Assembly: GCA_000168995.1 (NCBI GenBank)
Contig: AAUX01000001.1
Span: 558,001-622,000, forward strand
DNA from: Methylophilales bacterium HTCC2181
GTDB taxonomy: Bacteria; Pseudomonadota; Gammaproteobacteria; Burkholderiales; Methylophilaceae
Reading direction: 5' to 3'
Length of the DNA stretch: 64,000 nucleotides
Notes under the pieces: generated by a model
What the model was told of the DNA's origin: nothing
Databases searched by the model: none
The model's input: only the letters and a program-made list of their open reading frames with translations
In this document: positions 1 to 64,000 of the stretch, piece by piece
How positions within the stretch are numbered: position 1 is the stretch's first letter
How the letters are laid out: the number at the start of each line of letters is the position of its first letter
Program-made: the position numbers and the translations under genes

Positions 1-1
1 T

Positions 2-286
2 TGGACTTTCGTCAATAAACCCAAAGGATTTTCTGAGATAAGCTCCAGCGCAACACGCAACAAAGATCTTAACGTTCTAAGCCATCATCTTATATACTCT
101 GATGGACTCTCTTATATTTCGGTTTTTATTCAGCCCGTACAGACCGGACTAATGCCTAAGGTGGGAACTATTTCTATGGAAGGAACGAACATATCGGCAA
201 GGTATTATAGAGGCTACCAAGTTATGGCTGTAGGAACGGTTCCAATGAAAGCATTAGAAAGCTTTACTAAATCAATATCATTTTAG
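2..286 (+). CDS. mucB: MucB/RseB, C-terminal fragment
   Basis: This is the end of a gene that begins before the window; frame 2 is open from the first base to a TAG at 284-286. The 94 visible residues contain HHLIYSDGLSYISVFIQP, then a GTISMEGTNISARYYRGYQ stretch and VMAVGTVPMKALESF near the end. This is the pattern of the C-terminal domain of RseB/MucB, the periplasmic protein that binds the anti-sigma factor RseA and senses mislocalised lipoproteins in the sigma-E envelope stress pathway. The next genes, rseC and mucD, belong to the same stress cluster, which supports the call. The lipid-binding N-terminal domain is outside the window. Confidence 0.85.
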   Translation, partial: WTFVNKPKGFSEISSSATRNKDLNVLSHHLIYSDGLSYISVFIQPVQTGLMPKVGTISMEGTNISARYYRGYQVMAVGTVPMKALESFTKSISF

Positions 287-295
287 ATTAAAAAT

Positions 296-727
296 ATGAT
301 TGAAGAGCAAGCAGTAGTTATATTTAAAGAAGACGATCAAGTCTCCGTCGAAATCATGCGCACCAAGCCTTGTGGCTTATGCGGCAAAACCCAAGGGTGT
401 GGGAATAGTATTTGGGGGAAAATTTTCTCGCATAAGAGGAATAAGCTTTCAATAAAAAACAATATAGGTGTAAAAGTAGGAGATAGAGTTATGCTTACTA
501 TTGAGGAAAATTACCTTCTAAGATCGTCGTTGCTGTTATATGGATTGCCCTTGTTATTTTTATTTATTGGTATGGTTTTTATGGATACAATAACGCAAAA
601 AAATAGTGACTTATGGGTTCTTGTAGGAGCGATTTTTGGAATGCTATCTGGTCTTATTTTAGTCAAATTTTTAGCGCGCAAAAATCATGACCGACTCTAC
701 AAAGAAGCAATGATTACTAAGATCTAA
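296..727 (+). CDS. rseC: RseC/SoxR-reducing-system family membrane protein
   Basis: A 143-residue protein of the RseC/MucC family, inner-membrane proteins linked to sigma-E regulation and, in some species, to SoxR reduction. The N-terminal cytoplasmic part has a cysteine cluster (C26, C29, C35 in PCGLCGKTQGCG), as is typical. Two hydrophobic segments follow at about 74-94 and 106-126, separated by a short polar turn. The start ATG lies 9 bp after the mucB stop and mucD begins 29 bp downstream, so the three genes probably form one transcript. The length matches the family. The biochemical role of RseC is still poorly defined in general. Confidence 0.88.
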   Translation: MIEEQAVVIFKEDDQVSVEIMRTKPCGLCGKTQGCGNSIWGKIFSHKRNKLSIKNNIGVKVGDRVMLTIEENYLLRSSLLLYGLPLLFLFIGMVFMDTITQKNSDLWVLVGAIFGMLSGLILVKFLARKNHDRLYKEAMITKI

Positions 728-756
728 AACAGCTTTAATTCAAAGGAAGAAAGAGA

Positions 757-2154
757 ATGAAATACTTAATGTATGTACTGTTTATTTTTGGCCTATTTAC
801 ACACACACTTTTTGCTGCAGACCTCCCTGATTTTACAGTTCTTGCTGAGCAGCAAGGGAATAAAGTAGTTAATATTAGTTCTATTATTGAGAGACCAAAC
901 AATCAAAACAATATTCCTTTTCAGGATGAAAGAATGCAGGAATTTTTTAAGCGTTTTGGCATTCCTAATATACCTGGTGTTCCACCACAAGGAAATCCTC
1001 AGGGCCCTGAGGAGCAAGTAAATGGCACCGGATCTGGTTTTATTATTGAGAGTGATGGCTATATTATTACTAATGCACACGTAGTAGCTCAAGCTGACAC
1101 TGTGCTAGTCAAGTTGGCGGATAAAAGAGAATTTAAGGCGGATATTTTAGGTATCGATAGAAGAACCGATGTGGCCCTCCTTAAAATAAAAGCAAAAAAT
1201 CTCCCAACAGTTCAATTCGGTAATCCAGAAAAGATAAAGGTAGGTCAGTGGGTGGCTGCAATAGGATCACCTTTTGGGCTTGAAAATACGATGACTGTTG
1301 GTGTAGTAAGTGCCAAAGGCAGAGCATTGCCCCAAGAGAATTTCGTACCATTCATCCAGACTGATGTAGCTATAAACCCTGGGAATTCGGGGGGGCCTTT
1401 ATTTAATACTGACGGAGAGGTTATTGGGATTAATTCGCAAATTTATAGCCGTACGGGGGGTTATATGGGCCTTTCTTTTGCCATACCAATTGATGTTGCA
1501 ATCAATGTAGCTGATCAGTTAAAGAAAAATGGGAAAGTTATTCGTGGTTGGTTGGGAGTCGCTATTCAAGAGATCACAGAGGACCTTTCGGAATCTTTTG
1601 GTATGAAGGATACACGCGGGGCTTTAATTGCCATGGTAGAGAAAGATTCTCCTGCAGAAAGAGGGGGCATTCTTCCAGGCGATGTGATATTAAAATTTAA
1701 TAAAAACCCTCTTGATTCGTCATCAGATTTACCAAAGTTTGTTGGAACGACTAAGCCACTAAGTGAAGTCCCTGTTGAGATTTTAAGAAAAGGTAAGAAG
1801 ATAACGCTTTCGATTAAGGTGGGAGAGATGCCTAACGAAGAAATGATGGTAGCAGGAAAGAAAAGTCCAGCTAAAGAGGTTAATCGTATAGGTTTATCAT
1901 TGCGCGAATTAACTACAGAGGACCGAAAAAAAATTAATGGAAGAAGCGGGTTACTTGTTCTTGAGGTTAAAGGACCATCTGTTGCCTCTGGTATAAGGAC
2001 AGGAGACGTTATCTTAGCTCTTAATAACAGCGCGGTTCAATCGATTGCTTCCTTTAATCAAGATATTAGGAAAATACCAAAAGGTAAAACAATCGCGTTA
2101 TTGATTTATCGTAATGGCGATACTTTGTACATACCAGTAAAAGTTACCGATTAA
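757..2154 (+). CDS. mucD: Periplasmic Do/DegQ-type serine protease MucD
   Basis: A 465-residue HtrA-family protease/chaperone that degrades misfolded envelope proteins in the periplasm. A signal peptide occupies residues 1-20, with cleavage after TLFA. The trypsin-like domain shows the full triad: H108 in ITNAHV, D138 in RRTDVALLKI and S211 in NPGNSGGPL. Two PDZ domains follow, roughly 265-355 and 375-460, as in DegP/DegQ/MucD. The Q-rich loop between residues 45 and 90 is the variable LA loop. An SD-like GGAAGAAAG precedes the ATG. Position after mucB-rseC identifies it as the MucD member of the sigma-E cluster. A strong terminator follows. Confidence 0.95.
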   Translation: MKYLMYVLFIFGLFTHTLFAADLPDFTVLAEQQGNKVVNISSIIERPNNQNNIPFQDERMQEFFKRFGIPNIPGVPPQGNPQGPEEQVNGTGSGFIIESDGYIITNAHVVAQADTVLVKLADKREFKADILGIDRRTDVALLKIKAKNLPTVQFGNPEKIKVGQWVAAIGSPFGLENTMTVGVVSAKGRALPQENFVPFIQTDVAINPGNSGGPLFNTDGEVIGINSQIYSRTGGYMGLSFAIPIDVAINVADQLKKNGKVIRGWLGVAIQEITEDLSESFGMKDTRGALIAMVEKDSPAERGGILPGDVILKFNKNPLDSSSDLPKFVGTTKPLSEVPVEILRKGKKITLSIKVGEMPNEEMMVAGKKSPAKEVNRIGLSLRELTTEDRKKINGRSGLLVLEVKGPSVASGIRTGDVILALNNSAVQSIASFNQDIRKIPKGKTIALLIYRNGDTLYIPVKVTD

Positions 2155-2200
2155 ATTATTCTGTATGGATCGGCAAACTTTGCTGTAAAATAACCAAATT

Positions 2201-2232
2201 GAAAGGCGCGTGTCGCGCCTTTCTTCTTTTTT
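2201..2232 (+). terminator. Intrinsic terminator after mucD
   Basis: A perfect 10-bp stem (GAAAGGCGCG / CGCGCCTTTC) with a 3-nt TGT loop is followed by a T-rich run. It lies 46 bp after the mucD stop and closes the sigma-E cluster before lepA. Confidence 0.9.
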
Positions 2233-2258
2233 AGCAAGCGGTAAAATCTATATAAAAC

Positions 2259-4055
2259 ATGATGAATAAGATAAGAAACTTTTCAATTATTGCTCATATT
2301 GATCACGGAAAATCGACCTTAGCAGATCGAATTATTCAACATTGTGGCGGCTTGACTGAGCGTGAAATGGACTCCCAAGTTCTTGATTCTATGGATTTAG
2401 AAAGAGAAAGAGGGATTACCATTAAGGCGCAAACTGTCACCCTAAAATATCAAGCCCAAGATAAAGAAATTTACACATTCAACCTCATTGATACCCCTGG
2501 CCATGTTGACTTTACCTACGAAGTGAGCCGTTCTTTAGCGGCATGTGAAGGTGGGATTTTGGTTGTCGACGCATCCCAAGGCGTAGAGGCACAAACAGTG
2601 GCAAATTGTTATACGGCCCTAGACCAAAATATCGAAGTTTTCCCTGTGCTAAATAAGATTGATTTAGCTTCGGCAGAGCCTGAGCGTGTGAAAAAAGAAA
2701 TTGAAGATGTCATTGGAATTGATGCAAGTGATGCTATTCCTTGCTCCGCCAAAACAGGTCAAGGTGTTGTGGATATTTTAGAGGAGGTGGTGCGACGCAT
2801 TCCAGCGCCAAAAGGGTCAATATCTAAGCCACTTAAAGCATTGATTATCGATGCATGGTTCGATAACTATGTTGGAGTGATTATGCTTGTCAGAGTGTTA
2901 GATGGCGAGCTTAAAGCAAAAGATAAAATTCATTTAATGGCTACAAAAGATGAACACTTATGTGAGCAAGTGGGCATTTTTACTCCTAAACCACTCGTAA
3001 AAGAATCTTTAAGTGCTGGCGAAGTAGGATTTATCGTTGCAGGCATAAAGGAATTAGCAAGTGCGAAAGTAGGCGACACAGTCACTTTGGCAAAAGACAA
3101 GGCACTTGAACCGCTTCCAGGGTTCAAGGAGATTAAGCCCCAAGTGTTTGCAGGACTTTACCCTATTGAATCAAACCAGTTTGACGCCTTAAGAACAGCG
3201 CTAGAAAAACTTCAGCTCAATGACTCTTCACTCGCATTTGAAGCCGAAAATTCTACAGCACTTGGCTATGGTTTTAGGTGTGGCTTCTTAGGCCTGCTGC
3301 ATATGGATATCATACAAGAGCGCCTGGAGAGAGAGTATGAGATGGAGCTCATTACGACTGCTCCTACCGTTGTATATGAATTATTACTAAAGAATGGGGA
3401 GAAGGCTTTTATTGAAAACCCATCTCGACTTCCAGACCTATCGACTATAGAAGAGATTCGGGAGCCCATTATTCAGCTTAATATTTTACTACCACATGAT
3501 CATGTTGGCCCCGTTATGACATTAACCAACGGAAAGCGTGGAATACAAAAAAACATGCAATACATGGGTCGTCAAGTAATGTTAAGTTATGAGATACCGT
3601 TAAATGAGGTGGTATTAGATTATTTTGATAGATTGAAGTCAGTATCACGCGGCTACGCTTCAATGGATTATGAATTTATGGAATTTCGTGCGGCTGATCT
3701 AGTAAAGCTGGATATTATGGTTAATGGAGAGAGGGTGGATGCGCTTTCGTTAATTGTCCATAGATCGAATAGCTTGTATCGTGGAAAGGAATTAGCATCT
3801 AAGATGCGACAATTAATCCCTCGCCAGATGTTTGATGTGGCTATTCAATCAGCTATCGGTGCGAATATCATTTCACGAGAAACAGTCAAGGCCTTGCGAA
3901 AAAATGTTTTAGCTAAGTGTTATGGTGGAGATGTTAGCCGTAAAAGAAAGTTGCTGGAAAAACAAAAAAAAGGAAAGAAAAGAATGAAGCAAGTGGGTAA
4001 CGTTGAGATTCCTCAGGAAGCCTTTTTAGCAATTTTACAGGTAGATGACAAATGA
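2259..4055 (+). CDS. lepA: Elongation factor 4 (LepA)
   Basis: A 598-residue translational GTPase that back-translocates or remodels ribosomes, and is thought to help under ionic stress and in ribosome biogenesis. The G domain is complete: [13 protein letters not shown] (G1), [12 protein letters not shown] (G2), DTPGHVDF (G3), NKIDL (G4) and CSAKTG (G5). EF-G-like domains follow, and the end contains the LepA-specific C-terminal domain with lysine-rich [16 protein letters not shown]. Length is normal for the family. Two ATGs are adjacent at 2259 and 2262, so the exact start is uncertain by one codon. The stop overlaps the lepB start by 4 bp, indicating coupled translation. Confidence 0.97.
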
Positions 4056-4786
4056 TTTTTGCAGCAATTTTGATGGCAGCAACTTTTATTACCGGTCTCG
4101 TTTGGCTGGTTGACAAAACGTTGTTAAGTAACGGTAAATATAAAAATAATAAAATAATAGACGGAATAAAGGGATTTTTTCCTGTGCTCTTGGCAGTATT
4201 CCTCATTCGATCTTTTGTGGTAGAACCATTTAAAATACCTTCGGGATCTATGATGCCCACTCTTATTGCCGGTGATTTTATTGCGGTTAATAAATTTAGT
4301 TACGGGTTGCGATTACCTGTTTTTAACAAAAAGATTCTATCCCTAAGTCTGCCAGAGCGTGGAGATGTTTTTGTATTTCATTACCCTAAAGATCCGAGTA
4401 TAGATTATATAAAACGAGTTATTGGGCTTCCAGGAGACCAGATACAATACGAAAACAAAAGTCTATTTATTAATGGAGTTGAGGCTAAACAAGAATGGGT
4501 GGGGGACTATAACTATCTCATTAGAGATTCGCAGCCTATGAAAGCAAAAGAAATAAGCGAATCGTTGGGCTCAGTTGATCATGCGATTTTGATTCATGAA
4601 ATCCCAGATGAAAATTATCGTTTTACAGTCCCCTTAGGACACTATCTTGCTATGGGAGATAATCGTGACAATTCTTCTGATAGTCGTGTATGGGGTTTTG
4701 TTCCCGAGGAATACTTAGTTGGAAAAGCGTTTATGATTTGGCTAAATCTTGATCAATTTTCCCGTATGGGTAATTGGATTAAATAG
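4052..4786 (+). CDS. lepB: Signal peptidase I (LepB)
   Basis: A 244-residue inner-membrane peptidase that removes signal peptides from Sec- and Tat-exported proteins. It has an N-terminal membrane segment (about 2-22) and a second hydrophobic stretch (about 40-54) just before the catalytic domain. The catalytic serine is S66 in PSGSMMPTL, and the general base is K121 in [11 protein letters not shown]. The box [18 protein letters not shown] is also intact. The ATG overlaps the lepA stop codon (ATGA), and rnc starts 4 bp downstream, so this is the lepA-lepB-rnc-era arrangement. Confidence 0.96.
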
Positions 4787-4790
4787 TATT

Positions 4791-5480
4791 ATGAACTCTA
4801 ACCAGATTGAGCAAATAGAGTCAATACTAGGACACACTTTTAAAGATAAAGCTCTTATTAAAATAGCCCTGACCCACAGAAGCGCCAAGGGAGAAAATAA
4901 TGAGCGGCTGGAGTTTCTCGGAGATGGCATATTAAATTTTATTGTTGCAGAATTACTTTATGTGAGATTTCAGCAATTATCAGAAGGTGATTTAAGTAGG
5001 CTGCGTTCTCAGTTAGTCAAAGAATCGACCCTATGTGACATAGCTAAAAATCTCACTATAGGTGACTTTTTACTACTTGGAGAGGGGGAGCTAAAAAGTG
5101 CAGGGTGGAGAAGGCCATCAATTTTAGCTGACAGTCTTGAGGCCATTATCGCAGCAATATACCTTGATGACGGTATAGGCAAAGTAAAATCGTTTATTGA
5201 GCGAAGGTTTAATGAGCATATTATAACGATTGACCCTAATAAAATTCATAAGGATGACAAGTCACTATTGCAGGAATTTTTACAAGGAAAAAAGATAGCT
5301 ATCCCTGAATACACAGTAATTGAGATTGAGGGCGAGCCCCATGCCCAGGTATTTGAAGTGAAATGCCGCATACCAAAATTAAATATAGAAAAGATAGGAA
5401 AAGGGCCTAGTCGAAAAATTGCTGAGCAGAATGCAGCAAATTTGGCATTAATTTATCTTGGAAAAATAAGTGGATCATAA
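4791..5480 (+). CDS. rnc: Ribonuclease III
   Basis: A 229-residue double-strand-specific endoribonuclease that processes rRNA precursors and some mRNAs. The nuclease domain has the signature NERLEFLGDGILNF and the second acidic site in ADSLEAIIAAIYLD. The C-terminal double-stranded RNA-binding domain begins at about residue 155 and ends with GPSRKIAEQNAANLAL. I chose the ATG at 4791, giving MNSNQIEQIE, rather than an in-frame upstream ATG inside lepB, because it sits 4 bp after the lepB stop and matches the family N-terminus. The 3' end overlaps era by 11 bp. Its expected substrates, the long stems around 16S and 23S, are visible further along this window. Confidence 0.96.
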   Translation: MNSNQIEQIESILGHTFKDKALIKIALTHRSAKGENNERLEFLGDGILNFIVAELLYVRFQQLSEGDLSRLRSQLVKESTLCDIAKNLTIGDFLLLGEGELKSAGWRRPSILADSLEAIIAAIYLDDGIGKVKSFIERRFNEHIITIDPNKIHKDDKSLLQEFLQGKKIAIPEYTVIEIEGEPHAQVFEVKCRIPKLNIEKIGKGPSRKIAEQNAANLALIYLGKISGS

Positions 5481-6354
5481 GACTAAATGCGGAACAATTG
5501 CAATTGTCGGACAACCAAATGTAGGGAAGTCGACCCTATTGAATTATTTTGTCGGCACAAAGCTCAGTATTACATCGCGAAAAGCGCAAACCACCAGGTA
5601 TCAGTTACTTGGGATTCATTCCTCACCAAATACGCAATACATATTTGTAGACACTCCAGGGTATCAATTAAAGCACCTAAACATGCTAAATCGTGGCCTC
5701 AACAAAACGGTGCAACAGGCACTAAAAGAAGTAGATGTAATTTTGTTTTTAATTGAGCCGGGGGTGCTTGACCAAACCGACCTTAAAATTCTTAGCATGA
5801 TTCCAGGAGAAACTCCTGTAGTACTCGCTATCAATAAGGTTGATTTATTGAAAGATAAAAATAAGCTACTTGGCTACATAAAAGAGCTTGATGGCATAGG
5901 GCGATTCCAATCTATCGTTCCTACTAGTGTGAAAAAATCTAACAATTTAGAGCCACTAATGCAGGCATTAAAACCCTTTTTACCTGAACAAGAATTTATC
6001 TTTAAAGAAGATGAATTAACCGATAAAAATGAACGCTTTTTAGCAGCAGAAATCGTGCGGGAAAAGGTTTTCCGCTTAACGGGACAAGAGTTACCCTACT
6101 CTATAGCGGTAGAAATAGAAAAGTTTGAACATGTTGATGGTATCCGAAGAATATTTGCTGCCATCATTGTGGATAGAGATACCCATAAACCGATGATAAT
6201 TGGTAAAAATGGGAAGCGCTTAAAAGAAATCTCGACGACTTCGCGTATGGACATGGAAAAACTATTTGGAAGTAAAGTTTGGCTAGAGATTTGGGTGAAA
6301 GTCCAAAAAGGCTGGGCTGATGATCAGAGGGCACTAAAGTCTTTGGGTTTATAA
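5470..6354 (+). CDS. era: GTPase Era
   Basis: A 294-residue GTPase that binds the 3' end of 16S rRNA and helps mature the 30S subunit. The G domain shows IVGQPNVGKSTLLN (G1), the TTR box in KAQTTRYQLLG (G2), DTPGYQ (G3) and NKVDLLK (G4). The C-terminal KH domain contains MIIGKNGKRLKEIS, the RNA-binding GXXG loop region. Translation starts at a GTG inside the last codons of rnc (11-bp overlap), so it is translationally coupled to rnc. Length and domain order are normal. Confidence 0.97.
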   Translation: MDHKTKCGTIAIVGQPNVGKSTLLNYFVGTKLSITSRKAQTTRYQLLGIHSSPNTQYIFVDTPGYQLKHLNMLNRGLNKTVQQALKEVDVILFLIEPGVLDQTDLKILSMIPGETPVVLAINKVDLLKDKNKLLGYIKELDGIGRFQSIVPTSVKKSNNLEPLMQALKPFLPEQEFIFKEDELTDKNERFLAAEIVREKVFRLTGQELPYSIAVEIEKFEHVDGIRRIFAAIIVDRDTHKPMIIGKNGKRLKEISTTSRMDMEKLFGSKVWLEIWVKVQKGWADDQRALKSLGL

Positions 6355-6358
6355 GGTT

Positions 6359-7072
6359 ATGGCCAGCGCTTCCAAAAAAGAAAATCAAAATATTTATATT
6401 CTTCACACCTATCCTTTTAAGGAAACAAGCTTGATTGTAGAGATGTTGTCCAAGGAATTCGGTCGTATAGCTGTTGCCGCTAAAGGAGCAAGGCGACCAC
6501 GGTCATCCCTGAGAGGCATGCTCCTTCCCCTCCAGCCTTTACAGGCAACCTGGTCTGGGCTGAATGAACTGAAAACTTTACATAGCATTGAATGGAGCGA
6601 TCAATTTCTATCGATTGAAGGTGATGCGTTAATATGTGGTTTCTATCTTAATGAGCTCATGATGCGACTGCTCCCTAAAGATGATCCCCATCCAGCATTG
6701 TATGATCATTACCATCAAGCCGTATTAGCTCTTTCTAAAAATAAAGGATTGAGTGTGACCCTTAGGCGTTTTGAGTTAAGATTATTGCAGGAACTTGGCT
6801 ACCAGGTACCCCTTAATAATGATATCCATGGACGTATTATTGATTTCGATAAAACATACATCTATCATGCAGATTCAGGACCCCTTGAAGGCAAGGGGCT
6901 GGAAGGAAGTGTTGAAATATCAGGCAAAACATTAATAGATATGGCTGCAGATAATTATCAGGATCCGCTCACAGAAAAACAAAGCAAACAGCTGATGCGT
7001 TACTTAATCAATCATTATACAGGTGATAAGCCATTGCATTCAAAGCAATTGTTTATGGCTGCAGGAGAGTGA
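6359..7072 (+). CDS. recO: DNA repair protein RecO
   Basis: A 237-residue recombination mediator that works with RecR and RecF to load RecA on SSB-coated single strands and to anneal DNA. The N-terminal OB-fold region shows YILHTYPFKETSLIVEMLS and VAAKGARRPRSSLRG, typical of RecO. The middle LICGFYLNELMMRLLPKDDPHP is a hallmark of the family in proteobacteria, and the C-terminus is helical. It starts 4 bp after era and ends 4 bp before pdxJ, in the conserved era-recO-pdxJ order. Confidence 0.95.
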   Translation: MASASKKENQNIYILHTYPFKETSLIVEMLSKEFGRIAVAAKGARRPRSSLRGMLLPLQPLQATWSGLNELKTLHSIEWSDQFLSIEGDALICGFYLNELMMRLLPKDDPHPALYDHYHQAVLALSKNKGLSVTLRRFELRLLQELGYQVPLNNDIHGRIIDFDKTYIYHADSGPLEGKGLEGSVEISGKTLIDMAADNYQDPLTEKQSKQLMRYLINHYTGDKPLHSKQLFMAAGE

Positions 7073-7076
7073 ATTC

Positions 7077-7802
7077 ATGAAGCTAGGCGTGAACATTGAT
7101 CATATAGCCACCATCAGACAAGCGAGAGGTACCTCGTACCCAAGCATAGTAAAAGCGGCATTGGCAGCGGAAACGTCGGGTGCTGACAGTATCACTCTCC
7201 ACTTACGAGAGGATAGGAGACATATGCAGGATGCAGATCTTTGGGCGCTTAAACCATTACTTCAGACCAAAATGAATTTAGAGCTAGCACCAACGACCGA
7301 AATGATTGGTATTGCTTTAGACCTGACTCCTGAAGATGTTTGTTTTGTTCCTGAGCGAAGAGAGGAGAGAACAACCGAAGGGGGTTTGGATGTGATTGGA
7401 CAGTACGCAACAATTCATGAAGCAGCGCATAGATTGATGGACGCAGGAGTCCGAGTCTCGTTGTTTATAGCGCCTTGCTTAGATCAAATTCAAAAAGCCA
7501 TTGACATGAAAGTTCCGGTAATAGAAATTCATACAGGCCATTATGCGGAAATGGAAGATGATATTTTTCGTAAGAAGGAGCTCGAAAAAATAAAAGAAGC
7601 TATTGATTTTGCTACCTCTCATGGTCTGATAGTCAATGCTGGTCATGGCTTACATTATGAGAATGTTCAAGAAATAGCAGCTGTCAAAACTATTGACGAA
7701 TTAAATATTGGCCATGCGATTGTTGCTGAAGCATTGTTTGTAGGCTGGGAAACTGCTATCAAAAGGATGAAGGCGATTATCACTGAGGTGTCGGGAGCGT
7801 GA
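7077..7802 (+). CDS. pdxJ: Pyridoxine 5'-phosphate synthase PdxJ
   Basis: A 241-residue TIM-barrel enzyme that condenses 1-deoxyxylulose 5-phosphate with 3-amino-2-oxopropyl phosphate to pyridoxine 5'-phosphate, the last ring-forming step of de novo vitamin B6 synthesis. Diagnostic segments are LGVNIDHIATIRQARG at the start, ITLHLREDRRHMQD, LELAPTTEM, VPERREERTTEGG and NAGHGLHYENV. I placed the start at the ATG at 7077, where the conserved MKLGVNIDH begins; an upstream in-frame ATG lies inside recO. The stop overlaps acpS by 4 bp. Confidence 0.96.
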   Translation: MKLGVNIDHIATIRQARGTSYPSIVKAALAAETSGADSITLHLREDRRHMQDADLWALKPLLQTKMNLELAPTTEMIGIALDLTPEDVCFVPERREERTTEGGLDVIGQYATIHEAAHRLMDAGVRVSLFIAPCLDQIQKAIDMKVPVIEIHTGHYAEMEDDIFRKKELEKIKEAIDFATSHGLIVNAGHGLHYENVQEIAAVKTIDELNIGHAIVAEALFVGWETAIKRMKAIITEVSGA

Positions 7803-8179
7803 TTTTTGGTATTGGCACCGATGTGGTAGAGGTTATTCGTATAAAAGATTCGCTGGATAAATATGGTGACAAATTAGCCCATAAAATTTTGACGCAGGAG
7901 GAGATGGCCTCCTATCAAGTATCATCTCGAAAAGAAAATTTTTTAGCTAAACGTTTTGCTGCAAAAGAGGCATTCTCTAAGGCGTTGGGTACGGGTTTAC
8001 GTGGTGATGTTAATTTGCATGCTATCACCGTGGCTCATGACGATATGGGTAAACCATGCTTTCAGTTCAATGCAAACGTTTCCTTAATCTTGAGCCAGCA
8101 TAAAATTAACCAACAACACCTGTCTATATCAGATGAGAAAAATATTGCTGTAGCGTTTGTCGTGCTGGAAAAATTGTGA
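7799..8179 (+). CDS. acpS: Holo-[acyl-carrier-protein] synthase AcpS
   Basis: A 126-residue phosphopantetheinyl transferase that converts apo-ACP to its active holo form for fatty acid synthesis. The family signatures are present: FGIGTDVVEVIRI with the metal-binding aspartate near the N-terminus, and FLAKRFAAKEAFSKALGTGL in the middle. It starts at a GTG overlapping the pdxJ stop (GTGA), and its own stop overlaps the next gene in the same way, so translation is coupled through pdxJ-acpS-tcdA. Length is typical. Confidence 0.96.
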   Translation: MIFGIGTDVVEVIRIKDSLDKYGDKLAHKILTQEEMASYQVSSRKENFLAKRFAAKEAFSKALGTGLRGDVNLHAITVAHDDMGKPCFQFNANVSLILSQHKINQQHLSISDEKNIAVAFVVLEKL

Positions 8180-8925
8180 GTAAACCTAGCCTTGATATAG
8201 CTAGACGTTTTGGAGGTATTGCGCGTTTGTATGGCCAAGAGCAATTAAACCAATTTCAAAAAAGCCATATATGTATTGTTGGTATAGGAGGAGTAGGTTC
8301 ATGGGTGGCTGAGTCTTTAGCCAGACATGGAATTGGTCGCATCACCATCATTGATATGGATCATTTAGCTGAGTCGAATATAAACCGCCAGATTCATGCC
8401 CTTGATTCCACTATGGGGGCATCTAAGGTGATCGCTATGCGGGATCGCTTAACCGATATAAACCCCTCCGTTAAGGTTGAAGTAATTGATGATTTTTTAG
8501 ACGAAGCCAACATCAAAACACTCATCCATTCTGGATACGATTTTATTGTGGATGCCATCGATCAAACAAAAGTAAAGATTGCGTTAGCCCAGTATTGTAC
8601 TGACCAAAACATCTCATTATTGATGACTGGTGGTGCTGGAGGACGGACGGATCCAACCTTAATACAAATAGCTAGCCTAGACAAAACCTTTGGCGATCCT
8701 CTTCTGGCAGGAATTCGAAAGCACTTCAATAAAGAGACGAGAGTGAGTAAGCAGCGCTTTAATATACCTACAGTTTTTTCACCGGAAAAGGTGATTAAGC
8801 CAGAGGTGTGCGAGGATGGAGACGATCTTGTTGGTTTGAATTGTGCTGGATATGGATCCAGCCTCAATGTCACGGCTACATTCGCTTTTGTTGCCGTATC
8901 TTTTGTCTTAAAAAATCTTTCTTAA
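8176..8925 (+). CDS. tcdA: tRNA threonylcarbamoyladenosine dehydratase (TcdA/CsdL)
   Basis: A 249-residue E1-like enzyme of the HesA/MoeB/ThiF superfamily that dehydrates t6A37 in ANN-decoding tRNAs to its cyclic form. The ATP-binding Rossmann motif is GIGGVGSWVAESLARHGIG at about residues 36-54, followed by IDMDHLAESNINRQ, and DAIDQTKVKIALAQYC later. The sub-family is suggested by the N-terminus RRFGGIARLYGQEQLNQF and the ending SSLNVTATFAFVAVSFVL. It starts at a GTG overlapping acpS and closes the operon that began with lepA. Assignment among ThiF-like enzymes rests on these motifs and its stand-alone architecture. Confidence 0.9.
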   Translation: MSKPSLDIARRFGGIARLYGQEQLNQFQKSHICIVGIGGVGSWVAESLARHGIGRITIIDMDHLAESNINRQIHALDSTMGASKVIAMRDRLTDINPSVKVEVIDDFLDEANIKTLIHSGYDFIVDAIDQTKVKIALAQYCTDQNISLLMTGGAGGRTDPTLIQIASLDKTFGDPLLAGIRKHFNKETRVSKQRFNIPTVFSPEKVIKPEVCEDGDDLVGLNCAGYGSSLNVTATFAFVAVSFVLKNLS

Positions 8926-8931
8926 GTTCTA

Positions 8932-8960
8932 TTGAAATTTTCGTTTGTGACCCCATTATA
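8932..8960 (+). promoter_or_regulatory. Sigma-32 heat-shock promoter of htpG
   Basis: TTGAAA at 8932-8937 and CCCCATTATA at 8951-8960 are separated by 13 bp. This is an almost perfect match to the RpoH consensus (CTTGAAA, 13-17 bp, CCCCATNTA). It lies just upstream of htpG, a classic heat-shock gene, so heat induction is very likely. Confidence 0.88.
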
Positions 8961-8996
8961 CTTTTAAGAATTAATTTACCTTAGGAATATGAATTT

Positions 8997-10880
8997 ATGA
9001 CTACAAAAAAAGAAACTTTAAATTTTCAAACGGAAGTAAAGCAGCTACTTCACCTGATGATTCATTCACTTTATAGCAACAAGGAAATAGCCATTCGTGA
9101 ATTGATTTCTAATGCAAGCGATGCTTCCGATAAATTACGATTTGAAGCGTTAAATAATAATGACCTATATGAAGGTCAGTCTGGACTTGATATCCACGTT
9201 GATTTTGATAAAGAAAAAAGAACGGTGACAGTGAGCGATAACGGTATCGGTATGGATAGAGATGAAATTGTTGCCAATATTGGCACCATTGCCCGTTCTG
9301 GAACAAAAGAATTTATCGGAAAATTATCTGGCGATCAGGCAAAAGACGCCCATCTTATCGGCCAGTTTGGCGTAGGCTTCTACTCAGCCTTTATTATCGC
9401 TGATGAGGTGACATTAGAAACTAAAAAAGCAGGTGAAAAGCAAGGTTATAGGTGGCAATCAAAAGGCGATGGCGAATTTAGCATAGAAGATATCAAGAAA
9501 GAAGGCAGGGGAACAAGCGTGACTTTGCATCTCAAAAAAGACGAAGATGAATTTCTGGATAACTGGCGGCTAAGAGAGATTATTAAGAAATACTCTGACC
9601 ATATTACCTTACCAATCGTTATGAAAAAGACAGACTTTAAGGGTGGCGAGTCAATTAAAACTGATGAAGACGAGACCATTAATAATGCATCAGCAATTTG
9701 GGCAAAAAACAAAAAGGATGTGAAAGCTAAGGAGTACCAGGAATTTTATAAAAGCCTTACCTATGATAACGAGGAGCCTTTAGCTTACTTTCATAACAGG
9801 GTAGAAGGAACACAGGAATATACTTCGTTGTTATACATCCCCAGCAAAGCACCCTTTGATCTATATGATCGGGAGCGGGGGCTTGGCGTAAAATTATACG
9901 TAAAACGTATCTTTATTATGGAGGCTACTGAAAAATTAATGCCTCAGTATTTACGTTTTATTAAGGGTGTGATTGATAGTAATGACCTTCCACTTAATGT
10001 TTCAAGAGAAATTCTACAAGATAGCAGGCAGGTAGAGTCAATCAAGTCTGGCACAGTGAAAAAGGTACTTACTTCATTAGAAGATATGGCGAAGAAAAAG
10101 CCCGAGGACTATAAGGTTTTCTGGAAAGAATTTGGTCGCGTGCTAAAAGAAGGCCCTGCAGAAGACATGGTTAATAAGGATAAGATTGCAAAATTATTAA
10201 GATTTTCAAGCACTTATGATGAAAGCGATGAACAGAGTGTGTCATTACAAGACTATATTGAGCGCATGAAGCCGGAGCAAGAGCACATTTACTTCATCAC
10301 TGCTGATTCATACAGTGCGGCGAAAAATAGCCCACATCTGGAGATCTTTAAGAAGAAAAAGATCGAGGTGCTTATTCTCGGTGATCGCGTAGATGAATGG
10401 ATGGTCTCGTATCTTACTGAATTTGAAGGGAAAAAGCTTCAATCAATTGCAAAAGGAGATCTTGACTTAGGCAAGCTTGAAGAAGATAGCGAAAAAGAGG
10501 AAAAAAAGAAGATTGAAGAAAAAGCGAAAACCTTGGTAGATACCATGAAAAAGTCTTTAGGCGATAAAGTGAAAGAGGTTAAGGTAACGCATCGACTCAC
10601 TGATTCCCCATCATGCCTAGTGGTGGGCGAAAATGATATCTCAGGAAATTTAGAGAGAATACTTAAAGCAGCCGGACAAGATACGCCAGATGTTAAGCCT
10701 GTGTTGGAAATCAACCCAACACACAGCCTAATAAAAAAATTAGAATCTTTTTCGGGGACAGCCGATTTCGATCGATACGCCGCAGTGATCTTTGATCAAG
10801 CGGTTTTAGCTGAGGGCGGACAGTTGAATGACCCTGTTCAATACGTGAAAAACATCAACGATTTACTAGTAAAAGTATAA
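8997..10880 (+). CDS. htpG: Molecular chaperone HtpG (bacterial Hsp90)
   Basis: A 627-residue dimeric ATP-dependent chaperone of the cytoplasm. The N-terminal GHKL ATPase domain shows [33 protein letters not shown], and the lid and glycine motifs [11 protein letters not shown] and [11 protein letters not shown]. The middle domain carries [20 protein letters not shown] with the catalytic-loop arginine, and the C-terminal dimerisation domain begins at about residue 510. It begins with ATG at 8997 behind a sigma-32 promoter. It ends 25 bp before the first rRNA promoter, with no obvious terminator in between. Confidence 0.98.
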
Positions 10881-10905
10881 AATTTAATAATAATTGAGAT
10901 TATGT

Positions 10906-10934
10906 TTGACATGATTTAAATGCCTTGATATAGT
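10906..10934 (+). promoter_or_regulatory. rRNA operon promoter P1
   Basis: A consensus TTGACA at 10906-10911 and TATAGT at 10929-10934 are spaced by 17 bp. A GC-rich discriminator (CTCGCG) follows, as is usual for stringently controlled rRNA promoters. Confidence 0.75.
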
Positions 10935-11045
10935 CTCGCGTCTTTCACATATTGTGTGGAAAATTTGTACGATTAGGTTGGTTTTGAAAGTTACTAAGAA
11001 GTTGTATTTATGCCTCTTGAGGCGAATTTAAATATCAATTTGTTG

Positions 11046-11075
11046 TTGACACAATTCAGAAAAAGGTGCTATAGT
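11046..11075 (+). promoter_or_regulatory. rRNA operon promoter P2
   Basis: TTGACA at 11046-11051 and TATAGT at 11070-11075 are separated by 18 bp. It shares the unusual TATAGT -10 with P1. The predicted transcript begins just before a perfect 8-bp hairpin (CTTTACGT / ACGTAAAG, 11083-11103). It drives the initiator tRNA gene and the rRNA genes. Confidence 0.75.
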
Positions 11076-11130
11076 CCTCCCTCTTTACGTCATGTACGTA
11101 AAGACAGCGAAAATTTCGTTGAAATTCGAT

Positions 11131-11207
11131 CGCGGGGTGGAGCAGTCTGGCAGCTCGTCGGGCTCATAACCCGAAGGTCACAGGTTCAAATCCTGTTCCC
11201 GCAACCA
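11131..11207 (+). tRNA. Initiator tRNA-fMet (CAT)
   Basis: A 77-nt tRNA with a CAT anticodon in CTCATAAC and encoded CCA. The first base C faces A at the end of the acceptor stem (CGCGGG...CCCGCA-ACCA), and the anticodon stem has three consecutive G-C pairs (GGG/CCC); both are the defining features of initiator tRNA. It lies between the rRNA promoters and boxA, so it should be transcribed as part of the rRNA leader. Confidence 0.96.
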
Positions 11208-11217
11208 ATATCGAAAC

Positions 11218-11230
11218 TGCTCTTTAACAA
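11218..11230 (+). promoter_or_regulatory. rrn leader boxA antitermination site
   Basis: TGCTCTTTAACAA matches the boxA consensus bound by NusB/NusE, which makes polymerase resistant to Rho on rRNA operons. It lies 11 nt after the initiator tRNA. Confidence 0.85.
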
Positions 11231-11233
11231 TTT

Positions 11234-11246
11234 AACAACTGATAAG
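11234..11246 (+). other. 16S precursor processing stem, 5' arm
   Basis: AACAACTGATAAG at 11234-11246 is perfectly complementary to CTTATCAGTTGTT at 13024-13036 after the 16S gene. The pairing continues toward 16S with some wobbles and mismatches. This is the expected RNase III processing stem of the 16S precursor. A separate small hairpin (CCCTTCTAAT / ATTAGAAGGG, 11411-11432) lies inside the loop just before mature 16S. Confidence 0.8.
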
Positions 11247-11451
11247 TGTGGGTGCTTATAGACGAGGTCAAAATTAAGTTTTGATTTATCAAGACTTAAG
11301 ACTCAAAATAAGTGCTTACGCAAAATTTGTAACAAGACCACACTGGTTATTTATAACCAGTTAACCTTGAGATGAATTTGAGTAAATAAAAGCACAAGCG
11401 ATACAAAAAACCCTTCTAATTTATTAGAAGGGTAAGTAAAAGTTAGAGATT

Positions 11452-12993
<1,542 letters not shown>

Positions 12994-13066
12994 CTAGAGA
13001 TCACCTCTCTATGAGCATTCACTCTTATCAGTTGTTGGTTAGCACAAAGATTAATTGGCCCTTTCA

Positions 13067-13143
13067 GGGTCTGTAGCTCAGCTGGTTAGAGCACCGTGTT
13101 GATAACGCGGGGGTCGTTGGTTCGAGCCCAACCAGACCCACCA
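13067..13143 (+). tRNA. tRNA-Ile (GAT)
   Basis: A 77-nt tRNA with anticodon GAT in GTTGATAACGC, an intact acceptor stem (GGGTCTG/CAGACCC) and encoded CCA. It occupies the usual place in the 16S-23S spacer. Confidence 0.97.
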
Positions 13144-13165
13144 AACATAACCTGTTTAGTTCCTA

Positions 13166-13241
13166 GGGGGATTAGCTCAGCTGGGAGAGCACCTGCTTTG
13201 CAAGCAGGGGGTCGTCGGTTCGATCCCGTCATCCTCCACCA
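13166..13241 (+). tRNA. tRNA-Ala (TGC)
   Basis: A 76-nt tRNA with anticodon TGC in CTTTGCAAG and encoded CCA. The acceptor stem GGGGGAT/ATCCTCC contains the G3-U70 wobble, the main alanine identity element. It is the second tRNA of the 16S-23S spacer. Confidence 0.97.
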
Positions 13242-13313
13242 ATTCTTTGAATATAGAAGTAAGCCTCAAATGTTGTTTTTTCAATATTTGAGACTGGCTT
13301 TTATTAGCTAGTA

Positions 13314-13326
13314 TGTTCTTTAACAA
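13314..13326 (+). promoter_or_regulatory. Spacer boxA before 23S
   Basis: TGTTCTTTAACAA is a near-copy of the leader boxA and lies between tRNA-Ala and 23S, where many rRNA operons carry a second antitermination site. Confidence 0.75.
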
Positions 13327-13515
13327 TTTGGAAGAAGTAAAACGAAATCATAAGATTGTGATGAGATTATGATTTCATGGGTAGTGATTGTAATATCAAA
13401 ACTAAATCAACAAAAAGACTAAGAATTTTTAGTATTTATAGTTGTTTTAAGCAATGCTTTAGAAGAAACTATAACGATTGTCTCATGCAAGAAAACCGAG
13501 TTTAAAAGGGCTTAG

Positions 13516-13529
13516 GTTTTAAAGTTATA

Positions 13530-13537
<8 letters not shown>
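13516..13537 (+). other. 23S precursor processing stem, 5' arm
   Basis: Positions 13516-13537 pair with 16408-16429 over 22 bp with no mismatch and only two G-U wobbles. The stem brings the 23S ends together and is the expected RNase III substrate. Confidence 0.85.
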
Positions 13538-16416
<2,879 letters not shown>

Positions 16417-16538
16417 ATAATTTTGAAACTTAAAAATTGTGGTTGACACTAAAGCAAAACGCAATCAATACTAAATATTTTACTTCTTCTAATTTTGTTA
16501 AACTTTGAATTCAAGGTACTTTTGTACCTTAACCAGTT

Positions 16539-16656
16539 TGCTTGGCGGACATAGCGTGTTGGACCCACTCCTTCCCATCTCGAACAGGACAGTGAAACGA
16601 TACAGCGCCGATGATAGTGTAGTCTTTTCTATGCGAACGTAGGACACTGCCAAGCT
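16539..16656 (+). rRNA. rrf: 5S ribosomal RNA
   Basis: About 118 nt. The 5' TGCTTGGCGG pairs with the 3' CTGCCAAGC. The conserved ACCCACTCCTTCCCATCTCG and the CGAACAGGACAGTGAAACG loop are present. It is the last gene of the operon and is followed by a strong terminator. Confidence 0.93.
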
Positions 16657-16664
16657 ACTAAATT

Positions 16665-16698
16665 AAAAAACCCCATCGACTGATGGGGTTTTTTTTTA
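16665..16698 (+). terminator. rRNA operon terminator
   Basis: An A-run, a stem CCCCATC / GATGGGG with a short loop, and a 10-nt run of T/A-rich sequence form a classic (bidirectional-looking) intrinsic terminator directly after 5S. Confidence 0.92.
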
Positions 16699-16810
16699 AT
16701 CTCTGCGTCATCACATAAAATAAAACTCTTCCAGGTATTATGAAAAACTAAGTGATTAAGCGACTGAATAATTAACCTTTATTTATCTTTTGATGCCAAT
16801 ATACTTTTTA

Positions 16811-16830
16811 TCACCTAAGGTGAGTATAAT
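16811..16830 (+). promoter_or_regulatory. Candidate promoter with palindromic operator before tpsB
   Basis: A TATAAT at 16825-16830 is immediately preceded by the perfect inverted repeat TCACC-TAA-GGTGA (16811-16823), which would lie between -35 and -10. No good -35 is seen, which would fit an activator- or repressor-controlled promoter. It is 58 bp before the tpsB start. A second TATAAT at 16853 has no -35 partner either. Confidence 0.35.
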
Positions 16831-16887
16831 GAGGCGAAAATATGAACTTTACTATAATAAGGTAAATGGTTAAATGATAAATGCTAT

Positions 16888-18639
16888 ATGTTAATGAACA
16901 ATAAATTTTGGAAGCTAATATCTGCACTAATTTCGATTACGCTTACCGTTTTTTTAACGCATCCCTTAGCTGTCTTTGCTATTGACGCTGGCACAGAGTT
17001 AAGGCAAATTGAGTCGCAGCAGAAAAAAATTCAACCGCGAAGGTTGCCACCAAAGATAGAAGAACAGGAAAGCCCCGATAGTGACCAGTCTAGCGGGGGG
17101 CAGGTTGAGTTTTTTGTAAAAGGTATACTGGTATCAGGAAACACATTAATTGAATCTGATGCAATTAATGAACTTTTTGCTTCACTCGTTGGTACCAATG
17201 TCAGCATTGATGAATTGAAGTTAGCTATGGATGAGGTGACACTTTTATATCAGGCTAAAGGGTATGTTGGCCGAGCCACCTTACCAAAACAAGATATAAC
17301 GGACGGTATAATTACGATTGAAATTCAAGAAGGTATCTTTGGTGGGGCAGAATTACTCATTGACCCGGATATGGAATATCTTGTTGATCCGGTTATTGTT
17401 AAAAATTATATTGAGTTCTTTCTTTCTCCTGGACAGCCAGTCGATACCAACAAATTAGAGCGAGGAATTTTAATAGCCAGTGACCTGCCAGGCATTTTAG
17501 TAAACCAATCCTTGCAAGCAGGAAAAAATCCCGGCGAAACCGATGCCGGAGTAAGAATGATCAATGAGCCATGGCTGCTCGGTAGTTTAACTAATGATAA
17601 TTTTGGCTCTAAACCGACTGGATACAACCGAACGCTGGTTAATGGAAGTTTATTAAGTCCACGAGGGTTTGGAGACCGAATGGATGTAGCAGTACTTAAG
17701 ACTGAAGGTATCAACTATGGCAGTCTAGCTTACGCAATACCTTACGGGTATTCAGGACTTAACCTGAGCTTGAATGCTAGCTTGATGAGCTATGAAGTTC
17801 CTAATGGTGAAGCCTCCACTTTAGAGCTGTCAGGACTTTCCAGAAACGTTGCAATCAGTGCCACCTACCCATTAATTAGAAGTCGCATTAATAATCTTAA
17901 CCTCACCTCATCAATTGGCATAAATCAGTACGTTAACAAATCTTCTTTTGGCACAGAAAGTGACTACCTCAATAAAACAATGAATATGGGGGCAAATTAT
18001 CTAGATTTGACTGATTGGTTGATGGGAGGTGAATTTTTTGGCTCCATCAATATAGCCTTAGGACATAATGATTACGGTAAAAGTCCGGTTACTTTTCAAA
18101 CTCAGAAGAGAAACGAAAATACTGACGGTGTCCAGGCAATTTTTTCGGGCAACGCGAATTTTACACAATTTTTTGAAGACGATCACTCAGCTGTGGCCCA
18201 GTTTTCAGGACAGTATGGTAATAAGAACCTAGACTCTGCGCAAAAGTTTTTTTTGGGGGGCGAGCAAGGTGTCCGTGCTTATCCAGCAAGTGAAGCCGGA
18301 GGTACACATGGCCTACTATTAAAGTTAGATTACCGTTATATTCTGACAAACAGTATGACAATTTCAACTTTTTATGATCACGGTTATGCTAAACAATATA
18401 AAACAGACTTTAATCCAGCTACAAACCAGCCATTAACTCTTGCTGGAAATAGCAATAGCATTTCATTGAAGGGCTATGGTTTTTCATTTGAATACTTAGG
18501 CCCAAGAAATACTACATTTAAGGCAACCTGGTCGGATCGAATAGGGAGCAATCCAAACAGAACCACTAACAATCTTGATAACAGTAATGCTGAAGCACCT
18601 GGACCAATGGTGTGGGTTTCAGGTGCAATAAACTTTTAA
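16888..18639 (+). CDS. Two-partner secretion outer-membrane transporter (TpsB/ShlB family)
   Basis: A 583-residue Omp85-superfamily pore expected to carry the large TpsA encoded downstream across the outer membrane. A long signal peptide covers about residues 1-31 (cleavage near LAVFA). A POTRA_2-type domain follows at about 72-150 (FFVKGILVSGNTLIES to GIITIEIQEGIFGG), then a second POTRA-like part and a 16-strand barrel from about 225. The L6 motif that should read VRGY is VRAY in GGEQGVRAYPASEAGG, a conservative variant. The chain ends in a typical barrel C-terminus (VWVSGAINF, final Phe). Two starts are close (16888 and 16894) and neither has a clear SD. It is closer to the ShlB/HMW1B branch than to BamA, because of size and POTRA number. 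Confidence 0.92.
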   Translation: MLMNNKFWKLISALISITLTVFLTHPLAVFAIDAGTELRQIESQQKKIQPRRLPPKIEEQESPDSDQSSGGQVEFFVKGILVSGNTLIESDAINELFASLVGTNVSIDELKLAMDEVTLLYQAKGYVGRATLPKQDITDGIITIEIQEGIFGGAELLIDPDMEYLVDPVIVKNYIEFFLSPGQPVDTNKLERGILIASDLPGILVNQSLQAGKNPGETDAGVRMINEPWLLGSLTNDNFGSKPTGYNRTLVNGSLLSPRGFGDRMDVAVLKTEGINYGSLAYAIPYGYSGLNLSLNASLMSYEVPNGEASTLELSGLSRNVAISATYPLIRSRINNLNLTSSIGINQYVNKSSFGTESDYLNKTMNMGANYLDLTDWLMGGEFFGSINIALGHNDYGKSPVTFQTQKRNENTDGVQAIFSGNANFTQFFEDDHSAVAQFSGQYGNKNLDSAQKFFLGGEQGVRAYPASEAGGTHGLLLKLDYRYILTNSMTISTFYDHGYAKQYKTDFNPATNQPLTLAGNSNSISLKGYGFSFEYLGPRNTTFKATWSDRIGSNPNRTTNNLDNSNAEAPGPMVWVSGAINF

Positions 18640-18651
18640 TTATGATATCAG

Positions 18652-18672
18652 TTTACTTAAGTAAATTTTTAT
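18652..18672 (+). terminator. AT-rich palindrome after tpsB, possible weak terminator
   Basis: TTTACTTAAGTAAA is a perfect 14-bp palindrome followed by TTTTTATT, 12 bp after the tpsB stop. The stem is AT-only apart from one C-G pair on each side, so termination would be inefficient; it could equally be a protein-binding site. Confidence 0.35.
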
Positions 18673-18750
18673 TGTGCTCACCCCTTCATCATGTCAAATC
18701 TGACTATGTTTAAAAAAATTATCAGAGCTTAATAAACTAATATTTTCCAG

Positions 18751-19515
18751 AAAAATAAATGGCACCTCGAGACATAAAAAATTATTTCAACCAAGCGTAA
18801 AAAAATCTCCAGTTTGGTAATTTTATTTCCAAAAAAAATAGAAAAAATGAGGTAAGAATTTATGAACATTTTCTAGAGAATTTGACAAAATCTTTCATGA
18901 TAAATTTTCTTTAAAAAATAAATGGCACCTCGAGACATAAAAAATTATTTCAACCAAGCGTAAAAAAATCTCCAGTTTGGTAATTTTATTTCCAAAAAAA
19001 ATAGAAAAAATGAGGTAAGAATTTATGAACATTTTCTAGAGAATTTGACAAAATCTTTCATGATAAATTTTCTTTAAAAAATAAATGGCACCTCGAGACA
19101 TAAAAAATTATTTCAACCAAGCGTAAAAAAATCTCCAGTTTGGTAATTTTATTTCCAAAAAAAATAGAAAAAATGAGGTAAGAATTTATGAACATTTTCT
19201 AGAGAATTTGACAAAATCTTTCATGATAAATTTTCTTTAAAAAATAAATGGCACCTCGAGACATAAAAAATTATTTCAACCAAGCGTAAAAAAATCTCCA
19301 GTTTGGTAATTTTATTTCCAAAAAAAATAGAAAAAATGAGGTAAGAATTTATGAACATTTTCTAGAGAATTTGACAAAATCTTTCATGATAAATTTTCTT
19401 TAAAAAATAAATGGCACCTCGAGACATAAAAAATTATTTCAACCAAGCGTAAAAAATCTCCAGTCTGGTAATTTTATTTTCAAAAAAAATAGAAAAAATA
19501 GAGTGAAGAATTTAT
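18751..19515 (+). repeat. 163-bp tandem repeat array (about 4.7 copies) between tpsB and tpsA
   Basis: The landmark GGCACCTCGAGACAT recurs at 18761, 18924, 19087, 19250 and 19413, exactly 163 bp apart. Copies 1 to 4 look identical by eye. Copy 5 has lost one A of a homopolymer, carries a few substitutions and diverges after 19515. Each full unit contains GAGGTAAGAATTT followed by ATG-AAC-ATT-TTC-TAG, a four-codon mini-ORF with a Shine-Dalgarno-like leader (ATGs at 18862, 19025, 19188 and 19351). The unit is not a multiple of 3 and no frame stays open. Very low divergence means recent amplification or continuing homogenisation. It lies in the presumed promoter/leader zone of tpsA, so copy number could affect expression. 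Confidence 0.97.
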
Positions 19516-19833
19516 GAGATCTTTATGCTTATATTTTAGGCAATAATTTTTATTTCAAAAAAATTTCGCTACATTACAATATTGATTTACAATATTTTTT
19601 CCATACAAAATATTGTTTTTATTAACTTAATTTTTTCCCATTTTAAATTCTTTTTCTTTTTTTAGTATTTTTTTTCTTGCAAAATTTTCTAGTGGCTCTT
19701 GTGGATAAATATTTTTATAATTTTTTTAGTTGCGTTGTTAATTGAGCTCTCCATCAAGATAATTTATATTTTTTTTCTTCTTGATCCTTTAACTTTTAAG
19801 TGGTTCTTTTTATCTAATTTGTTATAATAAGAA
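19516..19833 (+). promoter_or_regulatory. T-rich untranslated zone upstream of tpsA
   Basis: About 320 bp of extremely AT-rich DNA with long T-runs on the coding strand and no gene. TATAAT-like hexamers occur (for example at 19715 and 19822) but none has a convincing -35 partner at the right distance. A U-rich 5' leader of this kind would be unstructured and could bind Hfq or ribosomal protein S1. The tpsA GTG has only AAGAAG directly abutting it, so initiation may rely on this leader rather than on a standard SD. Confidence 0.4.
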
Positions 19834-22800
19834 GTGAATATTTTTTATAAATTTTTTTGTTTTTTTATGCTTTCCCTCCCAGGGATTAGTTTTGCTGATC
19901 CCGCTCCTAATCAGCTTCCACAGGGATCTTCTGTTGTAAGTGGTTCTGCGACTGTTGGTGTTGATAACCTTAACCCCTCCCAATTAAATGTTGTTCAATC
20001 CTCCCCAAGAGCGATCATTAACTGGCAGTCCTTTGACGTGGGGCAGCAAGCTATTGTTCAGTTTAATCAACCTGATTCGGCATCGGTGACCCTCAATAAG
20101 ATCAACAGCAATAACCCCAGTCAAATTCATGGACAGATAAGAGCTAATGGACAGGTTATTCTTCAAAATGCCGCTGGCGTATATTTTGGAAAAAATTCAA
20201 TCATTGACGTTGGTGCTATTACCGCTACTACTCATAGCGTGAACCAAGATAAGTTTATGCAGGGTTCTCTTGAGTTTAATCGGAATGGTTCTCTAGGAAG
20301 CGTTGTTAACGATGGAGAGATAAGGGCATCCTTGAATGGGTATGTCGCTTTGTTGGCCCCTGAGGTCAGAAATCATGGTTTAGTTGTTGCCCAAATGGGT
20401 TCTGTTGTGATGGCCTCAGGAGAAAAAATTACCTTAAATTTTAATGCTAACAACCATTTATCAAGCATTACTACAACACCATCCACAGTCGCAACTTTAG
20501 TAGAAAATAAACATGCTGTGCGCGCACATGGGGGAACCATCATTCTTTCCGCTAAAGCCATGAGTCACCTGGTATCGGGCGTGATCAATCAGACGGGTAC
20601 TTTAGATGTCGGAGGGGATGCCTTTAATGTAGTAAAAGTGGGCGGCCGGGTATTCCTGGGCGGCGACCAGGTTACGCTGGCACAAAATTCCGTCATCAAT
20701 GCGGCTGCTCCCGAAGCGGGCGGCGAGGTAACCATTGAGGCTGACCAGTTGATGGCGGATGCGACCAGTGTGATTGACGTTTCGGCATCCCAACAAGGTA
20801 ACGGCGGCGCCATTCATATCGCAGCAGTAGATGCTGAGTTAAATGGAACAATGCTTGCTAATGGTGGAGCTATATCAGGAGACGGCGGTCAGATTAACAT
20901 CGCTTCCGTTAACTTGGTGACGGCAGAATCTACAACGCTTCAAGCGGGATCTCAAACAGAAATGGGTGCTCCAGGGCATATTACCATTGAGACCAATACA
21001 GGAGAGACCAGCGCCCAGGTAGTTAACGTGATAAACCAATCGATAGCATCCGCCAACGTTACCGTAGTGACTGATCATGCCTTCAATTTTGATGCGACCT
21101 CACTGATTAATAAAACCTCTTCACCGCAGACAACGCTTACGATTAATGCCGCGGAAGAGATTAATATATCAGGCCAAATTATGAGCGATGCTTTGTCACC
21201 GCTCAATTTATCATTAATTAGTACCCAAACGATTAACTTTGCTGCAACATCTAATACCCAAGTAGCTTACCTAGAAGCCGCAGCACCAGAAATAAATGCC
21301 TTAGGCAATATTTGGACCTACGGCGGGCAAAGTTCGCATATGCCATTCATGCAAATAACAGCTTCACGTTTACTTATATCCAGAACACTGAGGTCGGGGT
21401 CGCGGACTAATCGTGGATCTGTTTCCTTAAGTGCTAACCGTTCGGTAGAGATTACTTCTACCGCATCGATTATTGCTAGCGGTAACGAGGGGGGCTTGGT
21501 CGACATTATTTCCGAGGATGGTTTAGTGAGCATTGCGGGCATGATACAAACTAACGGAAGTTCTGGTCGGGGGGGAACGATTCTTGTTGAGAATGCAGAC
21601 GCTATTCATTTAGCACATGCGACCCTCCAGGCAAACGGCTCTGATGGCGGATCAATTATTTTGACAGCAACCAGTGAAGATGTTGCTATCAATAACTCCA
21701 CCGTGCAAACAAACGGTATGGCTGGTCGTGGAGGAACGGTTAGCATATCTGCCTACCGCCAAGTGTTATTTAAGAATGCGGCAATCGAATCCATAGGCCT
21801 TCTCCAAGGCGGTACTATTTTAATCGGTAACGACGTAAGAAATCACTCTCTCCCTTTTGCACAATTTACTCAGCTAGATACTTTATCTTCTATACAAGCC
21901 TACGCGCTCAGCGGAAATCATGGTGGCTTTATTGAAACCTCGGGTCAAACCATTTCGTTATTAGCGTCAATCAATGCGGGTAGGGGTGGTATGTGGCTCA
22001 TTGATCCGTTTGATCTTGTTATCGACTCAGCTATTGCGACGAATATTAATAGCGCATTGCAGGCCGGACAAAATGTAACTCTTACCACCGCATCTGAAAC
22101 TAACACCATCAATACCGAGCCAGCGACCACCACGACAGGAATACTAGGCCTCGGAAATATTACCCTCAATGCTCCCATCGAATCCAGTGGTGACGGCGAC
22201 CTTACCCTTACTGCGGCAAATAATATTTATATTAATGCTGCCATCACATTAAGCGGAACCGATAGCGGTGTGACATTGGTGGTACCGGATGAAGGTACTA
22301 TTTATTTAGGAGCCAACATCACCACTACAGGCAATCAATTGTATACAGGCGACGTCACGCTAAACGCATCACCGATCCTCAGTAGTGGTAATGCCAGTGT
22401 GACAATCACAGGTAATATTTCTGCCACCTCTGGCGTAGCAGCTTTTCTCGGTAACGGTTACTACCTCTTTAATGGAGTCCAATACCTTGCTGGAGCAAGC
22501 GCTGATGCATCGCAGCCGATAGGGGTCATCTATAACAGCGCAACTCAAGTCTACTCCTGGTTAGCGACCACATCTGTTGCTGAGGCATTGATGGTTGCCG
22601 GGGGTGGTGGTGGTGGTATGGATATGGGTGGCGGTGGCGGAGGTGGTGGTGTTATTGCGCAAAATGTAAGCCTTATTCCGGGATGGACTGAACTGACTGT
22701 TGGCGCAGGGGGAGCGGGAGGACCAGCCGGCTGTTCTTCCGGTCAAAACTGCAACCACCAATTTAACCTGCGTGCATCTGCCGGCGGTAACTCTACGCTC

Positions 22801-25800
22801 ACCACCTCAGCTGGCACCCTGACCGCTATCGGTGGCGGTTATGGGGGTAGTTCATATTGGGGCTACACCCCAGATCAAGGGTATGGCGGCAGTGGCGGTT
22901 CGGGTGGTGGTGCTTCTGGGTATAGCAATAGTGGCTCTAATTCAAACCTAGGCAGAAATGGTTCAGGCACAGCAGGCCAAGGAAATGACGGCGGCGGCGG
23001 ATACGGTCAATATTACGGCGGCGGCGGCGGCGGTGCGGGCGCGACTGGCGGGTCAGGACGAGCTGCAGGTGGCTCTGTGGGTGGGGCTGGGATACAGAGC
23101 TGTATCTTAGGGACTTGCTACTATTGGGGCGGTGGCGGTGGCGGTTCCGGTTATTCCGTAACTGGAGGTAACGGCGGTATCGGCGGCGGCGGCGGCGGCG
23201 CTGTAGGCGTGACGACCGGCGGTGCAGGCTTCAATAACGGCGCTGCTGGCGGCGGCGGTAGTACAGGCTCACAGACCAACAGACCCGGCGGTAACGGTGG
23301 AGTTAATACCGGTGGCGGTGGCGGTGGTGGATCGCATTACAACCGAACCAACCAAGGGGGTGACGGCGGGTCCGGTATTGTCGTGGTGTCCTACCAAAAC
23401 ATGCTCACCATTAATTCGGGCAATGGTGCTATCGACCTTCAAGGCAATGTGGCAGGTGCGGGCTTAGCACTAACTACCAACAGTGTGTCAAGCCAAGTGC
23501 AAGGCAATATTACCGGTGACATCGGCATTGCTAAATTAGGGACAGGAACCCTCACCCTTTCTGGAAATAATACGTATACGGGCAGCACGATACTGTCCGC
23601 AGGAATTATTAAGGCTGGCTCGGCGAATGCATTGTCTAGTACCTCACTAATGACTTTAGCAGCGTCAACATCCCTGGACCTTAATGACTACAACGTTTCA
23701 GTGGGATCTATTTCCGGCTCGGGAGCAATAACGAATTCCGCTGCTGGGTCAGCGGTATTAAATGTGGGGAGCCTTAATTCATCAACAACTTTCAGTGGTG
23801 TGATCGAGAACGGTTCAGGTACGGTGGGCATCACTAAGTCAGGCTCAGGAATGTTGACCCTGACAGGAACCAATACCTATTCTGACACCACCACCCTCAC
23901 CGGTGGGCTAATAGGACTTGGTTCGGCTGATGCAATAGGTAGTGCCGGAAGCATAGTCTTTAATGGCGGCGGCATCCAGTATTCCGCATCTAATACTACT
24001 GACTTTTCGTCAGGCAGTCGTCTAGCTGGGGGCACCCAACTTTTTAATATTGACACCAACGGACAAGATATTACCTGGGCCGGCAGCTTAGCCAATAATT
24101 CAAGCAGCTTCTCCAAAACAGGCCTAGGTAACCTAACCTTATCAGGAACCATCGGAGCCACAACGGATGGCTTTGACCCGATGGATATGAGCTTTAGTGG
24201 TGGGAGCATCACCTTGTCAGGCACGGTCCATCCGATCTCTTCCTTAGTGATGGCGACCGCGACTACACTTGATGTGACCCAGAGCGGATTAATTGTGACC
24301 GGCACCTCGTCACTAGGTGGGTCTATCCAGACCGCTGGAGCCACCAGTTTTGGGGGGGCTATGACTTTAGTTGCCAATACCACCATCACCAGTAACAATA
24401 ATACCGTAACGCTGGGAGGGGCGACCAATGGGGAGTTTGAGTTAACCATCAATGCAGGATCAGGCGCGGTTGTTCTTGGCGCTGTCGGTAACGTGACACC
24501 CGTGGCCCGGCTAGACGTTACCTCAACCACAAGCATAACCTTAAATGGAAACATCACTACGGTTATGGGCTTAGCTGACGGATGGCTATTCGAGAAATTC
24601 AATGGCTACTTCCCGACTAATACTATGGGCTTTGCCGCTGCCGCACCCAAGGTTATTCGAACAACGGAAATGACAGGCGCCTCTGGGAGCGATACCTCGA
24701 TGGTATATAACGAGATGCGGGTTTGCCCAAGGAATGACTGTGATTCGAATTATACTTACCGGGTTACCGGCTACTTTATACCGACCAGCACGGGGAATTG
24801 GAGCTTTGCTTTTAACGGCGATGATGGGCACTTGCTTTACATGGGTACCGCGGGACAAACGCTCGCTAATTTCCAGTCCATCATAGAGTCCAACTCCTCT
24901 TGGAATTATGCACCGAAAAACTTTGTAACCGGTAACACGGGTTGTTGTGGCACACAAACTGGTACCAGAGCCCTAGTGCAGGGAGAGATGTATCCTGTCT
25001 ATGCATCGATGGGTGAGGGCGGGGGCGGCGATTATTTTAACCTTAGACTGCAAAAGCCAGATGGCTCATGGATAGCTGGCGGACAAAGCAACACCTCTTA
25101 CGGTACGGGATTGTATTACACTCCCGGCGGTGCAGGAGGAGCGTCTACTAGGGCGGGGGCTTATCTCACCGGAAATGTCGTGCTTAGTTCGGATGTCATT
25201 ATTACTAGCCCTAATGCCACTACCACAGTCACAGGTTCCATTTCTGGGTTCAGCTCAAATGAAAATTTAACGGTCAATACAGGAACATTTACGGCGGGCA
25301 ATATTTCGGGGTTAGGAGCAGTAAATCTTCAAACCAGTAACGCCACTATTGTTGATGTGAGCAACACCACCTCCACCACCTTTGCTGGAACCATCAACGC
25401 CGGTAACTTTACTGCGGTCAATAACATCACTTTTAATACTAGTAATATTTCCGTGGGCACGCTCAATGTTGACAATGCAATCACTTTTAACGGTGTAGAT
25501 AACTTAACGTTTACCAATACGATCTCAGGGACAGGTAAGCTCGTGAAGTCGGGAACCAATACCTTAATTGTTTCTGGTGATAATACGTTCTCTGGTGGAG
25601 TCGACTTGTCCGGCGGTGTTCTGGAATTAGGTTCGGCTAATGCAATCGGTAGCTTGGGAGATATTTCCATGTTAGGTGGCACGTTAAAATTTACCTCCTC
25701 GAATACAACGGACTACTCCTCTCGTTTTAGTGCGGCGGATAATCAAGCATTCAAGTTTGATACCAACGGTCAGAACGTAACACTTTCCGCTAACCTAGTA

Positions 25801-28800
25801 GGCAGTGGTGGAACATTGGAGAAGATGGGTTCAGGAATATTAACCCTTTCCGGAACAAACACCTACACAGGTGGCACGACCCTTACAGCAGGTGAACTAT
25901 ATCTTACCTCTTCAGGAGCTCTCGGTGTATCAGGAAGCCTCATATTTAATGGCGGAATATTAAAGCATTCCGCTAATAATTTAGTAGATTATTCTGGACG
26001 CTTCTCTAGCGCTGCAAATCAGCTCTTTAAGATTAATGTTGATAATGGGAGCACGCTCTCATGGGCATACGGTGTCGCAGGAAATGGTTCGCAGTTTTGG
26101 AAATTGGGAAATGGTGGCCTAATCATGAATGGCACCAGCACTAACACCGGACTGTCATATATTGGTGATGGGTTTCTTTACCTTGGGCGCAATAATGCCT
26201 TGAGTAGTAATTCACACCTAGAAGTTAATGGCGGAGCAATCGTCGATCTTAATGGGTTCTCCCAGTCAGCTTTATCCTTATCGGGCAGCGGAATGATCCG
26301 CAATACTGTGGCAGAATCAAATTCGATATTCACCTTTACAGGACCAACAGACAAAACTTTAAATGGTTTTTTTGATGAAACTGATGGCGGAGGGATTATC
26401 AGTTTAGTTATGTCGGGATCAGGTCAGTTCTCTTTAGCAGGAAGGCAAGACTTTAGCGGGACTATAACCATTAACTCCGGAACATTAGTGGCGGCCAACG
26501 CAAACGCAGATGGCTTTGGCGGCGGCAATATTATTTTTGCTGGCGGTACCCTTAAATATCAAAATCAGAGCAATGACTATTCGGCACGCATAAGCACAAA
26601 CTCCCAGGCAATCAAGATAAACACTAATGGTCGGGATGTTACATGGGCTACGGATTTACTTAACCCATCCAGCTCAATCACCAAATCGGGCGCAGGAACC
26701 TTTACTGTCTCAGGAACGATTGGTGTGAACAACTCGGATGCAGACGCGCCAGGATATGATGCCAGTTTTGTACCCTTAAATTTATCCGTGATGGGTGGAA
26801 CGTTGTCGCTCCCTGGCACCGTTCAATCTATGGGCGATATTAGTCTGCAAGGGGGGAGTTTAAACTGCCCTAACTGCCCATCTTTGGGCAATTTTGTTGC
26901 GGCGGCAGGTGCCACTATCACCTTTAGTTCCGCTATCTTTGACTCACTAACACTAGCTGCGGGGGTCACGATGACAGCTAGTAGCGTTACCGTTTATAAT
27001 ACGTCAAGTATTGGCGGTGCAATTACCACCACCGGACCCATAACATTTGGTGGTGCGGTTACCTTGGTAGCGCCAACCACCCTAACCTCAACGAATAATC
27101 CAATATCGTTCAATTCGACAGTGGACGGGTTTACCTCCCTCACCGTGGATGCCGGCTCAAGTACGGTGGCATTTTTAGGGGCTGTCGGAGGAACGACCAA
27201 TCTATCCAATTTAACTGTCACCGGACAGGCCGGTATTATTTTAAATAGCATTACGATTATGGGCTTATCTGACGGCTTATTATTCGAGAAATTTGATGGT
27301 AACTGGGCAAATGACGCAAGGCAACTGATTGGACGAGCGCAGCAAGTTGTTAGGACCAGTGAAATTATTGGCGCACCAGGCAATCAGACAGGACAGATTC
27401 ATAATGCGATCGATATTTGTCGGGGAGGTAATTGTGATGAGTCTTACACTTACCGTATCACCGGGTACTTTATGCCAGAGCAAACCGGCACCCATACCTT
27501 TTATATGTTAGGTGACGATCAAAATTATTTATACCTTGGCTCGGCAGGCCAAAGCTTAACCGATTATCAGAACTATGCTGAGAGCGTTGGAAGCTATAAC
27601 AAAACAGGCCTTGTTGTATCCCAGACAGGCTGCTGTAGCTGGAGGAATGGGTCTGTAAGCCTTACTGCGGGCGAGCTATACCCATTGTATAGCGTATTTA
27701 TGGAGGGCGGTGGCGGTGACTATCTTCGAATGTACTGGAAAAATCCCGACAATAGTCAGCCGGCATGGATGAGTGGGTCGAGCCAGGCAGCTAATGGCAC
27801 AGGTTATTTTTACAACCTCGGTGGTGGTGGTGGTGGTGGTGCTGGTCTAGGGGGTGTAACCCTCAATGGACCGGTAACCGTGAATCAAAATACCGTTATC
27901 AGTAGCAGCCGTTCAGCGGTAGTCATCAACGGTGATGTGACCAGCAGCGATACCCCACGCAACTTTACGGTCATTGCTGATACATTGACTGCTGATGGGT
28001 TTAATGGTTTGTCTGGGCTCACCTTAAATGTGGCCGACAACAGTTCTGTTGACGGCGTGATAGCTGGGTCAGCAACCGTGCTTACGAAAAGCGGAGACGG
28101 CGATTTATTGTTGACAGCAGCGAATACCTTTGCTGGGTCCACAGTAATTAGTGGGGGGTCTATCGTGGTTGACCAAGCTCCTGTTTATGACAATACAGAC
28201 CCAGCAAATCCGATACTCTTACGCACCAATGCAGGAATGCTGGGGTCAACCCTAAATACCTTAACCCTCTCTGGGGGTGGCTTGAAGCTCAATGATGCAG
28301 ACCTCACATTGTACGACCTTACAATGAGCGCGGGCAGTGCGATAACAAGTACTGGCTCTGGTTCGTCATCATTAACGTTACCGGTGCAGACGATCGGAAC
28401 CGACGAAGTACCAAGTGTGGCAACGAGTTTTACCTTGGGTGGATCGATTAATCTCAGCGGAATTATTGATATTCAAGGTCCTGTGACATTAAGCGGAAAC
28501 ACCACCATCAATTCCAATGGCAATGGAATAACTTTTGGTAACGTCGGCACGGTCGCTGGAGGAGGGTATAACCTCACATTGAATTCAGGTGCAGGAATAA
28601 CAACACTAAACGCTGACATTACCAACCTCAATAATTTTTCAAGCCTGGGAGCAACCACTACCAAGTTAACCACTCTTTCCACCCTAGGAACTCAGCAGTA
28701 TGGGGCATTAACGCTGCTGGGAGGATTAGATCTATCGACAACTAACAGCAATATCACCTTTGACTCCACTATTAATGGAGCTTTCCAGCTCACCACTAGC

Positions 28801-31731
28801 ACGGGTACAGGCACAACCTACTTTATGGGGGCAGTGGGCGCAAATGATGCAGCAACTACGCTCACAGCTCTGGGGGTTACTGGGCCTGCTTATGTGGCAG
28901 CAGGTATATACACCTCAGGCGACCTTACGTTTTCATCAGACATTAGCATTAATGGTCCTCGGTCCCTTGAAAGCTTTAATGGAAATATCAGTGTGGGTGG
29001 AAATATTACCGCAGTGGGAAATGCGATCCTAGCGTTATTAGGGAGTGGAGACTATCTCTTCAATGGTGAAGCTTCCAATGCATTAACAAATGCGACTGAT
29101 GCATTTGCAAAAGGACTGACCTTTAATAGCGGCACCGGAATGTATTCCTGGAGTGCGGCAGCTTCCAGTGCCGAGGTATTGATAGTTGCCGGGGGTGGTG
29201 GTGGTGGTATGGATATGGGTGGCGGTGGCGGAGGCGGTGGTGTTATTGCATCCTCCTCGGTAGCATTTACCCCTGGGGCATCCTACCTGATAGGTGTCGG
29301 CGCAGGGGGAGCGGGAGGACCAGCCGGCTGTTCTTCCGGTCAAAACTGCAACCACCAATTTAACCTGCGTGCATCTGCCGGCGGTAACTCTACGCTCACC
29401 ACCTCAGCTGGCACCCTGACCGCTATCGGTGGCGGTTATGGGGGTAGTTCATATTGGGGCTACACCCCAGATCAAGGGTATGGCGGCAGTGGCGGTTCGG
29501 GTGGTGGTGCTTCTGGGTATAGCAATAGTGGCTCTAATTCAAACCTAGGCAGAAATGGTTCAGGCACAGCAGGCCAAGGAAATGACGGCGGCGGCGGATA
29601 CGGTCAATATTACGGCGGCGGCGGCGGCGGTGCGGGCGCGACTGGCGGGTCAGGACGAGCTGCAGGTGGCTCTGTGGGTGGGGCTGGGATACAGAGCTGT
29701 ATCTTAGGGACTTGCTACTATTGGGGCGGTGGCGGTGGCGGTTCCGGTTATTCCGTAACTGGAGGTAACGGCGGTATCGGCGGCGGCGGCGGCGGCGCTG
29801 TAGGCGTGACGACCGGCGGTGCAGGCTTCAATAACGGCGCTGCTGGCGGCGGCGGTAGTACAGGCTCACAGACCAACAGACCCGGCGGTAACGGTGGAGT
29901 TAATACCGGTGGCGGTGGCGGTGGTGGATCGCATTACAACCGAACCAACCAAGGGGGTGACGGTGGGTCCGGTATTGTCGCGATTAAATACGTTACCAAT
30001 AACAGCTTGACCCTAAAAGCTTCAAACGGTCAGGTTAACCTCCCCAACACCTTAGCTATATCAAACTTAAGTAGCTTTAATGTGGTAGAAAAAACTGTAC
30101 GCGACTTTAACTTTAGCGGCGGATTGACGTTAATTAACACCCCATTCAACCTTGTGAACCAGAGGCTGACTGCCGGAAGTCTCAATATGAATAGTGGCTC
30201 ATCTATTACTAACACCTCTGGCTATGCTTCAGTAGAGATAACAGGAACAAGCATTATTGCAGGGAACATTGCAACCAGCGGAATCAATGACCAGTTTTTA
30301 AAGGATGATCCGGTACTGCTTGCAAGAGAAAATACCTACCAAGCAGCCATCCTGGAAGATCCTGATCTTACAGACCCAGATCGACCGGTGTATGCACAGG
30401 CGGAGTGGGGCCAGTTTTATGGAGGAAAAACGACCATTCAAGGTGATAGCATCCTTACATCCAATGGTCAGAATATTCAGTTTAATGAGATTGAAGGCTC
30501 CAATACGGGTAATTTTGATCTGACGATTAACGCGGGGAGTGGTTGGGCGGTGCTGAATGGTGAGATTGGTAGTAAAGCAACTGTGGTAACCGGTAATGCA
30601 GCCGTTAATACGCTGAATAACAATCGGCCTGTTTATTACGGCAACATGAATTATCTGACGGAAACGTATTTGGCCAACAATGAAATTGCTAACCTAGCAG
30701 TAACAGGAAATGAGATATTTATACGTGATGATATTTCAACCTACTTAGACCAAACGTATACCGGCCACGTTCAGATTGGTAATAATGGGACCTTGGTTAA
30801 TGGGGTACTCAAAACCAGCGTATCGCTCATGTCTATCGATCCAACAATCAGTTTTGTTGGGCGATCTGTGCTTTATGCAGCAACGGAGTTAGGTGCGGTC
30901 ATTTATAAACAGTCCGAGGAAAAGTATTCATTCGATGATGAATTCGCAACACCAACCCATTCCTTGTCCCTGAGTGCAAAAGGCGCTTGTTGGGTGAGTG
31001 GGGGGTCAATCGTAGCATGCCAAAACACAGGTAAGGGGAATATCTACAAAGGGCTTGATGAAAATAACCAAGACACTGCTTACTATAATGCATTAAGACC
31101 GCTTGCATCATTAACGCAAGATAATGTAACTATGCTTTTCCCAAGAGGCTTTATTAATAATAATATTGATATTGGGCAATTAGCTATTCCTGAGGGATCA
31201 ATCACTGACGGTGCTGGGTCGGTGTCAACCGAATCGATAGCATATAGCGGCGCATTAAGCCAAAGGGCTTTTGAGTCAGGACCTCCGCCACCACCAGCAC
31301 CTGTAGTGGCTGTAGGAGAAAGACTGGGAGGAAGGAGCGCTGATGCAGATGCTAGAGTAGCGCGTGCATCCAAGGTAACTGGGGGAGGGGTGCTTGGAAG
31401 GCAAGTTAAGCCACCAAAGTCATCTAATCCAATAAAAACAATGAATCTTGAGTATAATAGCGACGTAGTTATTGGTACAGTAAGGTCCAGTTTTAGTGAT
31501 AGTGGTTTTGATGATTTAAAGATTGCACCAAGCGGAAACTCCAATGGCGCTAAAAATAAAAAAGTCGGTGATCCAGGATCTATAAAAGGAGTTAAGGCAT
31601 CGTTTGATGAAGATGCTGGAGCTAGTGGAAGTTTCGATAATGATGAAGGGCCAAGAGGAAGCTTCGACGAGGCGGATAACAATTCGGAAGAGACTGAAGA
31701 GTGCGATGCGGTTGAGCTTGTAAGATGCTAA
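19834..31731 (+). CDS. Giant TpsA exoprotein/adhesin (filamentous haemagglutinin-like)
   Basis: A 3965-residue secreted protein, substrate of the adjacent TpsB. Signal peptide at 1-21 (cleavage after GISFA). The TPS secretion domain covers about 25-270, with NPSQIHGQIRANGQVILQ and AAGVYFGKNSIIDVG in place of the usual NPNGI region. A right-handed beta-helix region follows, ending near GMWLIDPFDLVID at about 715-730. Glycine-rich modules lie at about 921-1185 and 3119-3383. Two PA14-like domains, possibly carbohydrate-binding, lie at about 1580-1765 and 2477-2670, each beginning with a FEKF motif. Autotransporter-type strand repeats (GTLTLSGNNTYTGST and similar) recur from about 1235. The C-terminus has a PPPPPAP linker, acidic GSFD repeats and a final CDAVELVRC, a two-cysteine end like that which tethers HMW1 to its transporter. 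It starts with GTG; an in-frame ATG 11 codons later would shorten the signal peptide. Codon GC is higher than in the flanking DNA. Confidence 0.93.
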   Translation: MNIFYKFFCFFMLSLPGISFADPAPNQLPQGSSVVSGSATVGVDNLNPSQLNVVQSSPRAIINWQSFDVGQQAIVQFNQPDSASVTLNKINSNNPSQIHGQIRANGQVILQNAAGVYFGKNSIIDVGAITATTHSVNQDKFMQGSLEFNRNGSLGSVVNDGEIRASLNGYVALLAPEVRNHGLVVAQMGSVVMASGEKITLNFNANNHLSSITTTPSTVATLVENKHAVRAHGGTIILSAKAMSHLVSGVINQTGTLDVGGDAFNVVKVGGRVFLGGDQVTLAQNSVINAAAPEAGGEVTIEADQLMADATSVIDVSASQQGNGGAIHIAAVDAELNGTMLANGGAISGDGGQINIASVNLVTAESTTLQAGSQTEMGAPGHITIETNTGETSAQVVNVINQSIASANVTVVTDHAFNFDATSLINKTSSPQTTLTINAAEEINISGQIMSDALSPLNLSLISTQTINFAATSNTQVAYLEAAAPEINALGNIWTYGGQSSHMPFMQITASRLLISRTLRSGSRTNRGSVSLSANRSVEITSTASIIASGNEGGLVDIISEDGLVSIAGMIQTNGSSGRGGTILVENADAIHLAHATLQANGSDGGSIILTATSEDVAINNSTVQTNGMAGRGGTVSISAYRQVLFKNAAIESIGLLQGGTILIGNDVRNHSLPFAQFTQLDTLSSIQAYALSGNHGGFIETSGQTISLLASINAGRGGMWLIDPFDLVIDSAIATNINSALQAGQNVTLTTASETNTINTEPATTTTGILGLGNITLNAPIESSGDGDLTLTAANNIYINAAITLSGTDSGVTLVVPDEGTIYLGANITTTGNQLYTGDVTLNASPILSSGNASVTITGNISATSGVAAFLGNGYYLFNGVQYLAGASADASQPIGVIYNSATQVYSWLATTSVAEALMVAGGGGGGMDMGGGGGGGGVIAQNVSLIPGWTELTVGAGGAGGPAGCSSGQNCNHQFNLRASAGGNSTLTTSAGTLTAIGGGYGGSSYWGYTPDQGYGGSGGSGGGASGYSNSGSNSNLGRNGSGTAGQGNDGGGGYGQYYGGGGGGAGATGGSGRAAGGSVGGAGIQSCILGTCYYWGGGGGGSGYSVTGGNGGIGGGGGGAVGVTTGGAGFNNGAAGGGGSTGSQTNRPGGNGGVNTGGGGGGGSHYNRTNQGGDGGSGIVVVSYQNMLTINSGNGAIDLQGNVAGAGLALTTNSVSSQVQGNITGDIGIAKLGTGTLTLSGNNTYTGSTILSAGIIKAGSANALSSTSLMTLAASTSLDLNDYNVSVGSISGSGAITNSAAGSAVLNVGSLNSSTTFSGVIENGSGTVGITKSGSGMLTLTGTNTYSDTTTLTGGLIGLGSADAIGSAGSIVFNGGGIQYSASNTTDFSSGSRLAGGTQLFNIDTNGQDITWAGSLANNSSSFSKTGLGNLTLSGTIGATTDGFDPMDMSFSGGSITLSGTVHPISSLVMATATTLDVTQSGLIVTGTSSLGGSIQTAGATSFGGAMTLVANTTITSNNNTVTLGGATNGEFELTINAGSGAVVLGAVGNVTPVARLDVTSTTSITLNGNITTVMGLADGWLFEKFNGYFPTNTMGFAAAAPKVIRTTEMTGASGSDTSMVYNEMRVCPRNDCDSNYTYRVTGYFIPTSTGNWSFAFNGDDGHLLYMGTAGQTLANFQSIIESNSSWNYAPKNFVTGNTGCCGTQTGTRALVQGEMYPVYASMGEGGGGDYFNLRLQKPDGSWIAGGQSNTSYGTGLYYTPGGAGGASTRAGAYLTGNVVLSSDVIITSPNATTTVTGSISGFSSNENLTVNTGTFTAGNISGLGAVNLQTSNATIVDVSNTTSTTFAGTINAGNFTAVNNITFNTSNISVGTLNVDNAITFNGVDNLTFTNTISGTGKLVKSGTNTLIVSGDNTFSGGVDLSGGVLELGSANAIGSLGDISMLGGTLKFTSSNTTDYSSRFSAADNQAFKFDTNGQNVTLSANLVGSGGTLEKMGSGILTLSGTNTYTGGTTLTAGELYLTSSGALGVSGSLIFNGGILKHSANNLVDYSGRFSSAANQLFKINVDNGSTLSWAYGVAGNGSQFWKLGNGGLIMNGTSTNTGLSYIGDGFLYLGRNNALSSNSHLEVNGGAIVDLNGFSQSALSLSGSGMIRNTVAESNSIFTFTGPTDKTLNGFFDETDGGGIISLVMSGSGQFSLAGRQDFSGTITINSGTLVAANANADGFGGGNIIFAGGTLKYQNQSNDYSARISTNSQAIKINTNGRDVTWATDLLNPSSSITKSGAGTFTVSGTIGVNNSDADAPGYDASFVPLNLSVMGGTLSLPGTVQSMGDISLQGGSLNCPNCPSLGNFVAAAGATITFSSAIFDSLTLAAGVTMTASSVTVYNTSSIGGAITTTGPITFGGAVTLVAPTTLTSTNNPISFNSTVDGFTSLTVDAGSSTVAFLGAVGGTTNLSNLTVTGQAGIILNSITIMGLSDGLLFEKFDGNWANDARQLIGRAQQVVRTSEIIGAPGNQTGQIHNAIDICRGGNCDESYTYRITGYFMPEQTGTHTFYMLGDDQNYLYLGSAGQSLTDYQNYAESVGSYNKTGLVVSQTGCCSWRNGSVSLTAGELYPLYSVFMEGGGGDYLRMYWKNPDNSQPAWMSGSSQAANGTGYFYNLGGGGGGGAGLGGVTLNGPVTVNQNTVISSSRSAVVINGDVTSSDTPRNFTVIADTLTADGFNGLSGLTLNVADNSSVDGVIAGSATVLTKSGDGDLLLTAANTFAGSTVISGGSIVVDQAPVYDNTDPANPILLRTNAGMLGSTLNTLTLSGGGLKLNDADLTLYDLTMSAGSAITSTGSGSSSLTLPVQTIGTDEVPSVATSFTLGGSINLSGIIDIQGPVTLSGNTTINSNGNGITFGNVGTVAGGGYNLTLNSGAGITTLNADITNLNNFSSLGATTTKLTTLSTLGTQQYGALTLLGGLDLSTTNSNITFDSTINGAFQLTTSTGTGTTYFMGAVGANDAATTLTALGVTGPAYVAAGIYTSGDLTFSSDISINGPRSLESFNGNISVGGNITAVGNAILALLGSGDYLFNGEASNALTNATDAFAKGLTFNSGTGMYSWSAAASSAEVLIVAGGGGGGMDMGGGGGGGGVIASSSVAFTPGASYLIGVGAGGAGGPAGCSSGQNCNHQFNLRASAGGNSTLTTSAGTLTAIGGGYGGSSYWGYTPDQGYGGSGGSGGGASGYSNSGSNSNLGRNGSGTAGQGNDGGGGYGQYYGGGGGGAGATGGSGRAAGGSVGGAGIQSCILGTCYYWGGGGGGSGYSVTGGNGGIGGGGGGAVGVTTGGAGFNNGAAGGGGSTGSQTNRPGGNGGVNTGGGGGGGSHYNRTNQGGDGGSGIVAIKYVTNNSLTLKASNGQVNLPNTLAISNLSSFNVVEKTVRDFNFSGGLTLINTPFNLVNQRLTAGSLNMNSGSSITNTSGYASVEITGTSIIAGNIATSGINDQFLKDDPVLLARENTYQAAILEDPDLTDPDRPVYAQAEWGQFYGGKTTIQGDSILTSNGQNIQFNEIEGSNTGNFDLTINAGSGWAVLNGEIGSKATVVTGNAAVNTLNNNRPVYYGNMNYLTETYLANNEIANLAVTGNEIFIRDDISTYLDQTYTGHVQIGNNGTLVNGVLKTSVSLMSIDPTISFVGRSVLYAATELGAVIYKQSEEKYSFDDEFATPTHSLSLSAKGACWVSGGSIVACQNTGKGNIYKGLDENNQDTAYYNALRPLASLTQDNVTMLFPRGFINNNIDIGQLAIPEGSITDGAGSVSTESIAYSGALSQRAFESGPPPPPAPVVAVGERLGGRSADADARVARASKVTGGGVLGRQVKPPKSSNPIKTMNLEYNSDVVIGTVRSSFSDSGFDDLKIAPSGNSNGAKNKKVGDPGSIKGVKASFDEDAGASGSFDNDEGPRGSFDEADNNSEETEECDAVELVRC
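22702..23383 (+). repeat. 682-bp direct repeat in tpsA, copy 1
   Basis: It encodes the glycine-rich module with CSSGQNC, CILGTCYYWGGG and many GGGG runs. It is equal in length to 29299-29980, and I found a single difference by eye (C/T near 23367). The copies are 6597 bp apart, an exact multiple of 3. Confidence 0.95.
29299..29980 (+). repeat. 682-bp direct repeat in tpsA, copy 2
   Basis: The second copy of the glycine-rich module, near-identical to 22702-23383 including third codon positions. The flanks match only partly: about 70 bp of GGT-rich sequence upstream is also shared, and then similarity stops. Recombination between copies would remove 2199 codons in frame. Confidence 0.95.
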
Positions 31732-31761
31732 GCGTTTGTCTGATTAAAAATTAAGTAAACT

Positions 31762-32526
31762 ATGTTGAATAAAATCAAAACCTATTTCAGACGCTTCGGT
31801 ATAAAAAATGCAATTATTGCGTCCTTACTTGTGCATTTAACCTTAATAACAGATATTTATATTATTAATTTTGACAAGGTAGAAAAAGAACAAGAATTGG
31901 TAGAGTTTGAGGCTATTTTACTTTCAAAAAATATTCCTGAACCCCCACCACCATCACCTGATCCTGAGCCGATACCTGAGCCTGAGCCGATACCTGAGCC
32001 TGAGCCGATACCTGAGCCTGAGCCGATACCTGAGCCTGAGCCGATACCTGAGCCTGAGCCGATACCTGAGCCTGAGCCGATACCTGAGCTACCTGTAGAG
32101 GATACAGTGCCGATCGAGGAAGAAAAACCGATAGCACCCGAACCAATAAAGCAAAAACAAACGCCGGTACCACCAGCCCCCGAACCTGTGTTAGTTCCAG
32201 AGACAGGGGAGGATGACTCACGAAATGCAGGCTTAATAGCGCTTGATGATTTTAGTCGTGAGTTAGCGCTCCATATTGCTAAATATAAAGAGTACCCCAG
32301 GATAGCTGCTCGACGTGGATGGCAGGGAGAAGTGGTGTTAGAGGTAAAATTGACGGGTAGGGGTAAGCTGATAAAAAAAAGAGTCCGACGCTCGAGTGGT
32401 TTTAAGGTATTAGACAATGAAGGTATGGAGATGATTGACAGAGCAGCACCGTTTCCACAACCACCTAACATTCTTGCTGAACGAACGTTTACAATTTTAG
32501 TGCCAATTAAATTTACATTACTTTAA
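31762..32526 (+). CDS. tonB: TonB-family energy transducer
   Basis: A 254-residue periplasm-spanning protein that passes the proton-motive force from ExbB-ExbD to outer-membrane receptors. One membrane segment covers about 15-36 and carries the S-x3-H pair (S21 and H25 in SLLVH) needed for contact with ExbB/D. The periplasmic linker is Pro/Glu-rich: seven perfect PEPIPE units at about 68-109, then a PVPPAPEPVLVPETG stretch. The TonB C-terminal domain is at about 170-254 (YPRIAARRGWQGEVVLEV to FTILVPIKFTLL). It starts 30 bp after tpsA with no terminator between, and has no strong SD. exbB follows 24 bp later. A specific receptor partner is not obvious in this window. Confidence 0.92.
   Translation: MLNKIKTYFRRFGIKNAIIASLLVHLTLITDIYIINFDKVEKEQELVEFEAILLSKNIPEPPPPSPDPEPIPEPEPIPEPEPIPEPEPIPEPEPIPEPEPIPEPEPIPELPVEDTVPIEEEKPIAPEPIKQKQTPVPPAPEPVLVPETGEDDSRNAGLIALDDFSRELALHIAKYKEYPRIAARRGWQGEVVLEVKLTGRGKLIKKRVRRSSGFKVLDNEGMEMIDRAAPFPQPPNILAERTFTILVPIKFTLL
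31963..32088 (+). repeat. 18-bp minisatellite in tonB, seven perfect copies
   Basis: The unit CCTGAGCCGATACCTGAG (Pro-Glu-Pro-Ile-Pro-Glu) is repeated seven times without a change. Slippage would lengthen or shorten the rigid periplasmic linker in steps of six residues without breaking the frame. Confidence 0.97.
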
Positions 32527-32550
32527 TTTTTTTATAGGAGAAACAAAATT

Positions 32551-33144
32551 ATGTGGGAAATTATTCAGGATGCAGGATGGCCAATATGGCCGTTAATATT
32601 TACATCAGTAGTAGGTTTTTCAATAATTATTGAGCGGTTATTTTCGCTTCGAAGCAGCAATATAATTCCAGAAAATTTAATGTCCAATCTTGAGCTACAG
32701 TTAAAAAAAGGGGTAATAAAAAAAGAAGAGCTTAATAAGATGGAGTCTGAATCTTTACTAGGCCTCATGTTGGCAGCAGTAATTAAAAATCAAGGCAAAC
32801 CATTGGAGGTTATGAATGATGCAATTATCAAGGCGGGAGATTCGATTAGTTATCAACTTGAGAAGTACCTTCATATATTGGCGATGATCTCTACTGTGGC
32901 CCCATTACTTGGTTTGTTTGGGACAATTATAGGTATGGTGGAGCTCTTTAGTTCGTTTACAAGTGATGGACACGATGTGGAGATGTTTGCCAGAGGTATT
33001 TCGGTAGCGCTGTATAATACAGCTGGCGGTATTGTGGTCGCTATCCCAGCAATGATTAGCCATCGTTTTTTCCGTGCAAAAATTGATTCGCAAATTCACA
33101 TTATGGAAACAAATGCTGATCGACTAATTGATTTGATTAATTAA
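32551..33144 (+). CDS. exbB: ExbB, MotA/TolQ/ExbB proton-channel subunit
   Basis: A 197-residue inner-membrane protein that forms the pentameric proton channel around ExbD and energises TonB. An N-terminal membrane segment lies at about 14-27. The family core is at about 105-170: ISTVAPLLGLFGTIIGMVELF forms one helix and ARGISVALYNTAGGIVVAIPAMI the next. The size and three-helix layout fit ExbB of the short type. An SD (TAGGAG) precedes the ATG. It lies between tonB and exbD with short gaps, so the three are co-transcribed. TolQ is the main alternative, but the adjacent tonB decides for ExbB. Confidence 0.92.
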   Translation: MWEIIQDAGWPIWPLIFTSVVGFSIIIERLFSLRSSNIIPENLMSNLELQLKKGVIKKEELNKMESESLLGLMLAAVIKNQGKPLEVMNDAIIKAGDSISYQLEKYLHILAMISTVAPLLGLFGTIIGMVELFSSFTSDGHDVEMFARGISVALYNTAGGIVVAIPAMISHRFFRAKIDSQIHIMETNADRLIDLIN

Positions 33145-33159
33145 CAGAAGGAAGTAATC

Positions 33160-33582
33160 ATGCGTATAAGCAGAAGAAATCGCTCAGATGATATTGAGCT
33201 AAATTTCATTCCATTGATTGATGTACTGTTGGTCGTCATTATTTTTCTTATGGTCACGACAACATTCGCTAAATTGAGCGAAATAAAAATTAACTTACCG
33301 GTAGCTGAAGAAAGTTCAGCTAAAAAGAAAGCTAAGCCTATTAATATTATGATTACTGAAGATGGACGCTTTGTTGTGAATGAAAAGTTAATGGAGTCTA
33401 TCTTAATCGATGATATGGCTGAGGTGCTAAGAGGTATCGCTGAAGGCAAAGAAGATACTTCTGTGATTATAAGCGCAGATGCCAATGCCAGGCATCAGTC
33501 AATAATTAATGTTATGGAAGCGGCGAGAAAGGCTAATTTAAGTAAAATTGCGTTTACGACCAAACTTATAAGTAAATTGTAA
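33160..33582 (+). CDS. exbD: ExbD, TonB-system proton-channel subunit
   Basis: A 140-residue ExbD/TolR-family protein with one membrane helix (about 16-34). It carries the essential proton-conducting aspartate D21 in PLIDVLLVVIIFLM, preceded by IELNFI. The periplasmic domain (about 45-140) shows the common pattern up to VIISADANARHQSIINVMEAAR. An AGAAGGAAG SD lies just ahead of the ATG, 15 bp after exbB. It is the last gene of the tpsB-tpsA-tonB-exbBD locus and faces glnS, which is on the other strand. Confidence 0.93.
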   Translation: MRISRRNRSDDIELNFIPLIDVLLVVIIFLMVTTTFAKLSEIKINLPVAEESSAKKKAKPINIMITEDGRFVVNEKLMESILIDDMAEVLRGIAEGKEDTSVIISADANARHQSIINVMEAARKANLSKIAFTTKLISKL

Positions 33583-33625
33583 TTTTTAGAGACAATGAAC
33601 TCGTTTTTTTATGCACCTAAATACA

Positions 33626-35383
33626 TTAACTAGGTTTTTTCCAGGTATCTCTTAGGGTCACAGTACGATTAAACTGAATATCATTTTTTGTGCTGTTATG
33701 GTCACAAATAAAGTAACCGTGCCGTTCAAACTGATATTGCTCAAAAGGTTTTACTTCCCAGCAATTTTCCTCCAACACAACGGTAATGGTTGTCTTGGAA
33801 TGTGGGTTCAGATCGTCTAAATAGTTTTCATTCTGTGAGCCTGGATGTTCTGTCTTGAATAGACGGTCATACAGATGAACCTTGGCATGGATCCCATGTT
33901 TAGCTGAGACCCAGTGTATATTGCCTTTCACCTTAACCCCATCTGCCCCTGCGGTCCCTGACTTGGTATCTGGGTTATATTCACAATGAACCTCGGTAAT
34001 ATGTCCTTGATCATCTTTCTTAAAATCAGTGCAAGTAACCACATACCCATGCCGAAGACGTACTTGATTTCCAGGGAAGAGGCGGAAGTACTTCTTAGCG
34101 GGCTCTTCCATAAAGTCACCTCGCTCAATCCATAGCTCCCTTGTCAGTTTGATGGTTCGCTTACCCCTGGTTTCATCCTGGGGATGATTGGCCACATAAC
34201 AGTCTTCTTCTTGATCTTCAGGGTAGTTGGTGATGATTAACTTAAGCGGGTCTAAGACCGCCACACGCCTATCAGCTTCCTGATTTAGGACCTCCCTCAT
34301 AGCGTCTTCAAGCGTAGAATAGTCAATCCATGAATCAGCTTTAGAAACCCCTATTCTCTCAGCAAATAACTTGAAACCTGTTGCTGTGTATCCACGTCTC
34401 CTGGCACCAACAAGGGTTGGCATTCTTGGATCATCCCAGCCAGATACATAGCCACCCTCAACCAACTCAATTAAGCGGCGTTTTGAAAGTACGACGTAGG
34501 TCAGATTGAGCCTGGCAAATTCATATTGTTTTGGCAGTGGATCCTGAAGCAGGGAATTATCCCGCAACCTCTCTAGTAGCCAGTCATAAAAGGGACGCTG
34601 ATCTTCAAATTCTAGTGTGCATATCGAATGCGTAATTTTTTCGAGTGCATCCTCTATTGGATGAGCAAAGGTATACATAGGATAAATGCACCAATCGTTA
34701 CCTGTTCGATGGTGGGTTGCATGTTTAATACGGTATATCGCAGGATCACGAAGGTTCATATTAGGCGAAGCCATATCAATCTTGGCACGAAGCACCATAG
34801 CACCATCTTTATGCTTGCCTGCCCGCATTTCTTCAAACAGATTAAGATGATAATCGCGATCATGTTCACGCCATGGAGAATTTTTTCCGGCTGATGTCAG
34901 GGTTCCGCGGTTTTCTCGAATCTCATCCACGCTTTGTTGGTCAACATAGGCATGACCAGATGCGATGAGCGATTTAGCAGCCTCAAACATAAAGGCAAAG
35001 TATTGACTGGCAAAGTATTGATCGCTTATTGCATCAAATCCCAACCATTGGACGTTATCAATAATACTATGCACATATTCTTCATCCTCCTTTTCCGGGT
35101 TAGTATCATCGAAGCGTAAATGGCATTTACCACCAAAGTCATGAGCTAAACCGAAATTGAGAAAAATGCTTTTAGCATGACCAATATGCAGATAGCCATT
35201 CGGTTCGGGGGGAAATCGGGTACGTATTTTTGCTGCATCGACGCTGCCCTGATCATGGTGCTTAGCATCGCCAGGGGAGCCTCCCCATTTTTTTTGGGCA
35301 TACAACCCTTGAGAAATATTTTTTTCGACAATAGCGCGAATAAAATTTGATGGGGTACTATCTGTATTCGTCGGATCACTCAT
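33626..35383 (-). CDS. glnS: Glutaminyl-tRNA synthetase
   Basis: A 585-residue class I aminoacyl-tRNA synthetase that charges tRNA-Gln directly. The HIGH motif is in PEPNGYLHIGHAKS (H66-H69) and the KMSKS equivalent is VLSKRRL. The catalytic segment LRFDDTNPEKE and the C-terminal beta-barrel anticodon-binding domains (for example YFRLFPGNQVRLRHGYVV) are present. It is slightly longer than E. coli GlnRS. Start and stop are clear. The gene diverges from birA with an 86-bp shared promoter region. Confidence 0.97.
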   Translation of the reverse strand: MSDPTNTDSTPSNFIRAIVEKNISQGLYAQKKWGGSPGDAKHHDQGSVDAAKIRTRFPPEPNGYLHIGHAKSIFLNFGLAHDFGGKCHLRFDDTNPEKEDEEYVHSIIDNVQWLGFDAISDQYFASQYFAFMFEAAKSLIASGHAYVDQQSVDEIRENRGTLTSAGKNSPWREHDRDYHLNLFEEMRAGKHKDGAMVLRAKIDMASPNMNLRDPAIYRIKHATHHRTGNDWCIYPMYTFAHPIEDALEKITHSICTLEFEDQRPFYDWLLERLRDNSLLQDPLPKQYEFARLNLTYVVLSKRRLIELVEGGYVSGWDDPRMPTLVGARRRGYTATGFKLFAERIGVSKADSWIDYSTLEDAMREVLNQEADRRVAVLDPLKLIITNYPEDQEEDCYVANHPQDETRGKRTIKLTRELWIERGDFMEEPAKKYFRLFPGNQVRLRHGYVVTCTDFKKDDQGHITEVHCEYNPDTKSGTAGADGVKVKGNIHWVSAKHGIHAKVHLYDRLFKTEHPGSQNENYLDDLNPHSKTTITVVLEENCWEVKPFEQYQFERHGYFICDHNSTKNDIQFNRTVTLRDTWKKPS

Positions 35384-35469
35384 ATGAACGCTATTTTACA
35401 CTGATTAAGATCAATATTTGACTATTTAATACCGTGTTATGATTCCTATTATATTTTTACAATGCCGTC

Positions 35470-36459
35470 ATGAGCCATTTATTATTTCCTATTTTATCCA
35501 TTCTATCCGATGGAAAATTTCATTCTGGCGAGGCTATGGCCAAGCATTTTAAGGTCTCCCGAGTGGCTATTTGGCATGCTATTGCCGAGGCAGAAAATTT
35601 GGGGGTAGAGGTGTTTTCTGTCAGAGGAAAGGGTTATCGCCTTACTCAGTCATTAGATCTGATAGATGAAGAAAAAATCAAGCAGGCTATTGGAGAAATG
35701 GCTAATTGGTTTCATCTGACCGTATTGGATGTGGTGGACTCAACAAATAATTATTTAAAAAAAGCCTCGGCTGCGGGCCATCCCCATGCATCTTGTGTGG
35801 TGACTCATATACAGACTCATGGGAAGGGGCGAAGGGGGAGGCAGTGGCAATCGGCACTCGGTGAGAACCTTACCTTTTCTTTTTTATGGCGGTTCACAAA
35901 AGGGGCATCTGCTTTATCTGGGCTTAGTTTAGCTGTTGGTATTGCCCTCATTAGAAGCTTAAAAAAATTGCACATACATCAAGCCTTGTTAAAATGGCCT
36001 AATGATATTTTGATTTATGACGATGGCGCTTATAAAAAACTTGCGGGTATTTTAATTGAATTGCAAGGCGACATGGATGGGCAAAGTGCTGCGATTATTG
36101 GTATAGGAATAAACCTTAATCTTTCAAAGAAGCAAACGGCTAAGATTGATCAGCCTGCTTCTAGCATAAACCAATTCACGGATGAGCCGATAGACCCTAA
36201 TACCATTTTAGCGACGATTATCAGGGATCTCTCTGAGGTAATGGCTACTTTTGAAGAGAGTGGCTTTGCTCCTTTAAAAGATGAATGGTCAAGTTACGAT
36301 GCTTTTCAGGACAAGGTGATTAATATCATATTGGGCGATGGCAATATAAAGCAAGGCAGATCGAATGGTGTCAACGATTCAGGTTCGTTGGAGGTGGTGA
36401 CGGACGACGGAGTTAAGGTTTATGCTTCTGGTGAAGTTACTATAAGAAAGGCGGAGTAA
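35470..36459 (+). CDS. birA: Bifunctional biotin ligase/repressor BirA
   Basis: A 329-residue protein that attaches biotin to acetyl-CoA carboxylase carrier protein. An N-terminal winged helix (about 5-60, FHSGEAMAKHFKVSRVAIWHAI) marks the repressor-type form, which can also regulate biotin genes. The ligase core has STNNYL, the biotinyl-AMP loop HGKGRRGRQWQS and KWPNDILI with KKLAGILIE. A small C-terminal domain follows. The stop codon overlaps coaX by one base (TAATG), a common pairing in betaproteobacteria. Confidence 0.95.
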   Translation: MSHLLFPILSILSDGKFHSGEAMAKHFKVSRVAIWHAIAEAENLGVEVFSVRGKGYRLTQSLDLIDEEKIKQAIGEMANWFHLTVLDVVDSTNNYLKKASAAGHPHASCVVTHIQTHGKGRRGRQWQSALGENLTFSFLWRFTKGASALSGLSLAVGIALIRSLKKLHIHQALLKWPNDILIYDDGAYKKLAGILIELQGDMDGQSAAIIGIGINLNLSKKQTAKIDQPASSINQFTDEPIDPNTILATIIRDLSEVMATFEESGFAPLKDEWSSYDAFQDKVINIILGDGNIKQGRSNGVNDSGSLEVVTDDGVKVYASGEVTIRKAE

Positions 36460-37181
36460 TGTATTTATATATTGATGTAGGAAATACCCGAATTAAATGG
36501 CAGCACCGTGATGATAAAGAGATATTGGATGTGGGTAATATCATGGTGGAAAATTTTACGGATATCGACTTTTCTCACCTGGCAGAGGTTAAGAGAGTGG
36601 TGGTATCCAACGTTAATCACTCGGTCGTACTGGATAAAATCAAAGAGATACTAACTCCCTTTAATTGCCCCATTATAGAGGCATGCTCAGAATCTAATCA
36701 GACGCTGATTAATGATTACGTGGATCCTGGGTCATTAGGCGTCGATCGTTGGCTAACTGCAATGGGAGCGTGGAAAACTCAAAAAAAAGCACTACTGGTC
36801 ATTAACGCGGGTACAGCTATTACGGTCGATTTAATTGCATTAGACACCCAAGGACGGCCACACTTTAAGGGAGGAATGATACTGCCAGGTGTGGCGATCA
36901 GTATGGCTATTCTAAATAACAGCACTAGTTTAATTGATGTAGGGATGGGGATTTGCCAATATCCTAGCCTCAATACTACCGACGCGGTAACGACCGGTAT
37001 TTTTACTGCCATTCAAGGTGCGGTGAATCAGGTCTGTAAAAAGCTCCCTGCCTCACTTCCCATATTACTTACAGGGGGTGATGCCCAAACTATATACGAG
37101 CAAGCGGACAATGATTGGAAGGCGAGGATTGTGCTAGAAGAAAATTTATTGTTTGAGGGGTTAACGCTTCTTAATGTATAG
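36459..37181 (+). CDS. coaX: Type III pantothenate kinase CoaX
   Basis: A 240-residue ASKHA-fold kinase for the first step of coenzyme A synthesis; this type is not feedback-inhibited by CoA. Motifs are IDVGNTRIKW at the N-terminus (phosphate-binding D6), GSLGVDRWLTAMGAW and NAGTAITVDLI, with GGMILPGVAISMAIL later. It is translationally coupled to birA. Its last 21 bp overlap the 3' end of lpdA on the opposite strand. Length is a little short but within the family range. Confidence 0.94.
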   Translation: MYLYIDVGNTRIKWQHRDDKEILDVGNIMVENFTDIDFSHLAEVKRVVVSNVNHSVVLDKIKEILTPFNCPIIEACSESNQTLINDYVDPGSLGVDRWLTAMGAWKTQKKALLVINAGTAITVDLIALDTQGRPHFKGGMILPGVAISMAILNNSTSLIDVGMGICQYPSLNTTDAVTTGIFTAIQGAVNQVCKKLPASLPILLTGGDAQTIYEQADNDWKARIVLEENLLFEGLTLLNV

Positions 37182-38915
37182 ATCGGTTATGGTGCCTTCT
37201 TTCATTTCTGATGCCATAGCAATAGACTCAGAAAGCGTGGGATGGGGATGAATCGATAGCCCAATGTCATGCGCATCAGCACCCATCTCAATAGATAGTA
37301 CTGTTTCTGCAATAAGTTCGCCTGCATTCGTTCCCACTATAGCTGCACCAATAATTCTGTCCGTTTTTTTATCGAAAATTAACTTAGTCATCCCTTCAGT
37401 GCGATTAGTGGATATTGCTCTTCCACTTGCAGCCCAGGGGAAAACGGCTTTTTCTATCTCAATATTTTTTTCACGGGCCTCCTCTTCGGTAATCCCTGCC
37501 CAAGCTAACTCTGGGTCTGTATAGGCTACCGATGGTATGGCCATTGCCTGAAACTCTACCTTCTCACCTGCTATCACTTCGGCGGCAATTTTTCCTTCAT
37601 GTGTCGCTTTATGAGCTAGCATGGGTTGGCCGATAATATCCCCAATAGCGTAGATATGATTTATATTGGTTCGCATTTGTTTGTCAGTTGCGATAAATCC
37701 TTGGCTATCTACGGCAACACCCGCTTTATCTGCTCCAACATTCAGTCCGTTAGGTTTTCTGCCTACAGCTACTAATACCCGGTCGAATAATGCTTCTTTC
37801 GGGGCGTCAGCACCCTCAAAATAGACCAGTATGCCTTCTTTTTTCGCTTCCATCTTGGATACCTTGGTAGCTAGCCATATATTTTCAAAACGCTTTGCCA
37901 TGCGTTTATGCAGTGGCCTCACCATATCTCGGTCACACCCTTGAATCAAGCCATCGGTCAATTCTACTAAGGACACCTTGCTGCCTAAGGCGTCATAAAC
38001 GGTACCCATCTCAAGTCCAATAATGCCACCACCGATGATGAGTAATTTTTTAGGGATATCTTTTAACTCAAGTGCGCCGGTAGAGTCCATAATACGATCA
38101 TCAACAGGAGTGCCGGGTATTTTAGTTGGCTGTGAGCCAGCAGCAATAATTGCTGATTGAAAGCCAACAATCGTTTGAAGCCCATCTTTTGCCGTTACTG
38201 ATATTTGATTAGCTGAAATAAATTGGCCTTGACCTTCTATAACCTGGACCCCTCGCTGCTTCGCCATTTGTGTCAGCCCCATCGTCAACTTTTTCACTAC
38301 TTTATTCGATTTCCAGTCCCTTAGCTTTTCAATATCAATCTCTGGTTTGGTAAACGTGACTCCGTGACTGCCAGTATCTTCGGCATCAGTAATAACCTTG
38401 GCTGTATGCAAAAGAGCTTTAGAGGGAATGCATCCAACATTTAGGCAGACGCCTCCAATGGTTGAGTATCGTTCGATTAAGATCACGGATTTACCTAAAT
38501 CTGCGGCACGGAATGCGGCAGTATATCCGCCTGGACCGGAACCTAGAACCGCTACATCGCAATTCAGGTCGGAGGCATGTACGTTTATTACCTCAGCTTT
38601 TTCCGCTGATTTCTCTGCCACACTCTTCTCTGCGGCTATAGGTTTTTCTTTTGGAGGCTGATCAACTTTTTCTTCGGTACTGCTCAACTCAATAATGGGG
38701 GAGCCTTGTTTAACCGTATCACCAACTTTGATCAGTATTTTAGCCACTATGCCATCAGCAGGTGAGGGGATATCCATCGAAGCCTTATCTGACTCTACCG
38801 TAATGATCGGGTCCTCTTTGTTAATGGTATCACCGGCTTTAACGAGAATTTCGATGATATCAACACTATCAAAGTTGCCAATATCCGGTATTTCTACTGT
38901 AATAGAATTAGCCAT
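37161..38915 (-). CDS. lpdA: Dihydrolipoyl dehydrogenase (E3) with an N-terminal lipoyl domain
   Basis: A 584-residue flavoprotein that reoxidises the dihydrolipoyl arms of the pyruvate dehydrogenase complex. The first 75 or so residues form a lipoyl domain (lysine in VESDKASMDIPSP). A linker rich in K, E and A follows, then the FAD/NAD disulfide reductase with redox-active GGVCLNVGCIPSKAL and the catalytic His-Glu near HPHPTLSE. I chose the ATG at 38915, where the lipoyl domain aligns with that of AceF; an upstream ATG at 38942 would add nine residues and overlap aceF. The lipoyl-E3 fusion is known in Neisseria and other betaproteobacteria. It overlaps coaX tail to tail by 21 bp. Confidence 0.94.
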   Translation of the reverse strand: MANSITVEIPDIGNFDSVDIIEILVKAGDTINKEDPIITVESDKASMDIPSPADGIVAKILIKVGDTVKQGSPIIELSSTEEKVDQPPKEKPIAAEKSVAEKSAEKAEVINVHASDLNCDVAVLGSGPGGYTAAFRAADLGKSVILIERYSTIGGVCLNVGCIPSKALLHTAKVITDAEDTGSHGVTFTKPEIDIEKLRDWKSNKVVKKLTMGLTQMAKQRGVQVIEGQGQFISANQISVTAKDGLQTIVGFQSAIIAAGSQPTKIPGTPVDDRIMDSTGALELKDIPKKLLIIGGGIIGLEMGTVYDALGSKVSLVELTDGLIQGCDRDMVRPLHKRMAKRFENIWLATKVSKMEAKKEGILVYFEGADAPKEALFDRVLVAVGRKPNGLNVGADKAGVAVDSQGFIATDKQMRTNINHIYAIGDIIGQPMLAHKATHEGKIAAEVIAGEKVEFQAMAIPSVAYTDPELAWAGITEEEAREKNIEIEKAVFPWAASGRAISTNRTEGMTKLIFDKKTDRIIGAAIVGTNAGELIAETVLSIEMGADAHDIGLSIHPHPTLSESIAMASEMKEGTITDLYIKKR

Positions 38916-38919
38916 AATG

Positions 38920-40236
38920 TTACAGTAAAAGCCTTCTGACATCAGACAGCATGGATCTTAAGTGCGTAGTAAAGCGTGCACCATCTGCACCATCGACCAC
39001 GCGGTGGTCATACGACAGTGATAGTGGCAATATCAGGCGGGGTTCAAATGCTTGTGTTTCATTATTAAAAATTGGCTGCATAGCGGATCGGGATACCCCC
39101 AAGATAGCGACTTCCGGACAATTAATGATAGGGGTGAACTTAGTACCTCCAATGCCACCCAAACTAGAAATGGTAAAACATCCGCCCTGCATGTCATCCA
39201 TTTTTAATTTACGTTCCCGTGCTTTGTTTGAAAGATCACCAAGATCATAGGCAATTTCTAACACATCTTTTTTGTAAACATCTTTCACTACAGGAACCAC
39301 CAGACCATCCGGCGTATCACAAGCAAAACCGATATTGAAGTAATCTTTCATAATCAAGCTTTCTCCATCCGGTGAGATAGAGCTGTTAAAAACAGGGTAA
39401 GCTCTTAAAGCATTCACACAGGCCTTCATCAAAAAGGCGAGCAAGGTAAGCTTCACATCTTTTTTTTCCGCTTCTTTTTTCATAGACTTTCTGAACGCTT
39501 CAAGGTCGGTAATATCTGCATCATCAAATTGGGTAACATGGGGTGCCGTCACCCAGTTTCGGTGAAGGTTGGCCCCAGAAATTTTCTTTATTTTTGACAA
39601 GGGTTTCGACTCTACGGAACCAAACTGAGAGAAATCAATATTGGGCATAGCGATAGGCGCAAAATGGGTGCCCATGTCATCGGATCGCGGTTTTGTCAAT
39701 TCGCTCTTAACATATGCCTCAACATCGCCAATAACGATCCTGTTTTTTGGAGCAGAACCTTTGACGAAGCCTAAATTTACCCCAAGGTTTCGGGCAAATT
39801 TTCGCACTGATGGCGATGCATGGCTGATCTTATCATTGGCCACTAAAACACTTTCAGCAACGGGTAAGGGTTTATCCATGGGCGCTATAGTTTGGGGAGG
39901 CTCAGGCACTGGTCGTGTGGGTACCGGCACATCACTGACTTCAGTTGAGGCTTCCTCAGCGAGTACGGGCTTTTCCTTAGGTTTATCTTCAGGCACTTCT
40001 GCCTTTTCAATCAGAGCAATCAATGAACCTTCTTTTACTTTATCCCCAATACTCACCTTAATTTCTTTTATGGTTCCGCCGTAAGGGGCTGGGATATCCA
40101 TTGAAGCTTTATCGGACTCTACAGTTAGCATAGGGTCATCAGATGCAACCACGTCACCGACATTAATTAAAATCTCAATGATATCTACACTGTCAAAGTT
40201 GCCGATATCCGGTATTAAAATTTCTTCAGTAGCCAT
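38920..40236 (-). CDS. aceF: Dihydrolipoyl acetyltransferase (E2) of pyruvate dehydrogenase
   Basis: A 438-residue E2 core protein that transfers acetyl groups from lipoyl-lysine to CoA. It has only one lipoyl domain (about 1-75, lysine in VESDKASMDIPAP), a Pro/Ala/Glu linker, an E3/E1-binding domain at about 140-175 (SPSVRKFARNLGVNL), and the catalytic domain ending with the active-site box SYDHRVVDGADGARF. E. coli AceF has three lipoyl domains, so this is a compact form; the E3 subunit supplies another lipoyl domain. It lies 9 bp after aceE and 4 bp before lpdA in one operon. Confidence 0.95.
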   Translation of the reverse strand: MATEEILIPDIGNFDSVDIIEILINVGDVVASDDPMLTVESDKASMDIPAPYGGTIKEIKVSIGDKVKEGSLIALIEKAEVPEDKPKEKPVLAEEASTEVSDVPVPTRPVPEPPQTIAPMDKPLPVAESVLVANDKISHASPSVRKFARNLGVNLGFVKGSAPKNRIVIGDVEAYVKSELTKPRSDDMGTHFAPIAMPNIDFSQFGSVESKPLSKIKKISGANLHRNWVTAPHVTQFDDADITDLEAFRKSMKKEAEKKDVKLTLLAFLMKACVNALRAYPVFNSSISPDGESLIMKDYFNIGFACDTPDGLVVPVVKDVYKKDVLEIAYDLGDLSNKARERKLKMDDMQGGCFTISSLGGIGGTKFTPIINCPEVAILGVSRSAMQPIFNNETQAFEPRLILPLSLSYDHRVVDGADGARFTTHLRSMLSDVRRLLL

Positions 40237-40245
40237 AGGTATCCG

Positions 40246-42900
40246 TTACACGCTCATGGGATTAGGTTTATCACCATCAAGCTTAAAATCTTTGATGGCT
40301 TTAAGTAAGACCGATACGTCTAACTTTTTCGTATCAACTAATGCGGTTAATGCGGCTACCACAATATAATGACGATCTACTTCAAAGAAACTTCTTAAGG
40401 CTTCTCTACTATCAGATCTTCCGTACCCATCAGTTCCTAATGCAATAAATTGATTAGGTAGGAATCGTGCGACCTGCTCTGGAAATGATTTCATATAATC
40501 GGTTGAGGCGATGATGGGTGCATCTTTGTCGGTAATAGCCTTTTCTATATTCGATAATTTTTTTTCTTTAGCAGGGTTTAATCTATTCCAACGCTCTGTT
40601 GCTAACGCATTTTTTCTTAGTTCGTTGAAGCTAGTTACGCTAAATATATCTGCGGCCACGTTGAAGTCTCTCTCTAAGATATTGGCAGCTTCAATGACTT
40701 CTCGAAGTATCACTCCACTACCCATTAGCTGCACTTTAGACCCTTTGCTATTCGATTTTTTATAAGAATAAATCCCGTCAATAATTCCTTGCTCTGCTCC
40801 TTTAGGAAGTTCTGGGTGCGTATAATTTTCATTCATGACGGTGATGTAGTAATACACATCTTCTTGGTTTTGAATCATTCTTTCCAAGCCATTCTGGATG
40901 ATCACGGCTAATTCATAAGCAAAACATGGGTCATAAGCTACGCAATTCGGTATAGTAGCTGCTAACAGATGGCTATGACCATCCTCATGCTGAAGCCCCT
41001 CACCATTAAGGGTGGTTCTCCCAGCTGTCGCCCCAAGTAAAAATCCTCTGCACCGCGAGTCACCTGCAGCCCACGCTAAATCGCCAATTCTTTGAAAACC
41101 AAACATGGAGTAGAAAATGTAAAATGGTATCGTCTGAATATCTGAATGGCTGTAGGATGTGGCAGCAGCAATCCATGAGGAGAACGAACCGGCCTCATTA
41201 ATGCCCTCTTCCAGTATCTGTCCGTCTTTTTGCTCTTTATAAAACATGACCTGGTCAGAGTCTTGAGGCTCATATAGTTGTCCTACGGAAGAATAAATAC
41301 CTAACTGCCTAAACATCCCCTCCATACCGAATGTTCTTGCTTCATCTGGCACGATCGGTACGACGTATTTTCCTAGCTCTTTATCCCTAACCAACGTGCT
41401 GAGTATGCGGACAAAGGCCATGGTGGTAGAAATCTCTCTTTCACCTGAGCTTGCTGTGACATTAGCAAATGCGCTTAGTGCAGGAGTTTTTAATGCCGTA
41501 GTTTTTCTGCGACGCGCGGGTAAGAAACCCCCTAGCTCTTTTCTTCGTTCCATCATGTATTGCATTTCTGGTGAATCATCGGCGGGTTTGTAAAATGATA
41601 AGCTCTCCACCTCTTTGTCACTGACTGGCAAATCAAAGCGTGTTCTAAAAGCTTTTAATGATTCGATGTCCATACTTTTTTGTTGGTGGGTAATATTCTG
41701 CCCTTCACCTGCGTCACCCATGCCATATCCCTTCACTGTTTTAGCGAGAACAATAGACGGCTGACCTTTATGGGATGAGGCTGCAGCGTAGGCGGCATAA
41801 ACTTTGTGTGGATCATGGCCGCCACGATTTAATCGCCAAATATCGTTATCGGACATAGCTGAGACCATTTCACGGAGTTCAGGGTATTTACCAAAGAAAT
41901 GCTCTCGTGTGTAGGCACCACCTTTAGCTTTAAAGTTTTGGTACTCACCGTCAACGCATTCTTCCATACGTTTTTTAAGCATGCCATCTTTATCCATGGC
42001 AAGGAGTGGGTCCCAGTAAGACCCCCATATAACTTTCAGTACGTTCCATCCCGACCCACGGAAATTTGATTCTAATTCTTGGATGATTTTTCCGTTACCT
42101 CTTACCGGCCCATCAAGTCTCTGTAGGTTACAGTTAATCACAAAAACTAAGTTGTCCAGTTTTTCTCTTGCCGCCAGTGATATGGCTCCTTGGGATTCAG
42201 GCTCATCCATCTCACCGTCTCCACAAAAGACCCATACTTTTCTATCTGAAGTATCCGCAATACCTCTATCATGAAGGTACTTGAGGTAGCGCGCTTGATA
42301 AATTCCCATAATTGGACCCAGACCCATTGACACGGTAGGAAACTGCCAAAAATCAGGCATAAGCCATGGGTGGGGATAGCTAGAAAGACCTTGGCCACCA
42401 GATTCCATGCGAAAATTGTTTAACTGATCTTCATTCATCCTGCCTTCTAAGAAGGCCCTAGCATAAATACCCGGAGAGGAATGCCCTTGGAAATAAACTA
42501 AATCCCCGCCAAAATTTTCATTGGCGGCACGGAAAAAGTGGTTAAAACCTACGTCATACAAAGTGGCTGCTGATTGGAAGCTGGCAATATGTCCACCGAT
42601 ACCTGGTGACTTCTCATTGGCTCTAAGCACGGTCATGACAGCATTCCAACGAATTAATGCTCGAATTCTTCTCTCCATATCTGGATTACCCGGATGCCTT
42701 TGTTGGAGATGTGTAGGGATCGTATTGACATACGAGGTAGTAGCGTTATACGGTAAGTTGGAGCCCGAACGACGTGCCTGATCGATCATAGCCTCAATTA
42801 AAAAATGAGCCCTTTCAGTCCCTTCAGCTTCAATCACTGAATTGAGTGATGCTAGCCATTCTTGGGTTTCTTGGTTATCTGTATCAGGAAACAAATTCAT
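40246..42900 (-). CDS. aceE: Pyruvate dehydrogenase E1, homodimeric
   Basis: An 884-residue thiamine-diphosphate enzyme that decarboxylates pyruvate and acetylates the E2 lipoyl groups. It is the homodimeric AceE type: IRALIRWNAVMTVLRAN and GHIASFQSAATLYDVGFNH near the start, the thiamine-binding box GDGEMDEPESQGAI ending in the LDNLVFVINCNLQ segment, and EGLQHEDGHSHLL in the transketolase-like half. Length matches the family (about 885-890). It is the first gene of the minus-strand aceE-aceF-lpdA operon. Its promoter must lie in the 200-bp divergent region shared with the aminopeptidase gene. Confidence 0.97.
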   Translation of the reverse strand: MNLFPDTDNQETQEWLASLNSVIEAEGTERAHFLIEAMIDQARRSGSNLPYNATTSYVNTIPTHLQQRHPGNPDMERRIRALIRWNAVMTVLRANEKSPGIGGHIASFQSAATLYDVGFNHFFRAANENFGGDLVYFQGHSSPGIYARAFLEGRMNEDQLNNFRMESGGQGLSSYPHPWLMPDFWQFPTVSMGLGPIMGIYQARYLKYLHDRGIADTSDRKVWVFCGDGEMDEPESQGAISLAAREKLDNLVFVINCNLQRLDGPVRGNGKIIQELESNFRGSGWNVLKVIWGSYWDPLLAMDKDGMLKKRMEECVDGEYQNFKAKGGAYTREHFFGKYPELREMVSAMSDNDIWRLNRGGHDPHKVYAAYAAASSHKGQPSIVLAKTVKGYGMGDAGEGQNITHQQKSMDIESLKAFRTRFDLPVSDKEVESLSFYKPADDSPEMQYMMERRKELGGFLPARRRKTTALKTPALSAFANVTASSGEREISTTMAFVRILSTLVRDKELGKYVVPIVPDEARTFGMEGMFRQLGIYSSVGQLYEPQDSDQVMFYKEQKDGQILEEGINEAGSFSSWIAAATSYSHSDIQTIPFYIFYSMFGFQRIGDLAWAAGDSRCRGFLLGATAGRTTLNGEGLQHEDGHSHLLAATIPNCVAYDPCFAYELAVIIQNGLERMIQNQEDVYYYITVMNENYTHPELPKGAEQGIIDGIYSYKKSNSKGSKVQLMGSGVILREVIEAANILERDFNVAADIFSVTSFNELRKNALATERWNRLNPAKEKKLSNIEKAITDKDAPIIASTDYMKSFPEQVARFLPNQFIALGTDGYGRSDSREALRSFFEVDRHYIVVAALTALVDTKKLDVSVLLKAIKDFKLDGDKPNPMSV

Positions 42901-43100
42901 TCATACTGCCCCTCAAAGTTATTCTATTTAGTTATTTGCAACTATTCACGACAATAAGGAAATTATTGAATAATTATGATGTCATAGTAATGGTAGAAGA
43001 TATTATAATTGATATTAGTATTTTTTAAACGTTATAGTTTTAACAAAATTATGTTAAGCGAATTAGCTTAAACTATAGCAATCTTACATATGAGGCATCC

Positions 43101-44549
43101 ATGAAAACAAAAATCGAAATAGTTCAGGGCATACCAACCGAAAATCAATTTAAGCCATTCTCTCACCATATGCTTGTTATTGATATTAATGCATCTAACT
43201 ATCCATTTGCGGATACATTAAAAAATAAATTAAAGCGTTTGGGGAAGAAAATAAGTGACCTAGCTAAAACATCGGTCACAACTGAAATAGCTAACGGAGC
43301 TATGATCAGTTGGGTGGTTTATAACCCTGACTTAAGTATGTTTAAAATACATACCCAAATAAGAAAAGCCTTTCATGCTATTGCCACCGAGAATCCTACT
43401 GAACTATCCATCAGCTTTTTACCTGACAATATCAGTCAAACCTGGGTGGATGCTTGTGCGTATGTTTGTTTAGCTAATTCACAACCACTACCCAATTTAA
43501 AAAAAGGTGTTAAAGATGTCGCCTTGAAAAACTTGCGTTTAATGGGCGTCAAAAAGTGTGATTTATCAAAGACTGTTGCCTTGGTAAACGGTAACACTCT
43601 GACAAGAAGTTTAACAATTACGCCGCCTAATGATTTAACACCCACCATATATAGAGCAAAAATTAAGCAACTAGCTAAGCAACACAAGTGGGTTTACAAA
43701 GATTTTACTATGACCCAGTTGAAAAAAATGGGAGCCGGAGCCTTTGTTGCTGTCGGACAGGGATCAGAACCACAGGACGCCGCTATTGTTCACTTACGAT
43801 ACACCGCAAAAAATGCTAAAAAAACCATTGCACTGGTGGGTAAAGGCATTTGTTTTGACACTGGAGGGCATAATCTCAAACCCGCGAAGTATATGAGTGG
43901 TATGCACGAGGATATGAATGGGTCGGCAGTTGCTTTAGGTATTTTGCAGGCAGCAACCGAATCGAAACTCCCAGTAAATATTGATTGCTGGTTGGCTATC
44001 GCCCAAAATCATATTGGACCCAAAGCATACAAACAAAATGATGTGGTCAAGGCGCTCAATGGGTTAACGATAGAAATAGTCCACACCGATGCAGAAGGAA
44101 GAATGGTGTTAGCGGATACATTAACAATGGCATCCAGGAAAAAGCCGCAGGCCATCATTGATTTTGCTACTTTAACCGGCTGCATGCATGTTGCAATGGG
44201 CGACCGTTACAGCGGCGTTGTGAGCAATAAACCGGATCTTGCATGCATGGCTGTAGGTGCCGGTGCAGAATCGGGTGAGCGGATAGCAGCGTTTCCTTAT
44301 GACGAGGATTACGAGGAAGATTTAGAAAGTACAATTGCGGATATTAAGCAATGTACATTAGAAGGTGGCCCAGATCATATTCATGCAGCACGATTCCTTG
44401 GCCGCTTTGTTGAGTTTGATACGCCATGGCTTCACGTCGATTTGTCTTCTAGCAATCGTAAGGGTGGTCTTGGAGCCATTAGTAGTGATGTGAATGGGTT
44501 TGGGGTCAATTTTGGTTTAACTTTGTTGCAAGGCATTATTAAAAAATAA
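43101..44549 (+). CDS. M17 leucyl aminopeptidase family protein
   Basis: A 482-residue cytosolic metallo-aminopeptidase of family M17. The C-terminal catalytic domain has the two-metal ligands in VGKGICFDTGGHNLKP and MHEDMNGSA, and the family signature here reads VHTDAEGRMVLADTL (usual form NTDAEGRL). ATLTGCMHVAMGDRYSG follows. The N-terminal domain (about 1-150) is divergent, so this is more likely the PepB/putative-peptidase branch than PepA itself, and I give no symbol. It diverges from aceE and converges with bcp (6-bp gap). Confidence 0.9.
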   Translation: MKTKIEIVQGIPTENQFKPFSHHMLVIDINASNYPFADTLKNKLKRLGKKISDLAKTSVTTEIANGAMISWVVYNPDLSMFKIHTQIRKAFHAIATENPTELSISFLPDNISQTWVDACAYVCLANSQPLPNLKKGVKDVALKNLRLMGVKKCDLSKTVALVNGNTLTRSLTITPPNDLTPTIYRAKIKQLAKQHKWVYKDFTMTQLKKMGAGAFVAVGQGSEPQDAAIVHLRYTAKNAKKTIALVGKGICFDTGGHNLKPAKYMSGMHEDMNGSAVALGILQAATESKLPVNIDCWLAIAQNHIGPKAYKQNDVVKALNGLTIEIVHTDAEGRMVLADTLTMASRKKPQAIIDFATLTGCMHVAMGDRYSGVVSNKPDLACMAVGAGAESGERIAAFPYDEDYEEDLESTIADIKQCTLEGGPDHIHAARFLGRFVEFDTPWLHVDLSSSNRKGGLGAISSDVNGFGVNFGLTLLQGIIKK

Positions 44550-44555
44550 TCAACC

Positions 44556-45014
44556 CTAGGCTTGCAATAACTTTAGGTCCTTGATGATTTGGTCGGAATG
44601 GGTTGCGGGATTGACCGACCGGTATTCTTTTCTTATGAGTCCGCTTGGGTCGACAATGAAGCTGTGTCTTTTGGCTAATCTAATACAAAAGAATTGAAAC
44701 AGCGCCCCATAGGCCTTTGTAACATTGCCATTGGGATCAGATAACAACATAAAAGGAAGACCGTGTTTCGCACTAAATTTTTGGTGTGAAGACGAGCCAT
44801 CGAGGCTGATACCAACAATATTCGCCCCTATCGATTTAATAAGGCTGTAATTGTCCCTAAAATTACAAGCCTCCTTGGTGCAGCCCGGAGTGTCGTCTTT
44901 AGGATAAAAAAAGATTACTAGCCATTTCCCTTTAAATGAATTCAAATCAACCCATTGATCAGTTGAATCTCTGAGTTTGAAGGAGGGTGCTTGTGTTTGT
45001 TTTAGTGATTGCAT
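44556..45014 (-). CDS. bcp: Peroxiredoxin Bcp/PrxQ
   Basis: A 152-residue thioredoxin-fold peroxidase that reduces hydrogen peroxide and lipid hydroperoxides. The peroxidatic cysteine is C45 in TPGCTKEACNFRD, and C50 is placed as the resolving cysteine, the atypical 2-Cys pattern of PrxQ. VIFFYPKDDTPGCT, GISLDGSSSHQKF and FLLSDPNG are typical. It lies 15 bp downstream of the glycosyltransferase gene on the same strand. Confidence 0.94.
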   Translation of the reverse strand: MQSLKQTQAPSFKLRDSTDQWVDLNSFKGKWLVIFFYPKDDTPGCTKEACNFRDNYSLIKSIGANIVGISLDGSSSHQKFSAKHGLPFMLLSDPNGNVTKAYGALFQFFCIRLAKRHSFIVDPSGLIRKEYRSVNPATHSDQIIKDLKLLQA

Positions 45015-45029
45015 AGTTAATTATGTAAG

Positions 45030-45812
45030 CTAAAAGCTCTTAAAATTCTTTATGAAGAAATAACTTTTTCGTATAAGTCCGTCGATCACTTTAAACGCCC
45101 CACGAGTGATAGGGTAGACTGCCTTTTCCCATCCAGAGAGCCTATTTTTTTTAAATCTATCGTCCCCAATGGCTGAATTGAATGATTTATCCCAATCTGC
45201 AATAGGTGGATAGACGATAAGAATTTCGGCATGCGTCCTTAATGGTTGGCCCATAAGCGTATCATTAGGACACCAGACCTTTTCCATAGATCGCTGCAGT
45301 TTCTTTGCGCCTTTCATTGATACTATATAAGCGTATGCACCGCCGGGTGCAGTGGCAATCCTTAGCAGTTGATAATTATCAAATAGGTTCGCTACGATTG
45401 TCTGCGTTTTACGTTGAATTTTTGGCTTAGTTAAGAATCGAACAAAATCCCATGAGTAGGATGTGTTCAATAATGACTCTACGGTTGGTTTAAAATCATT
45501 TAATAGTATGGCGTCATCCTCAAGAATCACGGCGAAAGGAATTTTTTCTTGAACAATTTTATTGATTAATGCCCGGTGTGAAAAGAAACAACCTAACTCC
45601 CCGTCTGATAAATCCTTCCCGTAAAATAATCGTCTTTTTAAACCAATATAATCATTATGTTGAGAGAGCTGTTCTTTTTTACCGTCGATAGCATCAAAAA
45701 ATTCAAAAGTATTACAAATACCATTAAGTCTTTTTTGTATAGCCTCCCGTCTTTGTTTCTCTCGAGCCAGACTTATAACAAATACTTTAATATCACTAAA
45801 CTGACGCAACAT
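45030..45812 (-). CDS. Glycosyltransferase family 25 (LPS biosynthesis)
   Basis: A 260-residue protein of the GT25 family, cytoplasmic enzymes that usually add galactose or glucose to lipooligosaccharide. The signatures are FVISLAREKQRREAIQKRL at the start, FFDAIDGK, GELGCFFSHRALINKIV and the nucleotide-sugar/metal box FAVILEDDAILL. A basic, hydrophobic C-terminus may bind the membrane. Donor and acceptor cannot be inferred. It lies 3 bp downstream of the SOUL-protein gene and probably shares its transcript. Confidence 0.87.
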   Translation of the reverse strand: MLRQFSDIKVFVISLAREKQRREAIQKRLNGICNTFEFFDAIDGKKEQLSQHNDYIGLKRRLFYGKDLSDGELGCFFSHRALINKIVQEKIPFAVILEDDAILLNDFKPTVESLLNTSYSWDFVRFLTKPKIQRKTQTIVANLFDNYQLLRIATAPGGAYAYIVSMKGAKKLQRSMEKVWCPNDTLMGQPLRTHAEILIVYPPIADWDKSFNSAIGDDRFKKNRLSGWEKAVYPITRGAFKVIDGLIRKSYFFIKNFKSF

Positions 45813-45815
45813 TAC

Positions 45816-46433
45816 TTATCGAACCTTAATCATTAATTCGTTGCGCCTAAAAAATGGCAAGGTCCAGGGCGGGTTATATCTTGCAATCATGATAGGTCCA
45901 TCCGTATTTAATTGATTAGAAATAACAAAATCATTTAAAAGGACCGCTTTTTCATTATAGCTTGACTCTCTTACGAGTCCAGAAAATACCACCACAGCAT
46001 ACTTTTCGACAGGCAGCTCTAAGATTTTTACTTCACTATTATTGGGTTTGGGTAAATTCTTAAACGTATATTCTTTTGGCATGACAAAAGTAATTAGCCA
46101 GTCATTATTCACGCTTTGGGCTAACACTGGTGTGGTCATAGCTATTTTATTGAGTTTTGGTTCTGCTAGAACCGGGGCTGTCATAGCTATTTTATGAGAC
46201 CCATCAACCAGTGTATTGTTGCCAAATATATAGTTAGCAAGCGCCTTAAAGCCTTTACTTGAAGCCTCATCAAAATCACCACTGACATTGACCTGTGCAA
46301 TAAATCGAGGTGGATACTCTCTTATTTCAAAATTATTTTCTTTGTGAATAAGAGTGAATTCCGGTTCTTCGGTAGCCATAAGTTGAAGTGAAAATAAAAT
46401 TAAAAAGGAGAGTAAAATTTTTACGGTTGTCAT
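45816..46433 (-). CDS. SOUL/HBP haem-binding family protein, exported
   Basis: A 205-residue protein of the SOUL family, some of whose members bind haem. A signal peptide covers about 1-20 (LLSFLILFSLQLMA). The domain begins EFTLIHKENNFEIREYPP, followed by the duplicated blocks KIAMTAPVLAEP and KIAMTTPVLAQS, and the end ARYNPPWTLPFFRRNELMIKV; all are hallmarks of the family. The bacterial function is not known. The export signal places it in the periplasm or outer envelope. Confidence 0.88.
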   Translation of the reverse strand: MTTVKILLSFLILFSLQLMATEEPEFTLIHKENNFEIREYPPRFIAQVNVSGDFDEASSKGFKALANYIFGNNTLVDGSHKIAMTAPVLAEPKLNKIAMTTPVLAQSVNNDWLITFVMPKEYTFKNLPKPNNSEVKILELPVEKYAVVVFSGLVRESSYNEKAVLLNDFVISNQLNTDGPIMIARYNPPWTLPFFRRNELMIKVR

Positions 46434-46545
46434 TTTTTTAGTTTATCAGTTTTTCGAAGATTAGATTCTAAAACCTATTCAAACCAGTTAAAATAGGACT
46501 CTTTTAGAACCCAGCAACATGGTAAATATTCGGGTTTTTAGTCCT

Positions 46546-46621
46546 GCCTTCGTAGCTCAGTGGATAGAGCATCCCCCTCCTAAGGGGAGGGTCGCACGTT
46601 CGATTCGTGCCGAGGGCACCA
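46546..46621 (+). tRNA. tRNA-Arg (CCT)
   Basis: A 76-nt tRNA with anticodon CCT in the loop CTCCTAA, all stems paired (acceptor GCCTTCG/CGAGGGC, anticodon TCCCC/GGGGA) and encoded CCA. It reads AGG codons. The sequence after it has no gene until pepN. A degenerate copy lies at 49452. Confidence 0.96.
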
Positions 46622-46727
46622 ATCTCCGAGAGCTACCCGTTCCATAAATAGCGGCTTTCAGTCTTTTACCATCCAACTGGGTGTCTTACGAAGGTAAGCC
46701 AATATTGGTTTTGAGCACATTTTGAGC

Positions 46728-49322
46728 TCACTTGAGGCTCTTACTTACCACCTCAAAGACATCATTTGAAAGCTGAGGTTCATCCATAATGGTTTGCAGT
46801 GCAGCTTGCATGAGCGCTTGAAGCTCTGGTGTGTAGCGTTTCCATTCTTTTAACGGTGTTACTAAGCGCGCTGCAATTTGTGGGTTCATTGTGTTTAATT
46901 CAATAATAGCGTTTCTTAATAGTGCGTAGCCCTTTCCGCTAGGGTCATGGAACTTAACTGGGTTATTAACGGCAAATGCTGAATAAAGTGAGCGCACACG
47001 GTTTGGATTTTTAATATTAAATTCTGCATGATTTCGTAAGGTAGAAAAGTCATCAAAAATTTCTTTACGATTCGCCATTGCTTGAAGTGAGAACCATTTA
47101 TCAACAACTAGTTGATAGTCTTTAAATCGCTCATAAAAGTCTTCAAAAACGATATCACGTTCTGGCTTGGTACTGTCTGCTAGGCAAACTAATGCGGCAA
47201 CACGATCAGTCATGTTATCTGCATTATCATAGTGCACTTTGGAGCGAGTTGCGCATCCTGTGCCATTGCTGATGGTCAGTATTTCTAGCACCACACCCTG
47301 CAAGGCTCTCCGCCCCATCGCCTCTGGTGTAATAGCAAAATTACCTGTATTTGCATTGGCTTCATATAACATAACTAGAGCTGCCTTATGTGTACGCTTG
47401 ATTGATTGAAGAATATGTGTACGAGCATAATTAATCGCCGCTGGGTCAATCACGACTTGTGTCTGTGCGATATCAGTCACGTTAGGTAACGATAGAGCCC
47501 GAGCTAGTAGTGCTTTATTATCTTTCCTAGTCAATCCTTGTTGTATCAACATACCAAAATCATCCATAAAACCTGAAATATCAGCATCTTTATTAACCAT
47601 GACACGCTCAATAGTACGTAACGCTAATATTTGTCCCGCCTCCCATTTATTAAAGCCATCCGTATCATGCAGCTGTAATAAACGTAGATCATCATCACTT
47701 AAGTCAGTTATTAATTTAACGGGCGCAGAAAAACTACGTAAAATCGAAGGTACAGGGCGTGAAATGACATCATTAAACGTAAAGATTTGTTTAGCTTGTG
47801 TCATTTCTAATGTTTGTGTTGGATGGGTTTCGTTGCCTTGTATGTCTAGCAAGCCCACTGAAATTGGAATCAACAGTGGCTGCTTATTAGTTTGACCAAC
47901 GGTATTGTCTTGCGATTGAGTAAACGTTAGCGTGTATAAGTGCTTCGCAGCATTATAATGACTGGTAACTGATAATTTAGGTGTACCAGCTTGCTTGTAC
48001 CACAAGAAAAACTGCCCCATATCTCGACCTGATGCATCAGCCATGCACTGTACAAAATCGTCGCAAGTAACAGCATGTCCGTCATATCGTTCAAAGTATA
48101 AGTCTGTTGCTTTACGGTAAGCATCTTCACCCAGCAACGTATGTTGCATTCTAATCAGTTCAGACCCTTTTTCATACACGGTCATAGTGTAAAAATTACT
48201 GATCTCAATAAAACTATCCGGCTGAACTTCATGCGCTAAGGGCCCTGCATCTTCAGCAAATTGAAAGCGACGTAAATGCGTTACATCATCAATACGTTGC
48301 ACATCTCGAGAATTCATATCTGAGCTAAACTCATGATCTCTAAAGACAGTGAGACCTTCTTTCAGAGATAACTGGAACCAGTCTCGACAAGTAACTCGAT
48401 TACCGGTCCAGTTGTGAAAGTACTCATGACCAATCACACCTTCAACACTCAAGAAGTCATTATCTGTCGCCGTATCTTGATGGGCTAATACTAGTTTGGT
48501 ATTGAAAATATTGAGCGAGGTATTTTCCATGGCCCCCATATTAAAATCACTGACGGCTACGATGTTAAATAAATCCAACTGATATTCACGACCGTATTTC
48601 TCTTCATCCCATTTCATAGATTTTTTCAGCGATTCCATCGCATGGCCACATTGCTGCTCATCACCAGCCCGCACATAAATATGCAGGTCAACTTTACGGT
48701 TAGACATGGTAGTAAATGTATCTGCAATACGGACTAAATCACCTGCAACTAGTGCAAATAAGTAACACGGTTTAGGGAATGGATCGTTCCACACCGTATA
48801 GTGGCGACTATCCCCCAACATTCCAGAGTCCATTAAATTACCGTTAGAAAGCATCACAGGGCATTGCTCTTGATCACCCTCAATCCGCACAGAAAAAGTA
48901 CTAAGTATATCCGGACGATCTTGGAAGTAAGTAATACGGCGGAAGCCTTCAGCTTCGCATTGAGTGCAGTAAGTCCCTTGTGATTGATACAAACCTTCAA
49001 GAGCTGTATTAGCAACAGGGTCAATTTCTGAAGTAATGGCTAACGTAAATTTTTCAGCCGGATTACTGATGGTCATCTTATCATCTGCAATTGTATAACC
49101 ATCAAATGACGCACCGTCTAACTGTACGCAAACAATAGTTTGATCTTGCCCATTAAGTACCAAATCATGATCATTGCTATCAGAATTTTTTACGTAGATC
49201 ACTTCAGACTTAACTACTGATTTACCTTCAAACAACATGAAAGTTAGATTAACGTGTTCAGCCTTATAAGGTGCTGGCGTGTAATCTTTAAGAAAAATGG
49301 TTTGGGGTGCACAGGAACTCAT
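46728..49322 (-). CDS. pepN: Aminopeptidase N (M1 family)
   Basis: An 864-residue cytosolic zinc aminopeptidase of the E. coli PepN type. The substrate-anchoring motif is MGAMENTSLNIFNTK, and the zinc site is GVIGHEYFHNWTGNRVTCRD with the third ligand in LKEGLTVFRDHEF. The long helical C-terminal domain is present to the end, so the gene is complete. It is enclosed by direct repeats of tRNA-Arg (46546-46621 intact, 49452-49527 degraded), which suggests arrival or shuffling at a tRNA site. It is the only gene between the two copies. Confidence 0.96.
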   Translation of the reverse strand: MSSCAPQTIFLKDYTPAPYKAEHVNLTFMLFEGKSVVKSEVIYVKNSDSNDHDLVLNGQDQTIVCVQLDGASFDGYTIADDKMTISNPAEKFTLAITSEIDPVANTALEGLYQSQGTYCTQCEAEGFRRITYFQDRPDILSTFSVRIEGDQEQCPVMLSNGNLMDSGMLGDSRHYTVWNDPFPKPCYLFALVAGDLVRIADTFTTMSNRKVDLHIYVRAGDEQQCGHAMESLKKSMKWDEEKYGREYQLDLFNIVAVSDFNMGAMENTSLNIFNTKLVLAHQDTATDNDFLSVEGVIGHEYFHNWTGNRVTCRDWFQLSLKEGLTVFRDHEFSSDMNSRDVQRIDDVTHLRRFQFAEDAGPLAHEVQPDSFIEISNFYTMTVYEKGSELIRMQHTLLGEDAYRKATDLYFERYDGHAVTCDDFVQCMADASGRDMGQFFLWYKQAGTPKLSVTSHYNAAKHLYTLTFTQSQDNTVGQTNKQPLLIPISVGLLDIQGNETHPTQTLEMTQAKQIFTFNDVISRPVPSILRSFSAPVKLITDLSDDDLRLLQLHDTDGFNKWEAGQILALRTIERVMVNKDADISGFMDDFGMLIQQGLTRKDNKALLARALSLPNVTDIAQTQVVIDPAAINYARTHILQSIKRTHKAALVMLYEANANTGNFAITPEAMGRRALQGVVLEILTISNGTGCATRSKVHYDNADNMTDRVAALVCLADSTKPERDIVFEDFYERFKDYQLVVDKWFSLQAMANRKEIFDDFSTLRNHAEFNIKNPNRVRSLYSAFAVNNPVKFHDPSGKGYALLRNAIIELNTMNPQIAARLVTPLKEWKRYTPELQALMQAALQTIMDEPQLSNDVFEVVSKSLK

Positions 49323-49451
49323 GATGAAAAATCTCTTCGTAAATTAAGTTAGTTCATAGTATAGAAGAAACTGGCTTTATATTACTGCAATTATTAAAAT
49401 AGCATTTTATTAATCCGCTATATGTTTGATAAATATAAGGATTTTTTAAAT

Positions 49452-49527
49452 GCCTTCGTAGCTCAGTGGATAGAGCATCCCCCTCCTAAGTGGAGGATCG
49501 CACGTTCGATTCGTGTCCAGGGCACAC
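49452..49527 (+). pseudogene. Degenerate duplicate of tRNA-Arg (CCT)
   Basis: It matches the intact tRNA at 46546 over its full 76 nt except for a few changes. They create a mismatch in the anticodon stem (TCCCC/GTGGA) and a C-C mismatch in the acceptor stem (GCCTTCG/CCAGGGC), add a G-U in the T stem and replace ACCA by ACAC. The anticodon loop CTCCTAA is unchanged. A pseudo-tRNA is likely; a poorly functional tRNA cannot be excluded. Confidence 0.85.
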
Positions 49528-49740
49528 TACATTATCCTACAGAAAAATTTCATCCGACCTGAAACCTTAAATAGTAAACATAATGCACCAACATAAGGAA
49601 AACCCCCGACTTCTGCACCAGAATAGGGAATAATTCCCGACTTTAATAAGCTATAGTATTAATTATTCACTAAAGTAGAGCAAAAACTCTCCCTCTTTGT
49701 GAGTGATAATGTTTAAATTTTTTAAAAAGGAAGTAATTTT

Positions 49741-49962
49741 ATGGCTAACCAAAATATAAAAAAATTAGTTGTGCTTTCATGTTTTTTCCCTAGCCTGCTT
49801 CTAGCAGAAGTGAGTGCCGACAAACAAAACGTTCAAACCGAAAACGAAAAAGTATCTGTTAAGGCATCAGCTGAAGAAGGAAAGCCTTCAAACAAGGCGA
49901 GTAACTACAAAGGTAATAAAGCGAGAAATGCGAGCCGCTTTAAATTTCGACCTGGAAGATAA
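49741..49962 (+). CDS. Small basic exported protein, unknown function
   Basis: A 73-residue protein I do not recognise. Residues 1-22 form a signal peptide (KKLVVLSCFFPSLLLA, then EVSAD). The mature part is about 50 residues, rich in K, N, E and S, first acidic-mixed and then strongly basic (NYKGNKARNASRFKFRPGR). It has no cysteine after the signal. A good SD (AAAGGAAG) 9 bp before the ATG supports translation. It stands alone between the pseudo-tRNA and the SulP gene. Confidence 0.6.
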   Translation: MANQNIKKLVVLSCFFPSLLLAEVSADKQNVQTENEKVSVKASAEEGKPSNKASNYKGNKARNASRFKFRPGR

Positions 49963-50029
49963 ATGCTTGGCCGTAAAGGCCTAGCGCTCTAGGTAAATAA
50001 TTGATTCAGATAAGGCTACGCCCTAAATG

Positions 50030-51559
50030 CTAACTGATCTTGTCGTCAGCAATGTGGTATTTAGGGTCTTCTAATAGATTAACTTCCACCATACTTTTTG
50101 CCGTATCAAGAATGTCTAGACAATCTGGACTTAAGTGAACCAAATGCAGTTTTTTACCTGCCGCCTTATATTTATTAGCCAAGTTATCAATTGCCATAAT
50201 TGCGGAGTGATCGGCTACTCTGGAACCCTTGAAATCGACGATTACGTCTTTTGGATCTTTTTGGATATCGAATAATTCGTGAAAGTTTTTGGCTGAGGCA
50301 AAAAATAGGGTGCCTTCCAGTTCGTAGGTTTTCCATCCTTTTTTATTGGTTGATGTTGTGACTTCAATTTTCCTGGCATGACTCCATGCAAAAAAGAGTG
50401 CCGATACAATAACCCCCAAGATAACCGCGATAGCTAGGTCAGCAATGATGGTCACACCGCCTACTAACAGCCCCACAAAAATGTCCTCACGCGGTATCTT
50501 GCCAAAGAGACGCAAACTTCCCCACTCAAAGGTTTTTTCTGCCACCACAAACATCACACCGATCAGCGCGGCTAGAGGGATTAATTCAATCCATTCGGAT
50601 AAGAATAGAATGAATGCCGCCAAGAACAGCGCGGTAGCGATGCCCGAAAGTCGCCTTAAGGCACCGTTATTGATATTAATCATACTCTGACCGATCATGG
50701 CACAACCCCCCATACCACCAAAGAATCCGGTGACGATATTGGCAAATCCTTGGGCTAGTGATTCTTTGTTAGGTCGACCACGGGTGTCGGTCATGTCATC
50801 AATAAGGTTGAGCGTTAACAAGGTTTCAATAAGACCAATACAAGCTAATAGAAACGAGTAGGGAAGAACAATGCGTAAAGTTTCCCAGTTCAATGGGACA
50901 TCCGGGATACTGAACACCGGTAGACTTCCTCCAATGGAGCCAAGATCTCCCACCGTCTTGGTATCAAACCCAAAAAAACCGACCAGTGATGAGACGATGA
51001 TAATTGAGGCCAAGGAAGAAGGGATAGCTTTAGTGATCAGGGGGAATACGTAAATGAGCGCGACCGTAAGACCAGTGAGCCCCAGCATGGTATAAAGCGA
51101 TGTACCGGTCATCCAGACGGCCATACCATCCGGCCCCAATTCCTTGAAGTGTCCGAACTGAGCCATAAAGATGACAATCGCCAAGCCATTTACAAAACCC
51201 AGCATCACCGGGTACGGAACCATCCGGATAAATTTACCCAGCTTAAAGAGAGCAAAGATAGTTTGTAGGACACCCATTAAGACTACGGTAGCAAAAAGAA
51301 ACTCCACGCCATGCTCCACCACGAGGGCGACCATTACGACCGCTAAGGCTCCGGTGGCCCCAGAAATCATACCAGGTCTCCCACCAAAAACGGCGGTAAT
51401 GAGGCACACAATGATGGCAGCATAAAGACCGGTTAAGGGCGACACGTGGGCAATCAAGGCAAAGGCAATCGCCTCTGGCACCATTGCCAAGGCCACAGTA
51501 ATACCGCTTAAGATGTTGGTTCTCATTTCTGATGGGGAGTATTTATTCAGCACAAGCAA
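50030..51559 (-). CDS. SulP-family anion transporter with STAS domain
   Basis: A 509-residue inner-membrane carrier of the SulP/SLC26 family, members of which take up sulfate, bicarbonate or other anions. The signature near the N-terminus is VPEAIAFALIAHVSPLTGLYAA. Ten or more membrane helices cover about 15-390, with FFGGMGGCAMIGQSMININNG in the middle. A cytoplasmic STAS domain is at about 410-495. The start appears to be TTG with an AAAGGA SD 7 bp ahead; a GTG two codons later is possible. The substrate is not deducible: the neighbours give no sulfate genes, and some such carriers move bicarbonate. Confidence 0.9.
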   Translation of the reverse strand: MLVLNKYSPSEMRTNILSGITVALAMVPEAIAFALIAHVSPLTGLYAAIIVCLITAVFGGRPGMISGATGALAVVMVALVVEHGVEFLFATVVLMGVLQTIFALFKLGKFIRMVPYPVMLGFVNGLAIVIFMAQFGHFKELGPDGMAVWMTGTSLYTMLGLTGLTVALIYVFPLITKAIPSSLASIIIVSSLVGFFGFDTKTVGDLGSIGGSLPVFSIPDVPLNWETLRIVLPYSFLLACIGLIETLLTLNLIDDMTDTRGRPNKESLAQGFANIVTGFFGGMGGCAMIGQSMININNGALRRLSGIATALFLAAFILFLSEWIELIPLAALIGVMFVVAEKTFEWGSLRLFGKIPREDIFVGLLVGGVTIIADLAIAVILGVIVSALFFAWSHARKIEVTTSTNKKGWKTYELEGTLFFASAKNFHELFDIQKDPKDVIVDFKGSRVADHSAIMAIDNLANKYKAAGKKLHLVHLSPDCLDILDTAKSMVEVNLLEDPKYHIADDKIS

Positions 51560-51796
51560 TGATAGTTCCTTTGGTTTGATAGTGGTGGGTTAAGGGCGTA
51601 AAGATAGCACATATTTCTATGATTGTTGACATTGACTGCACAGACTAAAAAACCAAAGATTAGGTAAAGAAATCTGCTTGGTTAACAATAAATTTACTAG
51701 CAATGAGCAAGAGAAAAGCTTTGAGAATAAACCAACAAGGCTTTGTGATTATTCGTATTTTCGTTGACTATATCAGCCACGAATCCACCATCTAAA

Positions 51797-51814
51797 GGAA
51801 AACCCTGACAGGGT
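51797..51814 (-). terminator. Probable terminator of the inverse-autotransporter operon
   Basis: On the minus strand ACCCTGTCAGGGT is a self-complementary stem followed by TTTCCTTT, 30 bp after the stop of the 51844-52725 gene. It is short but properly placed. Confidence 0.45.
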
Positions 51815-51843
51815 CCGCACCTCTTTTAGCGATTAGGCCTTAT

Positions 51844-52725
51844 CTATTCAGAGGTGATGTTGACAGAAAAAGGGCCGCTACCAAAACCATGAATGGTATA
51901 TACACCACCAACCAAACTAGCTATATCTGGCTGCATTGCTTGGTTAACAGAGAATTGTACATCAATGGCTTTGGTATCGTCGCTTATAGTGAGGGGCGTG
52001 GTTCTTGTTAGTATCGCAAAAATGTTAGTTCCTCCAGCCACCCCAGAGGCAGTTGCAAGTGTTCCGTCTGCATTCGTAATATAAGCATTCATGGTCCCGT
52101 CATTAACTGGTATATCATCAGTAATTGAATACATGTTGGGTGGCTCATTCAACTCGTCAAGAATCTCTATGAATTCTCTTGGTGTTCCTGGGGTATTGCT
52201 ACAGCTTACACCGCCAGGTGCTACGAAAGAAACCGAACTATATCTAGTACCGGTCTCTGACCAGCAGTACCTTCCAGCCTCTGCTTCCAAGTCGCTCATG
52301 ACACCCTCAGTAGTGAAGTCCACCAAGGCGGTTAGGCCTAAACTATTGGATAAAGATATATAAGAAAAACCATAACTACCCGTAGGTAAATCTATGCTCT
52401 TATCCAAACTTAGGCTAGAGCCAACGGCTATATTAACCGTTTGACCAGCAGCATTAGTAAAAATAGCTGTGCAGCTTGATGTATCAGCAGCGGCTACACC
52501 GGGTGCTGCCGGCAATTCAGTACAGACCCCAATCTCATAAATCGTTAGCTTGTAAGAGGCTGGGGCTATTGCGCAATCTTCAATAAGGTTAATGGCGTTA
52601 TTATTGTAATTGATAACCTTGTCACTGGTTTCGTAAACACCGCAGTTACCGACCGCGTGAACCTTTGAGCTCCAAATAAGGCTAACTAATGTTAGCAATA
52701 ACAAATGTCTTATATTAAATTCCAC
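51844..52725 (-). CDS. Secreted protein of unknown function, partner of the barrel gene
   Basis: A 293-residue protein I cannot assign. A signal peptide covers about 1-24 (LLLLTLVSLIWSSKVHA). The mature part is rich in T, S, G and A and predicted mainly beta, with five to six cysteines (NCGVYE, EDCAIA, GVCTEL, SSCTAIF, YCWSE, VSCSN) that could form disulfides in the periplasm or outside. The start overlaps the end of the inverse-autotransporter gene by 11 bp, so the two are translationally coupled. It has no known passenger domain such as Ig-like or lectin repeats. It may be a separated passenger or a periplasmic accessory; this is inference from coupling and export alone. Confidence 0.75.
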   Translation of the reverse strand: MEFNIRHLLLLTLVSLIWSSKVHAVGNCGVYETSDKVINYNNNAINLIEDCAIAPASYKLTIYEIGVCTELPAAPGVAAADTSSCTAIFTNAAGQTVNIAVGSSLSLDKSIDLPTGSYGFSYISLSNSLGLTALVDFTTEGVMSDLEAEAGRYCWSETGTRYSSVSFVAPGGVSCSNTPGTPREFIEILDELNEPPNMYSITDDIPVNDGTMNAYITNADGTLATASGVAGGTNIFAILTRTTPLTISDDTKAIDVQFSVNQAMQPDIASLVGGVYTIHGFGSGPFSVNITSE

Positions 52726-53710
52726 TGACTTTCACTCCTAAAGATTTAATCTGCTTCACAATATTATTCGTCCGTCTAACTTTCTCATAACGGCGGTCTT
52801 CCATGCTCTCTAGCTTGTATGCATCCTTGCTGATCCATTGATGGTTATAGCGTGGTTTATCGGCAAACAGTTGGGTGACGTTGTAAAAAATGTTGATGTA
52901 GTTCTCGTCGGTACCCGAAGAGTCCGAGAAGAAGGTTCTTCCTGCCTGGATTTCTAGTCCTGTGATACCTGGGATATAAGCTCTTAGCTGTAAGTCATTA
53001 CCCTTAATATCCTTCGAGCCACTAATCTCACTGTCCCACTGAAAGTTCTTCACAAACACGGTCGCCCAGTTCATGTAAGGTAAAGGGACACCGGCTTCGA
53101 TGTCATAGCCATCGAGTGCGCGTTCTTCCAAACCGTTTTTACCGGTCTTCCACTTGGTGGTCGCCCAGTACTTGTTCGCATTGATTTCCCATACCGTCGT
53201 CCGTGCCTCAAGTCCGATGCTGGTCCGTCCGTGGTCGTACGGAAACTCATGATCATAAAAAGCATTGATACCGGTAAGCAGCATTTTGTTATCCGACAAC
53301 TTACGGTAGCCTAAACCGAGGTTAAGCGTTGTACGGTTGTCTTCGTAAAACACACTGCCTTGCGTGAAGTAGGTATTAAAAATATCGTCGGGGTCAGATA
53401 AGGGTGCTACCACCAACAAGCCACCGGAGGGTTTACTGCCACCTTGGGCACCGAAGTTCAGCTCTACCGTCGGAAAGTACTGTTCGAGGAAGGACTTTGT
53501 CACTCCCACTCCTTTTTCTACTACCCCATCAATAGCCGTGTTTTTTAAGGCTTCCACATCACCGGCAAGCAGCATCGTCGATAGATCCATGATTTCGGCT
53601 TTATCTTGAGCATCCTGCATCTCTAAGGCAGACTTTAGGGCATCAGCTTGAGTGAGGGATACCGCCACGATGAGAGGGGCGATGAGGAGAATTTTTTGTT
53701 TTTTATTCAT
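52715..53710 (-). CDS. Inverse-autotransporter-type beta-barrel protein without passenger
   Basis: A 331-residue outer-membrane protein. Signal peptide about 1-24 (KKQKILLIAPLIVAVSLTQADA). A short helical region is followed by the barrel of the intimin/invasin family: the start FPTVELNFG, LNLGLGYRKLSDNKMLLTGINAFYDHEF, GRTSIGLEART, YDIEAGVPLPYMNWATVFVKNF, IPGITGLEIQAG. In invasin-like proteins Ig-like domains come after the barrel; here the chain ends about 40 residues after the last strand in a basic tail (RRYEKVRRTNNIVKQIK). A separate secreted protein is encoded in an 11-bp overlap downstream. A heptanucleotide repeat lies about 70 bp upstream. The alternative is decay of a longer adhesin gene, but both reading frames are clean. 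Confidence 0.85.
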   Translation of the reverse strand: MNKKQKILLIAPLIVAVSLTQADALKSALEMQDAQDKAEIMDLSTMLLAGDVEALKNTAIDGVVEKGVGVTKSFLEQYFPTVELNFGAQGGSKPSGGLLVVAPLSDPDDIFNTYFTQGSVFYEDNRTTLNLGLGYRKLSDNKMLLTGINAFYDHEFPYDHGRTSIGLEARTTVWEINANKYWATTKWKTGKNGLEERALDGYDIEAGVPLPYMNWATVFVKNFQWDSEISGSKDIKGNDLQLRAYIPGITGLEIQAGRTFFSDSSGTDENYINIFYNVTQLFADKPRYNHQWISKDAYKLESMEDRRYEKVRRTNNIVKQIKSLGVKVSGI

Positions 53711-53779
53711 AGGGTTATAATTTATTTGTAAGTTAGTATTTCAGTTTTATACATAGTTTAACAAAAAAAATAAAGTTAT

Positions 53780-53834
53780 CAACCTTCAACCTTCAACCTT
53801 CAACCTTCAACCTTCAACCTTCAACCTTCAACTT
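53780..53834 (+). repeat. Heptanucleotide microsatellite (CAACCTT)n
   Basis: Seven perfect CAACCTT units at 53780-53828 plus a partial unit CAACTT. It lies in the 187-bp divergent region, about 70 bp before the barrel gene start and about 64 bp before the 53898 gene start. On the barrel's strand it falls just upstream of a TATAAA-like -10 region, so slippage by 7 bp could change promoter spacing. Confidence 0.97.
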
Positions 53835-53897
53835 CTATTGGTTTTTTTATCACACATATTCCATATAAAAGAGTCGCATTTGAGTTTATAATTAAGC

Positions 53898-54152
53898 ATG
53901 ATGTCGAAGATTTTAGCGATCACTGTCTGCTTATTTTCTTTTTCGGTATTGGGGTTAGAGGTCACAACCGAAAAGCCCTTGCTCGTGCAAGAGTCGTGTA
54001 AGAAATTTGGACAGATAGAGGGGGAAACATATTGTATTCAAGAGAGCAGCATTACTTTAAACAGTTGCGGCAAGCAGAGCGACTGGCCGTGCATGGAAGA
54101 AGATGGATGCCTTAACATTGATCGATGGGTGCTAAGTAATGAAAAGTCGTAA
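53898..54152 (+). CDS. Small cysteine-rich exported protein, unknown
   Basis: An 84-residue protein without a recognisable family. A signal peptide covers about 1-20 (ILAITVCLFSFSVLG). The mature part of about 64 residues has five cysteines (ESCKKFG, TYCIQ, NSCGKQ, WPCMEE, DGCLN), suggesting disulfides. It starts with two adjacent ATGs and overlaps the next gene by 14 bp, so the pair is probably co-expressed. The region upstream is shared with the divergent barrel gene and holds the 7-bp repeat. Confidence 0.55.
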   Translation: MMSKILAITVCLFSFSVLGLEVTTEKPLLVQESCKKFGQIEGETYCIQESSITLNSCGKQSDWPCMEEDGCLNIDRWVLSNEKS

Positions 54153-54537
54153 AGTACAGTTAGTTGTATTGGCATTAGGGGTTATCGGTGCCGGTTACCT
54201 TTTTTTTAATCCGTGGAACAATGCTTCATATTTATGCATCAACACCATTTCAAATACTAAGGCTAACCTTAACATTGCTTCCTACCTATTAAGAGGGCAG
54301 GAGGTCACCTTTAAAAACCGTATCTTCGGTTTAAATGAATGCGCAGCACTCCCTGCCATCACCTGTAAAATGAGCACCGATGAGGATAATGTGGAGCTGC
54401 TGGTGATTGACACCCAAACCGGACGGTTGCAACATCAGTGGGAGGAGTACGAGTCAGGACGTTATGTTTATGACAAGACCCAGGTCATCAAAAACATGCG
54501 CGAGGATAGCTACTCTTGTGAGGCTTTTTCGGCCTGA
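54139..54537 (+). CDS. Membrane-anchored or exported small protein, unknown
   Basis: A 132-residue protein I do not recognise. One hydrophobic N-terminal segment (about 7-24, VQLVVLALGVIGAGYLFF) without a clear cleavage site suggests an inner-membrane anchor with the rest in the periplasm. Four cysteines lie in the exported part (YLCINT, NECAALP, ITCKMS, YSCEAF). It overlaps the preceding cysteine-rich gene by 14 bp and runs 28 bp into the 3' end of ylqF on the opposite strand. Confidence 0.6.
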   Translation: MKSRKVQLVVLALGVIGAGYLFFNPWNNASYLCINTISNTKANLNIASYLLRGQEVTFKNRIFGLNECAALPAITCKMSTDEDNVELLVIDTQTGRLQHQWEEYESGRYVYDKTQVIKNMREDSYSCEAFSA

Positions 54538-55403
54538 CGATCGACCAATTTCTTAAGCATAATCGCACGCGACACCGGGCTCTCTAGAGAGATGGAGCCT
54601 AAAATACCCTGGCGGTAATCATTTAATAAGGTGGTAGCCGATTTGTAAAGATCCTCTGCCCCACCCTTAACTATAAATCCCCGTTTCTTTGCTAGGATTT
54701 TTAAGAACTCTTCATCTTCTGGAAAGGGGGGCTCGATCTTGTATTTTTTGCTGATGAGTTCGGCGTAGTTATCTTTTATAGTGTGAAACAAAAACATCGC
54801 CGTTTCAATCTCATCGTAGGCGTTAATGCCTATGGTATGGGATGCGGCTAAATAGTAACCATCAATCTCATTAGAAATTTTAGGCCACATCATACCTGGA
54901 GTGTCGGTAAGGATCATGGAAGCATTCAGTATAATCCGTTGCTGCTGTTTGGTCACCGCCGGCTCGTTACCAACCTTCGCAATCTTTTTATGGTGTAGGG
55001 CATTAATAATGGTCGATTTGCCAACATTGGGCACCCCCATGATCAGCATGCGTAGCGGCTTGATGGAGGAATTACGGTGAGGGGCGAGTTTACTGCAAAG
55101 CGGCAATATTTTTTTTACGTCCCCGACCGACTTTGCGGATAATGTGATGGCCGTGGTATGGGGCATGGCATTAAAATACTCTACCCACGCTTTGGTCACT
55201 TTAGGATCAGCTAAATCGGATTTATTGAGGATTTTTAGGCACGGACGCTGCCTTTCTTTACGCATCGTATCAATCATCGGGTTGGTTGAGCTCCCCGGAA
55301 TCCTGGCGTCCAGTACCTCGATCACAAGGTCGTTTGTTTCAAGCGCCTCCTCTGCCTTTTTTTTGGCAGCTGTCATATGTCCGGGGAACCATTGGATGCT
55401 CAT
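54510..55403 (-). CDS. ylqF: Ribosome biogenesis GTPase YlqF/RbgA
   Basis: A 297-residue circularly permuted GTPase that assists late 50S assembly. The order of G motifs is permuted as expected: NKSDLAD (G4) comes before GVPNVGKSTIINAL (G1) and DTPGMMWPK (G3). The N-terminus IQWFPGHMTAAKKKAEEAL is the family signature. A helical C-terminal RNA-binding domain completes it. Transcribed away from the methyltransferase gene at 55478. Confidence 0.95.
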   Translation of the reverse strand: MSIQWFPGHMTAAKKKAEEALETNDLVIEVLDARIPGSSTNPMIDTMRKERQRPCLKILNKSDLADPKVTKAWVEYFNAMPHTTAITLSAKSVGDVKKILPLCSKLAPHRNSSIKPLRMLIMGVPNVGKSTIINALHHKKIAKVGNEPAVTKQQQRIILNASMILTDTPGMMWPKISNEIDGYYLAASHTIGINAYDEIETAMFLFHTIKDNYAELISKKYKIEPPFPEDEEFLKILAKKRGFIVKGGAEDLYKSATTLLNDYRQGILGSISLESPVSRAIMLKKLVDRQAEKASQE

Positions 55404-55477
55404 TTACAGAAATCTCTTTTTTATTAATGATGAATGTACAATTATGACCTAAATCACTTTAGGGTAAACTAATAAAT

Positions 55478-56287
55478 ATGCTGCCGTTAGATGAAATAAA
55501 GCCTCAACAATCCATCGAATTACTGAAGTCGCTGCATATCCTTACCCGTGACGGGAAAATCAATCAGGATTCCCGGCGGAAGCTTAAGCAGGTTTATCAC
55601 CTTTATCAGTTTATCGAGCCCATATTAACAGAAGTTTCTATTGATAAAGCGCCATTCCACGTCATTGATCATGGGGCAGGGAAATCCTACCTCGGGTTTA
55701 TTTTGTATGACCTATTTATTAAGCTGACCCAGGGTCGCGTGACAGGGATCGAGATCAATCCCGCCTTGGTAGAAAAATCCCAAGCACTAGCAAAGACCTT
55801 AGCCTTTGATCGTATGAATTTTGTCCAGTCCGATGTGGTGCATGCCTTGGAGGTGATCAAGGACCGCGTAGATGTAGTGACTGCTCTGCACGCATGCGAC
55901 ACCGCGACCGATGACGCCATTCATTTTGGCATACACAAGGAAGCGCAATGGATTGTGGTAGTCCCTTGCTGTCAGGCGGAGTTGGCGAGCCATTTAAAAA
56001 AAAATAAATCCATAATGCTGGATAATCCGCTCTCCGAATTATGGCGGCATGGTATACACACGCGAGAAATGGGTAGCCACCTAACGAATGTATTGCGTTG
56101 CCTGTTATTGGAGTCACAAGGTTATCAGGTCACGGTCACTGAACTGGTGGGCTGGGAGCATTCGATGAAAAATGAATTAATCATGGCGAAATTTATCGGC
56201 CAAAAGAATAATAAATCGAAGCGCCGTATTGAAAAAATGCTGGATGAATTTGGGCTGCAGGCGTTACAATCAAAATTTCTCATATAA
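55478..56287 (+). CDS. Class I SAM-dependent methyltransferase, substrate unknown
   Basis: A 269-residue protein with a Rossmann methyltransferase core. The SAM-binding motif is HVIDHGAGKSYLGFIL at about 61-76, the acidic ribose-binding motif is GIEINPALVEKS, and VVTALHACDTATDDAIHFG and VVVPCCQAELASHL follow. The last two resemble Methyltransf_32-type proteins, some of which act on RNA. The basic C-terminus (KNNKSKRRIEKML) could bind nucleic acid. No SD is apparent before the ATG. The next gene starts 19 bp after its stop. Confidence 0.8.
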   Translation: MLPLDEIKPQQSIELLKSLHILTRDGKINQDSRRKLKQVYHLYQFIEPILTEVSIDKAPFHVIDHGAGKSYLGFILYDLFIKLTQGRVTGIEINPALVEKSQALAKTLAFDRMNFVQSDVVHALEVIKDRVDVVTALHACDTATDDAIHFGIHKEAQWIVVVPCCQAELASHLKKNKSIMLDNPLSELWRHGIHTREMGSHLTNVLRCLLLESQGYQVTVTELVGWEHSMKNELIMAKFIGQKNNKSKRRIEKMLDEFGLQALQSKFLI

Positions 56288-56306
56288 CACAATAGAAGGA
56301 GACATC

Positions 56307-56747
56307 ATGCAGGGTTGGAGGTTATTTTTTTTGGCGTTAGGTTTTGTTGGCACCGGTGCTTTAGCACAAGATTACAGTGGCGTTTATGACTGTGTGGGGA
56401 TGGACTACAATGAAGGAGAGTTCGTGGGTACGGTGACCATGACGCTGGAAGAAAGCCATAGTAATGATGATTATCAGAGCTATACCTTTGTCCTTGAAGT
56501 GCCAGACTTTGGTGTGTACAACGGATTTGCCGCAGCTAAGGGAGAACATGCGGGCATCTATTTTGCTCTGGATGACAAAGCCAACGAAGATTATGGCGTT
56601 TCCACTGCACGCTTCTTTACTGACAGTGAGGGCAGGATTAACTTCCATAAATTTTATTTTGAGCCAAGTTACAAGGGCGGTAATACCGGCATCGAAGACT
56701 GTGTGATGATGAATTCACTTGCTAACAAGGTGGCGGATAAAGAATAG
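56307..56747 (+). CDS. Small secreted protein, unknown function
   Basis: A 146-residue exported protein. A signal peptide covers 1-21 (WRLFFLALGFVGTGALA, then QDYSG). The mature domain starts YSGVYDCVGMDYNEGEF and ends GIEDCVMM, with just two cysteines that probably pair and close a beta-rich fold. I chose the ATG at 56307 because a strong SD (AGAAGGAG) precedes it and the signal peptide then begins properly; an upstream ATG inside the methyltransferase gene would bury it. hrpA starts 5 bp after its stop. I recognise no family. Confidence 0.75.
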   Translation: MQGWRLFFLALGFVGTGALAQDYSGVYDCVGMDYNEGEFVGTVTMTLEESHSNDDYQSYTFVLEVPDFGVYNGFAAAKGEHAGIYFALDDKANEDYGVSTARFFTDSEGRINFHKFYFEPSYKGGNTGIEDCVMMNSLANKVADKE

Positions 56748-56752
56748 CTATT

Positions 56753-59700
56753 TTGACGGATAACACCTCATTTAGGATTAGCTACCCACCCGAACTCCCT
56801 GTCAGCCAGCGAGTGGACGACATAAAAAAAACGATACTCGCCAACCAGGTCACCATTATTTGTGGGGAAACCGGCTCAGGAAAGACGACGCAATTACCGA
56901 AGATTTGTCTGGAGCTCGGTTTCGGTAAGCAGGGCATTATTGGGCATACCCAGCCTCGACGGATAGCGGCCCGTTCGGTTGCTACTCGCATTGCAGAAGA
57001 GGTGCATACCCCGCTCGGGGACGTGGTAGGCTTTAAGATTCGGTTCACTGACCGTGTGACGAAAAATACCGCCATTAAAGTGATGACCGACGGCATTTTG
57101 CTGGCAGAAACGCAGAATGATCCTTTGTTAAAACAATACAACGCGATCATTATTGATGAAGCGCATGAGCGGAGTCTAAACATTGACTTTCTATTGGGGT
57201 ATTTAAGTAATCTCACACGTCAGCGTAAAGACCTAAAAATTATTATCACCAGTGCCACCATTGATGTTGAGAAGTTTTCAGAACATTTTAATAAAGCGCC
57301 CATCATCCAAGTATCAGGAAGGACCTTTCCGGTGGAGGTGGTATACCGACCGTTACAGAAAATTACCGAAGACACTTTAGAGAGTATCGAAGACGGCATT
57401 CTTCGTACCGTTCATGAGTTAGTTGGAGCGTCAGGAGATATCTTGATCTTCTTGCCGGGAGAAAGAGATATTCATGATTCGAAAAAATTTCTTGCGGATC
57501 AGCTCAAGGGAAAATTTGAGGTGCTCCCATTATTTTCCAGGCTACCCATTAACGATCAACAAAAAATTTTCCAACCAGCGGGCATGCGCCGCATCATACT
57601 AGCGACGAACATCGCTGAGACTTCACTAACCGTTCCTCGCATCAAATACGTGATTGATGCAGGACTGGCTCGGGTGGTCAGATATAGCCCGAAACTGAAA
57701 ATAGAACAGTTATTAGTAGAGAAAATTTCTAAAGCTTCAGCCAATCAGCGTTCGGGACGGTGTGGGCGGATCGCCCCCGGAGTATGTATACGGCTTTTTG
57801 ATGAAGAAGATTTTGCCGCAAGACCGGATTTTACCGATCCGGAAATTTTACGGTCCTCACTAGCCTCAGTTATACTAAAAATGGCTGCCCTCAAGCTGGG
57901 GCCAGTAGATCAGTTTCCTTTTATCCAACCTCCGGGTAATCGATTTATTCAAGACGGGTATCAGCTGCTGCAGGAATTGGGAGCGGTGGATAAAGAGAAT
58001 CAGATTCTTCCTCTTGGTATGCAGTTAGCAAGACTGCCTATTGATCCTTCTTTAGGAAGAATTCTTATTGAGTCTAAAAAAGAAAATTGTGTTGCCGAAA
58101 TACTTATTATCATTAGTGCGCTGAGCATATCCGATCCGCGAGAAAGACCCCTAGATAAAGCCGAGCAAGCCGATAAAGCTCACCTTGTGTTCCATGACGC
58201 CGACTCAGGATTTAATATCTTCTTAAAGTTATGGCGGCAGTTTGTTAAAGAGGGAAAGAAGGTCACCAGCAAATCTTTGCGACAGTTCACCCAAAAAAAC
58301 TTTTTGTCCTTTAATCGAATGCGGGAATGGCATGAATTGCACCGTCAACTAAAAAACATTGTCGATGAATTAGCTTTTAACATTAGTCCAAGCGAAGCGA
58401 ATTACGATCAAGTCCATAGGGCGCTCTTATCTGGCTTGTTAGGTAATATCGGGTTTAAGGATCTAGAAGGACAAAAATATGCAGGGGGCAGGGGAATTAA
58501 ATTTTTAATCGGCCCCCGTCTATTTCGGAACAAAGGCTTCAAGTGGATCATGGCCGCCGAGATTATCGATACAGGAAAACTGTATGCCCAATGCGTAGCG
58601 AAGATTGAGGTACAGTGGATAGAAAGACTGGCCAAGCATCTATTAGAGTTTGATTACAGTAATCCGCGCTGGAACGTTAAGCTGAGTCGGGTAGATGCCA
58701 CCGAAAAGTCATTATTGTATGGCCTTATTATTAACCCAGGAAAGACTGTGCATTTTGGTGCGATCGATCCGGATCAATCCAGAAAGATCTTTATCAGACA
58801 AGGCTTAGTCGAAAAAGGCTATGAAAGTCCTGGATCATTTTGGCAGCACAATAATAAGCTCATCAATGAAATTGAGAAGCTAGAGCACAAAGCAAGGCGG
58901 CAAGATATTTTAATTAATGACGACATTTTGTACCAATTTTATGATCAGCACATTGATCAGGGCGTCATGAATGGTGCCGGTTTTGAACATTGGCGAAAGT
59001 TAGAAGAAAAGAAGCGGCCAGAGTTTTTATTCCTAACCAAAGACTTCTTAATGCAACGAGAAGCCCAACAAATTGATGAGGTCCAATATCCTGAGAAGAA
59101 GCGTTTTGGTCATGTGGACGTCAATTTTCATTACCATTTTGAACCTGGACACCCTAGGGATGGTGTGTCAGTCGCAGTCCCATTAAGTGGCGCAAGCCAG
59201 ATTAAGGCCAAAGACTTTGGTTGGTTAGTGCCGGGGATGATTCGAGAAAAAGTCACTTATCTCATTAAGAATCTACCAAAGAGTTTGCGCGGTCAGTGCG
59301 GGCACCTCCAAGATGCGGTCACCGAATTTCTTTCATCCTTTAACCAAGATGCCGATTTTAGCGAAGCCTTTACCCAATTTATCCGTAAAAAAACGCAATC
59401 AAAATATCGATTAGAAGACAAAGATACGGACGCGTTACCGGATCACCTTAAAGTCAATTTTATCATTCTTGATGAAGAGGGTACTGCTATGGACGAGGGT
59501 AGAAATTTACCGGATTTACAGCAACTTCATAAAGAACGGGTCGTTGAGGTGTTAGAGGATATAGCCTTTGGCTTAGAGCAAGAAGGTATAACGTATTGGC
59601 CAGAGGTTGAGACGATTCCTCATAAAGTAGAAGCCAATGTCGATGGAAAAATTATTGTGGGTTATCCAGCGCTGATCGATCGAGAGTCTCATGTTGATCT

Positions 59701-60445
59701 TATTATCTCGGACCATGAAGATGATGCACAGCTATTACATCAAGATGGTATCAAGCGACTATTAGGGATTCAGCTTCACGAGAAAATTAAACAGGTAAAA
59801 AAATCACCCCCACGCTTTGATCAATTTGGTATTCGACTCCAAACCCATATACCGTCGGATGCGTTAAAAAGTAATTATGTGGATGTCATTTTTGATGAAA
59901 TACTTCACACGCAAAAAGAGGCAATTAATTCGAGGCAAGCGCTTGATCAAATGGTCACGCATGCACGTAAAACCTTCACCAAATTAAGTGATGACCTGTC
60001 GACAGCGTTGGTAGACATTGCCAAACAATACCATGAGTTGCAACAAGCTACGGGAAGGCTAAAGCATCTTCCTAACTGGTTTAGGGAAGACTATGCTGAG
60101 CAATTAGAGGTATTATTACCTCCTTATGAACAACCGTTATTTATGTTTGATCAATTAAGACATATACCGAGGTTTATTAAAGCGATGCAAACCCGAGCTG
60201 AGAAATATGCGGCAAGAGAATATCAGGACCAGGAACATATGAGGGAAATTAATCGATTGAAGGAAAAATGGATAGAGAAAGTCGTCGGCTTTGTCGAGGC
60301 CGACGAGTCTATACCTCATGATTATGTGACCTTTCAGTGGGCGCTTCAAGAACTAAGAGTATCTTTATTCGCCCAAGAACTTAAAACCAGCTTTCCTATA
60401 TCAGTTAAACGAATGAACCAGCGATGGGCAGACTTAGTAGATTAA
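56753..60445 (+). CDS. hrpA: ATP-dependent RNA helicase HrpA
   Basis: A 1230-residue DEAH-box helicase; HrpA in other bacteria resolves stalled or collided ribosomes and processes mRNA. Walker A is GETGSGKTTQLPK (G38-T45), the DEAH box is IIDEAHERS (D135-H138), then SATID, ATNIAETSLTVP and motif VI QRSGRCGRIAPG. Winged-helix, HA2 and OB domains follow, and the HrpA-specific long C-terminal region (DUF3418) extends to the end, e.g. PLFMFDQLRHIPRFIKAM. The start appears to be TTG, 5 bp after the preceding gene, with no ATG nearby that keeps the usual N-terminus. Length is slightly below E. coli HrpA (1300). Confidence 0.95.
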   Translation: MTDNTSFRISYPPELPVSQRVDDIKKTILANQVTIICGETGSGKTTQLPKICLELGFGKQGIIGHTQPRRIAARSVATRIAEEVHTPLGDVVGFKIRFTDRVTKNTAIKVMTDGILLAETQNDPLLKQYNAIIIDEAHERSLNIDFLLGYLSNLTRQRKDLKIIITSATIDVEKFSEHFNKAPIIQVSGRTFPVEVVYRPLQKITEDTLESIEDGILRTVHELVGASGDILIFLPGERDIHDSKKFLADQLKGKFEVLPLFSRLPINDQQKIFQPAGMRRIILATNIAETSLTVPRIKYVIDAGLARVVRYSPKLKIEQLLVEKISKASANQRSGRCGRIAPGVCIRLFDEEDFAARPDFTDPEILRSSLASVILKMAALKLGPVDQFPFIQPPGNRFIQDGYQLLQELGAVDKENQILPLGMQLARLPIDPSLGRILIESKKENCVAEILIIISALSISDPRERPLDKAEQADKAHLVFHDADSGFNIFLKLWRQFVKEGKKVTSKSLRQFTQKNFLSFNRMREWHELHRQLKNIVDELAFNISPSEANYDQVHRALLSGLLGNIGFKDLEGQKYAGGRGIKFLIGPRLFRNKGFKWIMAAEIIDTGKLYAQCVAKIEVQWIERLAKHLLEFDYSNPRWNVKLSRVDATEKSLLYGLIINPGKTVHFGAIDPDQSRKIFIRQGLVEKGYESPGSFWQHNNKLINEIEKLEHKARRQDILINDDILYQFYDQHIDQGVMNGAGFEHWRKLEEKKRPEFLFLTKDFLMQREAQQIDEVQYPEKKRFGHVDVNFHYHFEPGHPRDGVSVAVPLSGASQIKAKDFGWLVPGMIREKVTYLIKNLPKSLRGQCGHLQDAVTEFLSSFNQDADFSEAFTQFIRKKTQSKYRLEDKDTDALPDHLKVNFIILDEEGTAMDEGRNLPDLQQLHKERVVEVLEDIAFGLEQEGITYWPEVETIPHKVEANVDGKIIVGYPALIDRESHVDLIISDHEDDAQLLHQDGIKRLLGIQLHEKIKQVKKSPPRFDQFGIRLQTHIPSDALKSNYVDVIFDEILHTQKEAINSRQALDQMVTHARKTFTKLSDDLSTALVDIAKQYHELQQATGRLKHLPNWFREDYAEQLEVLLPPYEQPLFMFDQLRHIPRFIKAMQTRAEKYAAREYQDQEHMREINRLKEKWIEKVVGFVEADESIPHDYVTFQWALQELRVSLFAQELKTSFPISVKRMNQRWADLVD

Positions 60446-60450
60446 AGATT

Positions 60451-61269
60451 ATGAGTATGTCAAAAAAAATTATTAGCAAATTTTTTTCTTACCAGCAATC
60501 CCCATCCTTCACTGAGCTTCAAGATGAGCCGGTGGAGGTTAGCGAGGTGGATGGGGTCCGGTCATTGCATATAGGGACCGACACCATCCAAAGTTCGATG
60601 AGAATAAAAGACCCTTTTTTCCTAGAGCTTAATTACACCAAGGTTATGGCGCTGAGCCTCTTATTTAATGACACTCCAAACCATATACTCACCATTGGCT
60701 TAGGTGGAGCATCCATGCAAAAATTTTATTATAAGCATTGTAAAGAAGCTCACATTACTGCCTTAGAGTTACACCAACAAGTAATTAATGTGGCGTATGC
60801 ATATTTTGAGTTACCTGAAGATCCGAGGTTAGATGTGATTCAAGGAGACGGTATTAGCTTTATGGTTAAGCATGAGCAAGCTTACGATATCATTCTCTCA
60901 GACGCATTCGATGAGTATGGCATACCGGATGTTTTTACCAGCAAAGAATACTATACGTTATGTAAAAGTCGACTCACTGATCAAGGCTTTTTTATGATCA
61001 ACTTATGGGGATCCGACCCTGATACCCCACAATACATCGAAACAATTAAAGCGGTGTTTAGGGGTCAAGTGCTATTTGTTCCAGCAGGAAATCCGGGAAA
61101 TATTATTGTTATGGCATTTCGGAAGTCGCCAAAAGAGCTCCGCATTCCTGCACTAAAAGATAAAATAAAAATCATAGAACAAATGATAGGGGTTGAATTA
61201 ATGGTATATTTCAATCGCCTTTTAGAGAATAATGCCTCTAAAGACTCACACCAACTAAAATTTACTTAA
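60451..61269 (+). CDS. Spermidine-synthase-like methyltransferase-fold protein
   Basis: A 272-residue protein with the fold of spermidine synthase. The SAM-type binding loop is LTIGLGGASMQKFYYKHC, followed by ALELHQQVINVAYAYF, VIQGDGISFM and YDIILSDAFDEYGIPDVFTS; the last part matches the aminopropyltransferase active-site loop only loosely. Polyamine synthases usually have a longer N-terminal beta domain, so substrate use is uncertain and no symbol is given. The ATG at 60451 was taken because it lies 5 bp after hrpA; an upstream in-frame ATG would overlap it. Confidence 0.82.
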   Translation: MSMSKKIISKFFSYQQSPSFTELQDEPVEVSEVDGVRSLHIGTDTIQSSMRIKDPFFLELNYTKVMALSLLFNDTPNHILTIGLGGASMQKFYYKHCKEAHITALELHQQVINVAYAYFELPEDPRLDVIQGDGISFMVKHEQAYDIILSDAFDEYGIPDVFTSKEYYTLCKSRLTDQGFFMINLWGSDPDTPQYIETIKAVFRGQVLFVPAGNPGNIIVMAFRKSPKELRIPALKDKIKIIEQMIGVELMVYFNRLLENNASKDSHQLKFT

Positions 61270-61278
61270 GGCTTTATT

Positions 61279-62415
61279 TTGACACATCATTATTTTGCAA
61301 GTTGTCCTAGAGGTTTAGAAGAAGTGCTTCAACAAGAGTTAATGGAGATTCATGCGAACGATATAAAAAGAGTCGATGGCGGTATGCTTTTCTCCGGAGA
61401 TAAGGAGGTGCTTTACAAGGCAAATCTATCAAGCCGCATTGCTACCCGCATCCTGTGTTTGGTTAAGCAAGGGAGCTATGAGAATGAAGACGATATTTTT
61501 AACGCAGCTCTTTCGGTAGAATGGACCACATGGTTTGCCCTGGAAAAAACTATTAAAGTTAGCACTACTGCTATTCAGTGCCCTTTAAAAAGTATCGACT
61601 TTATGACCTTGCGTATCAAGGATGCCGTATGTGATATTTTTCGAGAGAAGACGGGTAAGCGACCTGATGTTGAGGTAAGAGATCCAGACATTAGAATACA
61701 TCTTTTCTTAGAAAAAAATAATTTCTCTCTCTATATAGATACCTCTGGTGCACCCTTGCACCAAAGAGGTTTTAGAACAGCAAGTGTTGAAGCCCCCATC
61801 AAAGAAAATCTGGCTGCAGGTATTATTAAGTTATCTGGTTGGAACCCAGGCGAACCGTTTTTAGATCCTATGTGTGGGAGCGGCACTTTTTTGATTGAGG
61901 CGGCGATGATTGCATCCAATCAAGCCCCTGGGCTAAATCGAAACTTTGGCTTCATGGCATGGAAAAGTTTTGACAATATTTTATTTTCCACTATAAAAAA
62001 AACCTATATGGATCAGGTAACAAAAAAAGATTTCTTGAAAATTTACGGCTCAGACAAAGATCTTCGTGCTATTCGAGTCAGCAAGAAAAATCTTACTTTA
62101 GCGGGTTTTGAAAATTCAGTACAGTTGGTATGCAAACAGTTTTCAGAAATAACCCCTCCTTACAGCGAAGGCGTCTTAGTGACGAACCCTCCCTATGGTG
62201 AACGCATAGGAGAGGAATTAGATAGTGCTTACCCAGAATGGGCAACCAGCCTCAAGCAATCATTCGCTGGATGGCGAACCTATTTTCTGACGAACGATTT
62301 TAGAATGCCTAAATTAATGCGCCTATCACCAAGCAAAAAGACCCCATTATATAACGGGGCCTTGGATTGCCGTTTGTTTGAAATCAAGATGGTTGCAGGC
62401 AGCAACCGAAAGTAA
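61279..62415 (+). CDS. THUMP-domain class I RNA methyltransferase (RlmL N-half-like)
   Basis: A 378-residue enzyme of the YcbY/RlmL-type N2-guanine methyltransferases. The N-terminus HYFASCPRGLEEVLQQEL and the THUMP domain (about 45-155) bind RNA. The catalytic domain has FLDPMCGSGTFLIEAAMIA for SAM and the target-base motif NPPYGERIG. E. coli RlmL is twice as long, with a second methyltransferase (RlmK) part; this version has only the first half, as in many betaproteobacteria, and probably makes m2G in 23S rRNA. It starts at a TTG, 9 bp after the preceding stop. Confidence 0.9.
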   Translation: MTHHYFASCPRGLEEVLQQELMEIHANDIKRVDGGMLFSGDKEVLYKANLSSRIATRILCLVKQGSYENEDDIFNAALSVEWTTWFALEKTIKVSTTAIQCPLKSIDFMTLRIKDAVCDIFREKTGKRPDVEVRDPDIRIHLFLEKNNFSLYIDTSGAPLHQRGFRTASVEAPIKENLAAGIIKLSGWNPGEPFLDPMCGSGTFLIEAAMIASNQAPGLNRNFGFMAWKSFDNILFSTIKKTYMDQVTKKDFLKIYGSDKDLRAIRVSKKNLTLAGFENSVQLVCKQFSEITPPYSEGVLVTNPPYGERIGEELDSAYPEWATSLKQSFAGWRTYFLTNDFRMPKLMRLSPSKKTPLYNGALDCRLFEIKMVAGSNRK

Positions 62416-62424
62416 TGGAGTGGT

Positions 62425-62928
62425 TTATTTCAATGCACTTAAGGCATTTTCATAATTAGGCTCTTCTGTTATCTCTGCTATAAGCTCACTGTAAATTACT
62501 TTATTCGATTCATCTAAGATTATTACCGCTCGTGAGGTAAGACCTCGCAAACTACTATCTAAGATAGCGACACCATAAGCATGGGTAAACCCAGCAATAT
62601 CCCTAAAAGCAGAAAGTGTTTCAATACTTTCAACTCCCTCAGCACCACAGAATCGCTTTTGTGCAAAAGGTAGGTCAGCTGATATGCAAAGAACTACGGT
62701 ATTGTCTAGTGTTGCCGCCTCATCATTAAATCGTTTGACCGATAAAGCACAGGTTGGTGTATCGACGCTAGGAAAAATATTTAATATTTTCTTTTTACCC
62801 GCATAGTCATTAAGGCTTACATCTTCGCGTTTAATGTTGGCTAGGAGGAAATCGGGCGCTACCGAACCGGGTGCTGGAAAGGTGCCACCAATTGATACTG
62901 CCTCTCCTTTTAGTGTGACTTGACTCAT
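62425..62928 (-). CDS. tpx: Thiol peroxidase Tpx
   Basis: A 167-residue atypical 2-Cys peroxiredoxin that removes hydrogen and alkyl peroxides, reduced by thioredoxin. The peroxidatic C60 is in FPSVDTPTCALSVKRF and the resolving C94 in KRFCGAEGVE, both at the family positions. The N-terminus VTLKGEAVSIGGTFPAPGS is diagnostic. An AAGGAG SD precedes the start. It converges with the THUMP methyltransferase gene and diverges from dnaE. Confidence 0.96.
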   Translation of the reverse strand: MSQVTLKGEAVSIGGTFPAPGSVAPDFLLANIKREDVSLNDYAGKKKILNIFPSVDTPTCALSVKRFNDEAATLDNTVVLCISADLPFAQKRFCGAEGVESIETLSAFRDIAGFTHAYGVAILDSSLRGLTSRAVIILDESNKVIYSELIAEITEEPNYENALSALK

Positions 62929-63008
62929 AATATTCTCCTTAAAAAATAATCTAAAAAATTAGTAATTGAAAACATTCTACCAAAGCTTCTCAGGTAAAAT
63001 AATTTAAT

Positions 63009-64000
63009 ATGTCAGATTCTACTCAACCATCTTTTATTCACCTTCGCTGCCATAGCGAATACTCTATTACTGACGGTATAGTCAGAATACCTGAGTACAT
63101 TAAAAAAGCGGTGGACACCGGTATGCCTGCGCTGGGACTGACCGACCTTAGTAATTTATTTGGAGCAGTTAAATTTTATAAGGCGGCAACGCAATCAGGC
63201 ATTAAGCCTATACTGGGATGTGATGTTTGGATAGAAAATGAGACTAATCCCGATCAGCCGTATCGGATGGCATTGTTTTGTCAGAATCAGCAAGGCTATA
63301 TTCATTTATCGGAACTGTTGTCAAAAGCCTTTTTAACCAATCAGTCTCGTGGCAAAGCAATACTAAAGAAAAGCTGGGTTCTAAATGCCCATGACGGTTT
63401 GATTGCCCTCTCGGGGGCACTCAAGGGCAACATTGGCTATCTTTTAGATCAAAATAAAATCGATGAAGCTCAAGAAGAGTTAAGTGCTTGGAGGGCAATA
63501 TTTGGGGACCGGTTTTATTTAGAGATTCAACGATACGGATCCGATGCAAGGAAAAAAAAACAAGAAGAATACATCCAGAAAGCGATTTTTTTGGCGGTTA
63601 ATAACCAAGTGCCTCTGGTTGCTACCCACCCCATCCAATTTATGCATACCGATGACTTTAGGGCACACGAATCTAAAACCTGTATTGCAGATGGGTATGT
63701 TCTTGCGGACCAAAGGCGACCCAAAGATTTTACCCCGGAGCAGTACTTTAAAACCCCAGAAGAAATGCTAGAGCTGTTTCATGATATTCCCTCCGCCACC
63801 CATAACACGGTCACCATTGCTAAGCGTTGTAATTTTCAGTTTCAGTTAGGTGAAATTTTCCTTCCAGATTTCCCTATACCCAACGGCACAAAGATCGAGG
63901 ACTATCTTCTGATTGAGGCAAAAAAAGGCTTAGATCAGCGCTTAGAAGACCTCTACATAGATCTTAAGGAAAGAGAGGATCAAATACCTAAATACCTCGA
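63009..64000 (+). CDS. dnaE: DNA polymerase III alpha subunit, N-terminal part
   Basis: The first 330 residues of the replicative polymerase; the gene continues past the window. It opens with a PHP domain: FIHLRCHSEYSITDGIV, MPALGLTDLSNLFGAVKFY and KPILGCDVWIE are characteristic. Further on come HDGLIALSGALKGNIG, VATHPIQFMHTDDFRAHE and FLPDFPIPNGTKIEDYL, matching the standard DnaE order. The ATG at 63009 lies 80 bp upstream of nothing else and divergent from tpx. No stop occurs in frame up to position 64000. Confidence 0.95.
   Translation, partial: MSDSTQPSFIHLRCHSEYSITDGIVRIPEYIKKAVDTGMPALGLTDLSNLFGAVKFYKAATQSGIKPILGCDVWIENETNPDQPYRMALFCQNQQGYIHLSELLSKAFLTNQSRGKAILKKSWVLNAHDGLIALSGALKGNIGYLLDQNKIDEAQEELSAWRAIFGDRFYLEIQRYGSDARKKKQEEYIQKAIFLAVNNQVPLVATHPIQFMHTDDFRAHESKTCIADGYVLADQRRPKDFTPEQYFKTPEEMLELFHDIPSATHNTVTIAKRCNFQFQLGEIFLPDFPIPNGTKIEDYLLIEAKKGLDQRLEDLYIDLKEREDQIPKYL

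Follow-up and report, generated by a model that had tools for sequence, protein, structure and literature searches.

A 163-bp tandem array in the tpsB–tpsA gap of a small bacterial genome: intergenic spacer or adhesin rheostat?

Introduction

Repeat-driven switching of adhesin promoters has been described mainly in host-adapted pathogens, and both precedents discussed below come from such bacteria. Here we consider a tandem array of 163-bp units that lies between tpsB and tpsA, a two-partner secretion pair, in the small genome of a probably free-living, planktonic methylotroph. Does the number of units tune the amount of the giant protein encoded downstream, as a preliminary description of this DNA proposed, or is the array little more than a spacer? 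We analyzed a window of 64,000 nucleotides (G000:C3:558001-622000; 'the window' refers to this whole stretch) from a genome of 1.30 Mb, assembled in 3 contigs and 94.98% complete. Its probable placement in the Methylophilaceae, near 'Ca. Methylopumilus', has mild support from a hexulose-phosphate synthase match above cut-off, such as also occurs in 2 of 14 control genomes.

Results

The array fills an exceptional gap in a two-partner secretion locus

Profile matches on both flanking genes bear out the placement of the array between tpsB and tpsA (Table 1). The TpsB protein, with its POTRA and ShlB domains, adjoins a TpsA protein with a TPS domain, which makes the host locus one of two-partner secretion. 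'Giant adhesin' is a fair label for TpsA because of its domain content only. Upstream of the pair lie tRNA and rRNA genes (11131-16655), and downstream follow TonB-, ExbB- and ExbD-like genes. The TonB-like gene contains a coding repeat of its own, with 7.4 copies of an 18-bp unit at 31956-32089; proline/acidic linkers of that repeat type are ordinary in TonB. The gap between tpsB and tpsA is 1194 bp long and 23% GC, and the array takes up most of it. In a gene list of the window compiled by hand, this gap ranks as the longest of 46, the second longest being 505 bp and the median 25 bp.

Table 1. Coordinates of the features of the tps locus (positions within the window)
Feature	Position	Strand	Basis or remark
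tpsB, outer-membrane transporter of the two-partner secretion pair, 583 aa	16888..18639	+	PF03865 ShlB 1.1e-17, PF08479 POTRA_2 3.8e-14
5′ flank of the array, without detectable relation to the unit	18640..18750	.	113/300 shuffles equal or better
Repeat copy 1 (163 bp)	18751..18913	+	TRF; same as copies 2-4
Shine–Dalgarno-like GAGGT followed by 4-codon mini-ORF (MNIF-stop), copy 1	18849..18876	+	recurs with the 163-bp period through copy 4; copy 5 differs here
Repeat copy 2 (163 bp), reference unit	18914..19076	+	TRF, alignment
Repeat copy 3 (163 bp)	19077..19239	+	TRF, alignment
Repeat copy 4 (163 bp)	19240..19402	+	TRF, alignment
Repeat copy 5, partial and diverged edge copy, 115 of 163 bp	19403..19517	+	alignment
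AT-rich DNA, array to predicted promoter	19518..19819	.	sequence
TGTTATAAT, predicted extended –10 of tpsA	19820..19828	+	sole exact TGNTATAAT in the window
tpsA, giant secreted protein, 3965 aa	19834..31731	+	TPS domain, PATR repeats, GLEYA/PA14, glycine-rich domains

Four identical copies end in a diverged edge copy

Tandem Repeats Finder (TRF) placed the array at 18751-19517, with a period of 163 bp, 4.7 copies, 99% matches and a score of 1490. Copies 1–4 are identical to one another at every base, and chance would not produce four such 163-base copies arranged head to tail. Copy 5 comprises the first 115 bases of the unit at 95% identity; in the alignment it has lost one base of an A-run, carries two substitutions and is altered in a small patch at GAGGT. 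Similarity to the unit ends sharply at 19517, as 237 of 300 shuffles did equally well or better when the last 60 bases of the unit were compared with 19515-19600. TRF and the copy alignment agree with the period and the near-zero divergence originally reported for the inner copies. The original count of five copies holds for four full, identical ones, the fifth being partial and diverged. With near-identical copies arranged head to tail in non-coding DNA, the array has a VNTR-like anatomy.

Assembly or polishing might have produced the copy number or made the copies perfectly identical. The array is read from one assembly, with the contig number and completeness given above, and its 767 bp exceed the span of a short read. 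Yet it lies internal to a 1.30-Mb contig, beside an intact frame of 3965 codons. Copy 5 keeps differences of its own, and explaining that copy takes at least two units anyway. We consider an artefact highly improbable.

A diverged edge next to identical inner copies is the pattern expected from recent amplification between two older direct repeats, and it backs the early suggestion of recent expansion or homogenization. In the scheme that we propose, the ancestor had two diverged direct repeats, block a (115 bp) and block a′, joined by a 48-bp linker b. These old repeats would then have grown into (a-b)x4-a′ through replication slippage or unequal recombination. Recent amplification or exchange would have kept the inner copies identical, while the edge copy retained the old differences. 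Arrays of this sort tend to gain or lose whole units. We lean toward viewing the array, known here from one genome, as a near-neutral, recently amplified and length-unstable intergenic spacer of VNTR-like character.

The unit itself showed no significant similarity to its flanks, to the start of tpsA or to the rRNA operon. The nearest cases came from the 3′ flank, where 31 of 300 (forward) and 29 of 300 (reverse) shuffles were as good. The mini-ORF and tpsA both begin with MNIF, so the unit was also considered as a decayed remnant of the start of a TpsA gene; this was rejected, with 122 of 300 shuffles as good.

The unit appears to be confined to this lineage

Within its own genome, the unit occurs at the array locus only, and the best other match to the whole gap spans 28 bp (E = 0.005). 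The preliminary description had suggested searching the unit against related genomes. Among 40 relatives, this search returned no copy beyond matches of at most 50 bp, which were present in 8 of the 40 at E ≤ 0.001 (scoring was limited to 20 candidates per genome). Seven of these short matches (L002-L008) look, by eye, like AT-rich stretches inside other genes. An exact 35-mer of the unit was absent from genome_contigs and viral_contigs, where near-identical genomes have possibly been omitted, and the whole gap had no match in the phages or plasmids searched. A mobile or palindromic, MITE-like dispersed element was also considered: the 115-bp block shows weak pairing between its two ends, but no second genomic locus was found. 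Within the genomes searched, the array appears to be specific to this lineage.

No report of this array appeared in searches of an open-access library. PMC10872708 does not mention 'two-partner', 'filamentous', 'giant', 'tandem' or 'adhesi-', and PMC6794327 does not mention 'adhesi-', 'giant' or 'hemolysin'. Intergenic arrays of long units are already known; one in a tpsB–tpsA gap was seen at no other locus that we examined.

The examined tps loci of relatives have shorter gaps

TpsB matches were obtained in 5 of 31 genomes of the genus and in 81 of 187 genomes of the family, the own genome included in both counts; the other four of the genus show 27–35% identity. We compared 30 tpsB loci (the own and 29 others) out of a longer list of matches, and tblastn placed tpsA downstream of tpsB in 14 of them. 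Measured to the first possible start codon, the gap of the window is the longest among these 14. By the same measure, gaps of 825, 797 and 518 bp were found in G097, G096 and G170, and the rest are ≤258 bp. No tandem array was detected downstream of tpsB in the 27 of the 29 other loci that had sequence there, with up to 1250 bases tested per locus; tpsA lies on the opposite side of tpsB in some of them (two were seen), so this survey does not cover every tpsB–tpsA gap.

Genomes G096 and G097 hold the best TpsB matches (38–40% identity), and in both a TetR-like gene occupies the tpsB–tpsA gap (L047:10742-11278 and L048:10654-11283). The two TetR-like proteins share 46% identity. Their TetR_N matches are weak (E = 0.0093 and 0.00087), both under the Pfam cut-off score. 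No relative of the G097 protein was detected in the 31 genomes of the genus, in a search run without a positive control, and tblastn with E up to 10 found no remnant of the gene in the gap of the window. Because the two closest tps loci carry a TetR-like gene at this place, regulation at the tpsB–tpsA gap is plausible. The presence of that gene there, and its apparent absence from the own genome, speak for a regulatory role of the array.

Other repeats and one broken tpsB were seen at these loci. In G102, tpsB is broken into two frames beside tpsA (L055 160-1847, tpsB-sense strand), and the tpsB-like region ends 9 bp before tpsA. G096 has 2.3 copies of a 24-bp repeat directly upstream of tpsB (L047:8879-8934). 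Giant genes of congeners contain large repeats, namely 2.0 copies of 270 bp with 100% matches (L053 14164-14708) and 10 copies of 249 bp with 63% matches (L054 11642-14169), both on the tpsB-sense strand. A perfect 9-bp array of 14.9 copies in G161 (L031:1-134) was weighed as a second promoter repeat linked to tps genes and set aside, as it sits in an open frame. It is probably coding, forming the repeat-rich end of a neighbor gene, because the frame is open from the contig end to 393 and tpsB begins at 510.

The candidate tpsA promoter lies downstream of the array

The idea that the unit serves as a promoter is unsupported. A simple –35/–10 scan returned no promoter-like site on the + strand of the array; its single hit there was on the – strand of copy 5. 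The scan is weak, having little power either way, because it found 5 sigma-70-like sites in 18600-19900 versus 7.6 in shuffles. The closest match to an extended –10 within the unit has 2 mismatches.

An exact extended –10, TGTTATAAT, is located 5 nt ahead of the GTG of tpsA. Counting both strands, exact TGNTATAAT occurs once in the 64 kb, with 4.1 occurrences expected by chance (sd 1.95). Shuffling of 19518-19833 gave one in 64 of 2000 trials, and shuffling of the whole gap in 90 of 2000. By eye, the GTG lacks a clear Shine–Dalgarno sequence. By textbook spacing, the predicted tpsA transcript would start at ∼19834-19837 and be nearly leaderless. The candidate lacks conservation: ahead of tpsA, sites in G096, G097 and G170 have 2–3 mismatches at best, and the best one in G165 has one mismatch and lies at least 72 nt upstream. 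This counts against the spacer reading, in which the candidate has a part.

If 19820-19828 is the tpsA promoter, the array falls outside any tpsA leader, and the spacing between promoter and gene is independent of copy number. In that case, a tpsA transcript starting well downstream of 19515, the very observation named at the outset as contrary to a tuning role, is the predicted outcome. Changes in array length would mostly affect how far tpsB lies from the tpsA promoter, because the likely promoter lies ∼300 bp downstream of the array, at the start codon; they would have little or no effect on tpsA itself. The 'promoter/leader zone' first proposed is weakened to this extent: the array does lie in an exceptional tpsB–tpsA gap, but no good promoter was found in the unit, and the candidate –10 lies 302 bp past the end of the array. 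That distance is also long for direct contacts with RNA polymerase, which argues against a regulatory array.

RNA folding of the unit gives mixed support for a transcribed leader

The coding capacity of the unit is slight. On the + strand the longest ORF has 13 codons, and 472 of 500 shuffles had one as long. This agrees with the original statement that nothing beyond a mini-ORF is encoded, which had left unmentioned a 45-codon ORF on the – strand; it occurs three times within the array and was equaled in 99 of 500 shuffled units. The mini-ORF is preceded by a Shine–Dalgarno-like element. A GAGG..ATG arrangement arose in just 37 of 2000 shuffled units, whereas any of several Shine–Dalgarno cores with ATG or GTG arose in 228 of 2000.

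These features raise the possibility that tpsB and tpsA form an operon and that the array is a transcribed intercistronic leader, in which hairpins of the unit mask the Shine–Dalgarno element and the mini-ORF, so that the array would act as a series of attenuator-like or ribosome-decoy elements. For the + strand, the RNA fold of the 115-bp block has a z of –2.74 (1 of 300 shuffles equal; –2.33 for its 109-nt core), versus –0.80 for the – strand, and ACCUC pairs with the GAGGU ahead of the 4-codon mini-ORF. The whole 163-nt unit, however, has a z of just –1.05. In copy 5 the GAGGT core and the RNA fold are lost (z –1.47; core –0.92). Because this copy alters both the Shine–Dalgarno side and the inner stem, no conservation of the fold is seen. 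In three congeners, tpsB and tpsA are 63, 16 and 3 bp apart (to the first possible start), distances that suggest an operon there, and no terminator-like site was found between tpsB and the array. Against a leader stand the separate tpsA promoter predicted downstream and the separate gene in the gap of the two closest relatives. Overall, we judge a leader function very unlikely.

DNA phasing is pronounced and curvature largely compositional

The alternative that weighs most is a copy-number rheostat, because of the analogy with hmw1A (PMC8262952) and sabA (PMC4081817), two adhesin genes that offer repeat precedents. The array would then be a cis-regulatory element upstream of the tpsA promoter, with gain or loss of 163-bp units tuning the amount of the giant adhesin. 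Phased A-tracts, protein-binding sites or the distance from tpsB transcription could each provide the route.

We found some evidence for the first of these. AA/TT phasing in the unit, with a period of 11.4 bp, was stronger than in all 200 shuffles. Modeled curvature places the array high within the window, its mean reaching percentile 98.0 with one span length and 96.6 with another. But 12 and 22 of 200 shuffled units were as curved at these span lengths, so that in our wedge-angle model the curvature seems largely due to composition. Because several features of the unit were tested, a striking p-value or two would be expected from chance alone.

Protein-binding sites fared less well. Each full unit has one match per strand, with two mismatches, to TCGATAAATT, which we take to be the motif for H-NS silencing. 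Such sites (≤2 mismatches) are enriched throughout the window, at 144 versus 101.9 expected (0 of 100 shuffles had as many). No H-NS domain (PF00816) was detected across the 31 genomes searched in the genus, 14 of them ≥90% complete; the control search recovered that of E. coli. H-NS silencing at the unit was rejected on these two grounds. Nor does the unit contain an exact match to the IHF consensus. Given these data, the rheostat seems rather unlikely.

A second intergenic array lies upstream of another surface-protein gene

TRF also identified a perfect array of 7.7 copies of TCAACCT at 53779-53832. It precedes, by 68 bp, the ATG of an inverse-autotransporter beta-domain gene (52715-53710, – strand; PF11924, 4.9e-35). 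An exact 21-mer of this array was absent from all 30 other genomes of the genus.

Discussion

Our analysis favors, with modest confidence, the reading of the 163-bp array as a near-neutral spacer that arose by recent amplification; we infer the sequence of amplification events, the promoter, the near absence of a tpsA leader and the slight influence on tpsA. Several observations fit this reading poorly. A compact genome is a surprising place for 767 bp of neutral array, which selection would be expected to remove. The AA/TT phasing of the unit and the fold of the 115-bp block on the + strand only also count against it, and the window holds a second intergenic array that is likewise upstream of an outer-membrane gene. 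If the array is neutral, which we consider the likelier case, it is a possible length marker of strains and offers a test of how far non-coding repeats are tolerated in a compact genome.

Were the rheostat real, repeat-based control of adhesins would extend to small-genome, probably free-living planktonic bacteria with few regulators. In its full form, recombination would drive the amount of a giant two-partner adhesin in 163-bp steps, in a small-genome and probably free-living planktonic methylotroph, at the site where the loci of its two closest relatives have a TetR-like gene. This seems distinctly unlikely. If it were true, the 163-bp array and the 7-bp array 34 kb away would make a pair of repeat-based contingency loci, each serving a surface protein, within one region.

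How does the array compare with known repeat systems? Like bacterial intergenic VNTRs, it consists of near-identical intergenic copies arranged head to tail, here known from one genome. At sabA of Helicobacter pylori, a T-tract acts as a rheostat via DNA shape and shifts the alignment of UP-like elements and the core promoter (PMC4081817). The present array shares with it an A/T-rich intergenic repeat tract by an adhesin gene, where DNA-shape effects are conceivable; the sabA tract is of a single nucleotide, whereas the array here has a long unit.

The hmw1A gene is presumably a TpsA gene, of the two-partner adhesin class. In Haemophilus influenzae, hmw1A has 7-bp promoter repeats, more copies of which lower expression; strains and constructs carry 13–24 copies, which overlap the promoters and lie within the leader of the P2 transcript (PMC8262952). 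Here, too, tandem repeats are found upstream of a TpsA adhesin gene. Yet the unit is 163 bp rather than 7 bp, and the array sits in the tpsB–tpsA gap ∼300 bp above the predicted promoter, in contrast to the promoter-overlapping repeats described for HMW1A. The 7-bp array of the window looks more like a switch of the HMW1A type than the 163-bp array does, and would be the better candidate for one.
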